DNA from: Alphaproteobacteria bacterium
GTDB taxonomy: Bacteria; Pseudomonadota; Alphaproteobacteria; Micavibrionales; Micavibrionaceae
DNA length: 64,000 nucleotides
Assembly (NCBI GenBank): GCA_028289285.1
Contig: JANQRF010000002.1
Coordinates: 1,116,001-1,180,000 of the forward strand
Reading direction: 5' to 3'
The notes below the pieces were generated by a model that was not told where the DNA came from, did not search any database, and saw only the letters and a program-made list of their open reading frames with translations. The first letter of the stretch is position 1; each line of letters begins with the position of its first letter. Position numbers and translations under genes: made by a program. Of this stretch, positions 1-64,000 are shown piece after piece.

Positions 1-1
1 A

Positions 2-718
2 GAATCGCTTAAAACGCTGGAACAAAAATACGGTTCCACCCCTGCAGATCAATCCGACACTATCATTGTTCTGGGCGGGGACGGCACCATGCTTGAAACG
101 CTCCATAAAACACATGAACTTAATAGACCGGTCTATGGCATGAATTTAGGCTCGGTTGGGTTTTTAATGAATCCATATAATCCGGACGATCTTGAAAAGC
201 GCCTGGATAAGTCCGGAAAGGTTGATATCTATCCGCTGCGTATGAAAGTAACGGATAAAGATAACAAAAACTATGATGCAATTGCCTTTAATGAAGTTTC
301 CCTGCTGCGCCAGACCCGCCAGGCAGCCAAACTGAAGATCGGCGTGGATAATGTTGAACGTATCCCTGAGCTTATTTGTGATGGTATTTTAGTCTCCACC
401 CCTGCCGGCAGTACAGCTTACAATTTGTCTGCACGTGGGCCAATTTTACCTTTAAGCGCAAATGTATTGGCCCTGACACCGATCAGTGCGTTTCGTCCGC
501 GCCGCTGGCATGGCGCCCTTTTACCGCGCCATGTATCTGTCAAAATAGATGTACTTGAACATGACAAACGCCCGGTCAGCGCGACTGCTGATTTTACTGA
601 AATCCGGGATGTTAAAACTGTTGAAATTCATCAGTCCCGCTCGATTGGAAGCACACTTCTCTTTGACCCCGACCACCATCTTGAAGAGCGAATTTTAAAA
701 GAACAATTTACAAGTTAA
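2..718 (+). CDS. nadK: NAD kinase, 5' end outside the window
   Basis: Phosphorylates NAD to NADP in the cytoplasm. The reading frame is open from base 2, so the start codon and the first N-terminal residues lie upstream of the window. The ATP/polyphosphate-binding GGDGTM motif is encoded at about 74-91, followed by [10 protein letters not shown] and the conserved [16 protein letters not shown] block, which together are diagnostic of the family. The C-terminus is complete. The stop codon overlaps the stop of the convergent purC by 4 bases (TTAA shared). Confidence in the family is high; the true length cannot be seen. Confidence 0.95.
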
Positions 719-1575
719 GCTTTTCTCGGCTTTTGTGGGCTTTTGGCAACAGCGCGCAGACGACGCTCTTTGGCGAGTTCATTTTCAATTTCCCCAAGCC
801 CGGCCGCAAGCTGTTCATCAATATTACCTCCCTGGATAATTCCATCTGCGGGGATTAACCCAAGACGCTTAGCAATTTCCTGATACCCTTCGACCAGATC
901 GCCCAGGTCATGACGAAAGCGGTCTTTATCCATCTTCTCGCCTGTCTTGGAATCCCAAAGGCGGCAATTATCCGGAGAGACTTCATCAGCCAGAACAATA
1001 TAAAGCTCATCATATTCACCCCAGAGCCGACCATATTCGAGTTTAAAATCAACCAGTGTCAGGCCAATACCTGAAAACAGGCCGGACATATAATCATTCA
1101 CCCGGTATGTCAGCCCGACAATTTCCTCAAGCTCAAACGGATCCGCCCACCCGAATGTCATGATATGATTTTCAGAGACAATCGGATCATTCAGTTCGTC
1201 TTTTTTGTAATAAAATTCAACCAATGGCTGCGGGAAATAGGTCCCTTCTTTCACCCCCAACCGTTCACAGATAGATCCGGCAGCAATATTGCGCACAACA
1301 ACTTCAAGCGGAATAATTTCAACCTGCCGGACCAGTTGCTCACGCATATTCAAAGACCGGATAAAATGGGTCGGAATACCCATCCCTTCCAACTTGGTCA
1401 TAATATGCGATGAAATCCGGTTATTGAGAACGCCCTTGCCGGAAATCACATCCTTTTTCTTGGCGTTAAAAGCAGTAGCATCATCTTTAAAGTACTGAAC
1501 AACCGTCCCTGGCTCAGGTCCTTCATAGATGATTTTCGCTTTGCCCTCATAAAGTTGCTTACGTCTGCCGTTCAT
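715..1575 (-). CDS. purC: Phosphoribosylaminoimidazole-succinocarboxamide synthase
   Basis: SAICAR synthase, which joins CAIR and aspartate with ATP in de novo purine synthesis. The N-terminal [14 protein letters not shown], the central [17 protein letters not shown] and LVDFKLEYG, and the later [12 protein letters not shown] segments are the classic family motifs. The protein has 286 residues; the core ends near residue 250 and is followed by about 35 charged, Arg/Lys/Glu-rich residues not needed for the fold. The ATG is preceded on the minus strand by an AGGA. It is convergent with nadK and divergent from the zeta inhibitor gene, so its promoter lies in the 109-base gap 1576-1684. Confidence 0.96.
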
Positions 1576-1684
1576 TGAAATATCCTGTTCGTTGCACTAT
1601 ATCATTCATATAGCAATGGATTTTAACAAATTCAAATGTTACAACTACTTCATAGCATAATTATGACAGAAAAGGACCTGCTAA

Positions 1685-2017
1685 ATGAGCTCTCTTGACG
1701 ACCGGAAATCAGCTTTTGAAAACAAATTCGCCCATGATCAAGACCTTGCTTTCCGCGTGGAAGCACGGGCATGTAAACTTTTTGGCCTGTGGCTGGCTGG
1801 AGAAATGGGGATAGAAGGCGCCGATGCAGAAAGCTATGCCAAAACCATCGTGGCAGCAAATCTGGATGAGCCCGGATTTGATGATGTGATTCGGGCCGTT
1901 CGTCCGGATATTGACGCAAAAGGTCTGGATATCTCAGATCACATTATTAATAGTCAGCTTGAGAAATATATGGAAGAAGCCAAACTTCAAATCATGCATG
2001 AAGAAGAAGCCGCATAA
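1685..2017 (+). CDS. F1-ATPase inhibitor zeta-type protein (DUF1476)
   Basis: A 110-residue protein matching the alphaproteobacterial DUF1476 family, whose Paracoccus member is the zeta inhibitor of the F1Fo-ATP synthase. Recognisable parts are the N-terminal LDDRKSAFENKFAHDQDLAFRVEARA helix (inhibitory segment in the characterised protein), the FGLWLAGEMG block, and an acidic C-terminus ending EEEAA. An AAGGA lies upstream of the ATG. By family knowledge it would bind the F1 head and limit ATP hydrolysis; whether this copy is inhibitory is an inference. It starts a plus-strand group with bolA and the glutaredoxin. The family is essentially restricted to Alphaproteobacteria, so the gene is useful for lineage. 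Confidence 0.9.
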   Translation: MSSLDDRKSAFENKFAHDQDLAFRVEARACKLFGLWLAGEMGIEGADAESYAKTIVAANLDEPGFDDVIRAVRPDIDAKGLDISDHIINSQLEKYMEEAKLQIMHEEEAA

Positions 2018-2023
2018 GAGACG

Positions 2024-2263
2024 ATGGGAATGGAGGCTGAAACGATCCGTCAAATGATTCTGGAAGGTATTCCAGATGCGCAGGTGCGTATTGAAGACCT
2101 TCGTGGAGATGGCGATCATTATGCTGCTCATATTATTTCCCCAGCTTTTAAAGGACTTAACAGAGTGCAGCAACATCAACTTGTCTATCAGGCGCTACAA
2201 GGCAAAATGGGTGCAGAATTGCATGCCCTTGCCATTCAAACCGCTATACCGGATGACATGTAA
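2024..2263 (+). CDS. BolA family protein
   Basis: A 79-residue BolA/IbaG-like protein. It shows the helix-turn of the family, the FKGLNRVQQHQLVYQAL segment containing the nucleic-acid/iron-partner region, and a C-terminal ALAIQTA strand. Such proteins pair with CGFS monothiol glutaredoxins to carry [2Fe-2S] clusters or to regulate iron homeostasis. The adjacent gene is exactly such a glutaredoxin, which supports that role. The gene lies 6 bases after the zeta-inhibitor stop. Two ATG codons (2024 and 2030) are possible starts. Confidence 0.9.
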   Translation: MGMEAETIRQMILEGIPDAQVRIEDLRGDGDHYAAHIISPAFKGLNRVQQHQLVYQALQGKMGAELHALAIQTAIPDDM

Positions 2264-2331
2264 ATATCATTGAAATACATACTTAAGTATGCATAACTAT
2301 ATTGAATTGTATTTCTAAGTAAGGAGCAGGG

Positions 2332-2667
2332 ATGGAAAATATAATATTCGATCAAATCAGACGCGATATCTCAGAAAACGATGTTGTGCTTTATATGAAA
2401 GGTACGGCCGTGTTCCCACAATGCGGGTTTTCGGCAGCTATTGTACAAATCTTATCTCAACTTGGTGTAGCGTTTAAGGATATTAATGTCTTGGATGATG
2501 CAACAATTCGCCAGGGCATCAAAGATTTTACAAACTGGCCGACCATCCCACAGCTCTATGTGAAGGGCGAATTTATCGGCGGTTGTGATATCATCCGTGA
2601 GATGTATGACAGCGGAGAGTTACAACAGCTTTTAGCCGATAAAGGAATACAGTCTGCCGCTGCTTAA
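2332..2667 (+). CDS. grxD: Monothiol glutaredoxin, Grx4 type
   Basis: A 111-residue monothiol glutaredoxin with the FPQCGFSAAIV active site (CGFS) and the WPTIPQLYVKGEFIGGCDI block that binds glutathione. CGFS glutaredoxins bind a [2Fe-2S] cluster with glutathione and hand it to targets, often in a complex with BolA, encoded immediately upstream. A strong AAGGAG stands 6 bases before the ATG. The 68-base gap after bolA is AT-rich and may hold a separate promoter. The stop codon is one base from the convergent rodA stop. Confidence 0.95.
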   Translation: MENIIFDQIRRDISENDVVLYMKGTAVFPQCGFSAAIVQILSQLGVAFKDINVLDDATIRQGIKDFTNWPTIPQLYVKGEFIGGCDIIREMYDSGELQQLLADKGIQSAAA

Positions 2668-2668
2668 C

Positions 2669-3799
2669 CTACATTCTGGGAAGCTTCGCATCCCGGTGAA
2701 TATTACAGGACTGTATTAAGCCAAAGCTTACTAAAATTGCCAGCATAGATGTACCTCCGTAAGATACGAGCGGCAAAGGTGCTCCCACAACCGGGATAAG
2801 CCCCATAACCATAGCTATATTAATAAAGACATAGAGCGAATAATTAATTGTCAGACCAAAAGCCAAAAGACGGCCAAATGCATGTCTGCACTTTAGGGCA
2901 ATTTGAATACCACAATAGAGAATCAGCCCCGCAACCAAAAGCATAAACAAACCTCCCAAAAGTCCCCATTCCTCAGCCCAGAGCGTAAAAATAAAATCGG
3001 TTTGTTTTTCAGGTAAAAAGTTCAAATGACTTTGTGTTCCATTTAAAAACCCTTTTCCTTCTATACCTCCAGATCCAAGTGCAATCTTAGACTGAATAAT
3101 ATGATATCCAGACCCAAGCGGATCAGATTCTGGGTTAAGAAACGTCAAAACACGCTGCTTTTGATAATCATGCATTAAAAACCACCCGATGGGCGCAGCG
3201 GCAGCAGCTAATCCTCCGGCTATTGCAAAGTATAATATGGGTGCACCCGCAAGAAACACCATCGCTCCCCCGCCCATAACAATCATGAGAGATGTACCTA
3301 GATCAGGCTGAAGCAGGACGAGTGCTACAGGTGCAAGAATTAGTACTGCAGCCGGAACAAGAAACCGGAAAGAAGCCATATCTTCTTTTGTTGCCGCATG
3401 AAAATACTTTGCGAGCGCTATGATAACGGCAATTTTCATGAGCTCAGAAGGTTGCAATTGCATAAAACCTAAATTAATCCAGCGCTGAGCCCCCATACCG
3501 ACCTGCCCCATCACTTCAACAATGATCAGTAAGATAAGCCCTATAAAATAGGCAGGATAAGCCAACCTATACCACCAACGAATATCGACTAATGCCACGA
3601 TAAAAAGGGCAATTAACCCAACACCAAATCGGCTAAGTTGACGTGAAGCCCACGGATCCATATTACCGCCACCCGCTGAGTAAAGAGCGGCGATACCTAT
3701 ACAAGCCATAATAACGGTCAACGCCAAAAACCCCCAATTGACATGGGTGATTTTGTATATAAGGCTCTCTTCGTTTTGTAATTTTATACCTTCACTCAT
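2669..3799 (-). CDS. rodA: Rod-shape SEDS peptidoglycan glycosyltransferase RodA
   Basis: SEDS-family membrane glycosyltransferase that polymerises lipid II during elongation together with PBP2, encoded just upstream. About ten hydrophobic helices are seen, with the family blocks QRWINLGFMQLQPSELMK, LLQPDLGTS, LPEKQTDFIF and PLVSYGGTSM. I place the start at the ATG at 3799 (protein begins MSEGIKLQ), which is preceded by AAAGAG. A GTG five codons upstream is possible but lies inside a triplicated 17-base repeat (3801-3851). It is the last gene of the mreBCD-mrdA-rodA group and ends one base from grxD. Confidence 0.95.
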   Translation of the reverse strand: MSEGIKLQNEESLIYKITHVNWGFLALTVIMACIGIAALYSAGGGNMDPWASRQLSRFGVGLIALFIVALVDIRWWYRLAYPAYFIGLILLIIVEVMGQVGMGAQRWINLGFMQLQPSELMKIAVIIALAKYFHAATKEDMASFRFLVPAAVLILAPVALVLLQPDLGTSLMIVMGGGAMVFLAGAPILYFAIAGGLAAAAAPIGWFLMHDYQKQRVLTFLNPESDPLGSGYHIIQSKIALGSGGIEGKGFLNGTQSHLNFLPEKQTDFIFTLWAEEWGLLGGLFMLLVAGLILYCGIQIALKCRHAFGRLLAFGLTINYSLYVFINIAMVMGLIPVVGAPLPLVSYGGTSMLAILVSFGLIQSCNIHRDAKLPRM

Positions 3800-3800
3800 C

Positions 3801-3851
3801 TCTTTACTGCTCACTTATCTTTACTGCTCACTTATCTTTACTGCTCACTTA
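3801..3851. repeat. Three tandem copies of a 17-bp unit across the mrdA-rodA junction
   Basis: The 17-base unit TCTTTACTGCTCACTTA occurs three times without a mismatch (3801-3817, 3818-3834, 3835-3851). Read on the coding strand, the first copy encodes the last PBP2 residues and its TAA stop; the last copy abuts the ATG of rodA. Removing two copies would leave the PBP2 stop directly next to the AAAGAG-ATG start region of rodA, so the array looks like a recent slippage expansion that lengthened the gap by 34 bases. Seen directly. Confidence 0.95.
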
Positions 3852-5736
3852 AATAGGCATGGTTGACAGGCAAAATAAGTTGACCATCTGCATCAGGACC
3901 TGGTTCTTTAATCGGAGCAGCGCCGGGATTGCGCTCTTGAGTTTGTAATAGCAAATCCTTTGCTATCGGCGCAGCAGCAGATGATCCACCCCCGCCATGT
4001 TCAACAATCACGGCGCATACATATCGTGGGTCATGCACAGGTGCGTATCCGACAAATAAGGCATGATGTCTGAAATGCCACGGTAAATCTTCATTTTTAA
4101 TCCCCATCGCACGCTCTTGCCGCGTGATACGCTTCACTTGCGCCGTTCCGGTTTTACCACCCATAGCAAAGTCTTTATCTTCAATACGTGATCCAAAAGC
4201 CGTGCCTTTTTTATGATTAACAGCTTGATCCATACCTCGCTTCACTAAATTTAGATGCGTAGCTGATAATCCAATTTTAGGCCATTTTACATGTTCTTTT
4301 TGATGTGTTCCTTCATAAGCTGTAATCCAGGGCTTAACAGCATATCCTCCATTCACGAGCCGGCATGTCATCGTAGCAAGTTGCAATGGTGTTGTGAGAA
4401 TGTATCCTTGGCCAATACTGGTGACAATGGTTTCTCCAGGTTGCCAGCTTTGTCCGAATCGCCCGCGTTTCCAGTCTTTATCAGGCATTAATCCTGGCTT
4501 TTCTTCTGAAAGCTCAAACTCTAAACGCTCCCCTAACCCCAGCTCTTTAGCCATTTTAGCAATTTTATCTACACCAAGATCAGTTGCGATTTTATAAAAA
4601 TAAGTATCACAAGATTCTGACATTGCTTTCACAAGATTGACACTTCCATGACCACCCCGTTTCCAGCAATGGAATCTATCCTTGCCGTAATCATAATGTC
4701 CCGGGCAGTCAAAACTTGTATGAGCACTAATAAGGTTTTCTTTCAAGGCTGCAAGCGCTGTTACCATTTTAAAGGTAGACCCAGGAGGATATTGTCCTGC
4801 AATTGACTTATTCGTGAGTGGAAAAGCAGGATTATTTAGTAGCTCTTCCCATTGCTGCGCACCAACCCCACGCGTAAATAGATTAGGATCAAAGCTTGGA
4901 AAAGAATTTAAAGCATAAATAGCACCATCTTTCACATCCATAATGACTGCGGATGCACTTTTCGTCAGGGATAAACGCTGCTGCGTAAAAAGCTGAAGCT
5001 CTGCATCAATCGTTAATGTTATGCGTTTTCCTGAAGTACTTTGCTCTTGTTTTAACGTACGCACTTCCCTGCCAACGACATTGACTTCCATTTCCGCCCT
5101 GCCGGCATTACCGCGCAATTTTCGATCATATACTTTTTCAACACCTGTCTTACCAATGCGAAAACCGGGCAGTGTCAACACCGGATCCTCTCCAACATCA
5201 GCTTCACTAGGGGCAGCAACATAACCAACTATATGAGCCGTTGCCTCTTTAAACGGATAATGCCTGATTTTACCAACATCCGTGCCGATACCCGGCAAAT
5301 CCGTAATATTAACTTCTATTTTCGAAACCTCCTCCCAACTGAGACTGTCTCTTACTTCTAAAGGTAAAAAAGCAGCTGACTTTTTGGCTATTTTTAATAT
5401 CTGCTCAATATTTTCTTTTTCTAAATCAATGATTTTAGAAAGCCTAATCAATGCACCTTCAAGATCATCCGTTTGTTCAGGTACTACAAGAACGCGGTAA
5501 TTTTCATTATTCACAGCGAAAGGCACGCCGAAGCGATCTACGATCTCCCCCCTGAGAGGCGCAACCATTTTGACATTTATACGGTTTTCTTCTGCAAGCG
5601 TCTTATAGCGCGCACCTTGAGCCACCTGAAGCCAAGCAAGGCGAGCGCCTAAAATGCCCAATATCAACCCCTGCCCTGCTCCTATGATAAAAGCACGGCG
5701 TGTAAAGCTCTTACTGCGATCATTGTCCTGATCCAT
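3838..5736 (-). CDS. mrdA: Penicillin-binding protein 2 (elongation transpeptidase)
   Basis: Class B PBP that crosslinks peptidoglycan during side-wall growth with RodA and MreBCD. One N-terminal membrane helix (about residues 14-34, after an RR pair) anchors a periplasmic pedestal and transpeptidase domain. The catalytic motifs are all present: PPGSTFKM (active Ser and Lys), SESCDTYF (SxD/N position) and GGKTGTAQV. Length (632) is normal for PBP2. The last codons and the stop lie within the 17-bp tandem repeat. The next gene upstream is mreD. Confidence 0.95.
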   Translation of the reverse strand: MDQDNDRSKSFTRRAFIIGAGQGLILGILGARLAWLQVAQGARYKTLAEENRINVKMVAPLRGEIVDRFGVPFAVNNENYRVLVVPEQTDDLEGALIRLSKIIDLEKENIEQILKIAKKSAAFLPLEVRDSLSWEEVSKIEVNITDLPGIGTDVGKIRHYPFKEATAHIVGYVAAPSEADVGEDPVLTLPGFRIGKTGVEKVYDRKLRGNAGRAEMEVNVVGREVRTLKQEQSTSGKRITLTIDAELQLFTQQRLSLTKSASAVIMDVKDGAIYALNSFPSFDPNLFTRGVGAQQWEELLNNPAFPLTNKSIAGQYPPGSTFKMVTALAALKENLISAHTSFDCPGHYDYGKDRFHCWKRGGHGSVNLVKAMSESCDTYFYKIATDLGVDKIAKMAKELGLGERLEFELSEEKPGLMPDKDWKRGRFGQSWQPGETIVTSIGQGYILTTPLQLATMTCRLVNGGYAVKPWITAYEGTHQKEHVKWPKIGLSATHLNLVKRGMDQAVNHKKGTAFGSRIEDKDFAMGGKTGTAQVKRITRQERAMGIKNEDLPWHFRHHALFVGYAPVHDPRYVCAVIVEHGGGGSSAAAPIAKDLLLQTQERNPGAAPIKEPGPDADGQLILPVNHAYLSEQ

Positions 5737-5790
5737 GATCTTATGACCATAGCTGAAACCAGGCTGTGAAAAAATATATAAGATAAAAGT

Positions 5791-6309
5791 TTATTCACTT
5801 ATCGGGAGAATTTTGTGTACTCCCAGTAAAATAAGGGCAAAGATCGGAAAAACCAGTATAGAAACAAGTGCTGATAGAACTGGAATATCTGCTGGTAAAA
5901 GAGAAAAATTTAATAAGCTTAAAACACTCCATTTATAAAATACAAAACCCGAAACAACCACGGCAAAGCCAATCCACAGACCTAAAAAAGATTGCCCCAT
6001 CAAAAACAATCTTTGCCGCTGAACAAGCCATTGTAAAAGCACCAGTCCAAAAGCGCTTAAACCCAGGGGAAAGCCAGAGAAGATATCTATCAAAAGTCCG
6101 AGTATAAACACAAAAACGGGAGTTATAAGCGTTGGACGGAAAACAGCCCAATAATAAATCAACATGACAAATAATTCAGGGCGTAAAAAAGAGCCGTAAT
6201 AAAAAGACAGACTGATGACAGAAAAGATAAAAAAGAGAACTGTTATGCTTTGCGCAAAAACAAGGCGCAAAGCTAACCCGTATTTACTATCCAAAATATC
6301 AGAGAGCAT
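5791..6309 (-). CDS. mreD: Rod shape-determining membrane protein MreD
   Basis: A 172-residue, very hydrophobic protein with about five membrane helices, in the standard mreC-mreD-mrdA position. The motif FRPTLITPVFVFILGLLID fits the family. MreD links MreC and the SEDS/PBP2 pair. It starts 5 bases after the mreC stop. Sequence is poorly conserved in this family, so the call rests on topology, length and context. Confidence 0.88.
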   Translation of the reverse strand: MLSDILDSKYGLALRLVFAQSITVLFFIFSVISLSFYYGSFLRPELFVMLIYYWAVFRPTLITPVFVFILGLLIDIFSGFPLGLSAFGLVLLQWLVQRQRLFLMGQSFLGLWIGFAVVVSGFVFYKWSVLSLLNFSLLPADIPVLSALVSILVFPIFALILLGVHKILPISE

Positions 6310-6314
6310 TCACT

Positions 6315-7178
6315 TTATTCGATTTGTCCTGCGCGCAGGTAAGGATCTGTTTTAACGTTCAAAATACGGATGTGAGAAACGCGGTTCATATCTGCGTGAA
6401 GCTTAACGGCATATCTATTGCCTGCTGTTTTTTGAACAACACCGACAGGAAGACCAGGCGCAAAAAGCCCGCCATGACCGGATGTGACAACACGCATACC
6501 ATCTTCAATAAGAGTATCTTGCTGAATATGCTTCAGCATAGGTAAAGAGGTATTATTACCTGATAAAATGGCACGCTGACGGCTTCCTTCAATCATAACA
6601 GGAACACGGGAGTTAAAGTCTGTAAGTAACAAAACACGTGACACATTAGACCCTGTCTCAACAATCCGGCCAATAACGCCCTCCCCTGAGATGACTGGTT
6701 GGTTTTTTTTCACGCCGTCCGTTGTACCTGCACCGGCCAAAACACTTTTGACAAATGCATTTCCTGCATCAGAAAGAATACGCGTAGACACAAATTCAAA
6801 ATGTGGTTCAACTTTTAAATTTAAAAGATCTTTTAAAGACTGGTTTTCAGACTGAAGAATAAGAGCCGTTTGATACCATTCTCTTAGTCTTGCATTTTCT
6901 GCTTGAAGTTTTGCATTCTCTGCGCGTAATTCAGCCATACCGGAAACATTACTAACAAAATCAACACTTGCGTGAAACGGTTTTGTAATTGTCTGAAGAA
7001 GCGGCACAAAGCCATTTATAATACCCGTGCGAAATCCTGATAAACCGTTTGTGTAAAAGCTGGAAAATAAAATTAAAAAGATGCATACAACCAAAAGAGC
7101 AAGAGGCGTGCCCACAACGGCAATCATCTGTTGCGCTGCTATGCCGGAAAAGATCTTGGATTTGGATCGTCTTTTCAC
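6315..7178 (-). CDS. mreC: Rod shape-determining protein MreC
   Basis: Bitopic membrane protein that bridges MreB filaments and PBP2 in the periplasm. It has one N-terminal membrane helix (VVGTPLALLVVCIFLILF), a coiled coil rich in AELRAENAKLQAENARL, and the beta-rich MreC core with GEGVIGRI and the late VTSGHGGLFAPGLPVG motifs. The start I prefer is GTG at 7178, close behind a GAGGGG. A TTG at 7205 would add nine residues and has no clear ribosome binding site. The spacing to mreB is 84 bases. Confidence 0.92.
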   Translation of the reverse strand: MKRRSKSKIFSGIAAQQMIAVVGTPLALLVVCIFLILFSSFYTNGLSGFRTGIINGFVPLLQTITKPFHASVDFVSNVSGMAELRAENAKLQAENARLREWYQTALILQSENQSLKDLLNLKVEPHFEFVSTRILSDAGNAFVKSVLAGAGTTDGVKKNQPVISGEGVIGRIVETGSNVSRVLLLTDFNSRVPVMIEGSRQRAILSGNNTSLPMLKHIQQDTLIEDGMRVVTSGHGGLFAPGLPVGVVQKTAGNRYAVKLHADMNRVSHIRILNVKTDPYLRAGQIE

Positions 7179-7262
7179 ATACCCCTCATACGAAAAAATC
7201 GTCAAAAGAAACTTACTCTTTTGAATTTACAGGAAAAAGTGGAAAGCCTAAAGGAAAAATCT

Positions 7263-8312
<1,050 letters not shown>

Positions 8313-8421
8313 TTATAATTTCAATGTGTTCGCTTGTTAAGCTTTGCTGATCTATAGCAGAGATAAATGCCTCTTGCATTAATAGATTTCAGGTTCTCCA
8401 CGCGAAAAGCAAGCTTTAGCA

Positions 8422-8445
8422 AATAAAAACCCGCCATCCGGCGGG
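8422..8445 (-). terminator. Rho-independent terminator after rpmJ
   Basis: On the minus strand a 6-bp GC stem CCCGCC/GGCGGG (8430-8445) with a 4-base loop is followed by TTTTTATTT. It lies 26 bases past the rpmJ stop and separates rpmJ from mreB, which transcribes in the same direction. Confidence 0.88.
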
Positions 8446-8470
8446 CCTGTTTAATCACCTTTAAATAGTG

Positions 8471-8596
8471 TTAGCCTTGACGTGCTTTGAAACGCTTGTT
8501 TGTTTTATTAATAACATAGACGCGCCCACGGCGACGGATCACGCGGCAATTGCGGTCACGCTTTTTTAATGTTTTCAATGAGTTAGCAACTTTCAT
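8471..8596 (-). CDS. rpmJ: Ribosomal protein bL36
   Basis: A 41-residue basic protein starting [17 protein letters not shown] and containing [14 protein letters not shown]. This is the longer bL36 form found in Alphaproteobacteria; it has only one cysteine and therefore lacks the zinc ribbon of the four-ligand form. It sits alone, away from ribosomal protein operons, with its own downstream terminator. It is a component of the large ribosomal subunit. Confidence 0.95.
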
Positions 8597-8680
8597 TGGT
8601 AATAGCCTTGCTCTTCAATCCTTAAAGTCCGCTTTATGTACACGGATTGGACCTTGCCTGTCAAGCAATTACACAGGCCT

Positions 8681-9082
8681 TTATAGCGACAAGATTAATC
8701 CGCCCTTAAATGCAACAACGACGATAATATAAGCAAGATGGGTGAGATTATGCATTTCCTGATCCGCGCCGAGCGCCCACCAGAAAAATGTGTCTTTTGG
8801 CATCCAGCCCATTTTGCGGGTTAAAACACCCTTTATTCTGTCAATCAGACTATGAACGACAAAATCTATGAGTCCTAAAAAAATAAGCGGTGGCGCAAAG
8901 ACAAGCATAACAAGGCTTGTCCCGATACCATGCGTGGCCGTATGTGCAAAAAGAGCTTTATATCCCTCTCTCCCCGGCGCGCTTTTAGTCAATGCCATCC
9001 ATTCTGTTTGTAAAATGAAATCACAGATAAAATGCTTCAAACGAAAGCTTATATAAAGAATGAGTAGAGAGGAAATTGTCAT
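8681..9082 (-). CDS. DUF3307 family membrane protein
   Basis: A 133-residue membrane protein recognised as DUF3307 by the N-terminal KHFICDFILQTEWMA segment, the AHTATHGIGT block and the C-terminal GADQEMHNLTHL histidine motif. Three or four hydrophobic helices are apparent. Its function is not known; the conserved histidines and aspartate suggest a metal or active site in the membrane. It is alone on the minus strand between rpmJ and the divergent EAL protein gene. Confidence 0.8.
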   Translation of the reverse strand: MTISSLLILYISFRLKHFICDFILQTEWMALTKSAPGREGYKALFAHTATHGIGTSLVMLVFAPPLIFLGLIDFVVHSLIDRIKGVLTRKMGWMPKDTFFWWALGADQEMHNLTHLAYIIVVVAFKGGLILSL

Positions 9083-9255
9083 ATAAATATTTATAGATAT
9101 GTTGCTTTTAGAATTATGACGTTAATTCGAAACGCTGCCAAGTCATCTTAAGCTTAGATGATTGATTTTCCACTAAAAGCACCGCAGAATTAACCAAGCG
9201 CTAAATCTTCTCTGATAGACAAGAAGAAGAGCAAGATATCTTTTCAGGACAGCAC

Positions 9256-10485
9256 GTGGATAACAACAATACATATAAAATATATAAGCGGGGTGAAACG
9301 ATCATCTTACAGGGTGAAAAAGGAGATCGTGCTTATTACATAGAAGATGGGCATGTTGAAATCCTCATGACAAAGCCTGACTCCAGTGTAGAAAAACTAG
9401 CCACGCGGGGCGCTGGCACAATTATCGGAGAAATGGCAATCGTGGATGATGCACCGCGTATTGCAACCGTCAAAGCCGTTGAAGAATGCAAGCTACTTGA
9501 AATTACACGGGAAGATTTCAACCGTCGTCTTGAAAGCTCTGACCCTGTCATCAAGATGATCTCTCAAATTATTTTAACACGCTATCGGGACATGCTGACA
9601 CGGGCCTCTATTTTTAATGATCCTGGATCAGTACCAACACCTGAAGAGTTAGAACGCCAACTCGTTCAACAAAATAATGCGGGTGAAATGATTAAGATGG
9701 CCAATGACTTTAAAAGTGCCATTGAAAATAATCAACTATCCTTGCATTACCAGCCGATCATCGATTTCCAAACTGGAAACTTAACAGGTTTCGAAGCCCT
9801 CATGCGTTGGACACATCCGGAAAAAGGGATGATTTCTCCAGGTATTTTTATCCCAGTTGCAGAAGATAGCGGTCTTATTGTTGAAGCAAGCCGATGGGCC
9901 TTAAGAGAAGCCTGTATGGCGCTGACACGCATACAAGGTCAGACAGGCTATAATCAAGACCTTTCAGTAAGCGTCAACTTTTCAAGCACGGATTTTGCGG
10001 AAGAAAACTTTCTGGAGCAAGTATATCTCATTCTAAGTGAAACAGATATTAGCCCACAACGTGTTCATCTTGAGATCACAGAACGTTTATTGATGAACCA
10101 ACCAGATAATGCAAAAGAAACACTTTCTTTATGCCGTAATGCGGGCTTAGGCATTTCCATTGATGATTTCGGCACAGGTTACTCTTCTCTCAGCTACCTG
10201 CATTATTACCCAATAGACACACTAAAAATTGATCAAAGCTTTGTACGCAATATGCGCCAGGATGAAACAGCCAGTGAATTGGTCAAATCTATTATCGCAC
10301 TTAGCAAAAATATGAAAATGAAAACGATTGCCGAAGGTGTAGAAGATCAAGAAGATGCAACCCTTCTCAGAGAAATGGGTTGTGATCAGTGCCAGGGCTT
10401 TTATTTCTCAAAGCCTCTACCGGAAGCAGAGGCCATTGAATTTGTCCGCAACTGGGATGCAAATCCCCTAAAAACGTCTTTTTAA
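9256..10485 (+). CDS. Cyclic-nucleotide-binding / EAL c-di-GMP phosphodiesterase
   Basis: A two-domain signalling protein with no membrane segment. Residues about 8-115 form a cNMP-binding domain: KRGETIILQGEKGDRAYYIEDG, then the phosphate-binding cassette IIGEMAIVDDAPRIATV. Residues about 150-400 are an EAL domain with the signature as FEALMRW (Glu near residue 180) and with all the usual catalytic residues: Asn of SVNFSS, Glu of LEITER, DDFGTGYSS, LKIDQSFV, AEGVE and CQGFYFSKPLP. It is therefore predicted to hydrolyse c-di-GMP under control of a cyclic nucleotide. The start is GTG at 9256 behind CAGGA. It lies 127 bases upstream of the secreted FecR/FG-GAP protein, and a CHASE2 adenylate cyclase gene lies beyond that, so a cAMP to c-di-GMP link is plausible. 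Confidence 0.92.
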   Translation: MDNNNTYKIYKRGETIILQGEKGDRAYYIEDGHVEILMTKPDSSVEKLATRGAGTIIGEMAIVDDAPRIATVKAVEECKLLEITREDFNRRLESSDPVIKMISQIILTRYRDMLTRASIFNDPGSVPTPEELERQLVQQNNAGEMIKMANDFKSAIENNQLSLHYQPIIDFQTGNLTGFEALMRWTHPEKGMISPGIFIPVAEDSGLIVEASRWALREACMALTRIQGQTGYNQDLSVSVNFSSTDFAEENFLEQVYLILSETDISPQRVHLEITERLLMNQPDNAKETLSLCRNAGLGISIDDFGTGYSSLSYLHYYPIDTLKIDQSFVRNMRQDETASELVKSIIALSKNMKMKTIAEGVEDQEDATLLREMGCDQCQGFYFSKPLPEAEAIEFVRNWDANPLKTSF

Positions 10486-10612
10486 GTAAAATTTTAAGGG
10501 GTTTTTAGTGCCCTTTAAGCTTTCTGCGCTAACCTTTTAAGATAGGGATATTTTTATTGAATATGTTTAAAGTTAACATATTGATTTTAAATAATAATTT
10601 TAGGGGTTTGGG

Positions 10613-13600
10613 ATGGCGCGTATAATAGACGGATTTCAGTCAATCAAGAATGATGCAGGGCAAAAAGAAGCTCCAACAAAGCTTTCTGTGAACGGTGTTG
10701 AGGCCATTGAGGTCCCAGGCAGCGATTTTGTTACAGATGCGGTCATGACACGCGATGGGCAAGACCTTGTCCTCGAAAGCCCTGACGGCGAAGTCATTAT
10801 CATCGAAAACTACTTTTTGGCCGATCCTGCACCCACCATTATTTCATCTGATGGAAGCGCTCTGACCCCGCAGCTTGTAGGGTCGTTTACGCAAAGCGAA
10901 GCAAAATTTACACAGACCGGATCACTCAATGATGAGAGCCCTGTCGGTGCAATTGAAGACGTCAAAGGGGATGCTGTCATTATCCGTGCAGATGGGTCTC
11001 AGGAACCAGCCATGATCGGAACTCCTATTTATCAGGGTGATGTTATTGAAACCTCAGGTAACGGCGCTGCAAATATTGTGTTTCTTGATGAGACAAGCAT
11101 GGCGGTAAGTGAGAATGCCCGCTTTGCAATCAATGAATATACATTTGATCCATCCAATGAAAGCGGCACAACAAACTTTTCCGTTCTGCGGGGTGTTTTC
11201 GTATTCACAAGCGGTTTGATTGGGCGCGAAGATCCGGATGATGTTGAAATCGAAACGCCTGTCGGATCGATCGGTATTCGTGGAACAGTCATTGCCGGGA
11301 ATATCAAGCCGGGCGGGGAAAGTGAAATTACTGTTCTGGAAGGTGCAATTGTCATCCGTAATGGATTTGCAGAAAAAACGCTCTCTATGCAGTTTGAAAC
11401 CGTTAAACTCTCTGGCTTTGATCAGCCTATTTCAGAACCAAAAGTTTTAAATGCAAATGATGTTGGATCTAAATTTGGGGCCGTCAAAGATGTCGCGCCG
11501 ACCTTGTTTAGCTCTATCAACGATAATCAGCAGGACTCAGACAATAATCAGCAAAATAACGAGCCCTCCAATCAGGGAGAGGCTGATCAAGGTGGGGAGC
11601 AACAGCCGGGAGAAGCCAAAAACCCGGAAGGCGCTGACGCACAACAACCTTCAGAACAAGGCGAAGGCGGACCACGCGGAGAACAACCTGTAGAAGGCGA
11701 TCCTTCCCAGGACCCGCAGAATGCCCAAACTCAAGGCCCAGACGGACAGATAGGACCTGAAGGAGAAGGCACGGTAGAAGGCTCAAATACAGATCCTTTT
11801 GCAGGCGATCCAATTCTTGGCGATGGATTTGGCGGAAACGATCCGTTCTCTGGTGACCCACTTGGAGCACAAGGTGGTGATGGTTTGGGATTAGGCCCAG
11901 GCCCCGGAGGAACAAACGGCCCTGGGCCCGGACCGGCAGGCGGCGAAGCACAGGGCCCTGATAACGGTCCGAATAGCAATAAAGGACCAAACGATCCCGT
12001 TAATGAACCACCTCCCTTCCTTGGAGATGGCAATAACAACAATAATAACCAAGGTAATGCAACAAGTGGTCCTCTAAGAATTGATATACCGAATGCAGCA
12101 CAAGGGGTCAGTATTATCGGAGACAATATAGGCAACCGTATTGGACATGATATTGCGGCCATTGGAGATGCCAATAATGACGGCTTTGCTGATTTTATGT
12201 TCACCAATAACACAAATGCCGGCGGACAGAATCACAGTTACATCATGTATGGATCGGGTGCCGGAATCCCATCGGACCTTGTTCCTGGCTTGGTTGACGG
12301 CACAATAGCCAACCTAAGTGATATAGATGCTGATCCAGGTGAAATCGGTATTTTAGGTAATGGCACAGTTGGTACAGATGCCTCTAATACCGTTATTGCA
12401 AGCATTGGCGATTATGATGGTGATGGAACAATTGATTACATTGTAGGTCAACAAGGCCAGAATAGCCCCGGCCCAACTGCTTCAGGGAATGTCAACATCA
12501 TCAGTGGAGCTACAGGTGGTTCTAGTGGTTTTACGGGACTGGCCGCTGGCGACATGTTTGGCGCAAGCATCTCTGCAGTCGGTGATTATAATAACGATGG
12601 ATATGATGACTTTATTATCGGCGCACCGAATGCAGATGGTGCCTTTGCAAATGGTGGAAAGGCTTACCTCGTTTATGGTGGTATGACGGCCATCGGCACA
12701 GATATTTCTGAAACCAGTCTTCTGAGCGCTAATGGTATGACTTTTGAGGGCGGTGCGATTAACGATCATATGGGCACATCTGTATCCGGTGCAGGCGATT
12801 TTGATGGAGACAGCCGTGCAGATATCGTGATCGGCACACCGGGCGGAAACCGCGTTACCGTTCAAACGAGTATCAATACTATTGATATTAATCACCAAAC
12901 AGCCGGGTATGATTTTGGCCACGAAGTTATGGGTGTTGGGGATATGGACGGCGACGGCCTCAGTGACATCATGGCCATCGGAAACATGGTTGATAACGAA
13001 GTCTATTTCATTGCAGGCGGCACAAGCACAGCTATCAGTGATGTAGATGCTGCGACTAGTGGCGGAAATGTCTTTAAGGTAAATACAGGCCCTCACAGCA
13101 TTCTTGGCGGCGGTGCTGTCGGTGACTGGAACGGCGATGGGTTTGATGATTTCGCCTTTGCCGTTGAAAACGGACCGAATGCCGATATTTACGTTGCCTA
13201 TGGCCAAGCCGGACTGTTTGCAAATACAGTCATTGATCTAAACTTTTTAAATGATCCTCTCAATGCTTTTAAAATGGTTTATGAGGGCGGCGGCTCCCTT
13301 GATTTCACAATCTCAGGCACAGGTGATGTCAATGGCGATGGATTTGATGATCTGGCAATAGGTGTTGAGAATTTCAACGGCAGCGATGGACAAGTTATTG
13401 TTGTTGAAGGCCGCAGAGATCAGGACACATACTATATTGATGATAATGGATTTGGCGATTCAGATCCAAACGCGAGCTCCGTAGTCGCAGATGCAGATGA
13501 TCTAACCTATGTCGGAAATACTGAATTTGATGATGGCGGGTTTTTGGGCTCCAGCTATAAAGGTGGAGGTGCGAATAATACTATTAAGCTCACAAATGAC

Positions 13601-14032
13601 AGCTTCTTTCGCATCGATGGCGGTCTAGGAAACGATATAATTGAAGTCGGTGGCGGCGGAACATTCCTTGATTTTGGTGGCGCCGGCTTTGAGGATGTAA
13701 AAAGCATTGAGAAACTTCAATTCACAGATAATGGTCAAACAGTGCGTCTCACACTCGAAAATATATTCAACTTCTTCGAATCAAGCGGCAACGGAGATTT
13801 TGTTATTGAAAAAGATGCTATAACAGGTGAAACACTCATCATTGATGTCGATGGCGATGCAATAGATGATGTTGCAGGCGCAACAAATGGTCCAGCTCAA
13901 TTGGTAACAGAGCTAAATGCCAATAGCACAGGCGGCGCTTTTGTACACTCAACTCCAACTGGATTTAATGCATATACAATTGGCGGAAACACACTTTACA
14001 TCCAAAGTACAATCAACGTAGACGTTCAATAA
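10613..14032 (+). CDS. FecR-domain and seven-FG-GAP-repeat surface protein, predicted type I secretion substrate
   Basis: A 1139-residue acidic protein without a Sec signal peptide. A short N-terminal domain (1-105) is followed by a FecR-type beta domain (about 111-235; IETPVGSIGIRGT at its end). Then comes a low-complexity Gln/Asn/Glu/Gly/Pro-rich linker (about 300-485). Next are seven FG-GAP/VCBS calcium-loop repeats of the type GDxNxDGxxD at residues about 518, 599, 657, 728, 776, 837 and 904, enough for a complete integrin-alpha-like seven-bladed propeller. The C-terminal 200 residues hold one RTX-like GGLGNDIIEVGGGG stretch and a Gly/Asn/Thr-rich tail, as expected for a type I signal. 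An AGGGG precedes the ATG. It ends directly against the stop of the convergent secretion operon. The role is likely adhesion or surface structure; this is inferred. Confidence 0.88.
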   Translation: MARIIDGFQSIKNDAGQKEAPTKLSVNGVEAIEVPGSDFVTDAVMTRDGQDLVLESPDGEVIIIENYFLADPAPTIISSDGSALTPQLVGSFTQSEAKFTQTGSLNDESPVGAIEDVKGDAVIIRADGSQEPAMIGTPIYQGDVIETSGNGAANIVFLDETSMAVSENARFAINEYTFDPSNESGTTNFSVLRGVFVFTSGLIGREDPDDVEIETPVGSIGIRGTVIAGNIKPGGESEITVLEGAIVIRNGFAEKTLSMQFETVKLSGFDQPISEPKVLNANDVGSKFGAVKDVAPTLFSSINDNQQDSDNNQQNNEPSNQGEADQGGEQQPGEAKNPEGADAQQPSEQGEGGPRGEQPVEGDPSQDPQNAQTQGPDGQIGPEGEGTVEGSNTDPFAGDPILGDGFGGNDPFSGDPLGAQGGDGLGLGPGPGGTNGPGPGPAGGEAQGPDNGPNSNKGPNDPVNEPPPFLGDGNNNNNNQGNATSGPLRIDIPNAAQGVSIIGDNIGNRIGHDIAAIGDANNDGFADFMFTNNTNAGGQNHSYIMYGSGAGIPSDLVPGLVDGTIANLSDIDADPGEIGILGNGTVGTDASNTVIASIGDYDGDGTIDYIVGQQGQNSPGPTASGNVNIISGATGGSSGFTGLAAGDMFGASISAVGDYNNDGYDDFIIGAPNADGAFANGGKAYLVYGGMTAIGTDISETSLLSANGMTFEGGAINDHMGTSVSGAGDFDGDSRADIVIGTPGGNRVTVQTSINTIDINHQTAGYDFGHEVMGVGDMDGDGLSDIMAIGNMVDNEVYFIAGGTSTAISDVDAATSGGNVFKVNTGPHSILGGGAVGDWNGDGFDDFAFAVENGPNADIYVAYGQAGLFANTVIDLNFLNDPLNAFKMVYEGGGSLDFTISGTGDVNGDGFDDLAIGVENFNGSDGQVIVVEGRRDQDTYYIDDNGFGDSDPNASSVVADADDLTYVGNTEFDDGGFLGSSYKGGGANNTIKLTNDSFFRIDGGLGNDIIEVGGGGTFLDFGGAGFEDVKSIEKLQFTDNGQTVRLTLENIFNFFESSGNGDFVIEKDAITGETLIIDVDGDAIDDVAGATNGPAQLVTELNANSTGGAFVHSTPTGFNAYTIGGNTLYIQSTINVDVQ

Positions 14033-16291
14033 TTATTTTGTCTTGGCTTCGAAAACTCCGCCCCAGCCTTCTGCGGGCGGGTTTTTCATGAGATCACCAA
14101 TCCGCCCGGCAAACATATCATAATAAAAGCCTAAAGCGCCGTCTGCTGCGTCCCGCGCATCTTTTAAATCCTGCGCAGCGCAGTCAAAATCACCCGTGCG
14201 GTACGCGGCCAGCATCGCTTCATGCGACTTCATCCATTGTTTAAAGCTATCTTCCTGCGCTTTCTCTTCATTCCCTAAAAGCGCATAAACCCGCACAGGT
14301 TTTTCTTTTCCCTTCACCTTAATCAGGTCAAGCTCTACAAAGGCCAAATTACCAGCCTTATGAACAGTGTCTTCCCCGACCAGAATTTCTACGCCATATG
14401 TTTTTGTTTGCCCTTCCAGCCGTGAGGCCAGATTAACTGCATCACCCAAAGCCGAATAAGCAAAGCGCTGTTTAGACCCCATATTTCCGACACTACATGG
14501 ACCCGTGTTAATACCAATACCAGCCTGCAATAATATTGTCTTTTCGCCTCGCTCTTCGGTGCGTTTTTTGACCACCTCATTAATAGGCACCAGAGCCTCA
14601 TTCATCTTAAGCGCCGCGAGGCAGGCATTGCGTGCATGATCTTCATCATCAAGCGGCGCATTCCAGAATGCCATCATCGCATCGCCCATATATTTGTCGA
14701 TCGTTCCCCGGTTTTCCATGACCAGATCAGACATGGGGGTCAGAAAATCATTCATAAGTTGAATAAGTTCTTCTGGTGTTAAGTTCTCGGAAATACTTGT
14801 AAATTTACGAATATCGGAGAATAAAACAGTTAAGTCACGCACCTCTCCACCAAGTTTCAGTTTATCCGGGTCTTTGGTTAGCTCTTCCATAAAATGCGGA
14901 GAAATATAAAGACCAAAAGCATCACGCACCTGCTTACGCTCTGCTTCCGAACGGATATAACTCATCAGAGAAGATACAAGAAATAAGAAAGATAGACAGA
15001 TGCTGGAATAAACAGGGTCCAGCAAAATACTCATCTGCGTATAGGCTGTCCATGAGCCGAAAAACATACTACCGATTAGGCAGATTGTAAAAAGCCCCAA
15101 CCAAATTACATTGATAAAAGGTGCAAGCAGGATAATTAGAAATCCGGCGCCTGCGATAATAAGCGCCTCAACACCGACAATAAGGTCCGGTCGTTTGAGG
15201 TATTCTCCCTGCAAAATTTGTTCTACGACATTTACGTGCACCTCCACGCCTGGCACAAAAATATCCAATGGCGTAGATCGAATATCCCGAAGCCCTTCCG
15301 CGCTTGTCCCGATAAAAACAATCTTGTCTTTTATTTTATCTTGTATCTGTGCAAGAGCCTCTTGCTCATACAACATCCAGGCAGGAACATATTCATGATC
15401 TTGGATATCCCTGTAATACACCCAAAGCTTTGAATCGTTTTCGATTGGAATTTCATGCTCTGCGATTTTGATAAAATAATTTGTATCCAGCGCGCCTTTA
15501 TCTTTTTGTTCCCGGATCATAAATCTGGATTTTGGATTGATATGCACCCGCAACGCTTCCAATGCCAACATCGGATAAAGCTGAGGCTCAAACCCTTTTT
15601 GCGCCTCGGGTGGATATTTCACAAACAAAGAAACTTCGCGAATAATCCCGTCTATATCGGGTGTCGCCATAAAGCTTCCATTCCCGGCGGCCACCCTGGA
15701 AAAAGCCGGGAGGTTTGTTGCCACACCAGGCGCTGCAAATGTATGTTCAAAAAACGGGCTTTTATCGCGCATTAAAAAGGTCGGTTTAATCGCCTGATAC
15801 GGCTTGCGTAGCGTTTCCTCGGGCCGCGCGCGGGTAAATCCTGTGACAACATTACCAGCCCTTTGAATAGAATCTGCAAAGAGATCATCATGATTTGGAA
15901 GATCAGAAAGCCGAAGCTTCACATATCCAAAGCTGCTTTTATCCGGCAAGCGTTCAATGATTTTATCAGGCGAGGTTCTGTCTTCTTCTGCAAAGACGAC
16001 ATCAAACGCAATGGCGCTTGCACCTAATTCGCTTAACCGGTCGACCATTTCAGCCATAAGCGTACGCGGCCATGGAAACTGGCCTATTTTTTTAAGGGAT
16101 TCCTCATCAATATCAATAATAACAATCTGACCACTTTCAGGTCTGGGATATAGGCGGTTGTAAGTATCAAACGTCATATATTGAAGTCGTTTGCGCAGAT
16201 CGTGATCTGATCCGCTAAAATAAACAGCGCCGACCAAAAGCCCGAAGAGAAGCAAAATATGCACCCAGCGATTGGTCAGGAATTTAAACAT
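14033..16291 (-). CDS. CHASE2-domain adenylate/guanylate cyclase
   Basis: A 752-residue membrane protein. It has an N-terminal membrane helix (about 9-26) and an extracytoplasmic CHASE2 sensor (about 30-345; IVIIDIDEESLKKIGQFPWPR and GASAIAFDVVFAE are typical). Three membrane helices follow (about 360-435), then a class III nucleotidyl cyclase domain (about 475-650). The metal-binding LFSDIRKFTSI (Asp near 491) and GTIDKYMGDAMMAFWNAP (Lys near 532 and second Asp) are intact, and the Lys favours ATP as substrate. A 100-residue helical tail follows. It is the last gene of the tolC-ABC-HlyD operon, 4 bases after hlyD. It probably senses an envelope signal and makes cAMP. The nearest likely receiver is the cNMP-EAL protein encoded at 9256. 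Confidence 0.92.
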   Translation of the reverse strand: MFKFLTNRWVHILLLFGLLVGAVYFSGSDHDLRKRLQYMTFDTYNRLYPRPESGQIVIIDIDEESLKKIGQFPWPRTLMAEMVDRLSELGASAIAFDVVFAEEDRTSPDKIIERLPDKSSFGYVKLRLSDLPNHDDLFADSIQRAGNVVTGFTRARPEETLRKPYQAIKPTFLMRDKSPFFEHTFAAPGVATNLPAFSRVAAGNGSFMATPDIDGIIREVSLFVKYPPEAQKGFEPQLYPMLALEALRVHINPKSRFMIREQKDKGALDTNYFIKIAEHEIPIENDSKLWVYYRDIQDHEYVPAWMLYEQEALAQIQDKIKDKIVFIGTSAEGLRDIRSTPLDIFVPGVEVHVNVVEQILQGEYLKRPDLIVGVEALIIAGAGFLIILLAPFINVIWLGLFTICLIGSMFFGSWTAYTQMSILLDPVYSSICLSFLFLVSSLMSYIRSEAERKQVRDAFGLYISPHFMEELTKDPDKLKLGGEVRDLTVLFSDIRKFTSISENLTPEELIQLMNDFLTPMSDLVMENRGTIDKYMGDAMMAFWNAPLDDEDHARNACLAALKMNEALVPINEVVKKRTEERGEKTILLQAGIGINTGPCSVGNMGSKQRFAYSALGDAVNLASRLEGQTKTYGVEILVGEDTVHKAGNLAFVELDLIKVKGKEKPVRVYALLGNEEKAQEDSFKQWMKSHEAMLAAYRTGDFDCAAQDLKDARDAADGALGFYYDMFAGRIGDLMKNPPAEGWGGVFEAKTK

Positions 16292-16295
16292 CAGC

Positions 16296-17612
16296 CTAGC
16301 GCTCGGTAAAAGCGCGGTCCCGCGCCCGTAAAATCGGTTTCATCAGATATTCAAGGATCGTGCGTTTGCCGGTAATCACTTCCGTTTCAGCCACCATGCC
16401 CGGCGTAATGGGAAGGCGTTCTGCTTCACTGCCCATATAGTTTTTATCTGCGCGCACTTCGATTTCAAAAAAGATGTTTCCATCCCGGTCCGTGACGCTA
16501 TTTGCGCCAATACGTGCAAGCTTGCCGTCCAGCGATCCGTAACGCTGCGGATCATAGGCTGTGATTTTAATTTTGACGTCCTGGCCCGGGCGCATGAACG
16601 CAATTTCATGCGGCGCTATTTTCGCCATAATTTTTAACTCATCATCCAGCGGCACAATTTCAATCAGCCGCATGGCAGGTTCAACAACACCGCCAATAGT
16701 CTTCAGCATAATTTTATTCACCACGCCACGTACAGGGCTGCGCAGCTCCGTTCTGAAAACCCGGTCACCAATCGCTGTCAGGCTTTGCTCAAGCTGGTTA
16801 ATTTGTGTTTCAACTTCATTCAGTTCCCCTAAAGCCTGGGATCTGAATTTTGTTTCCTGATCTTCGCGTTCTTTTTTGACTGCACGCAATTCTGCTTCCA
16901 GAGCACTGCGGCGCTGCACGGATTCACTGATTTGCCCGGAGACATCATTTAACTCCCGGCGCAAGCGAATTTCTTCAAGCTCCGGCACAGCGCGTTTTTT
17001 GACCATTTCAGCTGTAATATCGAGCTCTTTTTGAAGGGAAGATCGTGTGCTGGATAATCTGGAAATTTTGGCTTTGACTTCTGCAAGATCCGCCTGCGCA
17101 CGATTAATATTGTTATCCAGAATGGAAATCGCATTTTGTAATTCCTGCTGGCGTGAGCGGTAAAGATTTTCTTCATTGCGTGCAATCTCAGGTGCATTTT
17201 CAGTGATATCTTCTTCCAAAGAAAATGCATCACCATTCGCCTCAGCCATAAGCCGCGCCCGCTTAGCTTTTAAAGCATAGCCGCGCGCTTCCGTGCCGCG
17301 CTCTTCGGACGCAAAAGCCACATCGTTAATTCGCATCAGGATCTGGTCCTGGTCGACGATTTCCCCTTCCTGCACCAAAAGCTCAGCAAGTATCCCGCCT
17401 TCCAGACTTTGAACGATCTGGATTTCACTTGTCGGCACCACCTGCCCGCTCCCGCGCGTGAGCTGTTCAACTTCTGACAGGCTGGCCCATAAAAAGAAAA
17501 AGATAACCAGTGCAACAACGGAAAACAGCATCAAAAGCGAAGCCTTTGACGGCGTTAAATGTGACGCCGCCTGTAATTCGCTCATAAAATCTATGTCTTC
17601 GCGTTCATGCAT
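16296..17612 (-). CDS. HlyD-type membrane fusion protein of a type I secretion system
   Basis: Periplasmic adaptor between the inner-membrane ABC exporter and TolC. It has one membrane helix near the N-terminus (about 22-44, KASLLMLFSVVALVIFFFLW), then the SEVEQLTRGSGQVVPTSEIQ beta segment. A long coiled coil (about 110-270) is followed by the lipoyl/beta-barrel part (ELRSPVRGVVNKIM) and the C-terminal GMVAETEVITGKRTILEYLMKP motif typical of HlyD/LapC proteins. Length 438 is standard. It follows the ABC gene by 3 bases. Confidence 0.95.
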   Translation of the reverse strand: MHEREDIDFMSELQAASHLTPSKASLLMLFSVVALVIFFFLWASLSEVEQLTRGSGQVVPTSEIQIVQSLEGGILAELLVQEGEIVDQDQILMRINDVAFASEERGTEARGYALKAKRARLMAEANGDAFSLEEDITENAPEIARNEENLYRSRQQELQNAISILDNNINRAQADLAEVKAKISRLSSTRSSLQKELDITAEMVKKRAVPELEEIRLRRELNDVSGQISESVQRRSALEAELRAVKKEREDQETKFRSQALGELNEVETQINQLEQSLTAIGDRVFRTELRSPVRGVVNKIMLKTIGGVVEPAMRLIEIVPLDDELKIMAKIAPHEIAFMRPGQDVKIKITAYDPQRYGSLDGKLARIGANSVTDRDGNIFFEIEVRADKNYMGSEAERLPITPGMVAETEVITGKRTILEYLMKPILRARDRAFTER

Positions 17613-17615
17613 ACG

Positions 17616-19745
17616 CTATTCCTTTGGTACCTCAATGCCCTGCTTGCTCAGTATTTTTAAAACCTCATCGCGCTTTCCATCCATTACAACCTTCCCCTGA
17701 TCCATCAGGATCAAACGCTCCACCAGGGGCATTAACTGAAAGCGGTGTGTAATGAGAATAAAGGTTTTATTTTTCGTCTGATCGAACAAATATTTTGTGA
17801 AAGCCGTTTCCGCCTGCACATCCATCGCATTTGTCGGCTCATCACAAATATAAATAGACGGATCGAGCAAAATCGCCCGGGCCAGAGCAATACATTGACG
17901 CTGCCCGCCGCTTAAACCTTCCCCGCGCTCGCCGACAGGCGCATCATAGCCCATAGGGTGACGGGCAATAAAATCATGCACGCCTGCAAGCTTGGACGCC
18001 CGTAAGACATCTTCTTCGCGTGCATGCGGCAGACTGACAGTAATATTCTCACGCACGGTACCGCTAAACAACACAACATCCTGTGCAATATAACCCGTAT
18101 TCCGGCGCAAATCGGATGGATCTATTTGTTTATAGTCGGTTTCATCATATAAAACCGTCCCTTCATCCGGCTCATAGAGTCCCATCATCAACCGGGCAAT
18201 CGTACTCTTACCCGATCCAATCCTGCCGATAATGCCGACCTTCTGGCCAGTTGGAATGGAAAAGCTGACCTGGTCCAGAACTTTCCGGTCCGTACCAGGA
18301 TACGAAAAAGAGACATCCTTAAATGCAATATGCCCTGTCAGGTCTGGACGGTGGAGAAACTGCACATGGGCAGGCCGTTCAACCGGATAGGCCATGATCT
18401 GGTTTAATGTTTTAAGGGCAGACTTTGCGCCATGATACCGGCTCATGAGATTGGCAATCTGCCCGATCGGTGCAATCGCCCGGCTGCCGAGAAGCACGCA
18501 GGCAATCAATCCGCCCATCGTCAAAAGCTGGTCTTTCACCAGATACATCCCCAAAAGAATAATAAGAATAGAGGCAATCTGTTGCAGGAAGGTTGCCGTA
18601 TTCACGCCCAGCGCAGAAACAAAACGCGATTTCTGAGAAAGAGCTGCATTTTCACCTGCATATTCCCCGTACCGTGCGCGCATTTTTCCATCTGCACCAA
18701 TCGCTTTAAGCGTTTCCAGCCCGCCGATGCTTTCAACAAGAAGCCCGTGCTTTGCTTCGGCAGATTTTGTTGCTTTACGGACAAACTTTTTCAGCGGTGC
18801 CTGCAACATAACGCCGACGGCAAAAATAATGACGATCAGGCAAAATAAAACAGCTGCAATCGGCCCACCGATCAGCCAGATCACAAACAGGAAAAACAGA
18901 CTAAACGGTAAATCTATAACTGCCGTAAGTGTCGCTGAGGTATAAAAATCGCGCACCGTATCAAATTCACGCAGCATATTGGCAAAGGCACCGCTTGACG
19001 GTGGACGCATGGAAAGTTTCATGTTCAAAAGCTGATCGTAAATGCGCCTCGCAGCGATGACATCAGATTTCCGGCCTGCCAGATCAATGAAATAGCCGCG
19101 CAACGTGCGCATGATAAAATCAAAGGTAAAAACCGTCAGCGCGCCGATGGCCAACACCCAGCCTGTCTCCAGCGCGCTGTTCGGGATCACGCGGTCATAG
19201 ACATTCATAATGAAAATCGGGCTGGTCAGCGCGAACAAATTAATTAGGATCGAAGCAATAGCCACATTCCGGTATAACGGCATGGAACTAAAGACAGGCC
19301 CCCAGAACCAGTGATGTTCACTCTCCTGAGCTGTTTCACCTTCTTTAAAATCCGGCCTTGGATGCACAAAAATGGCATAACCGTCATACATATCTTCAAG
19401 CTCAAGAAGGGAAAGCGTCTTTTCTTTTTTCTCTTCCGGCGTCCATATGGTTGCTTCGCCGCTTTCATATTTGAGCAGGATGCACGACTGATTACCTTTT
19501 AAAATTAAAACAGCCGGTAAAACAGCTTGTTGAATTTTTTGAATACTTACCCGTTTTGTGATTTTGGTTTTAAAACCGATTTTTTCAGCCGCCTCACAAA
19601 ATAAATTCGGTCCCATATTTTGCTCATCATAGGGCAGTCCTGCCGTCAGTGCAGGCGCAGACCGTGCCTTGCCGTAATGGCGAGTCAAATAGACAAGGCA
19701 TTCAAGAAGGGGGTCCGTTTCCTCTGCGCCTACAGTGTCAGGCAT
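17616..19745 (-). CDS. Type I secretion ABC transporter, LapB/LssB type
   Basis: Inner-membrane exporter ATPase of 709 residues. The N-terminal 130 residues are a C39-like domain beginning DPLLECLVYLTRHYG, of the kind that docks substrates in adhesin exporters. It lacks the normal C39 peptidase Cys-Gly motif and is probably non-proteolytic. A six-helix membrane domain (about 155-440) and a nucleotide-binding domain (about 470-700) follow. The latter has Walker A GRIGSGKST (near residue 506), signature LSGGQRQ and Walker B IYICDEPT. The start ATG overlaps the tolC stop (TAATG). With HlyD and TolC it makes a complete type I system, and the FecR/FG-GAP protein is the obvious substrate. Confidence 0.95.
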   Translation of the reverse strand: MPDTVGAEETDPLLECLVYLTRHYGKARSAPALTAGLPYDEQNMGPNLFCEAAEKIGFKTKITKRVSIQKIQQAVLPAVLILKGNQSCILLKYESGEATIWTPEEKKEKTLSLLELEDMYDGYAIFVHPRPDFKEGETAQESEHHWFWGPVFSSMPLYRNVAIASILINLFALTSPIFIMNVYDRVIPNSALETGWVLAIGALTVFTFDFIMRTLRGYFIDLAGRKSDVIAARRIYDQLLNMKLSMRPPSSGAFANMLREFDTVRDFYTSATLTAVIDLPFSLFFLFVIWLIGGPIAAVLFCLIVIIFAVGVMLQAPLKKFVRKATKSAEAKHGLLVESIGGLETLKAIGADGKMRARYGEYAGENAALSQKSRFVSALGVNTATFLQQIASILIILLGMYLVKDQLLTMGGLIACVLLGSRAIAPIGQIANLMSRYHGAKSALKTLNQIMAYPVERPAHVQFLHRPDLTGHIAFKDVSFSYPGTDRKVLDQVSFSIPTGQKVGIIGRIGSGKSTIARLMMGLYEPDEGTVLYDETDYKQIDPSDLRRNTGYIAQDVVLFSGTVRENITVSLPHAREEDVLRASKLAGVHDFIARHPMGYDAPVGERGEGLSGGQRQCIALARAILLDPSIYICDEPTNAMDVQAETAFTKYLFDQTKNKTFILITHRFQLMPLVERLILMDQGKVVMDGKRDEVLKILSKQGIEVPKE

Positions 19746-21349
19746 TATTCTCCCAGGTCGGGATAAACCCGTTCATCACGCAGCGGCGTGGATGTTTTCT
19801 CTTCATATTCAATGACCGGCTCCATGTCAGCCTCCGGCTCACTTACAGGTAAAGGCTCAGAAACAGGCATAATGTCAGCTTCCTCTGAGGTCTCAGGCGC
19901 AGGTGCAATAAGACCTTTAAAAGAACTGCTATGCACGACTTTGTCATCGACTTGTTTCGGCGGGAAAGGTTCTTTTTCTTCCTCTGGCACAAGCTCAACT
20001 GCTTCCTCTTGTATCGGCTCGGCAAGCGGCATAGGCCCTTCAGCCAGTTCCAACGCCTGTTGTAATTGTCCCGTACTGGCGAGCGCAGCATATTCGGTCA
20101 GCAAAACTGTATAATCCGCATTTAAATTTTCAAGACGCGCACCGAAAAGCTGGTTATCTGCCTGCATTAATTGCAAAAGACGAATGCGCGCCCCTTCAAA
20201 CTGGCTTTCATAAGATCCAAATAAAGTCTGCGTAATTTTTTGCCGTTTTTCAGCAATGGATTTTTGTCGCTTCGCTGTTTCCATTGCCTTATAGGCCAGG
20301 ACAATATCGCGTTCGACCTGACGTAATGTATCTCTATGCTCTGCCAGTTTTTCCGCATGCTGCGCTTTTGTTTTACGCACACGCGCAAAATCACCGCCGC
20401 CCGTTGCAAAATTCCAGCTTAAGCGTAAAAGTGCCCGTGCATCTTCAAGCTCGCCGCCAATCTCTTCTTTTTGATCGCGTTGTTGATAAGAAAGCTCTCC
20501 ATCCAGGTCCGGGAACAAAACCCCGCGCTCCGCATCCACATCGTATCCTGCCGCGTCTATTTCATTAAGGCTGGAAAGAATAAGCGGATGATTGATCTTC
20601 GCATACTCAACCGCCTCATCTGCAGACGCATAGAGCATGGCATTTCCGGCTGGCGGTTTTTCAAGCGCGCTTTCCGGCATACGCCCAACGATTTCTTTAT
20701 ATGTGGCAAGCGCAGCATCTACCTGCCCTTCGCTTTGCGCCAGCGTTTCATCCAAAAGCAGGTTGATATTGCGCGCCTGCGCGGCTTCCACTTCATCGGC
20801 CGCGCCTTCATCAACCAATAACTCAACGCGGTCCAGATAATCTGTGAGCTTGGCTTTATAATCTTTTACTTTTTGAACGGTTTCCTGCGCCTGCAATAAG
20901 CCGATATAAGCTTGTGCGGCCCGCAAAGCGATATTCTCCTGCGTATCTGCAACAGTTAAATTCGCTGCCTCCATGCGGGCATTGGCAGCATCCACGCGGT
21001 TAAATGTTTCCATGCCGTCAAAGATTGGCTGCGTCAAAGACGCATTCCCTTCCCAAAGCCAGGAATAGGCTTCGCCGCGATCAACCGTCAGGCCGCGGCT
21101 TGTACTGTTATTGGCAAACATGCGCCCGCCCGTCAGCGATGCGCTGAGTTGCGGGAAAAAATCGGACCGGGCTTCCGCCTGGGTTTCCTGCGCAGTCAGT
21201 TCTACCGCGCGCGCAGCTTCAATGCTTGGATGATTTTGAATGGCTGTCTGAACCGCTTCCTGAAGCGTATCAGCGTAGGCTTGTCCATAAGGCAATAATG
21301 CGCATAAAGCGATGCCGCCTAAGAGAATCTTTTTACGGACATTAAACAT
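19745..21349 (-). CDS. tolC: TolC-family outer membrane channel with C-terminal acidic extension
   Basis: Outer membrane component of the type I system, first gene of the operon. A signal peptide ends at GQAYA (residue about 26) and is followed by two TolC half-repeats (helical hairpins; IQNHPSIEAARAVELTAQ and INHPLILSSLNEIDAAGYDV). The family core ends near residue 433 (STGQLQQAL). The remaining about 100 residues are Pro/Glu/Val-rich with PVSEPLPVSEPEADMEP-like repetition and are not part of a normal TolC. Because both TolC ends are periplasmic, this tail would lie in the periplasm. The gene is divergent from the transhydrogenase genes, with the shared 221-base gap carrying both promoters. 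Confidence 0.93.
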   Translation of the reverse strand: MFNVRKKILLGGIALCALLPYGQAYADTLQEAVQTAIQNHPSIEAARAVELTAQETQAEARSDFFPQLSASLTGGRMFANNSTSRGLTVDRGEAYSWLWEGNASLTQPIFDGMETFNRVDAANARMEAANLTVADTQENIALRAAQAYIGLLQAQETVQKVKDYKAKLTDYLDRVELLVDEGAADEVEAAQARNINLLLDETLAQSEGQVDAALATYKEIVGRMPESALEKPPAGNAMLYASADEAVEYAKINHPLILSSLNEIDAAGYDVDAERGVLFPDLDGELSYQQRDQKEEIGGELEDARALLRLSWNFATGGGDFARVRKTKAQHAEKLAEHRDTLRQVERDIVLAYKAMETAKRQKSIAEKRQKITQTLFGSYESQFEGARIRLLQLMQADNQLFGARLENLNADYTVLLTEYAALASTGQLQQALELAEGPMPLAEPIQEEAVELVPEEEKEPFPPKQVDDKVVHSSSFKGLIAPAPETSEEADIMPVSEPLPVSEPEADMEPVIEYEEKTSTPLRDERVYPDLGE

Positions 21350-21570
21350 AAATGCCTGCCGATGGGTGAGTGTTATCAGGAAAAGCGTACGCGTTATCTA
21401 CAAACTTAATGCTTTACTTGGAGTGATGCAAGCTGGCTGTGGAAAAATGGAATGAATTATCGCTAATAAAATCTGTCATTTATTCGCCTGCCTGATCTTC
21501 ACAAGCTCTTGTTTTTAAGGCACTGTCACATACATTCACTTTTTTGGAAGATAAAAACGAAAGCACACAA

Positions 21571-22734
21571 GTGAGCTTTACAATTTTCATATTAAAAGAA
21601 ACAGCTGCGCATGAGCATCGTGTGGCCGCATCTCCTGAAACGGTTAAAAAATATACCTCTTTAGGCGCCAAAGTGCTGATTGAAAAAGGGGCAGGCACAG
21701 CCGCATCTTTTACAGATAAAGCGTTCAAAGAGGCAGGTGCAGATATTTCGGAGAACCGCGACGAAGCGCTGGCGCAGGCAGATATCGTCCTATGTGTTCA
21801 GGGCACGGCAGAGATAGCTGGCCATATGAAAAAAGGCGCCATATTGATCGGCCTTCTTTCTCCTTATGACAATAAAGACCTCATACAAAAGGCACAGGAT
21901 CAAGGCGTTACAGCCATTTCAATGGAAATTGTTCCACGTGTAACACGCGCACAGGCTATGGACGTCCTTTCCTCGCAAGCCAACCTCGCAGGCTATAAAG
22001 CCGTTCTGGACGCCGCCGAACATTACCCCAAAGCCTTTCCAATGATGATGACAGCCGCAGGCACTGTCCCGTCGGCAAAAGTCTTTGTCATGGGCGCAGG
22101 CGTTGCAGGCCTTCAGGCGATTGCGACGGCCAAACGCCTGGGCGCGATTGTCTCCGCAACCGATGTCCGCCCTGCAGCCAAAGAACAGGTTCAATCTCTT
22201 GGCGGTAGCTTCGTAGCCGTGGAAGATGAAGAATTTAAAGAGGCCGAAACCGCCGGCGGTTATGCCAAGGAAATGTCTGAAGAGTATAAAAAGAAACAAG
22301 CTGCGCTGATCGAAGAAACAATTGCCAAACAGGATATCGTTATCACAACGGCCCTGATCCCAGGACGCCCTGCCCCGAAACTGGTCAGCGAGGCCATGGT
22401 CAAATCCATGAAGCCGGGTTCCGTGATTGTCGATCTGGCTGCGCCTAACGGAGGCAACTGTGAACTGACTAAAGCAGATAAAACTGTCCAAAAGCACGGC
22501 GTGACAATTATAGGTCACAGCAATACGGCCAGCCGTTTAGCCGAGTCTGCTTCTGCGCTTTATGCGAAAAATCTTTACAACCTTGTCGAGCTCATCACCG
22601 ATAAAGAAACAAAAGACATTTCAATCGACTGGGAAGATGAAATCATCAAAGGCGTCGCCTTGACAAAAGACGGGCAGATCATCCACCCGCAATTTGGCGG
22701 CGCAAAAGAAACACAAGATAAGGATGCGGCATAA
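21571..22734 (+). CDS. pntAA: NAD(P) transhydrogenase subunit alpha, part 1
   Basis: Soluble NAD(H)-binding domain I of the proton-translocating transhydrogenase. The N-terminal [19 protein letters not shown] and the Rossmann glycine motif [22 protein letters not shown] are diagnostic, as is the [17 protein letters not shown] stretch. I chose GTG at 21571, because the protein then begins [10 protein letters not shown], in register with other family members. A TTG at 21544 would add nine residues and lacks a ribosome binding site. The protein is the alphaproteobacterial split form: the membrane part of the alpha subunit is the next gene, which starts inside this stop codon (TAATG). Confidence 0.95.
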
Positions 22735-23156
22735 TGAGCGATACCTCAGAAGATCCAACATTAACAGACAAAGCCGTTGATATTGCTAACCAGGCGCGCG
22801 AACTTGCCGATCAGGCCGCCGCCCTGGCTGTTGAATCCAGCCAGACGATGATAGAAGGCGCGGCCCATAGTGACGGATTTTTCCTGAACGGCCTGACGGT
22901 TTTTATCCTGGCCTGCTTCGTCGGCTATTATGTGGTCTGGCGCGTGACACCTGCCCTGCACTCCCCACTCATGGGCATTACAAACGCCATTTCATCCGTG
23001 ATTATTGTCGGCGCGCTGATCGCAGCCGGTCCGGCAGAAATGAGTTTTTCAAAAGTGATGGGATTTCTGGCTGTGATACTCGCTTCCATCAATATTTTCG
23101 GCGGTTTTATCGTCACAAAACGCATGCTCAGCATGTTTAAAAAGAAAGGCGCGTAA
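22734..23156 (+). CDS. pntAB: NAD(P) transhydrogenase subunit alpha, part 2 (membrane)
   Basis: Membrane part of the split alpha subunit, 140 residues. The first about 45 residues are an amphipathic Ala/Gln/Glu-rich segment, longer than in the minimal family member. They are followed by three to four hydrophobic helices with [35 protein letters not shown], the well conserved domain II start. The C-terminus ends [10 protein letters not shown]. Proton translocation takes place in domain II, formed with PntB. It overlaps pntAA by one base and is 3 bases before pntB. Confidence 0.95.
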
Positions 23157-23159
23157 GTC

Positions 23160-24548
23160 ATGGAAACACTTGCAACCCTCTCTTATCTTGTTTCTGCCGT
23201 GTGTTTTATCATGGCGCTGCGCGGCTTATCTTCGCCCGAAACTTCTCGCGGCGGATTGATTTACGGTGTCTGCGGGATGGCGCTAGCCATCGCAACAACG
23301 ATTTTTATCGCCACACAATCCTGGATCATGATTGTTCTGGCAATCGCCATCGGCGGTTCAATCGGAACCGTCATTGCACAAAAAATCCAGATGACGGCAC
23401 TCCCGCAACTTGTTGCAGCTTTCCATTCCCTTGTCGGCCTGGCCGCCGTTCTTGTCGCAGCCGCCGCATTTTATAACCCTGAAGCTTACGGCATCGGAAT
23501 CAAGGGCGAGATTAAACTTCTCAGCCTGGTTGAGATGGCGCTTGGTGCAGCCATTGGCGCGATCACCTTTACAGGCTCCATCATCGCCTGGGGCAAGTTA
23601 CAAGGGACGATTTCAGGGAAACCCGTGACCTTCCCGATGCAGCATGCTTTCAATGCGGCGCTCGGGCTTTTGTTGATCTTTTTGATTGTCATGCTCTGCA
23701 CAACCGAAAGCGGGTTCTTTTTCTGGAGTCTTGTTCTGTTGGCATTTGCCCTTGGCGTGCTCATGATTATCCCGATCGGCGGGGCAGACATGCCAGTGAT
23801 CGTATCGATGCTGAACTCCTATTCCGGCTGGGCAGCAGCAGGAATTGGCTTTACCCTTCAAAACGATCTTCTGATTATTACAGGCGCACTGGTCGGCTCG
23901 TCAGGCGCAATCCTGTCTTACATCATGTGCAAGGGTATGAACCGTTCTTTCATCAGCGTTATTCTCGGCGGTTTTGGCGGTGAGCAGGCTGCCGGCGGCA
24001 GCGCAGATCACGGGGATCGAAATGCAAATATCGGTGCAGCTGAAGATGCAGCCTTTATCATGAAAAATGCCTCCAAGGTTATTATCGTGCCAGGCTACGG
24101 GATGGCTGTTGCGCAGGCCCAGCACGCGCTCCGTGAAATGGCCGATCTTTTGAAAAAAGAAAATGTCGAAGTGAAATATGCCATTCACCCTGTGGCAGGC
24201 CGTATGCCCGGCCATATGAATGTCCTTCTGGCTGAGGCAAACGTGCCTTATGATGAGGTCTTTGAGCTTGAAGATATTAACCGTGACTTTGGACAAGCCG
24301 ATGTCGCCTATGTGATCGGGGCCAATGACACAACAAACCCGGCAGCCAAAAATGACAGCTCTTCCCCTATTTACGGGATGCCGGTTTTGGATGTTGAAAA
24401 AGCCAAAACAGTCTTTTTTATCAAGCGCTCTCTTGGCTCCGGTTATGCAGGCATCGACAACCCTCTCTTTTATGCAGACAACACCTATATGCTTTTGGGT
24501 GATGCCAAAAAAGTTACCGAGGATGTTGTCAAAGCGATGGAAGAGTAA
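23160..24548 (+). CDS. pntB: NAD(P) transhydrogenase subunit beta
   Basis: 462 residues: about nine membrane helices (to about residue 265) followed by the NADP(H)-binding domain III. The domain III signatures VIIVPGYGMAVAQAQH, IHPVAGRMPGHMNVLLAEA, DINRDFGQADVAYVIGANDTTNPAA and KRSLGSGYAGIDNPLF are intact. The enzyme uses the proton gradient to reduce NADP with NADH and is a main NADPH source in Alphaproteobacteria. The next gene starts only 3 bases further on. Confidence 0.97.
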   Translation: METLATLSYLVSAVCFIMALRGLSSPETSRGGLIYGVCGMALAIATTIFIATQSWIMIVLAIAIGGSIGTVIAQKIQMTALPQLVAAFHSLVGLAAVLVAAAAFYNPEAYGIGIKGEIKLLSLVEMALGAAIGAITFTGSIIAWGKLQGTISGKPVTFPMQHAFNAALGLLLIFLIVMLCTTESGFFFWSLVLLAFALGVLMIIPIGGADMPVIVSMLNSYSGWAAAGIGFTLQNDLLIITGALVGSSGAILSYIMCKGMNRSFISVILGGFGGEQAAGGSADHGDRNANIGAAEDAAFIMKNASKVIIVPGYGMAVAQAQHALREMADLLKKENVEVKYAIHPVAGRMPGHMNVLLAEANVPYDEVFELEDINRDFGQADVAYVIGANDTTNPAAKNDSSSPIYGMPVLDVEKAKTVFFIKRSLGSGYAGIDNPLFYADNTYMLLGDAKKVTEDVVKAMEE

Positions 24549-24551
24549 CCC

Positions 24552-25496
24552 TTGCCCCCGCCTGATCTTGAAGACCGTTTTCTGCCTCCGGAAAACTGGA
24601 CTGAAAATTATTTTGAACATCCTGAAACCGGTCACAAAATCAGATATGGCCATGCGTCGGCAGAGAATGCGAAAGCCTGCGTTATCCTTCTCGGCGGTCT
24701 GAGCGAATTTGCTGAAAAATATTTTGAAACTATGCGCGATTTAAATGCGCGCGGATTATCTGTCTGGACAATGGACTGGGCCTATCAGGGCCTGTCTAAC
24801 CGAAACCCCAAAAATCCGCACAAACGCTGCAGCGATGGATATGATGCCGATCTATCCGATCTTCATTTTTTCACAGAGACTATCGTTCCAAAAGAAAAAC
24901 CGATTATCCTGCTTGCTCACTCCATGGGCGGACATATCGGCCTGCGTTATCTTGCAGAGCATCCCGATAATTTCAAAGCCACCGCGTTTTCAGCGCCCAT
25001 GCTTGGCATCCGGGATATCCGGATATATGGCCGGACCATAAAACTTCTTTTAAAAATATTGCTGCCGCTTCATACCTCTTATGTGCCAGGCGGCAAAGAC
25101 TGGCACGAAACCATGCGCAAAAGTGACGGGAATGATGTTTTTTCTTCTGATCCTGCGCGCGACGGACTCCATAATCTTTGGTGCCTGCATACCCCGGCCC
25201 TTCAGGTTGGTAACCCGACCCTGCGCTGGCTATATGAAAGCGTTAAATCCCTGGATATCCTGAATGCGCCTGAAACGCTCCGAAAAATTAAAATACCTGT
25301 TCTTCTGACCACGGCAGGAGATGAGAAAATCGTTGATAATAAGGCTATCAAAGCCGCTTCAGATTATATTGAAAAATCCATATATCTGGAAATTGAAGGT
25401 GCAAAGCACGAAATTCTCATGGAAAAGGATGAATATCGCATACAATTCTTTAAGGCCTTTGATACGCTCTTAAAACAGGCTAATATCCCTGTGTAA
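24552..25496 (+). CDS. Alpha/beta hydrolase, lysophospholipase/monoacylglycerol lipase type
   Basis: A 314-residue cytoplasmic alpha/beta hydrolase. The nucleophile elbow is LLAHSMGGHIGLRY (Ser of HSMGG), the acid is likely the Asp of TTAGDEKIVDN, and the catalytic His is in GAKHEILMEKDEYR. The N-terminal half resembles PldB-type lysophospholipases and monoglyceride lipases (ILLGGLSEFAEKYFETMRDLNARGLSVWTMDWAYQGLS). The only good start is TTG at 24552, 3 bases after pntB, which suggests translational coupling to the transhydrogenase operon. The substrate is not known; a lipid ester is the family expectation. Confidence 0.88.
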   Translation: MPPPDLEDRFLPPENWTENYFEHPETGHKIRYGHASAENAKACVILLGGLSEFAEKYFETMRDLNARGLSVWTMDWAYQGLSNRNPKNPHKRCSDGYDADLSDLHFFTETIVPKEKPIILLAHSMGGHIGLRYLAEHPDNFKATAFSAPMLGIRDIRIYGRTIKLLLKILLPLHTSYVPGGKDWHETMRKSDGNDVFSSDPARDGLHNLWCLHTPALQVGNPTLRWLYESVKSLDILNAPETLRKIKIPVLLTTAGDEKIVDNKAIKAASDYIEKSIYLEIEGAKHEILMEKDEYRIQFFKAFDTLLKQANIPV

Positions 25497-25516
25497 TTTT
25501 TTGAAAGGTTGTTTTG

Positions 25517-29477
<3,961 letters not shown>

Positions 29478-29495
29478 GGCATAGGCCGCCTTTCT

Positions 29496-30338
29496 TTAAT
29501 CAGGCCGGAACAGGGAATCGACCGTCTTGTCGATGAAAGAGCGATCATCCAGAATTTCCCGGCGGCTTTCCGCATCCAGAATGTTATAGCTGTCCTCATA
29601 CCAGTCTGAGCCTGGATAATTATGCCCTAGCACGGCGGCAATACGCGTGGCTTCAGTTTTCAAACCAAGCGTGAGATACGCTTCGACCAGGCGGTGCAGC
29701 GCTTCTGGAATATGCGTTGTGGTTTGATATTCTTTGACCACCGCGCGGAAGCGGTTAATGGCTGCATTGATCTGTCCACGGTTTAGATAATAGCGCCCGA
29801 TTTCCATTTCCTTACCTGCCAGGTGATCAAGTGTCAGGTCTTTTTTCAACTGCGCATCGCGCGCATACTGGCTGTCCGGGAAACGCAGGATTAAAGTGTT
29901 CAGCGCCTCAAGCGCGCTTTGAGTCATGGCCTGATCGCGCGCCACATCTGAGATTTGTTCGTAAAAACACAGCGCCTTCAGATAATAGGCGTAATCAATA
30001 TCCTCATTGCCCGGATGCAGTTCGATAAACCGGTCCAGCGCCATGATAGCTTCATCATAGCGATCATCCTCATAAGACGCATAAGCAGACATGAGCTGAG
30101 ATTTCGTCGCCCATTTCGAATAAGGATGCTGGCGCTCCACTTCTTCAAATTTTTGAGTCGCCTCTGCATAACGCTTGTCTTCCAGCGCATTGGCTGCATC
30201 ATTATAAAGAATTTCGACAGGTGTCGTTTCTGCCGCTTTTTCCGCCGCGATACGCTCTTCCTCTTCTTTAGAGGACGAACAGGCCGTCACAAGAATGAGG
30301 CTTAAGACAAGAAGGCTTTTGATGGCTGTATAACGCAT
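29496..30338 (-). CDS. bamD: Outer membrane assembly lipoprotein BamD
   Basis: Essential lipoprotein of the BAM complex that inserts outer-membrane beta-barrels. It has a lipoprotein signal with lipobox LVTAC (Cys near residue 20), followed by tetratricopeptide repeats typical of ComL/YfiO: AANALEDKRYAEATQKFEEV, HPYSKWATKSQLMSAYASY and FPDSQYARDAQLKKDL. Length of 280 residues is normal. The neighbours lpxC and recN are the common alphaproteobacterial arrangement. Confidence 0.95.
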   Translation of the reverse strand: MRYTAIKSLLVLSLILVTACSSSKEEEERIAAEKAAETTPVEILYNDAANALEDKRYAEATQKFEEVERQHPYSKWATKSQLMSAYASYEDDRYDEAIMALDRFIELHPGNEDIDYAYYLKALCFYEQISDVARDQAMTQSALEALNTLILRFPDSQYARDAQLKKDLTLDHLAGKEMEIGRYYLNRGQINAAINRFRAVVKEYQTTTHIPEALHRLVEAYLTLGLKTEATRIAAVLGHNYPGSDWYEDSYNILDAESRREILDDRSFIDKTVDSLFRPD

Positions 30339-30379
30339 ATACTAGACATAGCGCGGAAAAGCGGCAAAATCAAAGCGAT

Positions 30380-31303
30380 TTAAGCGGCTGTAACGCGCTC
30401 TTTGCGGGTCTGGGGATAAATAAACTGGCCGCTTTCTTCCAGATCAATATACAGATCTACATAGGTCCAGCTGGATGGATTGGCATAAAGAGCGTGCAGG
30501 AGCTTATTGTTCATCTCATGACCAGCGCGGGCACCATAATATTTGCCCAGAATAACGCCGTCCGCAAGCGCCAGATCACCCACCGCATCCAGAATTTTAT
30601 GACGGATAAATTCATCTGTGCAACGAAGCCCGTCCGGATTTAAAACCTGGTCATCATCCAGAACAATAGCATTATCCAGAGAACCACCTTGTGCCAGACC
30701 AGCGGCGCGCATGGCTTTAACATCTTTTAAAAACCCGAATGTCCGGCAATCGGCAATATCATGCTGAAAATTCGCACCCAGCAACGAGATTTCAAAATAT
30801 TGCTCGCCGATCTCCGGATGGGCATAGAAAATCTCCCCGCTATAGACAGGCACAACAGACGGCGAGAGGCGAACTTCCTTGTCGCCGTCTCTCACGGAAA
30901 TTTCTTCTAAAATCTTGATCGCGCGGCGCGGCGCAGATTGTTTAAAGAGCCCGGCCTTTTCCATCTCTTCGACAAACGTAATGGAGCTGCCATCCATGAT
31001 CGGTACTTCAGGCCCGTCAATTTCGATGAGAAGATTATCAATTCCAAGACCACGCAGCGCAGCCATCAAATGCTCAATGGTTCCGACACGCGCGCCATGT
31101 TCATTTTCTATCACAGTACAAAGCTGCGTATCGACCACATGGTCCCAGCACGCCGGGATGATATTTTGTCCCTCTTCCAGATCAACGCGTTTGAAAATAA
31201 TCCCGTGGCCGGCCTGCGCAGGTTTAAGAATCATTGTAACGTCCGTGCCGCTATGAAGGCCGACACCGGAAAGCGTGATAGATGTTTGAAGCGTATGCTG
31301 CAT
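30380..31303 (-). CDS. lpxC: UDP-3-O-acyl-N-acetylglucosamine deacetylase
   Basis: Zinc deacetylase that commits to lipid A synthesis. It begins MQHTLQTSITLSGVGLHSG. Zinc and catalytic residues are recognisable in VGTIEHLMAALRGLGIDN (Glu, His) and DEFIRHKILDAVGDLAL (His and Asp), with the late ARAGHEMNNKLLHAL. The ATG at 31303 has AAAAGAGG four bases before it. A longer frame reaching 31330 would begin before this site and is not supported. A promoter-like pair is seen upstream. Confidence 0.97.
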   Translation of the reverse strand: MQHTLQTSITLSGVGLHSGTDVTMILKPAQAGHGIIFKRVDLEEGQNIIPACWDHVVDTQLCTVIENEHGARVGTIEHLMAALRGLGIDNLLIEIDGPEVPIMDGSSITFVEEMEKAGLFKQSAPRRAIKILEEISVRDGDKEVRLSPSVVPVYSGEIFYAHPEIGEQYFEISLLGANFQHDIADCRTFGFLKDVKAMRAAGLAQGGSLDNAIVLDDDQVLNPDGLRCTDEFIRHKILDAVGDLALADGVILGKYYGARAGHEMNNKLLHALYANPSSWTYVDLYIDLEESGQFIYPQTRKERVTAA

Positions 31304-31328
31304 GAAAACCTCTTTTTTACCTAGCCTC

Positions 31329-31358
31329 ACTATATGGGCCGGGTACGGCGCATCTCAA
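31329..31358 (-). promoter_or_regulatory. Probable sigma-70 promoter of lpxC
   Basis: On the minus strand TTGAGA (31353-31358) and TATAGT (31329-31334) are separated by 18 bases. The -10 box ends 25 bases before the lpxC start codon. This is pattern recognition only. Confidence 0.5.
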
Positions 31359-31408
31359 ATCACGCTTTGTATCGCAGCGTAACAATTCTAACCTATTGAT
31401 ATAATTAT

Positions 31409-31435
31409 AAAAAAGAGGGCCGGTCAAACCGGCCC
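31409..31435 (-). terminator. Rho-independent terminator after ftsZ
   Basis: An 8-bp stem GGGCCGGT/ACCGGCCC (31417-31435) with a 3-base loop is followed on the minus strand by TCTTTTTT. It lies 57 bases beyond the ftsZ stop and closes the dcw transcription unit before lpxC. Confidence 0.9.
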
Positions 31436-31492
31436 TGAATTTTAATTTTACTTTCGGAGGACACCCCGTTTAAGGGGATTCTTTATATGCCT

Positions 31493-33196
31493 TTAACTAG
31501 CCTGTCGTCTTAAAAAGGCCGGAATATCAAGATTATCTTCATTTTCACGTGGCGCAGGCTGCGCAGCCGGAGATTCTATATTGAGTTGCCCCTGCGCAGG
31601 TCCGCCGCTAGCAGATGCCGTGCGTTGCGCCCGCAAGCCGCCATCAAATCCACCTGAGGATGCAGATCCCTGCTGTTCGGAAGACCCTGAAGATTGTTCC
31701 TCTTCCTGATGCGCCAATTTGCGTGCACCTGTTGTGATGCGCTCAAATAAAGACGGCGTTCTCTTGCGCTCTTCAGCAGCGCGCGCACCTGGAACAGGTG
31801 GCCTTAAGACATAGCCGCTTTGATCAACTTGCTCCGCAGGAGGTGTTGGCATTGGCGGGGCCATGCCATAGCCTGAATAAGGCTGCTCCTGGCGTTCCGG
31901 CGTCACCGGCGCGGGCGGAATAAACTGCCCGTGATAATTTGTACTTCTAGGTGCTTGCTGCATCGGCGCGGCCTGCTTGGCCTGAAACTCCTGCTGCTCG
32001 AACAATTCGCTTTCAGGTTCTTCTCTGGCCGTCATTTGCATCGGCTGCTTTGGCAGTGAGGCCCGCGCAGCAGACGTCGCTGCCTGCACAACACTCACAT
32101 TTGTCTGAAGTGCCATACCACTAGGAGCCGTTTGAGCTTCAGCCTGCTGAGGCGCAGCCGTAGAGGTCACAGGCTTTGTCCGCACAATACCACTGGAAGA
32201 GGTTGTCTTCACAGGCTTTTGCGCCGCTTCAGCATCAATCCCTGTTGCCACAACAGACACACGCATACTGCCTTCCAATTTTTCATCAAAAGTAGACCCA
32301 AAGATAATATTCGCATTCGGATCGACTTCTTCGCGGATGCGGTTACACGCATCATCGACTTCAAAGAGAGTCATATCGCTGCCGCCCGTGACATTGATAA
32401 TCACGCCGCGCGCGCCCTTCATAGACACATCATCCAGAAGCGGGTTACTGATCGCTGCCTCAGCTGCTTCAATGGAACGGCGCTCGCCTTCGGCTTCGCC
32501 TGTGCCCATCATCGCCTTGCCCATCTCCAGCATCGCGGAGCGGATATCTGCAAAGTCCAGATTGATCAGGCCTGGCATTACCATCAAATCAGTCACGCCG
32601 CGCACGCCCGATTGCAGCACGCTGTCCGCCAGACGAAACGCTTCTGCAAAAGTTGTCTTTTCGTTGGCTACCCGGAACAGGTTCTGATTTGGAATCACGA
32701 TCAGTGTGTCCACATAATCCTGCATTTCGAGGATACCTTCTTCGGCCTGACGCATCCGGTGCGCCCCTTCGAAATGAAACGGCTTGGTCACAACCCCGAC
32801 AGTCAGAATACCGCTATCCCGGCAGGCTTTGGCCAAAACGGGCGCAGCGCCGGTCCCGGTGCCGCCGCCCATCCCGGCCGTGACAAACACCATGTTAGAC
32901 CCTTCCAGGAACTGCATCACTTCATCAAGAGTCTCTTCCGCCGCTTGCCGCCCTATTTCCGGTCTGGCGCCTGCGCCAAGACCACCCGTTACATGCGCGC
33001 CGAGCTGAATCCGGTGCTCGCTCAGCGAGCCTTCCAGCGCTTGCGCATCTGTATTCGTGACAAGAAACTCACACCCTTCGAGCCCCGATGAAATCATATT
33101 GTTGACAGCATTTCCGCCTGCGCCGCCAACACCAATCACAGTTATTTTTGGAGACAATTTATGTACCTCTGGATTTTGTATTCGAATGTTTAACAT
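31493..33196 (-). CDS. ftsZ: Cell division protein FtsZ
   Basis: Tubulin-like GTPase that forms the Z ring. The first residues [18 protein letters not shown] lead into [18 protein letters not shown]; the tubulin signature [11 protein letters not shown] and the T7 loop [11 protein letters not shown] are intact. The core ends near residue 320. It is followed by a long Gln/Pro/Ala-rich linker of about 230 residues, usual in Alphaproteobacteria, and the C-terminal anchor peptide [12 protein letters not shown] that binds FtsA. I place the start at the ATG at 33196 behind GGAGGTT; the open frame extends 39 codons further upstream without support. Confidence 0.98.
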
Positions 33197-33458
33197 GGTT
33201 TGAACCTCCGATATAAAGGTCATGCTTTTGAGTCTATGGGTATTTTTGAAAAAACGGAATCCTGAAAATACCGAAGTTTTCAAAAATGGCGGGCCTCCAG
33301 CGGTTAAAAACACCTAAATTCCCTACACAAACAAATGAACGATCACACATAACCGACTCATTTGATTCACGAATTAGATTGTCTCATAGAGTTTTCAAAG
33401 CGCCAATAAAATGCACACATTTAGCTGTGGATAAGTTGCTCAAAAACTGTGTGTGATT
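33197..33458 (-). promoter_or_regulatory. ftsZ leader with a consensus DnaA box and four GANTC sites
   Basis: The 262-base gap between ftsA and ftsZ holds no gene. On the minus strand a perfect DnaA box TTATCCACA occupies 33426-33434. Four GANTC sites, the CcrM methylation target in Alphaproteobacteria, are at 33230, 33257, 33355 and 33364; about one would be expected by chance. This is the region from which ftsZ transcription would be cell-cycle controlled. No clear -35/-10 pair could be chosen. Confidence 0.6.
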
Positions 33459-34736
33459 TTACCAGTTCTCTTTCCACCAGTATTTTATACGCTCCCAGAG
33501 AGTCCCCGGAGTCACGCTTGCCATGATCTCGGCAGGCATTTCATTCTGGTGTTGGGCCAGATAAATAAGAAGACCTGCCGTCGTTGCAAACGCAGGCCCG
33601 CTGACCGCATCCGGCAAGCTATAGAGGCGCTTCGGACGCCCTAAAGAAACGCGCTTATCCAAAACATGTTCGGCTAATTCAGTAATATTTTGCATCTGGC
33701 TGGCCCCGCCCGTCAGCACCACACGCCGCCCGACATTATTGACGCCGTTATCCTCCAGACGCTGACGCACGAACTCAAGAATTTCTTCCAGCCGCGGTTG
33801 GATGATCCCGATTAGTTTTGACCTTGGTTCATGATGCGGTTCGTGCTTATTGACTTCCCCGATCTGCGGAATATCAATCAGTTCATTTTCATCATTACCC
33901 GATGAAATCGCGCTTCCATAGAGTGTTTTAATCCGCTCCGCATCTGCCGTGGAACAGGTCATGATTTTGGCGATATCATTGGTGACATGCCAGCCGCCGA
34001 TCGGCACATGATCGCAATAAATCATATGTCCGCCCTGAAAAACGGCAATGGACGTCACGCCTGCGCCCATATCAATCACCGTGCAACCCAGATCCATCTC
34101 ATCTTCAACCAGCACCGATAATCCTGCTGCGTATGAAGATACACAGACTGACTCCACATCCAGATGAGACCGCTCAATACATTCAGCCATATTCTCTAAA
34201 GGTGCGAGATCAGCCGTGACCATATGAATCTCGACTTCCATTTCCTGCCCGACCATCCCGCGCGGATCGCGAATGCCTTCATGTCCGTCTATTTTGTAAT
34301 GCACAGGGATCGTGTGAATAAGCTCGTAATCGGGGCTTAAAACCTGATCCTGCGCCTTGGACAGCGCCCGGCGGACATCATTATCGGTGATGTCATGTCC
34401 GTGCACCTGAATATCGGCTGAGACAAAATGCGAGCGCGCATTCACGCCCGGAATATTGATGATGACTTCGCGCAGCGGATAACCTTTCATCGCTTCTGCG
34501 GCCATATTTTCTGCCGTATTGACGGTTTGACGGATAGTGGATTCCGCCGCTGCCAGATCGACAATTACCCCGCCTTTAATCCCTTGCGATCCCTGATAGC
34601 CAACCCCGACAATTTCAATGCCGCCCTGATCGTCAATCACGCGGCCTATCAGGCAGGCGATTTTATGTGAACCGATATCCAGCGCGGCCACCAGGGAATC
34701 TTTCGGCTTATATTGCAGATTGGCTTTGGCAGACAT
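33459..34736 (-). CDS. ftsA: Cell division protein FtsA
   Basis: Actin-like ATPase that tethers FtsZ to the membrane. ATPase motifs are VAALDIGSHKIACLIG at the start, CTVIDMGAGVTSIAVF and RRVVLTGGASQMQNI. The C-terminus ends WERIKYWWKENW, an amphipathic membrane-targeting helix. The start codon overlaps the ftsQ stop (TAATG). Length is 425 residues. Confidence 0.97.
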   Translation of the reverse strand: MSAKANLQYKPKDSLVAALDIGSHKIACLIGRVIDDQGGIEIVGVGYQGSQGIKGGVIVDLAAAESTIRQTVNTAENMAAEAMKGYPLREVIINIPGVNARSHFVSADIQVHGHDITDNDVRRALSKAQDQVLSPDYELIHTIPVHYKIDGHEGIRDPRGMVGQEMEVEIHMVTADLAPLENMAECIERSHLDVESVCVSSYAAGLSVLVEDEMDLGCTVIDMGAGVTSIAVFQGGHMIYCDHVPIGGWHVTNDIAKIMTCSTADAERIKTLYGSAISSGNDENELIDIPQIGEVNKHEPHHEPRSKLIGIIQPRLEEILEFVRQRLEDNGVNNVGRRVVLTGGASQMQNITELAEHVLDKRVSLGRPKRLYSLPDAVSGPAFATTAGLLIYLAQHQNEMPAEIMASVTPGTLWERIKYWWKENW

Positions 34737-35596
34737 TAGATGGGCGCTCCAGCCGCAGGCGTCAATGTCGCCTCATAATCCTGCGCCATGCCGCGCGGCG
34801 TTTGCACGATCATGCGGGCCGGATCACGCAGGTCTATTGACGTGATCGCCTTATCCAAAATCCCGCTTTCCTGCTGCGCCTGTGCAAGGCGCGTCAGGGC
34901 AAACTCCATATCTTCTTCAGGGAGCTGTACCTTGATTTTATTCTTCAGCACCAGATCCCAGCGCCGTTTTGAAATGAACGAGGCCGATTCCGTCACTTTG
35001 AAAATTCCCGGCTCATAGGTTAGCGCTTCTAAAATTACCTGCACATTCTCAGGCGCCTCCTCGCCCGTCACGATAATCAGATCGGAAAAACGATTCAGGT
35101 TTTTATCTGTGAGGACAAATCCTTCTTTATCTATGAGCCGCAGCTTCCCCTTTGATTGCCACAGCGCCACGGGCGCGCGCTCTTCAAGAGCCACATAGAC
35201 CGTATCAGGAAAACGCCGCTGTACCTGCGCGGATTTCACCCAGGAGATTTTTTCAATCAAATCCTGCGCTGCCGCCGGCTCAAAGCCAAGCAACGGATCG
35301 CCTTTTTGAATATTCAGCATCGCCATGATGACATCGGCATCGGTATTGCGGCGGCCTTCGACAAGGATATTTTCGACGACAAAGCCTTTGGACGCGCTCA
35401 GTTGTAAAGCCTGTTCATGGCTCCAGTCTTTCATCTTCTGCACACCGCCGGACAGCACAATCCACGAGCCTACCCAGAACAGGCCGGCTCCTATGGCGAT
35501 GAGGGTGCCTGCGCGGCGCGCAAAGGCAATTACGCGCTCTTTGCCAGAGTGACGCTTTCGTCTGAGAGGTGTTGATCTTTTATTTGACCGTGACAT
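34736..35596 (-). CDS. ftsQ: Cell division protein FtsQ
   Basis: Bitopic divisome protein. It has a short basic cytoplasmic tail, one membrane helix (about residues 32-52, AGTLIAIGAGLFWVGSWIVL), then a POTRA domain (FVVENILVEGRRNTDADVIMAML) and the beta domain (WVKSAQVQRRFPDTVYVALEERAPVA). The ATG at 35596 lies 67 bases inside ddl in another frame, and no in-frame start is visible after the ddl stop, so the long overlap appears real. It couples to ftsA by TAATG. Confidence 0.93.
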   Translation of the reverse strand: MSRSNKRSTPLRRKRHSGKERVIAFARRAGTLIAIGAGLFWVGSWIVLSGGVQKMKDWSHEQALQLSASKGFVVENILVEGRRNTDADVIMAMLNIQKGDPLLGFEPAAAQDLIEKISWVKSAQVQRRFPDTVYVALEERAPVALWQSKGKLRLIDKEGFVLTDKNLNRFSDLIIVTGEEAPENVQVILEALTYEPGIFKVTESASFISKRRWDLVLKNKIKVQLPEEDMEFALTRLAQAQQESGILDKAITSIDLRDPARMIVQTPRGMAQDYEATLTPAAGAPI

Positions 35597-36504
35597 TTTG
35601 CGGTTTCAACCATATGCGCGCACAGCGCTGAAAAAGACATTCCGTTATGGACACATTGAGAGGGCCCGATTGACTCGGCTGTCATACCCGGCGGATTGTT
35701 GATCTCCAGGAAGTAGAGCCCGTCAGCTCCTTGTGTTTCATCATACCTGAAATCGCATCGCGCCAGACCGTGACACCCAATCACATTATACACGCGCTGG
35801 GCATAATCCAAAGCCTTCTCATACACGCCTTGCGGAATTTTTGCAGGCAGCACGAGCTCCGTGCGGTCATCTTCATATTTGGCTTCGTAATCGAAAAACC
35901 CGCCCGTGTGCGAGATAATCTCCGTCACGGCCTGCGCCTTACCGTCCAGTACAGCCACCGTCAACTCCTTGCCCGGAATATATTGTTCAACCAGGGCATT
36001 CTCCTCAAACGGCCAGTTTTGCTTTAACTGCAAAAGATGGTTGTCTTTTTCTTTGATAATATAGACATCGACGCTGGAACCTTCATTAGACGGTTTGATC
36101 ACATAAGGCCGGGCCATGACGCTTTCGGCCAGAACCTCATCCCGATCAGCCAGTTCGCCTTTCGGGCATTGCACCCCGACACTTTCGGCCATGCGCTTGG
36201 CCATAGGTTTATCCATGTTAATGGCTGAGGCCATGACGCCCGAACAGGTATAGGGAATTTCCATCAGCTCCATAAAGCCCTGCAAACAGCCATCCTCACC
36301 GAGCCGGCCGTAAATGTTGAGAAACGCAACGTCCGGTTTTGGTGTCAGGTCTTTGACCAGCTTAGCCATATCCTTTGTCACCTCAATGACGTTGACGCTA
36401 TAGCCTGCTTCTCTCAAAGCCGCCTCAACATGCTTTCCTTTATTGATCGACACCTCACGCTCCGCGTTCCACCCGCCGACAAGTAAAGCCACTGTCTTAG
36501 TCAT
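35530..36504 (-). CDS. ddl: D-alanine--D-alanine ligase
   Basis: ATP-grasp ligase making the D-Ala-D-Ala terminus of the peptidoglycan stem. Recognisable are VALLVGGWNAEREVSI, GRLGEDGCLQGFMELMEIPY, the ATP-binding YVIKPSNEGSSVDV and the metal-site block FLEINNPPGMT. In most Ddl proteins this last motif reads EINTxPGMT, so the Thr is replaced by Asn here. The C-terminal about 20 residues overlap ftsQ. The start overlaps the murB stop by 4 bases (ATGA). Confidence 0.95.
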   Translation of the reverse strand: MTKTVALLVGGWNAEREVSINKGKHVEAALREAGYSVNVIEVTKDMAKLVKDLTPKPDVAFLNIYGRLGEDGCLQGFMELMEIPYTCSGVMASAINMDKPMAKRMAESVGVQCPKGELADRDEVLAESVMARPYVIKPSNEGSSVDVYIIKEKDNHLLQLKQNWPFEENALVEQYIPGKELTVAVLDGKAQAVTEIISHTGGFFDYEAKYEDDRTELVLPAKIPQGVYEKALDYAQRVYNVIGCHGLARCDFRYDETQGADGLYFLEINNPPGMTAESIGPSQCVHNGMSFSALCAHMVETAKCHGQIKDQHLSDESVTLAKSA

Positions 36505-37442
36505 GACGTCTCTCCTATCCGTTTAATTTCCCAGCGTAGCGCTAAATCGAATTTTTCCAAAACACGTTTACGGATTTCTTCCCCAAGCGCTTCAAGATCA
36601 GCCGCGGTCGCATCCCCCATATTGATCATAAAGTTGCAGTGTTTCTCACTCATCATCGCGCCCCCGATCTGTAGACCACGCCCGCCAACCTGATCAATAA
36701 GCTGCCAGACCTTTATGTCCGGACTTAGTCCACTTTGTGACAATTCCTCAGCGGACGGATTGGCAAAAGTCGATCCACCCGTTTTTTCACGGATCGGCTG
36801 GGACTCTTCGCGCTTTTGCTTAATCTCCGTCATACGGGTCAGAACCGTGTCCGGCTCTTCACGCGTACCGCGAAAGGTCGCGGACAGGAATATATAATCC
36901 TCCGGCACATCTGTGTGACGGTAGGTCATGCCCATCTGGTCCGGTGTCAGGACATGTACATTCCCCGCGCGATCCAGCGCTTCGCATTCCACCAGAACAT
37001 CTTTGGTTTCGGTGCCGTAACATCCCGCATTCATGCGCAGCGCCCCGCCGATTGTCCCAGGAATGCCGGAAAAAAACTCAAGACCGCCAATGCCTGCCTC
37101 TGCCGCCACCTGCGCGACATTGGCATCGAGTGCCAGCGCGCCTGTGTGAACTAAGTCCTCTTCGGTTTTAATCTCAGAGAAATCCCGGCCAAGACGGATC
37201 GTTACCCCGCGCACCCCGCCATCGCGGATAATGCAATTCGACAACGCGCCAAACACCTGTACCGGCACATCCGGACGAAGTCCGTTTAAAAATTCTATCA
37301 GGTCGTCGCGGTCAGCAGGTTTGAACAGCACATCGGCCGTGCCGCCGCATTTAAACCAGCCCTGCGCACCCAGCGGTGCGTTTTCCGTGTACCGTCCGCG
37401 CACGGACGGCAGATCCTGTTCTTTGAGTTTGAGCATGGTCAT
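36501..37442 (-). CDS. murB: UDP-N-acetylenolpyruvoylglucosamine reductase
   Basis: FAD enzyme that reduces UDP-GlcNAc-enolpyruvate to UDP-MurNAc. FAD and substrate motifs are seen: IPGTIGGALRMNAGCYG, FLSATFRGT, GGSTFANP and the late SEKHCNFMINMGDATAADLE. Two ATG codons (37442 and 37436) can serve as start, neither with a strong ribosome binding site. It heads the murB-ddl-ftsQ-ftsA part of the cluster, separated from murC by an HD-domain gene and a 222-base gap. Confidence 0.96.
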   Translation of the reverse strand: MTMLKLKEQDLPSVRGRYTENAPLGAQGWFKCGGTADVLFKPADRDDLIEFLNGLRPDVPVQVFGALSNCIIRDGGVRGVTIRLGRDFSEIKTEEDLVHTGALALDANVAQVAAEAGIGGLEFFSGIPGTIGGALRMNAGCYGTETKDVLVECEALDRAGNVHVLTPDQMGMTYRHTDVPEDYIFLSATFRGTREEPDTVLTRMTEIKQKREESQPIREKTGGSTFANPSAEELSQSGLSPDIKVWQLIDQVGGRGLQIGGAMMSEKHCNFMINMGDATAADLEALGEEIRKRVLEKFDLALRWEIKRIGETS

Positions 37443-37448
37443 TTCTTA

Positions 37449-37477
37449 ATGTTGGTTCACTCTATGTTGACCAACAT
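37449..37477. promoter_or_regulatory. Inverted repeats just upstream of murB (possible operator)
   Basis: ATGTTGGT (37449-37456) is matched by ACCAACAT (37470-37477), and the inner ATGTTG-AC-CAACAT (37464-37477) is itself a perfect inverted repeat. The half-site therefore occurs three times within 29 bases, ending 7 bases from the murB start. This could be a repressor operator or an RNA hairpin over the translation start. No plus-strand gene ends here, so a plus-strand terminator is less likely. Confidence 0.5.
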
Positions 37478-37503
37478 TTTTTGTAAATCATTGAAAGGCC
37501 GCT

Positions 37504-37527
37504 TAAAAATGTGGACTAAGTCCACAT
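37504..37527 (-). terminator. Perfect 8-bp inverted repeat followed by T run, probable terminator of the mraZ-to-murC unit
   Basis: ATGTGGAC (37509-37516), three bases, then GTCCACAT (37520-37527). Read on the minus strand the hairpin is followed by TTTTTAAGC, so it can end transcription coming from the HD-domain gene 138 bases upstream. The stem is only half GC, so an operator function is an alternative. Confidence 0.55.
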
Positions 37528-37664
37528 GGATTTTATTTTTCGGTGAACACGCAGACAGACTAAGCCCTTTATATTTTACATAATGTATTATAGGGGGTAA
37601 TGCCGATCTGTGTTTCAGGCACAATTATAGGACAAATTTCCTATTTTGTAAAGCTAATCTTAGA

Positions 37665-38360
37665 CTATACCGGACTTTCGGGCGTAGGAGGACGTTCTAA
37701 CTTTGCCTTTAGCTGTGCATGCTCTGCTGCAATATTCATGGAAGCCTGACGCCCGTAACGCTCCTCAAAATCATCCGTTAAAAATAAGCGCTCTTTTTGA
37801 CTAAAGGATGAGAGAAATTGTAGCCGACCCGCGTAATATTGTTCAGGTAAAAAAGGTGGTACATATTCAGCCTCTATGGCCCGGCAATATTTTTGATATT
37901 GTTTTGCAGGTGCGCCCAGCACGACCATGTCCATATCCAACATGAGCCGGGCATCGTCATCATCCTCTGCCGCATCATGTGTCTTTGTCATTTCAATTAA
38001 ATCTGCTGCGCGCGCAATAATATCTGGTGCAATACCAAGCTTCGCTAGAGCTTGTCGTGCATATTCAGCACTTTGTGCTTCATTATCCGGGCCGGGGATA
38101 TTGTAAATCACATCGTGAAAAAGCAAGGCGAACGCAATAGCCTGAGGATCTTCAAATCTCTCTTTATTATTTTCAAAATATTCAAATAATTCGACTAAAT
38201 GTCCAACATTGTGATAGGTGCGATGAGCTTCGCTGTATTTTTCTATGAGCCTTTCAAAAATCTGATCCGAAGGTCCATCACCATCCGGAACAAATGCCTT
38301 CCATGTGGCTTTCAGCTTATTTAATTCTTCGTCTGTTGGAATACGATATATTTTACTCAT
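37665..38360 (-). CDS. Predicted HD-superfamily metal-dependent phosphohydrolase (COG4339 type)
   Basis: About 231 residues. The metal-ligand pattern HRTYHNVGHLVELFEYFE, then ALLFHDVIYN and later EMTKTHDAAEDDDDARLMLDMDM, fits the HD hydrolase family often labelled as COG4339. The substrate is not known. It lies as the last gene of the mraZ-murC unit, 18 bases after murC, a place where the dcw cluster normally runs straight into murB. The ATG at 38360 is preferred; a GTG four codons upstream (38372) is possible. By eye the gene is AT-richer than its mur neighbours, which would fit later insertion. Confidence 0.82.
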   Translation of the reverse strand: MSKIYRIPTDEELNKLKATWKAFVPDGDGPSDQIFERLIEKYSEAHRTYHNVGHLVELFEYFENNKERFEDPQAIAFALLFHDVIYNIPGPDNEAQSAEYARQALAKLGIAPDIIARAADLIEMTKTHDAAEDDDDARLMLDMDMVVLGAPAKQYQKYCRAIEAEYVPPFLPEQYYAGRLQFLSSFSQKERLFLTDDFEERYGRQASMNIAAEHAQLKAKLERPPTPESPV

Positions 38361-38378
38361 TACGCTTGGCACTAAAGT

Positions 38379-39821
38379 TTACGCCGATTTTTTATCCTGT
38401 GTAGCAAAGGCTTTCTCAAGCTCCCCCGGGAGGGCGTAGGCCCATTTGGTGATATCCCCTGCGCCAAGGCAGATGACGAAATCGCCGGGGTGGGCGAGGT
38501 CCGCGATCTGCGCAGGCAGGTCGTCAGGTGTGTTTAAAACCTGCGCGCTTTTATGACCGCGCTCGGCGATGGCCTGCACAAGATGGTCTTTATCGGCGCC
38601 GTCAATCGGCGTTTCACCTGCTGCATAGACATCAGCGATAAAGACATAATCGGCATCATGAAAACAGGCCGCGAATTCCTCAAACAAATCCTGAAGGCGC
38701 GTATAGCGATGCGGCTGCATCACAGCGATGATTTTACCCTCCGTGCCGTCCACGCTTTGGCGGGCGGCTTTGAGTACGGCCTTAATTTCAACCGGGTGAT
38801 GGCCGTAATCATCAATGATGGTGATGTCATTGACCTCGCCCGTTTTGGTAAAGCGGCGTTTCACACCGGAAAAATGTTTGAGCGCGTTTTTCATGCTGGC
38901 GGCGGGCATATCCATTTCATGTGCAATGGAGAGCGCGGCGCAGGCATTTAAAATATTATGCTGGCCCGGCATGGGCAGGAAGATATCTTTCAGCGTTTCT
39001 TCTGTACCGCCCGCCATCCAGGGCGCAAAAGTCACATCAAAGAGTGAACCGTCTTTTTGCGGGCGGATATGGCTGATGCGGACATCCGCCTGCGGGTTCA
39101 GACCATAAGTAATAATGCGTTTATCGGATAGGTCCGGAATAAGTGCCTGCACGTTTTCATGATCGCTGCACAGCACCGCAAAACCGTAAAAGGGCAGATT
39201 GTCGATAAATTGATGAAAAGCATTTTTCAGCGCGTCAAACGACCCGTAATGATCCATATGTTCGGCATCGATATTCGTCACCACCGCCACTGTCGCCGGC
39301 AGACGGGTAAAGGTCCCGTCACTTTCATCGGCTTCAACGACCATCCAGTCACTATTTCCAAGGCGCGTATTGGTCCCGTATTTATTGACGATGCCGCCAT
39401 TAATAACGGTCGGGTCATAGCCGCCCTCTTCAAGCATCGCGCCGACCATCGTGGTGGTCGTGGTTTTACCGTGCGTGCCGCCAATCGCAATCGCCCATTT
39501 GAGGCGCATCAGCTCGGCCAGCATTTCAGCGCGGCGGACAACAGGTAAACGCTTTTTGCGCGCTGCCTGGAGTTCCGGATTGCCTTCTTTAATCGCAGAA
39601 GAAATCACAACAACAGAGGCGTCTTTGATATTCTTTGCGTCATGACCGGTAGAAATGGTGATGCCCTTGCCGCGCAGACGTTCGACATTCTGGTTTTCGG
39701 AGAGGTCACTGCCCTGCACCTCATAGCCGAGCGCATGTAGCACCTCGGCAATGCCGCTCATGCCGATGCCGCCAATGCCGACAAAGTGAAGAGTCCCAAT
39801 ATTCTGCGGTAAAGCGCGCAT
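38379..39821 (-). CDS. murC: UDP-N-acetylmuramate--L-alanine ligase
   Basis: First amino acid ligase of the peptidoglycan stem. It has an N-terminal Rossmann motif [20 protein letters not shown], the ATP P-loop [16 protein letters not shown], the substrate loop [10 protein letters not shown] and [19 protein letters not shown]. Length of 480 is standard. The start lies 3 bases after the murG stop. Confidence 0.98.
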
Positions 39822-39824
39822 GGC

Positions 39825-40982
39825 TTACTCTACGCCACGACCCTGCGTGAGATCAAAGGGTTTATAGGCATCCTTATCCCAGCCGCTGGCCAGCGCGGTG
39901 ACCAGATTGCCGAGCTTGCGGGCGGCGTCGGGTGCGCCGCAACTGCGGGCGGCCTCAGCAGCTTTAAAAAGCGTTTCAGGATGCTGCAGGAAGTTTTCGA
40001 TGCGCGCGAGCAGCGCAGCTTTTGTAAAGCCTTCCTGAGTCATGACCCAGGCGCCGCCTGCATCGGCGACCATATCGGCATTGCGCTTTTGTTGCTGGTC
40101 TGCATGATGCGGATAGGGTACAAAAATGGCAGGCCGGCCTGCTGTGGTCACTTCACCGACTGTACTGGCCCCGGCGCGGCAGATAATGAGATGCGCATGC
40201 GCAAGTTCTTCGGCAATATTATTGAAGAAAGTTTCAAGTCGTGCCTGGATCCCGGCCTCTTTATACGCGCTGCGTACACGGTCGAGATCTTCAGAGCGGC
40301 ATTGCTGGACGATACGCAAACGGTTTTTATAGACCTCGTCCAAAGATGCAAACGCTTCGGGGAGCACATCACTAAAAATGGATGCGCCTTGCGATCCACC
40401 TGTGATAAAAATGCGCAGTTCACCATCATGATCAATGGCAGGGTATGGCTGGTTATACAACGCGGCAATATCGGCGCGCACCGGATTACCCGTTAGCACC
40501 GCGCGCACGGCATCGCTCTCTTCAAGCCCGGTCGTGCCGGACATACCCAGCGCGATGCGGTCTGCTTTGGGGGCCAGCATCTCATTGGCTTTGCCGATCA
40601 CAGCATTTTGTTCGTGGATGATGGTCGGGATTTTTTTGTGCTGGGCTGCATAAACCGCCGGGAAAGACGGGTAGCCTCCAAAGCCGACAACGACGCTTGG
40701 CTTTAATTTTGAGATGAGACCGCGCGCCTGTAAATATCCGGCACCGAGAGAAAGAACGCTTTTAAGTTTGGACAAAAGCCCGCCGATATCTCCGCCGGAT
40801 TTCACCACAGTTACAGGGATATTATTCTTGAAAGGTGTATATTTTTTCCCGCGCGTATCTGTTGCCAGATGAACTTTATAGCCGCGGGATAATAAATCCT
40901 GCGCAAGCGCATCGGCGGCAAACATATGCCCGCCGGTTCCACCCGCGCTAATTAAGATGGTCTTTTGCTGTGTTTCGCCCAC
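39825..40982 (-). CDS. murG: Lipid II-forming GlcNAc transferase MurG
   Basis: GT28 transferase that adds GlcNAc to lipid I at the inner face of the membrane. It has the N-terminal ISAGGTGGHMFAADALAQ loop, SVVVGFGGYPSFPAVYAA, the GGSQGASIFSDVLPEAF loop and the UDP-GlcNAc site HLIICRAGASTVGEV. Its first 31 bases lie inside ftsW in another frame, which points to translational coupling. Length is 385 residues with a short C-terminal tail. Confidence 0.97.
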   Translation of the reverse strand: MGETQQKTILISAGGTGGHMFAADALAQDLLSRGYKVHLATDTRGKKYTPFKNNIPVTVVKSGGDIGGLLSKLKSVLSLGAGYLQARGLISKLKPSVVVGFGGYPSFPAVYAAQHKKIPTIIHEQNAVIGKANEMLAPKADRIALGMSGTTGLEESDAVRAVLTGNPVRADIAALYNQPYPAIDHDGELRIFITGGSQGASIFSDVLPEAFASLDEVYKNRLRIVQQCRSEDLDRVRSAYKEAGIQARLETFFNNIAEELAHAHLIICRAGASTVGEVTTAGRPAIFVPYPHHADQQQKRNADMVADAGGAWVMTQEGFTKAALLARIENFLQHPETLFKAAEAARSCGAPDAARKLGNLVTALASGWDKDAYKPFDLTQGRGVE

Positions 40983-42130
40983 ATGCGCTCCTTCATGGAC
41001 AGGCCGCTGCGCGCGATACCAGAGCGCGACTGCCGCCGTGTTAACGCAAGTACCATACCCATCGCCATGCTCATGGACAAGAGGGAGGACCCGCCATAGC
41101 TAATAAAGGGCAGGGTCATGCCCTTGGTCGGCAGAAGGCTCATGGCAGAACCCATATGCACCAGCGCCTGCAGGCCAAACATACAGAGTAGCGCGCCCGT
41201 GGCCAGAACGATGAAGAGATTATCGGACTCCATGATACGGTTAAACCCACGCAAAATGACCGCGGCAAAGAGCATGATCAGGATCACGATCGCGACAAAG
41301 CCCATTTCTTCAGCAGCAACAGAAAAAATGAAATCGGCATGGGCATCAGGGATAGACAGTTTGACCGTGCCCTGCCCAGGTCCTGTCCCGGCCAATCCAC
41401 CTGCTTGAAAGGCTTCGAGGGAGCGGTCGACCTGGTAGGTGTCACTCGTGCCGGGATTAAGAAAACGATCAACCCGGCTTTGGACGTGCGGCAGGAAGCT
41501 ATAGGCCAGAAAAGCAGCCCCAACCGCAACAACACCGAGTAGTGCAACCCAGCGCAATGGCAACCCCGCTAAAAAGATCATTGTTAGAAAACAACTCGTC
41601 ACGACAAAGCTCATCCCCATATCAGGCTGGAGAATAAGAAGAAGGAGTGTCAGCGCAAACAGGCCAAGGGCGATTTTTATGCCCGGGAAAGAGGGGGTTT
41701 CTTTTTGCCGCGCCATCATCCAGGCGGCCAGAACAAGAAAAGACGGTTTGACAAACTCACTGGGCTGAAGCGAAAAACCGGGCAGATGCAGCCAGCGCTG
41801 CGCGCCTTTAATCTCCATACCGATGAAAAGAACAAGGATCATGGCGGCGATGCTGCCGCAGAAAATGAGAAAGGAGGCCCGGCGAAGCGTTTGTAGATCC
41901 ATGATAGAGAAACCGAAAAACGCAATCAGTGCAGGCACAAGGACTATCAGGTGCCGGATGATAAAGTGAAATTCATTGAGACCGATACGCTCTGCGACAG
42001 GCGGGCTGGCGGCTGCGACCAGCAACACACCGCTTGCCATGAGTGCCAAGAACATGACAAGCAAACCGCGATCGACTGTCCACCACCACTGGCCGAGAAG
42101 GGATTTATCTGTGCGGGAAAAGAGACTCAT
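40952..42130 (-). CDS. ftsW: Septal SEDS peptidoglycan glycosyltransferase FtsW
   Basis: Polymerises septal peptidoglycan with FtsI. About ten membrane helices and the SEDS blocks AQRWLHLPGFSLQPSEFVKP, LLILQPDMGMSFV, DAHADFIFSVAAEEMGF and LPFISYGGSSLLSM. It is paralogous to RodA in the same window. It overlaps murD by 4 bases and murG by 31 bases. Confidence 0.97.
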   Translation of the reverse strand: MSLFSRTDKSLLGQWWWTVDRGLLVMFLALMASGVLLVAAASPPVAERIGLNEFHFIIRHLIVLVPALIAFFGFSIMDLQTLRRASFLIFCGSIAAMILVLFIGMEIKGAQRWLHLPGFSLQPSEFVKPSFLVLAAWMMARQKETPSFPGIKIALGLFALTLLLLILQPDMGMSFVVTSCFLTMIFLAGLPLRWVALLGVVAVGAAFLAYSFLPHVQSRVDRFLNPGTSDTYQVDRSLEAFQAGGLAGTGPGQGTVKLSIPDAHADFIFSVAAEEMGFVAIVILIMLFAAVILRGFNRIMESDNLFIVLATGALLCMFGLQALVHMGSAMSLLPTKGMTLPFISYGGSSLLSMSMAMGMVLALTRRQSRSGIARSGLSMKERMWAKHSKRPS

Positions 42131-43458
42131 GCCGCCACCCCGTGCTCAATGAAAGAATGGACCAGCGCATCATACTGATCGCTGCGGTCATATTCATTGC
42201 GAAACAATCCAAAAGATGCAAAAGCTGGTGAGAGCAAAACAACATCCCCGCTTTTAGCATTTTGCAAAACGGTTTGAAACGCGCCCTGCATGCTTTGCGC
42301 AATTTTGGCATCCGGCAAAAACTCCATGAGTTTTTCCGTCCCGCTGCCAGCGAGGAGAACGTAAGACGTCGTTTTATCCTGAATGGCTTTGGCAAGCTCT
42401 TCCAGCTCCAGCCCTTTGTCAGAACCGCCTGCAATCAGGTGAACAGTCTGACCCTCAAAACTCTCCAGCGCCGCAAGCGTGGCAGCCGGAACGGTGGCGT
42501 TTGAATCGTTATAAAAGCGAATGCCGTCTTTTTCACCAACTTCAAACAGGCGGCCGACAAGACTTTTATACGATTCAAAAACAGGTTTTATCTCTTCATC
42601 GCTTAAGCCCAGCTCTTTTAAAGCCCCATACGCATAGCCTGCATTCTGGCGGTTATGATCACCCAAAATAAAAAGTTCCCAATCGTCAGGAATTGCCGGT
42701 TCAATGATAACGCGCGCCGCCGGCGTGTCTTTTTTGATTTGTTCAAAAATTTCCTCGCCGCAAATCAGAATATTGTCTTTTGTCTGATGATGGAAAATAC
42801 CTGCCTTATCCTGATAATACCGGTCCATATCGTCTTTATAATAATCCATATGATCGCGCATAAGGTTGGTAAAGACCGCAATCTCCGGGCTGATCTTGAG
42901 CGTTTCAAACCCCTGCAACTGCCAGGAATCCAGCTCCAGGACGATATCATCTCCTTCTTCTATCTCCGGTAAAAGGGCAAGCGTTGACGTTCCGCGGACA
43001 TTCCCGCCCAAATACACTTTACGGTTATTTTTCCTGAGGCTCTCATAGATCATCTGCGTCACGGTGGATTTGCCGCGCGTGCCCGTCACACCAATCAGCC
43101 GTGCGCCTGCTTCCCGGGCGAATTTGGCAAACAGCGCCGTGCTCATATAAACAGGTACACCTGCCTTTTTGGCTGCTTCCATATAAGGGGAGTCCAACGG
43201 CACGCCTGCCGCCTTAATCACCATATCGGCAGAGGTGAAATCCTGTTCACGATGCTCACCCAGAACATAGGTAATGTCCGGGTAGTCTTTGAGTTGTTCA
43301 AGCGAAGACGTTAAAGCTTCTTCGGATTTCATATCCGTGACAGTCAGATGCGCGCCCTGTTCTGCCAGAAACTGTGCATCCCCGACCCCGCGCCCAAGAA
43401 GGCCCAGCCCCATCAGGGTGATTTTTTTATCTTTAAAGAAATCTGAATAATGACTCAT
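42127..43458 (-). CDS. murD: UDP-N-acetylmuramoylalanine--D-glutamate ligase
   Basis: Adds D-Glu to UDP-MurNAc-L-Ala. It shows an N-terminal MGLGLLGRGVGDAQFL nucleotide-fold motif, P-loop IGVTGTRGKSTVTQM, the DHMDYYKDDMDRY segment and the C-terminal HLIAGGSDKGLELEEL. Length of 443 is standard. It begins 1 base after mraY and overlaps ftsW by 4 bases. Confidence 0.97.
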   Translation of the reverse strand: MSHYSDFFKDKKITLMGLGLLGRGVGDAQFLAEQGAHLTVTDMKSEEALTSSLEQLKDYPDITYVLGEHREQDFTSADMVIKAAGVPLDSPYMEAAKKAGVPVYMSTALFAKFAREAGARLIGVTGTRGKSTVTQMIYESLRKNNRKVYLGGNVRGTSTLALLPEIEEGDDIVLELDSWQLQGFETLKISPEIAVFTNLMRDHMDYYKDDMDRYYQDKAGIFHHQTKDNILICGEEIFEQIKKDTPAARVIIEPAIPDDWELFILGDHNRQNAGYAYGALKELGLSDEEIKPVFESYKSLVGRLFEVGEKDGIRFYNDSNATVPAATLAALESFEGQTVHLIAGGSDKGLELEELAKAIQDKTTSYVLLAGSGTEKLMEFLPDAKIAQSMQGAFQTVLQNAKSGDVVLLSPAFASFGLFRNEYDRSDQYDALVHSFIEHGVAA

Positions 43459-43459
43459 C

Positions 43460-44545
43460 TTACCTGAGCTTTAAGGTTGACAGCCCCACCAATGCCAAAA
43501 TGACCGCAATAATCCAGAACCGGATCACAATTGTTGGCTCTGACCATCCTTTTTGTTCAAAATGATGATGGATCGGCGCCATCTTAAATACCCGCTTCCC
43601 GGTGAGTTTATAGGAAATCACCTGGATAATCACGGACAGTGTTTCAAACACAAACAGCCCGCCGATAATCACCAGCACAAGCTCATGCTTGACGATCACG
43701 GCAATAGAGCCAAGCCCCGCGCCCATGGACAGGGAGCCCGTATCTCCCATAAAGACCATGGCCGGCGGGGCGTTGAACCAGAGAAAGCCCATGCCTGCCC
43801 CGATCAGCGCGCCGCAGATAATGGCAAGCTCACCTGTCCCAGGGACAAAATGGATACCCAGATACTCTGAAAACACCGCATTCCCGGCGAGATAACTGAT
43901 AAAGCCGAAACAGGCCGCGGCTATCATCACAGGCACAATAGCCAGCCCATCAAGGCCATCTGTGAGATTGACGGCATTCGATGCGCCAACAATCACCAGC
44001 ATGGCAAAAGGAATGAAAAACAGGCCAAGCGGCAACAGGTAATCTTTTAGAAATGGAATAGCGAGACCTGTATCAAACCCGTCCGTGGTGAAATGCAGGT
44101 AAGCTAAAATCGCAACTGCTGCGATAAGAAATTCAAGCAGAAGGCGGATTTTCCCGGACACGCCTTTATGGGACCGGCTTGTGAGTTTTGCAAAATCATC
44201 TGCCAGACCAACCAATCCAAAGCCTGTAATGACAAAAGAGACGATCCAGACATAAGGGTTGGTCAGATCCGCCCAAAGCAAAATGGATAAGCCTGATGAA
44301 ATCAAGATCATCAGCCCGCCCATGGTCGGCGTTCCGGCTTTTTTAAAATGGGTTTCAGGCCCGTCATCGCGGATTGGTTGCCCGCCCGCCTGCATGGATT
44401 TGAGCCAGCGAATAAAAGAAGGACCGATAATAAAACTGATAAACAGCGCCGTCATCACCGCTCCGCCTGTGCGAAAAGTCAGGTAGTTAAACAGGTTAAA
44501 GACACCATAGGTTTCGGCAAGCGGGGCCAGAAAATGATAGAGCAT
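43460..44545 (-). CDS. mraY: Phospho-N-acetylmuramoyl-pentapeptide transferase
   Basis: Integral membrane enzyme making lipid I from undecaprenyl phosphate. Ten membrane helices are evident. Catalytic and substrate motifs: [49 protein letters not shown] and the histidine loop [13 protein letters not shown]. Length of 361 is standard. Confidence 0.98.
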
Positions 44546-44548
44546 ACG

Positions 44549-45988
44549 TTACGATTCCTTCTGGTGTTTGGACTTAAAGCGGTCCGGAAACGCCCGAAGC
44601 GCTTCAACGACAGCGCCCATACGGCTGCCCAGAGAGCCTTTCACCATCACCACATCACCGGGCACAAGCACATCCGGTACAATGTGGGATAGCTCGTTAC
44701 TTGTTTTTCCATGCGCGCCGCGTTGATTGGCCGGGAGCGCGTCATGTAAATTCTTCATCATCTTACCGCATGTATAGACGAGATCAATGTTCGAGGCTTT
44801 AAGCGGCAGGGCTAGATCGGCATGGAGTTGTTGGCTCTGCTCACCAAGCTCCAACATATCGCCAAGCACTGCGATCCGCCGCCCGCCCCGCCCGGGATCA
44901 ATCAGGGCCAGAACACGAAACGCTGCATTCATTGCCTCAGGGGATGATGCGTTATAACCTTCATTAATCAACGTTACAGGATTTTGCGGATCACCATAAT
45001 CTAAAGTTTCTCTGCTACCACGTCCTTCGACAGGTTGCTGATGCGCTAATGCACGTATTGCTTTTTGAATATCACCGCCTGAAAGCTTCACCGCCAATAG
45101 GACAGCAAGCGTATTTTGGGCAATATGTTTACCCGCAATCTGAAGCGTGAATTCGATAGGCTCGCCTAGAATTTCGGCCTTGGTGCGTGTGCCGTTGGCC
45201 GCCTCAAGGCAAGAGAGCATACGCGCGTGCGCATCGTCATGTTCGCCAAAAGAATAAATATCTGCGCCTTTGGCTTTTGCTTTCTCGGTTAGATGATCGA
45301 ACCAGTCATTATCACGGTTCAGGATTGCCGCGCCACCTTCTTCCAGACCGTCAAAAATTTCAGCTTTAGCGTCAGCGATACCTTTCTGACCATTTTCAAA
45401 ATTTTCTATGTGACTGAAAGCAATCGTTGTAATGATTGCGATGTGCGGACGCACCTGTTCAGACAAAGGCGTAATTTCATGTGCGTGATTCATGCCCATT
45501 TCAAACACGCCGTAATCGGTCCCTGCATGCATATTGGCCAAAGACAGCGGCACGCCCCATTTATTGTTATAGCTTTTGACACTGGCATGGGTCTGGCCCT
45601 GACCACCAAGCGCGGCTGCCAGTAATTCTTTTGTGCCCGTCTTGCCGACCGAGCCTGTAATGCCGATAATTTTTGCACCCACGCGCGCCCGGGCCGCGCG
45701 GCCAAGATCTTCCAGTGCTTTAAAAGTATCTTCGACAATCAGGATCTTGTCTTCAGGCACACCTTCGACAGGTTTTTCAACCATAGCCGCGGCTGCCCCG
45801 TTTTCAATGGCGGATGCCACATAGTCATGTGCATCATTTTGTTCCCCGACCAGCGCGACGAATAAATCGCCTGCGCGAACCGTCCGGCTGTCGATGGACA
45901 CGCCCGTCGCCGCCCAGTCACCCATAACTTTCCCGCCTGTGGCCTGTGCAGCGTCGCTTGCCGTCCAGATTGTATTTGATTGTTCCAT
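44549..45988 (-). CDS. murF: UDP-N-acetylmuramoyl-tripeptide--D-alanyl-D-alanine ligase
   Basis: Adds the D-Ala-D-Ala dipeptide made by Ddl. It has the P-loop IIGITGSVGKTGTKELLAAA, the MGMNHAHEI and NEGYNASSPEAMNAAF motifs, and a C-terminal domain with GDVVMVKGSLGSRMG. The start overlaps the murE stop (TAATG). Length is 479 residues. Confidence 0.97.
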   Translation of the reverse strand: MEQSNTIWTASDAAQATGGKVMGDWAATGVSIDSRTVRAGDLFVALVGEQNDAHDYVASAIENGAAAAMVEKPVEGVPEDKILIVEDTFKALEDLGRAARARVGAKIIGITGSVGKTGTKELLAAALGGQGQTHASVKSYNNKWGVPLSLANMHAGTDYGVFEMGMNHAHEITPLSEQVRPHIAIITTIAFSHIENFENGQKGIADAKAEIFDGLEEGGAAILNRDNDWFDHLTEKAKAKGADIYSFGEHDDAHARMLSCLEAANGTRTKAEILGEPIEFTLQIAGKHIAQNTLAVLLAVKLSGGDIQKAIRALAHQQPVEGRGSRETLDYGDPQNPVTLINEGYNASSPEAMNAAFRVLALIDPGRGGRRIAVLGDMLELGEQSQQLHADLALPLKASNIDLVYTCGKMMKNLHDALPANQRGAHGKTSNELSHIVPDVLVPGDVVMVKGSLGSRMGAVVEALRAFPDRFKSKHQKES

Positions 45989-47433
45989 TACCCGTTCATG
46001 CCCCCTATTGCGTTTTGAACCTCTTCCACATCATCAAAGGGCAAGACATCGCCGCCGACGATTTGCCCCTGCTCATGTCCTTTGCCGGCGACAACCAGAA
46101 TGTCGCCGTCCTGTAAATCTTTGACCGCCCAGGCGATTGCCTCGGCGCGGTCGCCGATTTCAAGCGCGCCGGGCGCACCTTCTAAAATGTTCTGCCGAAT
46201 AATTTCCGGATTTTCGCTGCGTGGATTATCGTCCGTGACAATCACCTGATCGGCGAGGCGCGTTGCGATTTCGCCCATCATCGGGCGCTTGCCCGGGTCA
46301 CGGTCCCCGCCGCAGCCAAACAGACAGACAAGACGGCCTTTGGTATGGGTGCGCAGGGTTTTGAGCACATCTTCCAGCGCGCCGGGCTTATGCGCATAAT
46401 CGACATAAACGGCCGCGCCTTTGGGATGCCCGCGCACAAGTTCAAGCCGTCCCGGAACCCCGCGTAATTCACCTAAACATGGAATAAGATCTGGAACCTT
46501 GCCGCCTTCGGCAAGCGCGAACCCAAGCGCGCACATAACATTCATCACCTGAAACGCACCAACCAGCGGCAGCGTGACATTATATTTTTCCCCATGAACG
46601 GAAAGCGTGACTTCCTGCCCGGACGGCTCGGCCCGGCTTTTATGCAGGGTGATGTCCTGCCCTTTTTTACCGTAGGTCAAAATCGCGCAGCCTTTTTCCT
46701 CACAGATTTTGATAAGTTTGTCCCCGTACGGATCATCGGCATTGATGACAGCTTTGCCGTCTTTGGGCAGAAGCTCAGTGAACAGGCGCGCCTTGGCTTC
46801 GAAATATTCATCCATGTCTTTGTGATAATCGAGATGATCGCGGGAGAGATTGGTAAAGCCTGCGCTACTGACTTTCAGCCCATCAATGCGATATTGATCC
46901 AGCCCATGAGAAGAGGCCTCAATCGCCAGATGAGTAATGCCTGCCGCGGTTAAATCGGCGATTTCGGCAAAGAGCGTTTGCGGATCGGGCGTGGTCAGCG
47001 CGCCCTTATTCATGATGCCCGGACCGCGCACACCGAGCGTGCCCATGGATGCGCAGGATTTAATCCCGCTGAGATGCCAAAGCTGCTGGGTGAAGGAAAC
47101 AACAGAAGTTTTGCCGCTGGTTCCCGTGACGGCACAAATATGACGCGGCTGGAGTTTGTAAAAGCGTGCACAGGCCAGCGCAAAATCAAGCCGCGGATTT
47201 TCACTTTCATAAACGGCTATATTTTCCAAATCATATGAAGTTAGATCTATCTCTTTTGGAACGATCAGAGCTTTTGCACCATGCATAATTGCATCGCCGA
47301 TATAATCCGTGCCCTTGGTTTTATTCCCCGGTAGTGCGGCAAACAGATAGTTTTTCTGCACGCGGCGGCTATCCGCGCTTACGCCGGAGATGTCGATATC
47401 TACATCCGTGTCGATCAGATTAGTAAGACGCAA
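45988..47433 (-). CDS. murE: UDP-N-acetylmuramoyl-tripeptide synthetase, meso-DAP type
   Basis: Adds the third amino acid to the peptidoglycan stem. P-loop AVTGTSGKTSVVSFTQ, central NLSRDHLDYHKDMDEYF, and the specificity motif TDDNPRSENPE (DNPR), which selects meso-diaminopimelate over lysine. The gene starts 14 bases inside the end of ftsI. Length is 481 residues. Confidence 0.98.
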   Translation of the reverse strand: MRLTNLIDTDVDIDISGVSADSRRVQKNYLFAALPGNKTKGTDYIGDAIMHGAKALIVPKEIDLTSYDLENIAVYESENPRLDFALACARFYKLQPRHICAVTGTSGKTSVVSFTQQLWHLSGIKSCASMGTLGVRGPGIMNKGALTTPDPQTLFAEIADLTAAGITHLAIEASSHGLDQYRIDGLKVSSAGFTNLSRDHLDYHKDMDEYFEAKARLFTELLPKDGKAVINADDPYGDKLIKICEEKGCAILTYGKKGQDITLHKSRAEPSGQEVTLSVHGEKYNVTLPLVGAFQVMNVMCALGFALAEGGKVPDLIPCLGELRGVPGRLELVRGHPKGAAVYVDYAHKPGALEDVLKTLRTHTKGRLVCLFGCGGDRDPGKRPMMGEIATRLADQVIVTDDNPRSENPEIIRQNILEGAPGALEIGDRAEAIAWAVKDLQDGDILVVAGKGHEQGQIVGGDVLPFDDVEEVQNAIGGMNG

Positions 47434-49162
47434 GGGCGGCCTTCCTTTCTGCTTCGATTTGATCTTTGCTTTTGACCAGCGCTTTGAGCGGCGCAGCGAT
47501 GTTTTTATCTTTGCTTTGCGGCGGAATTTTTAACAGCACCGCCATGTGTTCAATCACCTGCGCGACAGTCGGCGCAGCAACCCATCCGCCGGTCGCAAAG
47601 CCAAATGTTTCCTTCGTGCCTTTAGGTTCATCGACCATGACATAAACCGCGTAGCGCGGCTCACTGGCCGGGAAGACGCCCAGGAACGAGGAGATCAAAC
47701 GGTCGCTGTCATAGCCATCCGGGCCGATTTTTTCTGCCGTGCCTGTTTTACCGCCCACTTCATATCCTTTCACATCGGCCTTAGAACCTGTACCATCCGT
47801 GACCACAAGCCGTAAAAGCTGGCGCATCCTGTGCGCCGTTTGCGGCGAAACGATGCGCAAAGATTCGGCGTTTGAAGCATTTTGAAGGCCGCTATGGGGC
47901 AGGATCATGGTCGGGGTAATATACAGCCCGCCATTGACGATGGAAGAGGCCGCCGCCACAAGCTGCACCGGCGAGACCGCGATACCATGCCCGAAAGAAG
48001 CCGTGAGTGTATTCACCTCACGCCACGGATCGGGGATCAGCGGCTTACCTTTTTCAAGTAACTCAAGATCTGATGGTTTTAAAAGACCCAGATCTTTATA
48101 AAAACTTTTTAATCTCTCTGTACCGACTTTTTGTCCCATCAGAGCAGAACCGATATTGGAGGAATGCATAAAGACTTCCGGCAAAGTCAGGACGCGTTTT
48201 TCAGCATGAAAATCGTTGATCGTGTGCCGCCCAACTTTAATCGGCTCACGTGCATCAAAACGTTGGGACAGAGAATTATTGCTTTCAAGAAGCGCCGCCG
48301 TTGAAAAGATTTTAAAGGTAGATCCAGGCTCATACACGCCCAACGCATAGCGGTTAAACTTTTCTTTTTGTATAGCCTGCCCGGCACGGTGCGGGTCAAA
48401 ATCAGGCAGAGACACAGCGGCCAGAATTTCCCCGTTGGTTACATCCATAACAATCCCGGCCGCGCCTTTGGCTTTGTGCTTTTGAACGGCGCCCGCCATA
48501 GCTTTGCGCAGGCCGTGCTGCAAACGGACATCCACGGTTAGATGTAGCGCGGTTTCTTTAGAAGTCAGGAAGGTATCGAACGCGCCTTCCACTCCCGAGA
48601 GACCTTTCATATCCAGACTTGTATAGCCCAGAAGATGCGATGCCAGATCGCCATGCGGATAAATACGCCGCATTTCGGTTTTAAATTGAAGGCCCGGATG
48701 ACCGCTTAAAAGAATTTGGTGATGATCGTCCGGGGTAATGTTGCGTTTAATCCAGACAAAGCGATTATTGCTCTGCAATTTTTGAAGCAGGTCCCCGTAC
48801 GACATATCTGCAAAAATAGTTTGTAAGTCGTGCGCAACGTCATCCGGTTTTTCGATCAGCTTTGGGTCGGCGTACAGAGAAACGGTCTGAATAGAGCGTG
48901 CCAATAAAATGCCGTTACGGTCGACGATATCGCCACGTCCGGCGTACGGTGTTTTTTGTTCGCTATGTTCTGCGCGTGCAAGCCGTTCTTCCGCGCCCTG
49001 TAATTCGCCCTGAATGATAGAGAGATCAAAAGCACGCAGCGCGAGAATAAGGTAGGCCAGAATGAAAACGGCGCTGATAATCACAAGCCGTCCACGCGCC
49101 ATCTCCAGCGCGCCGGATCGGCTGCCGGTCATATGGAAGGTGCGGCGGGCAATATTCCTCAC
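47420..49162 (-). CDS. ftsI: Septal transpeptidase FtsI (PBP3)
   Basis: Class B PBP for septal crosslinking. It has an N-terminal membrane helix (about 27-46, LVIISAVFILAYLILALRAF), the pedestal with GRGDIVDRNGILLARSI, and the transpeptidase domain with EPGSTFKIF (active Ser/Lys), HSSNIGSALMG (SxN) and GGKTGTAEK. Length 580. It overlaps ftsL by 4 bases and murE by 14 bases. Partner of FtsW. Confidence 0.97.
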   Translation of the reverse strand: MRNIARRTFHMTGSRSGALEMARGRLVIISAVFILAYLILALRAFDLSIIQGELQGAEERLARAEHSEQKTPYAGRGDIVDRNGILLARSIQTVSLYADPKLIEKPDDVAHDLQTIFADMSYGDLLQKLQSNNRFVWIKRNITPDDHHQILLSGHPGLQFKTEMRRIYPHGDLASHLLGYTSLDMKGLSGVEGAFDTFLTSKETALHLTVDVRLQHGLRKAMAGAVQKHKAKGAAGIVMDVTNGEILAAVSLPDFDPHRAGQAIQKEKFNRYALGVYEPGSTFKIFSTAALLESNNSLSQRFDAREPIKVGRHTINDFHAEKRVLTLPEVFMHSSNIGSALMGQKVGTERLKSFYKDLGLLKPSDLELLEKGKPLIPDPWREVNTLTASFGHGIAVSPVQLVAAASSIVNGGLYITPTMILPHSGLQNASNAESLRIVSPQTAHRMRQLLRLVVTDGTGSKADVKGYEVGGKTGTAEKIGPDGYDSDRLISSFLGVFPASEPRYAVYVMVDEPKGTKETFGFATGGWVAAPTVAQVIEHMAVLLKIPPQSKDKNIAAPLKALVKSKDQIEAERKAALASY

Positions 49163-49602
49163 GGCGTACCCCCTTCTTCTGACAGCGTTTCAATCAAGGC
49201 GTTAAAGCGGGCGCGGTCATTTTCTTCCGGCATGGGGGATGGCGCAGGTTTAGACACAGAAGCTGGTTTTGGTTGTGTTTTGAAGTGCGCCGGCTTTATG
49301 CCCGGCAGGACAGGGATTTCAAGACTTGGGATATGATCGGAGCTTTCGAGAACGGCATCGGATTCTGAGGCACCCATATCAAGGCGCTCCCGGGCGAGTT
49401 GTTCAAGACGCTGCGGGCGGGTCAAATAATGCCATTCGACCTCAAGCGTCTGAAGCGTGTTTTGTTCGGAAGCAAGTTTCTTTTGGGCTGCGTGTAAATT
49501 CTGCTCAGCATGCTGGACATTCTGGCTAACCCAGAATAGCAAGGTCGCCAGCGCTGCCGTGCAGACCATATAAAGGATATTTGAAATGCGGAAAAGCTTC
49601 AT
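49159..49602 (-). CDS. ftsL: Cell division protein FtsL
   Basis: A 147-residue bitopic protein. It has one membrane helix near the N-terminus (about 7-25, NILYMVCTAALATLLFWVS) and then a leucine-zipper-like coiled coil (QNVQHAEQNLHAAQKKLASE). The conserved WHYLTRPQRLEQLARERLDMG block of alphaproteobacterial FtsL is followed by a variable Pro-rich tail. Position between rsmH and ftsI and the 4-base overlaps on both sides agree. Confidence 0.92.
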   Translation of the reverse strand: MKLFRISNILYMVCTAALATLLFWVSQNVQHAEQNLHAAQKKLASEQNTLQTLEVEWHYLTRPQRLEQLARERLDMGASESDAVLESSDHIPSLEIPVLPGIKPAHFKTQPKPASVSKPAPSPMPEENDRARFNALIETLSEEGGTP

Positions 49603-50537
49603 GATGCGCTCTCCTGCCGTACACGGATGGCCCCGCGCAATTTCGCAGAGCGTGCACGCGGATTTTGTGCCTGTTCTTCATCAGAAGGTTTCAATGCTTT
49701 TTTGGGAGAGAGCGAAAAGGAAGGTTCAATAGATGACCCGGTATCGGGCAGGTGACGCGATGCGGATGGCATTTTGCCCGCACGCTCATAGAGAAAGGTT
49801 TTGACGATCCCGTCTTCAAGGGAATGGAAAGAAACAACGACCAGACGGCCGCCTTGTGTGAGAAGGTTTTGGGCGGCCTGAAGGCCGCGTTCAAGTTCGC
49901 CAAGCTCGTCATTCACGGCAATGCGCAGCGCCTGGAAGGTACGGGTCGCCGGATCGCTTTTATCTTTTGGAGATTTGCGCACAACCGCGCGAACAATCTC
50001 TGCGAGTTTTTCAGTTGTGTCGATTGGTGCTGTTTCGCGTTCTGCGACAATGCGTGCAGCGATCTGACGCGATTTACGCTCATCGCCATAGCGCCAGATG
50101 AGATCGGCTAGATCGCGTTCTTCATATGTGTTGACGATATCAGCTGCACTCTCCCCCGCACCAGACATGCGCATATCCAAAGGCCCGTCAAAGCGGAAAG
50201 AAAAGCCGCGCTTAGCATCATCAATCTGAAAAGAAGAAACCCCGACATCCAGAACAAATCCGTCGACTTGCGTGTATCCGGCAGACTGAACGAGCTCAAG
50301 CGCATCGCCAAAACGTCCTTCAACAAAAATAAAACGCTCCCCGAATTCTTTTTCAAAATCCTGCGCACGCACTTTTGCCTCGGGGTCGCGGTCAATGGCA
50401 ATGACGGTGCATTGAGCCGATTCCAAAAAGGCACGCGTATATCCGCCGGCACCGAACGTGCCATCGACATAGACTTCACCATCCTTTGGGGAAAGTGTTT
50501 CTAAAACTTCGCTGAGCATGACGGGGATATGGCTCAT
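49599..50537 (-). CDS. rsmH: 16S rRNA (cytosine-1402-N4) methyltransferase
   Basis: SAM-dependent methyltransferase of 16S rRNA. It has an N-terminal HIPVMLSEVLETLSPKDG, the SAM motif YVDGTFGAGGYTRAFLE, the VLDVGVSSFQIDDAKRGFSF block, ALRIAVNDELGELERGL and VVVSFHSLEDGIVKTF. Length 312. It is the second gene of the dcw cluster and overlaps mraZ by 4 bases (ATGA). Confidence 0.98.
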   Translation of the reverse strand: MSHIPVMLSEVLETLSPKDGEVYVDGTFGAGGYTRAFLESAQCTVIAIDRDPEAKVRAQDFEKEFGERFIFVEGRFGDALELVQSAGYTQVDGFVLDVGVSSFQIDDAKRGFSFRFDGPLDMRMSGAGESAADIVNTYEERDLADLIWRYGDERKSRQIAARIVAERETAPIDTTEKLAEIVRAVVRKSPKDKSDPATRTFQALRIAVNDELGELERGLQAAQNLLTQGGRLVVVSFHSLEDGIVKTFLYERAGKMPSASRHLPDTGSSIEPSFSLSPKKALKPSDEEQAQNPRARSAKLRGAIRVRQESAS

Positions 50538-50989
50538 GACGCCTCCCCTTTGGGCAAAGTGAGTTTCTGACTTTGCACATTTTTGCGGGCCGCTTCTGAA
50601 CGCTTTTCAAATGCACCCGGCTGCCAGATCTGGAATTTTTTGCCAAGCCCGACAAAGGCGGCCTTATCAGACAGATCCGCAAACGTCATCAACGCCTCGG
50701 GCAAAATGATGCGCCCATCGCCATCGAAAGGCAGCTGGACCGCTGCACCAAAGACAGAGGTCGCCAGATCATCCTGCGCATCTGAAAACAGATCGTAATG
50801 ATCCATGCGGTTGCTGATCTCTTCCATCGCGCTCCAACCAAAGCCTTCCAGCGCACTATGGCTGTTGGATTTAAACAACACCACGCCTTGGAAAGACTGC
50901 GCGCTCAGCGCAGCGCGGAACGAGGCCGGGACGGACACCCGCCCCTTCTTGTCAATCCGGTTGATATATGTCGATAAAAACAGTGCCAC
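50534..50989 (-). CDS. mraZ: Transcriptional regulator MraZ
   Basis: AbrB-like dimeric DNA-binding protein that represses the dcw promoter. The protein begins MALFLSTYINRIDKKGRVSVPASFRA and has a second swapped-hairpin copy with VQLPFDGDGRIILPEAL and AAFVGLGKKFQIW. I take GTG at 50989, which gives the usual MALFLSTY start and has AAAGGG just upstream. A TTG at 51004 would add five residues. Candidate operator boxes with 10-bp spacing are found 96 to 140 bases upstream. Confidence 0.95.
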   Translation of the reverse strand: MALFLSTYINRIDKKGRVSVPASFRAALSAQSFQGVVLFKSNSHSALEGFGWSAMEEISNRMDHYDLFSDAQDDLATSVFGAAVQLPFDGDGRIILPEALMTFADLSDKAAFVGLGKKFQIWQPGAFEKRSEAARKNVQSQKLTLPKGEAS

Positions 50990-51387
50990 TTTCGGCCCTT
51001 TCAACCCCGGTTTATCCCTGATATCTGCCGCCTGCTCTTAAAGCGGCTAAAAAGAAATACGCGCCACGGCTCTTCCGCCGCAAAACGGAAGAACATGGAT
51101 ATTTATGGGATACCATGGATTTTTATGGAGCGTCAATTTAGGTAGAGCCACGAGGCGCATTTGATGCACAGATATTTCGTCAAAACAGGTCCCGCCTGCC
51201 TATATGCAGAAAACAGAGTCAAAAACCCATTCTAAAACTTATGTAAATAGTAAGTTTTTCTTGAGATTTTAATAAGCTATTGTTTTTATTGAAAAAATTC
51301 ACAAAAAAGGCTTGACGACCCTTTTTAATTATGGCAAATATACTGTCATTCAATAACAGCGTTTTTAATGTGTGTGGGAGAAAAACA
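50990..51387. other. 398-base gene-free region between mraZ and the 47-residue peptide gene, dcw promoter region
   Basis: No open frame of substance is seen. From the mraZ side it holds a 7-bp hairpin TCTTCCG/CGGAAGA (51071-51077 and 51086-51092) in the mraZ leader, the box array at 51085-51129, and a possible -35 TTGACG (minus, 51131-51136). A strongly AT-rich stretch follows (about 51225-51310), then the leader of the small plus-strand gene. The two flanking genes are divergent, so promoters in both directions are expected. Confidence 0.7.
51085..51136 (-). promoter_or_regulatory. Probable MraZ operator and mraZ promoter
   Basis: On the plus strand the pentamers ACGGA (51085), ATGGA (51095), ATGGG (51105), ATGGA (51115) and ATGGA (51125) recur at an exact 10-base period. 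MraZ is known to bind direct TGGGN-type repeats spaced by five bases upstream of its own gene, so this array is a natural operator. On the minus strand TTGACG (51131-51136) followed after 18 bases by TATCCC (51107-51112) could be the promoter, and the boxes would then cover the spacer and -10 element. The boxes are seen; the function is inferred. Confidence 0.65.
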
Positions 51388-51531
51388 ATGTTGATGACAC
51401 TTATGATGATTGCTCTGGCTTTAAATGGTGGGATGTATCTGGGCACGATTGCCTGGTCCGCGCATCAGACAGCCGAGTTCGGTAAAACCATTGATATCTT
51501 TACAAATATCCGGCCTTTGATTGTGAAATAA
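51388..51531 (+). CDS. 47-residue membrane peptide of unknown function
   Basis: The ATG at 51388 is preceded by GGGAG at good distance. The peptide starts with a hydrophobic helix (MLMTLMMIALALNGGMYLG) and has a short polar C-terminal part (HQTAEFGKTIDIFTNIRPL). It is followed by a strong terminator at 51573-51602, which supports a real transcription unit. No family is recognised. It is divergent from mraZ and convergent with rnpB. Confidence 0.6.
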   Translation: MLMTLMMIALALNGGMYLGTIAWSAHQTAEFGKTIDIFTNIRPLIVK

Positions 51532-51572
51532 TCCGGCGAAGGGGACAAAAAAGACAAAGTGGGGATGAAAAA

Positions 51573-51602
51573 CCCTCCTGCGATATGGCAGGAGGGTTTT
51601 TT
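51573..51602. terminator. Bidirectional rho-independent terminator
   Basis: A 9-bp stem CCCTCCTGC/GCAGGAGGG (51573-51581 and 51588-51596) with a 6-base loop has six T on the plus side and five A on the other side. It can therefore end both the plus-strand small peptide gene and the minus-strand RNase P RNA, whose 3' end is about 10 bases away. Confidence 0.93.
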
Positions 51603-51611
51603 GAAATTCCG

Positions 51612-51980
51612 AAACAAAGCCTGTAAGCCGGGTTCTGTCCCCTCATAAGAGAGGGATAGCTATTCATCTAGGCCGTCTGTTACCAAACGGCTCGAGCAAC
51701 CTACCCGGACTGCTCAGAGCGGGAACGCTCCTGCTATACAGCACGCAGCCCCTATTTGGTCTTGCTTCCGGCGGGGTTTGCCATGCCATCAATGTTACCA
51801 TCGATGCGGTGCGCTCTTACCGCACCTTTTCACCTTTTCCTCAATAGAGGTAGTCTGTTTTCTGTGGCACTTTCCATCAGGTTTAAGCCTGTCCGGACGT
51901 TATCCGGCGCCGTGTTCCCGTAAAGCCCGGACTTTCCTCTCCATCCTTTATAAGGATGCAGCAGCTATCCGGCCTTGTCT
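51612..51980 (-). ncRNA. rnpB: RNase P RNA, type A
   Basis: Catalytic RNA that matures tRNA 5' ends. On the minus strand the universally conserved GAGGAAAGTCCGGGC (51925-51939) and the 3' segment ACAGAACCCGGCTTAC (51623-51638, P4 partner) are present. The ends pair as P1: ACAAGGCC near 51973-51980 with GGCTTTGT near 51613-51620. Length is about 369 bases. Exact termini are estimated from this pairing. Confidence 0.96.
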
Positions 51981-51991
51981 GGAATTATGGT

Positions 51992-52021
51992 TTTATATCA
52001 CAGTTTATAGACCTGGAGCAA
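51992..52021 (-). promoter_or_regulatory. Probable sigma-70 promoter of rnpB
   Basis: Minus strand TTGCTC (52016-52021) and TATAAA (51992-51997) are separated by 18 bases and lie 12 bases before the estimated 5' end of the RNA. The -35 element falls within the last codons of the amidase gene, which is transcribed in the same direction. Confidence 0.55.
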
Positions 52022-52715
52022 TTAAATGCTCAGAGAGCAAGGCATAAAGCCGGGTTTTGGTCAGGCCCGTTTCTTGTCCCTCTTCCCCGGATTCAAACAC
52101 TTCAGGCACAAAATGACGCTGGAAAGCTACCAGCTTATCTCTGAATTTCACGCGCGGATCATAGCCCAGATCATGCAGCGCGCTTTGGGTGATAATCGCC
52201 GCTGCCTTGACTGCATCCTCATCGGACGGGTCCGGCCAGATGCCGACCCCTTGCCCCGCAAGTTCCTTCCACGGAAAGAGCTCACCCGGATCTTCTTTGC
52301 GCGCAGGAGAAATATCACTATGAGCCAGTACATTTTTTAATTCCAGATCGTGCCGTTTTATTATTTCCTGTGAGAGCTGAGTCACAGACTTTATCTGCAC
52401 TTCAGGAAAAGGCTTATATCCAAATTCATGTCCGGGGTTCACAATTTCGATACCAATAGATGTGTTATTCAGACTACTCTCTTCGTTCCAGAAAGATGCA
52501 CCCGCATGCCAGGCACGCTTGTCTTCAGGGACATGCGCGTAGATGGTTCCGTCTTCATCGATGGTGTAATGGGCGGAGACTTTACTCTCCGGATCGCATA
52601 AACGCTCTAGCGCTGCTTCGGCTATTTCCATACCTGTATAATGAAAGATGAGATATTGAATATGCCCGCCGTCACGATCATCGAAATTCGGCGACGGTCT
52701 GTCTATGACCTTCAT
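52005..52715 (-). CDS. N-acetylmuramoyl-L-alanine amidase, AmpD/AmiD type
   Basis: Zinc amidase (Amidase_2) cleaving the MurNAc-L-Ala bond. Zinc and catalytic residues are in YLIFHYTGM (His near residue 25), the HYTIDEDGTIY and HAGAS segments, and the family block VLAHSDISPARKEDPGELFPW. A C-terminal about 70 residues form a helical domain resembling a peptidoglycan-binding fold. There is no signal peptide or lipobox, so it is predicted to be cytoplasmic and to work on imported muropeptides. The start overlaps the stop of the MFS gene by 4 bases, which links it to transport. Confidence 0.92.
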   Translation of the reverse strand: MKVIDRPSPNFDDRDGGHIQYLIFHYTGMEIAEAALERLCDPESKVSAHYTIDEDGTIYAHVPEDKRAWHAGASFWNEESSLNNTSIGIEIVNPGHEFGYKPFPEVQIKSVTQLSQEIIKRHDLELKNVLAHSDISPARKEDPGELFPWKELAGQGVGIWPDPSDEDAVKAAAIITQSALHDLGYDPRVKFRDKLVAFQRHFVPEVFESGEEGQETGLTKTRLYALLSEHLIAPGL

Positions 52716-54019
52716 CGCTCTTCTTTCACGAAAGAGAGCAAGGCTAAGCCAACCAGCCAGAATAGAATAATAGTCATCATGCCGGCTTGCTGGGTACCGA
52801 ACGCGCTTGTCGCCCAGGCATAAGCCAGCGGACCTAAAAACGTCACGGATTTGCCTGTAAAGGCATAGAGTCCGTAAGTTTGGGTCACCATGCCGGGCGG
52901 GGCGAGACGGCCTGCAAGTGTCCGGCTGGCGGCCTGTGCAGGCCCGATAAAAATACCCAGAAACAGGGCAAGCCCCATAAAGAGCGATTTATCATCCGTG
53001 CTTAAAATCATCAGCCCTGTAATAATGAGCCCCATAATCGAAATCATCGCCGTGTGGCGGGACCCGATCCAGTCATCAACATAGGCAAAGAGAAAGGCGC
53101 CAAGGCCTGCCGTCACATTCAGGCCGATGGCAAAAATCAGTATTTCCTGAAAATCCATGCCGAACTGACCGGCAGCATAGACGCCTCCGATGGCAAAGAG
53201 CGTTACAAGCCCGTCGCGGTAAATCGCACTGGAGACCAGATACAACGCAATGTTTTTATGTTGGCGGATTTCTCTCACCGAGCTGATCAGTTGTTTAACC
53301 CCTTCACGCATGGACACCAGAAACGGCATCGGTTCGCGTTCAATATCCTTGGTATAAAGAAAAAGCGGAATCATGAAGAGCGCAAACCAGAGTGCGATCA
53401 TCGGCCCTGTCGCGCGCAGATTGGCGCTGTCAGCCCCGCTAATGCCGAAAAACGGTTCGACATCCCCAATCCCGACCAATCCAAAAAGCGCAATCGCAAG
53501 CGCCACCAGTCCACCCGCATAACCAAGCCCCCAGGCCCAGCCTGAAATCCGCCCGATCATGTGGTGCGGGGCGATATGGGGCAGCATCGCATTGTAAAAA
53601 ACCTGCGCCAGTTCAAAGCCGATATTGGCTATCACGACCAGCGTTAAGACAAAAAGAATATTGTTCCATTCCGGTGAGGGTTGCGCGAACCACAGCGCCG
53701 CACAGGGGATAATACACACCATAGAAAACCAGAACACCCAGCGTTTACGATTACCCGCATGATCTGCTGCCGCCCCCATCAGAGGGGCTAAAATCGCAAT
53801 AAAGATGCCGGAGATACCAATCGCCGTGCTCCAGAGGGCCGCGCCCTGCGTTTCATCCTGCACAATGCCGCGGGAGAAAAAGACAGCAAAGACAAAAGTG
53901 ATAATCACCGTCCCAAAGGCCGTATTCGCCCAGTCATACATGCACCACGCCATAATGGAGCGTTTACTTTGTGCGGGCTGTAGGTCCTCTGGAACTGATG
54001 GGGGAATCTGCGTTGTCAT
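52712..54019 (-). CDS. MFS transporter, UMF1 (Atg22-like) family
   Basis: A 435-residue, 12-helix transporter. The N-terminal IMAWCMYDWANTAFGTVII is typical of the UMF1 family, and the loop ADHAGNRKRWVFWF is the MFS A-type motif. The substrate is unknown for most members. Because it is coupled (4-base overlap) to a cytoplasmic-type amidase, uptake of peptidoglycan fragments, as performed by the unrelated MFS protein AmpG, is a reasonable hypothesis. Confidence 0.88.
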   Translation of the reverse strand: MTTQIPPSVPEDLQPAQSKRSIMAWCMYDWANTAFGTVIITFVFAVFFSRGIVQDETQGAALWSTAIGISGIFIAILAPLMGAAADHAGNRKRWVFWFSMVCIIPCAALWFAQPSPEWNNILFVLTLVVIANIGFELAQVFYNAMLPHIAPHHMIGRISGWAWGLGYAGGLVALAIALFGLVGIGDVEPFFGISGADSANLRATGPMIALWFALFMIPLFLYTKDIEREPMPFLVSMREGVKQLISSVREIRQHKNIALYLVSSAIYRDGLVTLFAIGGVYAAGQFGMDFQEILIFAIGLNVTAGLGAFLFAYVDDWIGSRHTAMISIMGLIITGLMILSTDDKSLFMGLALFLGIFIGPAQAASRTLAGRLAPPGMVTQTYGLYAFTGKSVTFLGPLAYAWATSAFGTQQAGMMTIILFWLVGLALLSFVKEER

Positions 54020-54093
54020 GTAACTATTCTAAAGACTTTCCGAATAGATTGAAGGATAAAGATAACGGCTTATATCAATGATAAGGAGGAAAA

Positions 54094-54732
54094 ATGCGCT
54101 TTTTGGCCTTTATACCGATATTGTTTATCGCGGCCCTGTTCATTTTTCCGTATACGCCGATGGCAAAAGGAGTGAGCGTGGCTAGTACAATTACGTCAGA
54201 TAAACCGGATAACCTGCCCTTTTTGACCCTTGGCGGTGGGTGTTTTTGGTGCACGGAAAGCGAATACCGCGCGCTTGAAGGCGTGGTGTATACCCGTGTC
54301 GGCTATGCAGGCGGGGAACTGGATAACCCGACATACCGTGATATTACGACAGGTAAATCAGGCCATGCCGAAGTGGTGCAGGTCTATTACAACCCGGAGC
54401 AAATTAGTGAGCGCGATTTACTGGATTTCTTTTTGCTCAAAGCGCATGACCCGACACAGCTCAACCGTCAGGGCGTGGATGTCGGTACACAATATCGCTC
54501 GGTGATTTTTTACCGCAGTGCGCAAGAAAAACAGCGCGCGCAGGACGCTATTGATGCGGCCAACGCCTCCGGCGCATGGACAGACCCGATCGTCACCACG
54601 CTGGAGCCCCTTGAAACCTTCTGGGACGGGGAAGACTACCACCAGAAATATTACGAGAAATACGAAGCTAAAACCGGCAAACCCCATATCCGCGTGCTGT
54701 ATAAACAGCAGAAAAAGGCCACCGGGCAGTAG
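54094..54732 (+). CDS. msrA: Peptide methionine-(S)-sulfoxide reductase, exported form
   Basis: Repairs oxidised methionine. The active-site block GGGCFWCTESEYRALEGV (nucleophile Cys near 52), GYAGGELDNPTYRDI, HAEVVQVYYNPE and NRQGVDVGTQYRSVIFY identify it. Unlike cytoplasmic MsrA it begins with a hydrophobic N-terminal segment (MRFLAFIPILFIAALFIFPY), so it is predicted to be secreted or membrane-anchored on the periplasmic side. An excellent AAGGAGG precedes the ATG. The resolving cysteine usual near the C-terminus of E. coli-type MsrA is not seen; there are only two cysteines, both in the active-site block. Confidence 0.95.
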   Translation: MRFLAFIPILFIAALFIFPYTPMAKGVSVASTITSDKPDNLPFLTLGGGCFWCTESEYRALEGVVYTRVGYAGGELDNPTYRDITTGKSGHAEVVQVYYNPEQISERDLLDFFLLKAHDPTQLNRQGVDVGTQYRSVIFYRSAQEKQRAQDAIDAANASGAWTDPIVTTLEPLETFWDGEDYHQKYYEKYEAKTGKPHIRVLYKQQKKATGQ

Positions 54733-54773
54733 TCTTAAGACTTTGCAATCCTATATCCTATAGGGTAAAGCTA

Positions 54774-55775
54774 TTGCCCATGACAGACCTTGCTTACACA
54801 GCTGAAGTTGCCCGCGAAACCGCGCCTGTTTTTGACATGCTGAAAGACCAGTATGACGAAAAGCACTGGGAAAATCTGGCGCCCTATATTTACGAAATAA
54901 ACCGCCTGAAAAAAGAAAAGAACGCGGTGATCCTGGCGCATAATTATATGACCCCGGATATTTTCCACGGTGTGGCCGATATTGTCGGAGATTCCCTTGC
55001 CCTTGCCCGAGAAGCGGCCAAGACGGAGGCCGATATCATCGTTCAGTGCGGCGTGCATTTCATGGCTGAAACCTCCAAGATTTTGTGCATGGATAAAAAG
55101 GTTCTTATTCCAGATATGAAAGCAGGATGCTCCCTGGCTGAAGGGATAACAGCAGCAGATGTAAAACTCCTGCGGGAAAAATATCCGGGCGTGCCGGTTG
55201 TCACCTATGTGAACACCTCTGCTGAAGTCAAAGCCGAAAGCGACATTTGCTGCACGTCCGGTAATGCGGTAAAAATTGTGAATGCACTGGAGAGCGACGA
55301 TGTGCTCATGATCCCGGATAAGTATCTGGCACAATACACACAAACAAAAACCGATAAAAAAATCCTGACCTATAACGCAAGCTGCATCGTGCATGAGCGT
55401 TTTACGCCTGAAGATATCCGTGATTTTCGTGCGCGGTATGAAGGTGTAGTGGTGTTAGCCCACCCAGAATGCCCACCAGAGGTTTTGGCTGAAGCAGATT
55501 ATACAGGCTCCACACAGCAAATGATTGATTACGTGGAAGGCGAAAAACCGTCCCGCGTTGTCCTGATTACCGAATGTTCCATGAGCGATAATATCGCCGC
55601 CGCACATCCGGAAATGGAACTCGTGCGCCCTTGCCAGATGTGCCCGCATATGAAACGCATTACCCTCCCGAAAGTCCTGAGCGCCCTTCAAAACGAACAG
55701 CCGGAAGTTTTGGTTGATGCAGAAATAGCAGAGCGCGCCCGCCTGCCGATTGATAAAATGCTGGAGATGAGCTAG
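54774..55775 (+). CDS. nadA: Quinolinate synthase
   Basis: [4Fe-4S] enzyme that condenses iminoaspartate and dihydroxyacetone phosphate to quinolinate in NAD synthesis. It shows AVILAHNYMTPDIFHGVADIVGDSL, the cluster cysteines in IVQCGVHFMAET, SDICCTSGNAVKIV and RPCQMCPHMKRITLP, and the C-terminal VDAEIAERARLPIDKMLEM. The TTG at 54774 has AGGG about eight bases upstream; the ATG at 54780 gives a protein two residues shorter and is also possible. nadC overlaps its stop by one base. Confidence 0.97.
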   Translation: MPMTDLAYTAEVARETAPVFDMLKDQYDEKHWENLAPYIYEINRLKKEKNAVILAHNYMTPDIFHGVADIVGDSLALAREAAKTEADIIVQCGVHFMAETSKILCMDKKVLIPDMKAGCSLAEGITAADVKLLREKYPGVPVVTYVNTSAEVKAESDICCTSGNAVKIVNALESDDVLMIPDKYLAQYTQTKTDKKILTYNASCIVHERFTPEDIRDFRARYEGVVVLAHPECPPEVLAEADYTGSTQQMIDYVEGEKPSRVVLITECSMSDNIAAAHPEMELVRPCQMCPHMKRITLPKVLSALQNEQPEVLVDAEIAERARLPIDKMLEMS

Positions 55776-56632
55776 TGACAGCGCTCTCCCCCCTGCTGAT
55801 CGAAGAGGCCGTGCGCGCGGCCCTGAAAGAAGATCTCGGCCATGGGCATGACATTACCGGCGCCAGCCTGATCCCGTCTGATGCGGAAATGAGTGCTACT
55901 CTCAATGCCCGTGAAGAAGGTATTCTTGCCGGGCTCACCATCGGTCTCTCAGCCTTCATGCAAATCGATCCGGATTGTGAGATTGAAGTGTATAAATATG
56001 ACGGCGACCTGTTAGCGTCCGGCGACACCATTGCAAAAATCAACGGCCCGGCCCGGGCTATTCTCACGGCGGAACGCATTTGTTTAAACTTTATGTCACA
56101 CCTGTCAGGGATTGCCACATTGACGGCGCGCTATGTTCAGGAAGTTGACGGGACAGATGCGCAGATCGCCTGCACACGCAAAACACTTCCTGGTTTACGT
56201 GCCTTTCAAAAATACGCCGTGCGCTGTGGCGGCGGCATGAATCACCGTCACGGCCTGGATGACGGCATCCTGATTAAAGATAATCACATCGCCCTGCATG
56301 GAAGTGTTGCCCAAGCACTCGAAACCGCAAAAGCAAATGCAGGCCATATGGTTAAAATTGAAATTGAAGTTGATACGCCGGAGCAGCTTGATGAAATGCT
56401 GGCGCATGGCAGCGCAGATATTGTGATGCTGGATAATTTTTCTTTGGAAGATATGCGTAAAGCCGTTGAGAAGATTCGTAAAGAAGATTCTAAAATGGTG
56501 ATTGAAGCTTCCGGCGGCGTCAGCCTTGAAACCGTTCAAGGCATTGCTAAAACCGGGGTGGATATCATTTCTGTGGGCGCCCTGACCCACTCCGTGAAAG
56601 CCCTGGATATCGGGCTTGATTACGGTGTTTAG
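55775..56632 (+). CDS. nadC: Nicotinate-nucleotide pyrophosphorylase (carboxylating)
   Basis: Converts quinolinate and PRPP to nicotinate mononucleotide. It has EDLGHGHDITGASLIP at the N-terminus, the substrate block CTRKTLPGLRAFQKYAVRCG, GMNHRHGLDDGILIKDNH, and the barrel motifs IEIEVDTPEQL, VMLDNF and IEASGGV. GTG start at 55775 overlaps the nadA TAG. No nadB is present beside it; the aspartate-oxidising enzyme must be elsewhere. Confidence 0.97.
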   Translation: MTALSPLLIEEAVRAALKEDLGHGHDITGASLIPSDAEMSATLNAREEGILAGLTIGLSAFMQIDPDCEIEVYKYDGDLLASGDTIAKINGPARAILTAERICLNFMSHLSGIATLTARYVQEVDGTDAQIACTRKTLPGLRAFQKYAVRCGGGMNHRHGLDDGILIKDNHIALHGSVAQALETAKANAGHMVKIEIEVDTPEQLDEMLAHGSADIVMLDNFSLEDMRKAVEKIRKEDSKMVIEASGGVSLETVQGIAKTGVDIISVGALTHSVKALDIGLDYGV

Positions 56633-56704
56633 GGCTATTTTAACCCTCTTTTGATACACTTATATAGTTATTATCTTATTGATATAAAAGGGCTTTGGGA
56701 CAAT

Positions 56705-57250
56705 ATGCGGATTTTTATCTTTATTTTAGCCGGGCTTCTCTTATTGCCCGGATTGGCGTTTGCTAATAGTCCGAATAAGCTAACCCCTGAGAATATTCAG
56801 GCTTTTTTGGATGAGAGCAGCCGAGTGACACATCCGGAAACCGGATACGACGTGGATGGCATTAAATCTTTCCTAAAAGATCATCTCTCCAGCCGGTCGG
56901 ATTTTATCACGCATATTATTTATGATATTGAAGGATTTCCGCCGCAAGAGCGTAAGTTCGAACTCAACCGCGCGTCTTTTATCAAAAATATTACAGATGG
57001 GGTCGGCAAAATTAAAGACTACACATCTTTTGCAAAATTAGTTGAACATGATATCACCAATGCAGGGCGCAAAGCTGAAGTGGTGGTTGTTACAAGTGAA
57101 AAAGGCCTAATGCCAATGCAGGGCGAAATGGTTCCCTTTGACGGCAAAAGCCGCTGCTCACAGATTCTAAGCTGGGAACGCCGGGTCGGCGTTGTTGTAA
57201 ATTCCGCAAATTGCGAAACCATCCTGACGATTGAAAACGATCAGGAATAA
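56705..57250 (+). CDS. Secreted protein of unknown function
   Basis: 181 residues. The ATG at 56705 is followed by a typical Sec signal peptide (MRIFIFILAGLLLLPGLAFA, cleavage after AFA). The mature part has about 160 residues with two cysteines (SRCSQIL and SANCETIL near the end) that could form a disulfide, and a region EGFPPQERKFELNRASFIKN. No domain is recognised; the fold may be an SnoaL/NTF2-like or lipocalin-like barrel, but this is a guess. Convergent with the DUF1761 gene, 7 bases away. Confidence 0.75.
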   Translation: MRIFIFILAGLLLLPGLAFANSPNKLTPENIQAFLDESSRVTHPETGYDVDGIKSFLKDHLSSRSDFITHIIYDIEGFPPQERKFELNRASFIKNITDGVGKIKDYTSFAKLVEHDITNAGRKAEVVVVTSEKGLMPMQGEMVPFDGKSRCSQILSWERRVGVVVNSANCETILTIENDQE

Positions 57251-57257
57251 TAAAATC

Positions 57258-57668
57258 CTAGATATATAAAAAGATGATATGGACCAGCGCAAAGGCGTAA
57301 TAGCCTGCGAGCTGATAAGACGTATCAATCGCAACCGCTTCAAACGGATAGCCTGTATAAAGCGCGCCCATCATCGTTGGCGGCATCGAAAAAGCCACCC
57401 AAAGCAGGCAGGACAGGCAGAAATACCCCGCTGCATTATCAATCCCCAGGAAGAACGCCAGAAAAGCATAAAAACAGGCCGCCAACGTCCAGAGAAAGAA
57501 AGATGCAATGAAGGGAAGCGGAGATGGTTTGATGTCTTCATTTTCAACGCCGCGTACCTCCATCCACCGGGTGCCGAGCACTTTCGGATGATACCAAAGC
57601 ACACCAATGATAAACGCTAAAACGCCGGACAGGAAAAACGCGATGAAATTAATGTCGAAATCAAACAT
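57258..57668 (-). CDS. DUF1761 family membrane protein
   Basis: 136 residues with four hydrophobic helices. The GVLWYHPKVLGTRWMEVRG segment after the first helix is the DUF1761 signature. The start is the ATG at 57668 behind AAAGAGG; upstream in-frame codons up to 57713 have no such support. Function is unknown. It lies downstream of sdhB with a gap of about 100 bases. Confidence 0.8.
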   Translation of the reverse strand: MFDFDINFIAFFLSGVLAFIIGVLWYHPKVLGTRWMEVRGVENEDIKPSPLPFIASFFLWTLAACFYAFLAFFLGIDNAAGYFCLSCLLWVAFSMPPTMMGALYTGYPFEAVAIDTSYQLAGYYAFALVHIIFLYI

Positions 57669-57769
57669 GAAGGCTGCCTCTTTTTCAAAAATCATTAAAG
57701 GTGATTCTATCACAAAAGACGATTTTTCGAAGCCCGGTTAGGTACTTATAAACAGGTGCTCTGGAAAAT

Positions 57770-58576
57770 CTAATGCCTTGCAACCATAAGTTTTTTAATC
57801 TCGGCAATAGCTTTGGCCGGGTTGAGACCTTTCGGACAGGCATTGGTACAATTCATAATCGTATGACAACGATAAAGCCGGAAGGGGTCTTCAAGCTGGT
57901 CAAGCCGCTCCCCGGTCGCTTCATCCCGGCTATCAGCAATCCAACGATAAGCTTGCAGCAAAATTGCCGGCCCCATAAAACGGTCTCCGTTCCACCAATA
58001 AGACGGACAGGATGTTGAACAACAAAAACAGAGAATACACCCTGCAGGACCATGCCCATCTTCTCCATTGAGGAGATTCGCATCTTCCGCGCTTTGAAGG
58101 CGCTCTTTGGTTGGCGCCGGGCTATCTGTTTTCATCCAGGGCTCAATAGCCTGGTATTGTGCATAAACATGATTGAGATCAGGCACCAAGTCTTTAACCA
58201 CAGGCATATGCGGTAGTGGTGTTACTTTCACATCGCCGGAAACTTCATCAATCGGCTTTAGGCACGCCAATGTATTACGCCCGTCAATATTCATAGCACA
58301 GGACCCGCAAATCCCTTCACGGCAGGATCGGCGGAAAGTCAGCGTACTGTCTACCTGATCTTTAATATGAATAAGGGCATCCAGAACCATCGGCCCGCAT
58401 TTATCCAGATCAATGGTAAATTCATCCATTTGCGGATTATCCGGCTGGCCGTCTTCTCCGCTTTCCGGATCAAAACGATAAACTTTAAAGGTTTTTTTGC
58501 GCTTGGCATCGTTTGCGGAATCAACCTTTTTTCCAGCTTTTATTTTTGAATTTCGAGGAAGAGTAAATTTCGCCAT
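57770..58576 (-). CDS. sdhB: Succinate dehydrogenase iron-sulfur subunit
   Basis: Complex II electron-transfer subunit. [2Fe-2S] ligands lie in [14 protein letters not shown] and a further Cys in NTLACLKP. [4Fe-4S] ligands lie in [16 protein letters not shown], and the [3Fe-4S] and remaining ligands in [22 protein letters not shown] place the start at the ATG at 58576 (protein begins [10 protein letters not shown]). The N-terminal about 30 residues are a basic extension. It is unusual that sdhB is not next to sdhA: three same-strand genes lie between them. Confidence 0.97.
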
Positions 58577-58656
58577 AGGGAAAATCCTGCTTTCGTTTTG
58601 AAACAAAAGGATACAGGCAAAAGACGCCTTTGTGAAGCGCACAAAGCAGCCGGTAT

Positions 58657-59160
58657 TCACTCTATTTCGGCAGAAGGACCGGGGTTACGGGCGCTGGCTT
58701 TTATGGATCTGGATACATAAAGATTACGCAGAGATTGTATCTGGTCTTCTGATAACCCTTCCTGGCGGAGCATCACAATATCACGCACAGGGACATTCGG
58801 CACCTGTCCGGCATGCGAAGCTGTATCAAAGGTTTGCTCGACACGGTCAAGACTGGAAGGGTCATGTTCCATGCCCGGTGGCCGCCAGGCATTCGGATCG
58901 CCGGAAATATTATGCTCAGGATCTTTTGGCCCCTTACCCTCTACAGATGATTTACGAGAATCGCCTTCCCCGTCTTGTATGACTTCGAGCGCCATAACCC
59001 GGATATGTGCTTCCCAGTGGCTGCCATGCTCAATTAATTCTGCTAATTCTACCATCAAAGACGGGTTTTCAAGCAAGAGCGTTGCACATTCGCGCCCTGC
59101 CCGCGCAATCGCCCGCGCAGGGGTTGAGCCACACCCTTTAAAAAACAGCATTGTGGTCAT
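58657..59160 (-). CDS. Hypothetical protein in the sdhA-sdhB insertion
   Basis: About 167 residues, no membrane segment. N-terminal helical part ([22 protein letters not shown] and [19 protein letters not shown]), a charged Gly/Asp/Pro-rich middle, and a C-terminal helix containing [20 protein letters not shown]. No family recognised. A GTG at 59193 is an alternative start, 6 bases after the stop of the previous gene. It is 80 bases before sdhB and reads the same way. Confidence 0.65.
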
Positions 59161-59199
59161 GGTTTTTAGTATAAACCCGAAGTGCCCCGGCACAAAGGC

Positions 59200-59880
59200 T
59201 TAAGCGGCAAGCTCCAGCGTATACACAGATCCGCGTGGCATACGATGAATAGGCATTAGTTCTTCAGGTTTATAGTCCTCTTCATGCCTATGACGGATGA
59301 CATTGTCATTATCGGCGGTCAGTAAATCCTGCATCCATTCGATTGTCGGCCTCCAAACAGAGTATTCCAGGGAATCAAATGGAACCGGCGTCATGTGCAC
59401 CTGTAAAGGTTCAGGCGCTGCATGTGATACCGTATAAAAATCTTCATATGTTTTTGCTGCCATAAAGGGCATAACAGTTGCAGAAGGCTCTATCACAATA
59501 TCTTCAATAAGATCCATGCGCATGGCCTTGCGATGTTCTTCATTCCACTCTTCCTCAACCCGCTCGTGAATACGCTGTATCGCCGCGTGTTTTTCTTCCA
59601 TATCCTTATCATGTGCTATTTTGCGCCGCTCATATTCTTGTTCATCTTCCAAAGCACGCTTATCCTTCAGGACACGCGCCGCAAGACTTTTTTGATCTTC
59701 CAAAGACATAAAGCCCACAGTCACAGTCGCTGTCCATGTGCCTTCAGCCGTCATCTGAACCGATTCAATGGAAGAAACCTGTTTGAGGCCTTCATCCAGA
59801 ATATTGGCAAGCCCCGCACGCGCCTGCGCGAGCGCTGCTTCTTTACTCTCCCCGGATCCAACATGTGTAATCGTATGCAT
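59200..59880 (-). CDS. Hypothetical protein with dodecin-like N-terminus and coiled coil, C-terminal LAA
   Basis: 226 residues, cytoplasmic. Residues 1-60 look like a small beta-alpha-beta unit (HVGSGESKEAALAQARAGL, then SVQMTAEGTWTATVTVGF), reminiscent of dodecin-like or SIMPL-like folds. Residues about 65-120 are a highly charged coiled coil (KDKRALEDEQEYERRKIAHD). The rest is unrecognised. The protein ends YTLELAA, and the adjacent GGDEF-like protein ends GTLQLAA; both tails resemble the ssrA-type ClpXP degron. No function assigned. Confidence 0.7.
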   Translation of the reverse strand: MHTITHVGSGESKEAALAQARAGLANILDEGLKQVSSIESVQMTAEGTWTATVTVGFMSLEDQKSLAARVLKDKRALEDEQEYERRKIAHDKDMEEKHAAIQRIHERVEEEWNEEHRKAMRMDLIEDIVIEPSATVMPFMAAKTYEDFYTVSHAAPEPLQVHMTPVPFDSLEYSVWRPTIEWMQDLLTADNDNVIRHRHEEDYKPEELMPIHRMPRGSVYTLELAA

Positions 59881-60025
59881 AAGCGCATTGTGCGCCTATG
59901 GCCCGGAACGTTTCAAGAAAAAACGGATTTATTATTTTAAATCAATTCATTAGAGTTTATTTTTATTGAAAATAACTATTGTGATATACAAATATCCGCG
60001 TTTCTCCACGGGAGGGTTATTGGTT

Positions 60026-61897
60026 CTAAGCCGCCAATTGGAGAGTACCAAGCGGTCGTTGCTTCGGGAATTCCAAAATTTTGCTTTGGTCAGAGGAAGC
60101 GACAGGATGCACCCGAACATCAACAGAATCAAGCTGTCCGTCCGGACTACCGACTATCATAGGCGCTTTATTTTTGAATAATTGCTCTATTTCATCCGTT
60201 ATATTATTTGCCCCTTGTCTGGGTACAGAGGATAATAAAACCAATTCATTGCCGCCAATACGCCCTATGATTAAGCTTTTATATTCAAATTTGTCTCGCA
60301 GACGATGTGCAATTTCTTTTAAAATAATGTCGCCCGCCTGATGACCATATTGTTCGGTAAAAGCTTTAAATTGCTCTATATTTAGCTTTACCATTACCAA
60401 ACCATTGGGCTTGCCGTCATTTCCAGGAGCTTCTTGTTGAGCGGCTTTGAGCGCTTCCCTTACACCTCTGGGCGTGTGAAGACCAGTTAACGGATCTGTA
60501 AGCTTGGCGAATTTTGAGACCTCTCCAAAATACATCGCTAAGTCATTTTGCGGATTGAGAATATCTGAAGCACTTATAACGCTTGTTTCAGCATTCAGTG
60601 TTAAGCTTGTTTTTATTCCTATATGTAGTGCTGGAACAGGCTGCTCCGCATACTCGGCTTCTTGCCGAATATCCACATTATGACGACGGTTCAGCAGAAC
60701 AGCCCCGCAAGTTCCGTCGGAATGTTTTTTGGAAAAGATACGGCTTAAACCCGCAGCGTTAGGGGCCGTATCTTCTAAAAGGATTGTTCTGCCGTCATCT
60801 TCTAATCGAATATGATGCGGCCTTGCATCCGGGTTGGTTGACTGTAACCAGTGAAACCAATCAATGCGCGTCGGCACGGGAAGGTTTTTGTCATTATTTT
60901 CAAGAAGAGTAAATCGATGAAAGCCTGCATAACGGGGACTAGGGAAAACATACCTCAATGATACTGCACGTTTTGAACGTGAGGAAGGATTGCGCTTACT
61001 TTTATTTTTCGCGGCTTCAGCATCTTTTTTATCGGCCTCTTCACGCTGTCTCCTTTCTTCTTCTCTTTTAGCTTCTTCTGCCTCGTTTGCCTTCTTTCTC
61101 TCATCATCCCTGCGTTTCATTTTCTCAAAGTACACACGTTGTACTTTTTTTACGGCTTCTTCATTTACTTTCTCTAATTGATCCAAAGCAGGCGTTTCAA
61201 TGCCATATTTTTCTTTAAAACCTTTTAATACATTTCTAAGTGATTTAATTTGGTCTACCTGAATAGTAATTTCATTCGGCTCGCTGGCATATAAAAAGCT
61301 ATCTTCTTTTCCGTACAAGACAAAAGAATCAGGGTCTTGAATGGCATGTTCTGCAAGTTTTTGAAAAAAACCGTGAAAAGAACGAATTAAATCTTTAGAT
61401 GTCGTATGCGTATCACACAGAGGTTTTAAAAGCTCATGAAAATCTTTTGCCAGCCGGGCTTCAGGGCAACCCAAATCAGGATACATATAAGCTAAATTAT
61501 CATCACCAAGAAGATCCATAAGGGAAACATCGTCCGGCAACCCTTCTAATCGTTTGAGAATATCGCGCTGAGAACAAAAATCAATTTTGCCGTCATGAGG
61601 AGGATTAGGATTCCCTTCTATCTTTTTATAAAAATCCCAATTTCCAGCCCCTTTTATATTTGCTCTAATACTCTCTCTCCGATCTGCCGTAGAAAATATT
61701 CTTTCAACACCTTCTTTCACAAGACCTTTAAGATACTTATCAAACAATTTAACGTCGGAAACAGCAACTTTGGAAGCTGAAGTCACCAGACCTACAGGGT
61801 TACCTGTTGTAGCGGTGGCCCCTGCAGCAACAGCCGCACCTTGTAAAAACCGGCGTTTGGAAGGATCTTCCAACCCGTTTTTGTTATCTTTAGCCAT
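60026..61897 (-). CDS. Tat-type signal protein with degenerate C-terminal GGDEF domain
   Basis: 623 residues. The N-terminus contains SKRRFLQGAAVAAGATATTG, a twin-arginine-like motif followed by a weakly hydrophobic stretch. The middle is unrecognised, with a highly charged coiled coil (about residues 250-310) and a Ser/Arg-rich linker. Residues about 460-600 form a GGDEF-type domain: KLTDPLTGLHTPRGVREAL, then NIEQFKAFTEQYGHQAGDIILKE, where the first metal-binding Asp is Asn. The signature is RIGGNELVLL in place of GGDEF (near residue 546). No RxxD inhibitory site is seen five residues upstream. Diguanylate cyclase activity is therefore unlikely. The ATG at 61897 is preceded by AGAAG. It directly follows sdhA by 61 bases on the same strand. 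Confidence 0.78.
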   Translation of the reverse strand: MAKDNKNGLEDPSKRRFLQGAAVAAGATATTGNPVGLVTSASKVAVSDVKLFDKYLKGLVKEGVERIFSTADRRESIRANIKGAGNWDFYKKIEGNPNPPHDGKIDFCSQRDILKRLEGLPDDVSLMDLLGDDNLAYMYPDLGCPEARLAKDFHELLKPLCDTHTTSKDLIRSFHGFFQKLAEHAIQDPDSFVLYGKEDSFLYASEPNEITIQVDQIKSLRNVLKGFKEKYGIETPALDQLEKVNEEAVKKVQRVYFEKMKRRDDERKKANEAEEAKREEERRQREEADKKDAEAAKNKSKRNPSSRSKRAVSLRYVFPSPRYAGFHRFTLLENNDKNLPVPTRIDWFHWLQSTNPDARPHHIRLEDDGRTILLEDTAPNAAGLSRIFSKKHSDGTCGAVLLNRRHNVDIRQEAEYAEQPVPALHIGIKTSLTLNAETSVISASDILNPQNDLAMYFGEVSKFAKLTDPLTGLHTPRGVREALKAAQQEAPGNDGKPNGLVMVKLNIEQFKAFTEQYGHQAGDIILKEIAHRLRDKFEYKSLIIGRIGGNELVLLSSVPRQGANNITDEIEQLFKNKAPMIVGSPDGQLDSVDVRVHPVASSDQSKILEFPKQRPLGTLQLAA

Positions 61898-61958
61898 AGC
61901 AATTCTTCTCACATATGCGTAAGTTTAACTACCACATTGTATATATTATGTCAATAAA

Positions 61959-63749
61959 TTAATAGACCCGCGCTTTAGGCGGGACGGCTTCGACTTCGTT
62001 CGTCAGCGTGTGCAGGATAACAGGGCGGTCACCGAGTTTGGCCTTGCCCTTGTCATCAACCCAGATGGTGGTGTGGTTCATCCATTTATCATCATCGCGC
62101 TCGGTAAAGTCTTCGCGCGCGTGCGCGCCGCGACTCTCGGTCCGATTAACAGCGGAATAAAGCGTCGCCACGGCCTGACCGAGCAGATTATCCAGCTCCA
62201 GCGTTTCCACCAGATCGGTATTGAAAATCATAGAGCGGTCTTCGATTGATAAGTCAGCTTTACCCGCAAATGACTTATCAATTTTCTCGCAGCCTTCCTG
62301 AAGCGTTTCGCCTGTGCGGAAGACGGCAGCATGGTCCTGCATCGTACGCTGCATGTCGTCACGCAGGTCGGCCGTGCGGGTGCCGCCTTTCACATTCCTG
62401 AAGTGGTCGAGACGGTCCAGCGCCTTGGTCCCATCATCACTTCCAAACGGTTTATGCGGCGCGCCGGGCGCAACGGTTTCAGCGGCGCGGATCGCCGCAG
62501 CGCGGCCAAACACCACCAGGTCAAGAAGCGAGTTGGAGCCAAGACGGTTCGCTCCGTGCACGGAGACACAGGCCGCTTCGCCGATCGCCATCAGGCCGGG
62601 CACAATTTTATTCGGATCATCGTTTGTCGGGTTTAAAACTTCCGTGCGGAAATTGGTCGGAATGCCACCCATGTTGTAATGCACAGTTGGTAGAACCGGG
62701 ATTGGTTCTTTCGTGACATCCGCGCCTGCAAAAATGCGGGCAGATTCGGCAATACCCGGCAGGCGGGAGTGAATAATATCCGGATCCAGATGCATCAGGT
62801 TCAAATGAATATGATCATTGCGATCCCCCACCCCGCGCCCTTCACGGATTTCAATGGTCATAGACCGGGAGACCACATCACGGGAGGCCAGATCTTTCGC
62901 GCTCGGTGCATAGCGTTCCATGAAGCGCTCGCCTTCACTATTGGTCAGATAACCGCCTTCCCCACGCACACCTTCTGTAATCAGGCAGCCTGCGCCGTAA
63001 ATCCCAGTCGGGTGAAATTGTACAAACTCCATATCCTGCAGCGGCAGACCTGCGCGTAACACCATCGCATTCCCGTCGCCCGTGCAGGTATGGGCAGAGG
63101 TGCAGGAGAAATAGGCGCGGCCATACCCGCCTGTGGCGAGAATGGTTTGATGCGCACGGAAGCGATGAATGGTTCCATCATCCAGGTTCCAGGCCATCAC
63201 GCCCAGACATTCACCTTCATCATTCATAATCAGATCAAGCGCAAAATATTCGATAAAAAACTCGGCGCGGTGTTTCAGCGCCTGCTGATACAGCGTATGC
63301 AAAATCGCATGCCCCGTCCGGTCGGCCGCTGCGCATGTCCGCTGCGCCGTACCTTCTCCATAATGGGTGGTCATACCACCAAAGGCACGCTGATAGATTT
63401 TTCCTTCGGCCGTGCGTGAAAACGGCACGCCGTAATGTTCGAGCTCATAGATCGCCGGGATCGCTTCGCGGCACATATATTCAATCGCATCCTGATCGCC
63501 GAGCCAGTCAGAGCCTTTAATCGTATCGTAAAAATGAAAGCGCCAGTCATCCTCACCCATATTGCCAAGCGCCGCTGAAATCCCACCCTGCGCAGCAACC
63601 GTATGCGAACGGGTCGGAAAAACTTTTGAAATTAGAGCTGTGCGCAGGCCCTTCTCCGCGCAGCCAAATCCGGCGCGCAAACCTGCTCCACCAGCTCCGA
63701 CAACAACAACGTCATATTCATGATCTATGATTTCGTAATTTTCAGTCAT
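61959..63749 (-). CDS. sdhA: Succinate dehydrogenase flavoprotein subunit
   Basis: Catalytic FAD subunit of complex II, 596 residues. It has an N-terminal Rossmann motif [16 protein letters not shown], the covalent-FAD histidine in [23 protein letters not shown]-type motif [14 protein letters not shown], substrate residues in [13 protein letters not shown], and [21 protein letters not shown]. It starts 1 base after the sdhD stop. sdhB does not follow; three other genes intervene. Confidence 0.98.
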
Positions 63750-63750
63750 C

Positions 63751-64000
63751 TTATAAAGCTATCGTTAAAACACTAAAGATACAGGCCACGGAAAAGGCAA
63801 TGAAAAATAATTTCTGTCCAATCAACTTCGCCATACGCAGGACCTTGCAACTGATATAGTCCTCGACGATCACCTGACTACCCAAAACTGCGTGATAAGA
63901 GATATTTAAAATTAGCAAAATCGTTAGAACTGCATTCACAGGTTCGGCAAGCCAGAGCACAAACTCAGACTGGTTCACCCCGCGCAAATGCATCACAGAA
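63751..64000 (-). CDS. sdhD: Succinate dehydrogenase membrane anchor subunit, 5' end outside the window
   Basis: C-terminal part of the SdhD cytochrome b556 anchor (about 83 residues visible). Two membrane helices are seen, with [20 protein letters not shown], which carries the conserved heme-contact His and the anchor-family VVEDY motif. The frame remains open to the edge of the window, and a normal SdhD has an additional N-terminal helix, so the start lies beyond base 64000. sdhC is expected next. Confidence 0.9.

Follow-up and report, generated by a model that had tools for sequence, protein, structure and literature searches.

The window, the whole stretch of 64,000 nucleotides that was analysed, comes from an alphaproteobacterium of the Micavibrionaceae. 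At 60026-61897 it holds an open reading frame that has an ATG start and runs uninterrupted over 623 aa. This frame begins 61 bases after sdhA, and sdhA, the 623-aa frame, two small genes and sdhB all lie on one strand. The features discussed below are the following.

61959..63749 (-), sdhA, immediately upstream of the 623-aa frame
60026..61897 (-), 623-aa frame: Tat-type N-terminus, helical region, charged helix, small DW module, degenerate GGDEF tail
61841..61861 (-), SKRRFLQ at residues 13-19, a Tat motif in its KR form; SRRNFLK and SRRSFIR are the aligned stretches in the relatives
61010..61189 (-), residues 237-296, one long predicted helix
60764..60970 (-), residues 310-378, predicted beta-beta-alpha-beta-beta module that includes PTRIDWFHWLQ, shared across the family (pLDDT per ten-residue block, about 53-76)
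60671..60691 (-), NRRHNVD at residues 403-409, close to the family's own C-terminus, with the GGDEF part after it
60143..60499 (-), GGDEF domain by Pfam (residues 467-585), with N506, T514 and N550 substituted, no RxxD and no canonical C-terminal helix
59200-59880 (-), small orphan gene (226 aa), 3' of the 623-aa frame
58657-59193 (-), second small orphan gene (178 aa), 3' of the 623-aa frame
57770..58660 (-), sdhB, beyond the two small orphan genes
L046:784-1935, paralogue encoded elsewhere in this genome, with tsf and pyrH on either side

Neither small neighbour (59200-59880, 58657-59193) gave any match in Pfam. The 623-aa protein and the first of these neighbours both end in the pattern TL(Q/E)LAA (window 60026-60046 and 59200-59220), which has only these two matches genome-wide, with one for a backwards-read control. 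A gene at the same place in genome G027 ends in TLDLVA. An ssrA tag was considered as the source of the TLxLAA ends and rejected, since the tmRNA tag of this genome ends in AIAA and differs.

The content of the sdhA-sdhB gap differs across the family. In a genome of the same genus (that of G001), the gap holds a 153-aa protein (L060:3170-3631) that resembles a short LOV/PAS photoreceptor; it carries the motif GRNCRFLQ, which we take to be a sign of such photoreceptors. About 1 kb past the end of the window, upstream of the sdh genes, lies a likely Tat-signal protein that by eye resembles MsrB (MNRRNFIGFLGG, L050:1036-1551).

An orphan family with a Tat-type N-terminus

Residues 1-412 constitute a tiny orphan family, of which three members are known here. 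When the whole protein was searched against 95 genomes (its own and relatives), one other genome, G037, gave a match over residues 4-413 at 30% identity, and the remaining matches among those listed fell on the GGDEF part. Residues 1-267 alone found matches in 2 of the 142 genomes of the order. A profile built from the protein and its G037 homologue then recovered a paralogue in its own genome. With the resulting three-row profile, strong matches were again confined to 2 of the 142 genomes of the order, four more at E <= 0.1 being weak and short. Among 398 genomes of the phylum, it matched the protein's own genome and, over the first 101 profile positions only, two other places. A collection of 84,980 species yielded a single locus, L058, on JAJOJU010000019.1 of an Alphaproteobacteria MAG; the 377-aa protein there reads identically to that of G037. 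Viral contigs gave no match to the three-row profile, and the same-genus genome G001 (90% complete) gave none to either residues 1-267 or the profile.

Both relatives manage without a GGDEF domain. The G037 homologue, from another genus, is 377 aa long, starts MKTSRRNFLK and lies directly downstream of sdhA. The paralogue (MNLSRRSFIRLSG) is 383 aa long and starts MNLSRRSFIR. Its position between tsf and pyrH means that both family genes of this genome stand among housekeeping genes on the same strand.

The first-pass annotation had picked out SKRRFLQ at the N-terminus and read it as a possible Tat signal. The motif is indeed there, at residues 13-19, and the canonical RR motifs of both relatives align with it, which supports the predicted Tat reading by homology. 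The genome also encodes TatC (G000:C1:174752-175411, E = 5.5e-72). The pattern [RK]RxPhiPhi occurs exactly once per protein in all three members and always N-terminally. In a single-protein scan, the TAT_signal profile PF10518 matched residues 12-30 with E = 0.0033 and 17.8 bits, under the cut-off of 22.7; in a scan of the whole genome the same residues scored 22.2 bits, or 22.8 with neighbours, and two of the only four places at E <= 1 are this family's genes. When the family profile was compared with PDB sequences, the first row was 2pq4_B, a Tat signal peptide of NapA, although its E of 0.089 is weak; Tat leaders of formate dehydrogenase came among the lower rows (E about 2.4). After the N-terminus no segment reaches transmembrane strength, the highest 19-residue hydropathy mean anywhere being 1.07. 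We also looked for a homologous family with a plainly cytoplasmic N-terminus and found none; the N-termini of the relatives are more Tat-like than that of the 623-aa protein. On the strength of these comparisons, Tat targeting is a supported trait of the family.

The lysine in place of the first arginine is atypical. According to the portion of a 2019 review seen here, no native Tat cargo with KR is known other than TtrB (PMC6708511), so the signal of the 623-aa protein could be weak or dead. In the part seen of a mutational study, Tat transport was not blocked, but was slower for SufI, when a single Arg of the SufI signal or the first Arg of the TorA signal was changed to Lys (PMC1182353).

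All three members share the charged helix and the small module with [PL]T[RK][VI]DW. Modelled at full length without an alignment, the protein reached a mean pLDDT of 42.9, and residues 1-412 modelled from two sequences reached 55.4. The AlphaFold prediction, weak overall, has one helix at about 237-296, with pLDDT up to 90. The coiled coil that had been proposed for the middle of the protein was not borne out. Over the 45 residues 258-302, 91% are E, K, R, D, Q or A and 2% are hydrophobic, a composition that does not supply a hydrophobic heptad; the most charged 45-mers of the relatives have 82% and 64% of these residues. Because the helix is nearly all-charged, oligomerisation does not follow, leaving the oligomers once suggested from the coiled coil unsupported. 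By its composition, a single-helix spacer appears a better fit for this helix than a coiled coil.

Foldseek against the PDB returned no matches at E <= 0.001. No Pfam cofactor family matched the protein, and neither a cofactor nor a periplasmic partner was apparent. PHROGs matched only the GGDEF part, besides one weak match to residues 192-270 (E = 0.073). PADLOC gave nothing for the 623-aa protein and, for the G037 protein, one weak match to DruG (E = 0.0022) in the charged region (residues 236-312).

The three proteins also share an NRR motif, which marks where the family is likely to end. The G037 frame (L058:5155-6402) has an in-frame TAA before the conserved NRR..DLN motif; read through, it gives LPNRRMGADLN, which matches FPNRRDGIDLN at the end of the paralogue and LLNRRHNVDI in the 623-aa protein. 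On the same contig sdhA is also frameshifted, indicating that the G037 sequence is imperfect, and its TAA reflects either a pseudogene or an assembly error. Since the motif lies near the end of the paralogue, the family's natural C-terminus is probably near residue 412. A linker of about 50 residues leads from there to the GGDEF part.

The GGDEF tail

The tail matches PF00990 over residues 467-585 (E = 9.2e-18; 65 bits against a cut-off of 23.8), covering profile positions 3-118 of 161 only. We compared it with 47 GGDEF domains in the same order, naming its metal-ligand and guanine sites by PleD numbering, which we take to apply here. These domains came from the loci collected for the analysis, as best matches to this domain or hand-chosen stretches, and are not random. 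The number excludes duplicates and one spurious reading-frame match (L011, frame 1), which were dropped from the tree and the residue counts; two GGDEF loci of the same genome, L091 and L093, are absent because the motif filter saw no signature in either. A near-canonical GG signature was demanded at collection, so the comparison set is tilted towards intact domains and its intact count is high.

Against this set, the losses are extensive. The first metal position is N506, within KLNIEQF, and is Asp in all 47; the GG[DE] position is N550, within the signature GGNEL (residues 548-552), and is acidic in all 47; the guanine-contact position is T514 and is Asn in all 47. The RxxD I-site (42 of 47) is replaced by YKSL, and the C-terminal ADxxLY..K helix (46 of 47) is missing. 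DxLTGL, GHxxGD, RxGG and the Glu after GGN are still present. The domain had been called degenerate at first sight for its GGNEL and the Asn at the first metal Asp, and this description holds. With the metal ligands, the guanine Asn and RxxD all lost, the domain is unlikely to be an active cyclase or an I-site receptor.

The same losses bear on the fallback offered in the first-pass annotation, a c-di-GMP or GTP receptor, which they disfavour. In its fuller form this alternative holds that the KR signal is dead, that the protein is cytoplasmic and that its GGDEF part acts, as CdgA does in Bdellovibrio, as a receptor for c-di-GMP or a nucleotide. Degenerate GGDEF receptors do exist: for CdgA, whose signature is GVNEF, the sections of the report consulted give an apparent Kd for c-di-GMP of about 2 uM (PMC3271064), and the KR signal is atypical by the review excerpt cited above (PMC6708511). 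However, those sections describe an RxxD retained by CdgA where the 623-aa protein has YKSL, the GTP ligands at 506, 514 and 550 are gone, the N-terminus is Tat-like in all three family members, and Arg-to-Lys mutants of the SufI and TorA signals still export in the part of that study seen here (PMC1182353). We consider a cytoplasmic receptor very improbable.

Whether the tail is still a folded domain was judged from its conserved columns. Of the 28 hydrophobic columns that extend to a little beyond the GG motif, 24 are kept, indicating that the first part of the domain still looks folded; after the signature 5 of 12 are kept, in a region where the alignment is uncertain. A frameshift behind the missing C-terminal helix was sought and rejected, as the three frames of the 3' end plus 145 bases downstream hold no remnant.

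These columns also weigh on a second alternative, that the tail is a decaying passenger, a functionless fused domain heading for loss. Its end branch in the tree is 4.94 against a median of 0.29, and it keeps 18 of 33 near-invariant columns where L066, the only other domain below 85%, keeps 27 of 32. The poorly alignable C-terminal third, the lack of a remnant in the other downstream frames and the two relatives that manage without a tail point the same way. Yet the 623-aa frame is intact, and neutral drift over such a branch should have erased the hydrophobic core that is kept in the first two thirds. On balance, we regard simple decay as unlikely.

As to where the tail came from, the searches turned up no relative of the GGDEF part at strain level. 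The gene is AT-rich at third positions in both of its parts (GC3 of 0.31 and 0.35; sdhA, 0.58; paralogue, 0.32). One conceivable source, compatible with the other readings, is the GGDEF gene that some relatives carry immediately after sdhA, joined by a local gene fusion. We fetched 30 sdhA loci, from 69 of the 71 genomes with a match, and thus had 29 besides that of the window. Such a gene follows sdhA in three of these 29 (L062, L066 and L081), with sdhB seen past it in two (L062 and L066), although many of the 29 loci stop short of sdhB. The three genes constitute one clade (98/97). However, the tree fails to place the domain under study, three groupings all survive AU tests (gap genes, P = 0.417; short genes, P = 0.381; 480-aa genes, P = 0.213), and its best matches by BLAST score are the 480-aa cyclases. 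A local fusion is thus only a tentative, somewhat doubtful origin.

Interpretation and known systems

We favour, at a probability of roughly 0.6, the reading that Tat sends this orphan 623-aa protein to the envelope and that its GGDEF tail, acquired late and catalytically dead, has a non-enzymatic role or is tolerated. Proteins of this family would consist of a Tat signal (a natural KR variant in the member studied here), a helical region, the charged helix as a possible spacer, and the beta-beta-alpha-beta-beta module. In this member only, a GGDEF domain would have been added behind the natural C-terminus and would then have lost catalysis, the I-site and the last helix. As the only export signal is N-terminal and no membrane span comes after it, the tail would be periplasmic, where it would not be expected to meet GTP. 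It would most likely act as a folded non-enzymatic piece, such as a binding surface or a stabilising cap, or could simply be tolerated. The sequence features, the homology, the lack of the domain in the relatives and the residue losses are direct observations, whereas export, this order of events and the role of the tail are what we infer. A more specific version, in which a native KR-type Tat signal carries the dead fold to the periplasm and the fold now serves the envelope family as a module for assembly or for binding something other than nucleotides, is possible but rather less than an even bet.

If export is real, a GGDEF fold would be at work away from the compartment where its substrate and product are located, and the locus would provide a rare native KR Tat signal as well. 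The role of the tail could then be approached by its removal, two relatives being without it. If export is not real, this is one more inactive GGDEF protein.

A phrase-level literature search found no GGDEF described as periplasmic, extracellular, exported or secreted, and no diguanylate cyclase GGDEF with a Tat signal peptide. The precedents found for Tat with GGDEF are, in the portions of the literature seen, predictions. In the part of a survey of Acidithiobacillia seen here, 4 of 387 GGDEF-EAL proteins and 0 of 206 GGDEF-only proteins had a predicted Tat signal (PMC6416229). The predicted Tat-targeted Acidithiobacillus proteins combine a Tat signal with GGDEF, as does ours, but contain EAL as well and in A. 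caldus are partnered by GCS-GAF; the N-terminal family of the 623-aa protein was not seen in that part of the survey (PMC6416229). In TtrB of Salmonella, too, Lys replaces the first Arg of the motif. TtrB is, by the sections consulted, a tetrathionate reductase subunit (PMC1182353, PMC6708511), whereas the 623-aa protein matches no cofactor family in Pfam. CdgA shares the dead GG(D/E)EF signature but has RxxD and binds c-di-GMP, as far as the report was seen (PMC3271064); the 623-aa protein has no RxxD and is likely exported. Compared with the diguanylate cyclases of PF00990, the fold can be recognised until shortly after the GG motif. It differs from them in its D-to-N and D/E-to-N metal ligands and Asn-to-Thr guanine site, in having neither I-site nor final helix, and in being fused behind a Tat-type protein.
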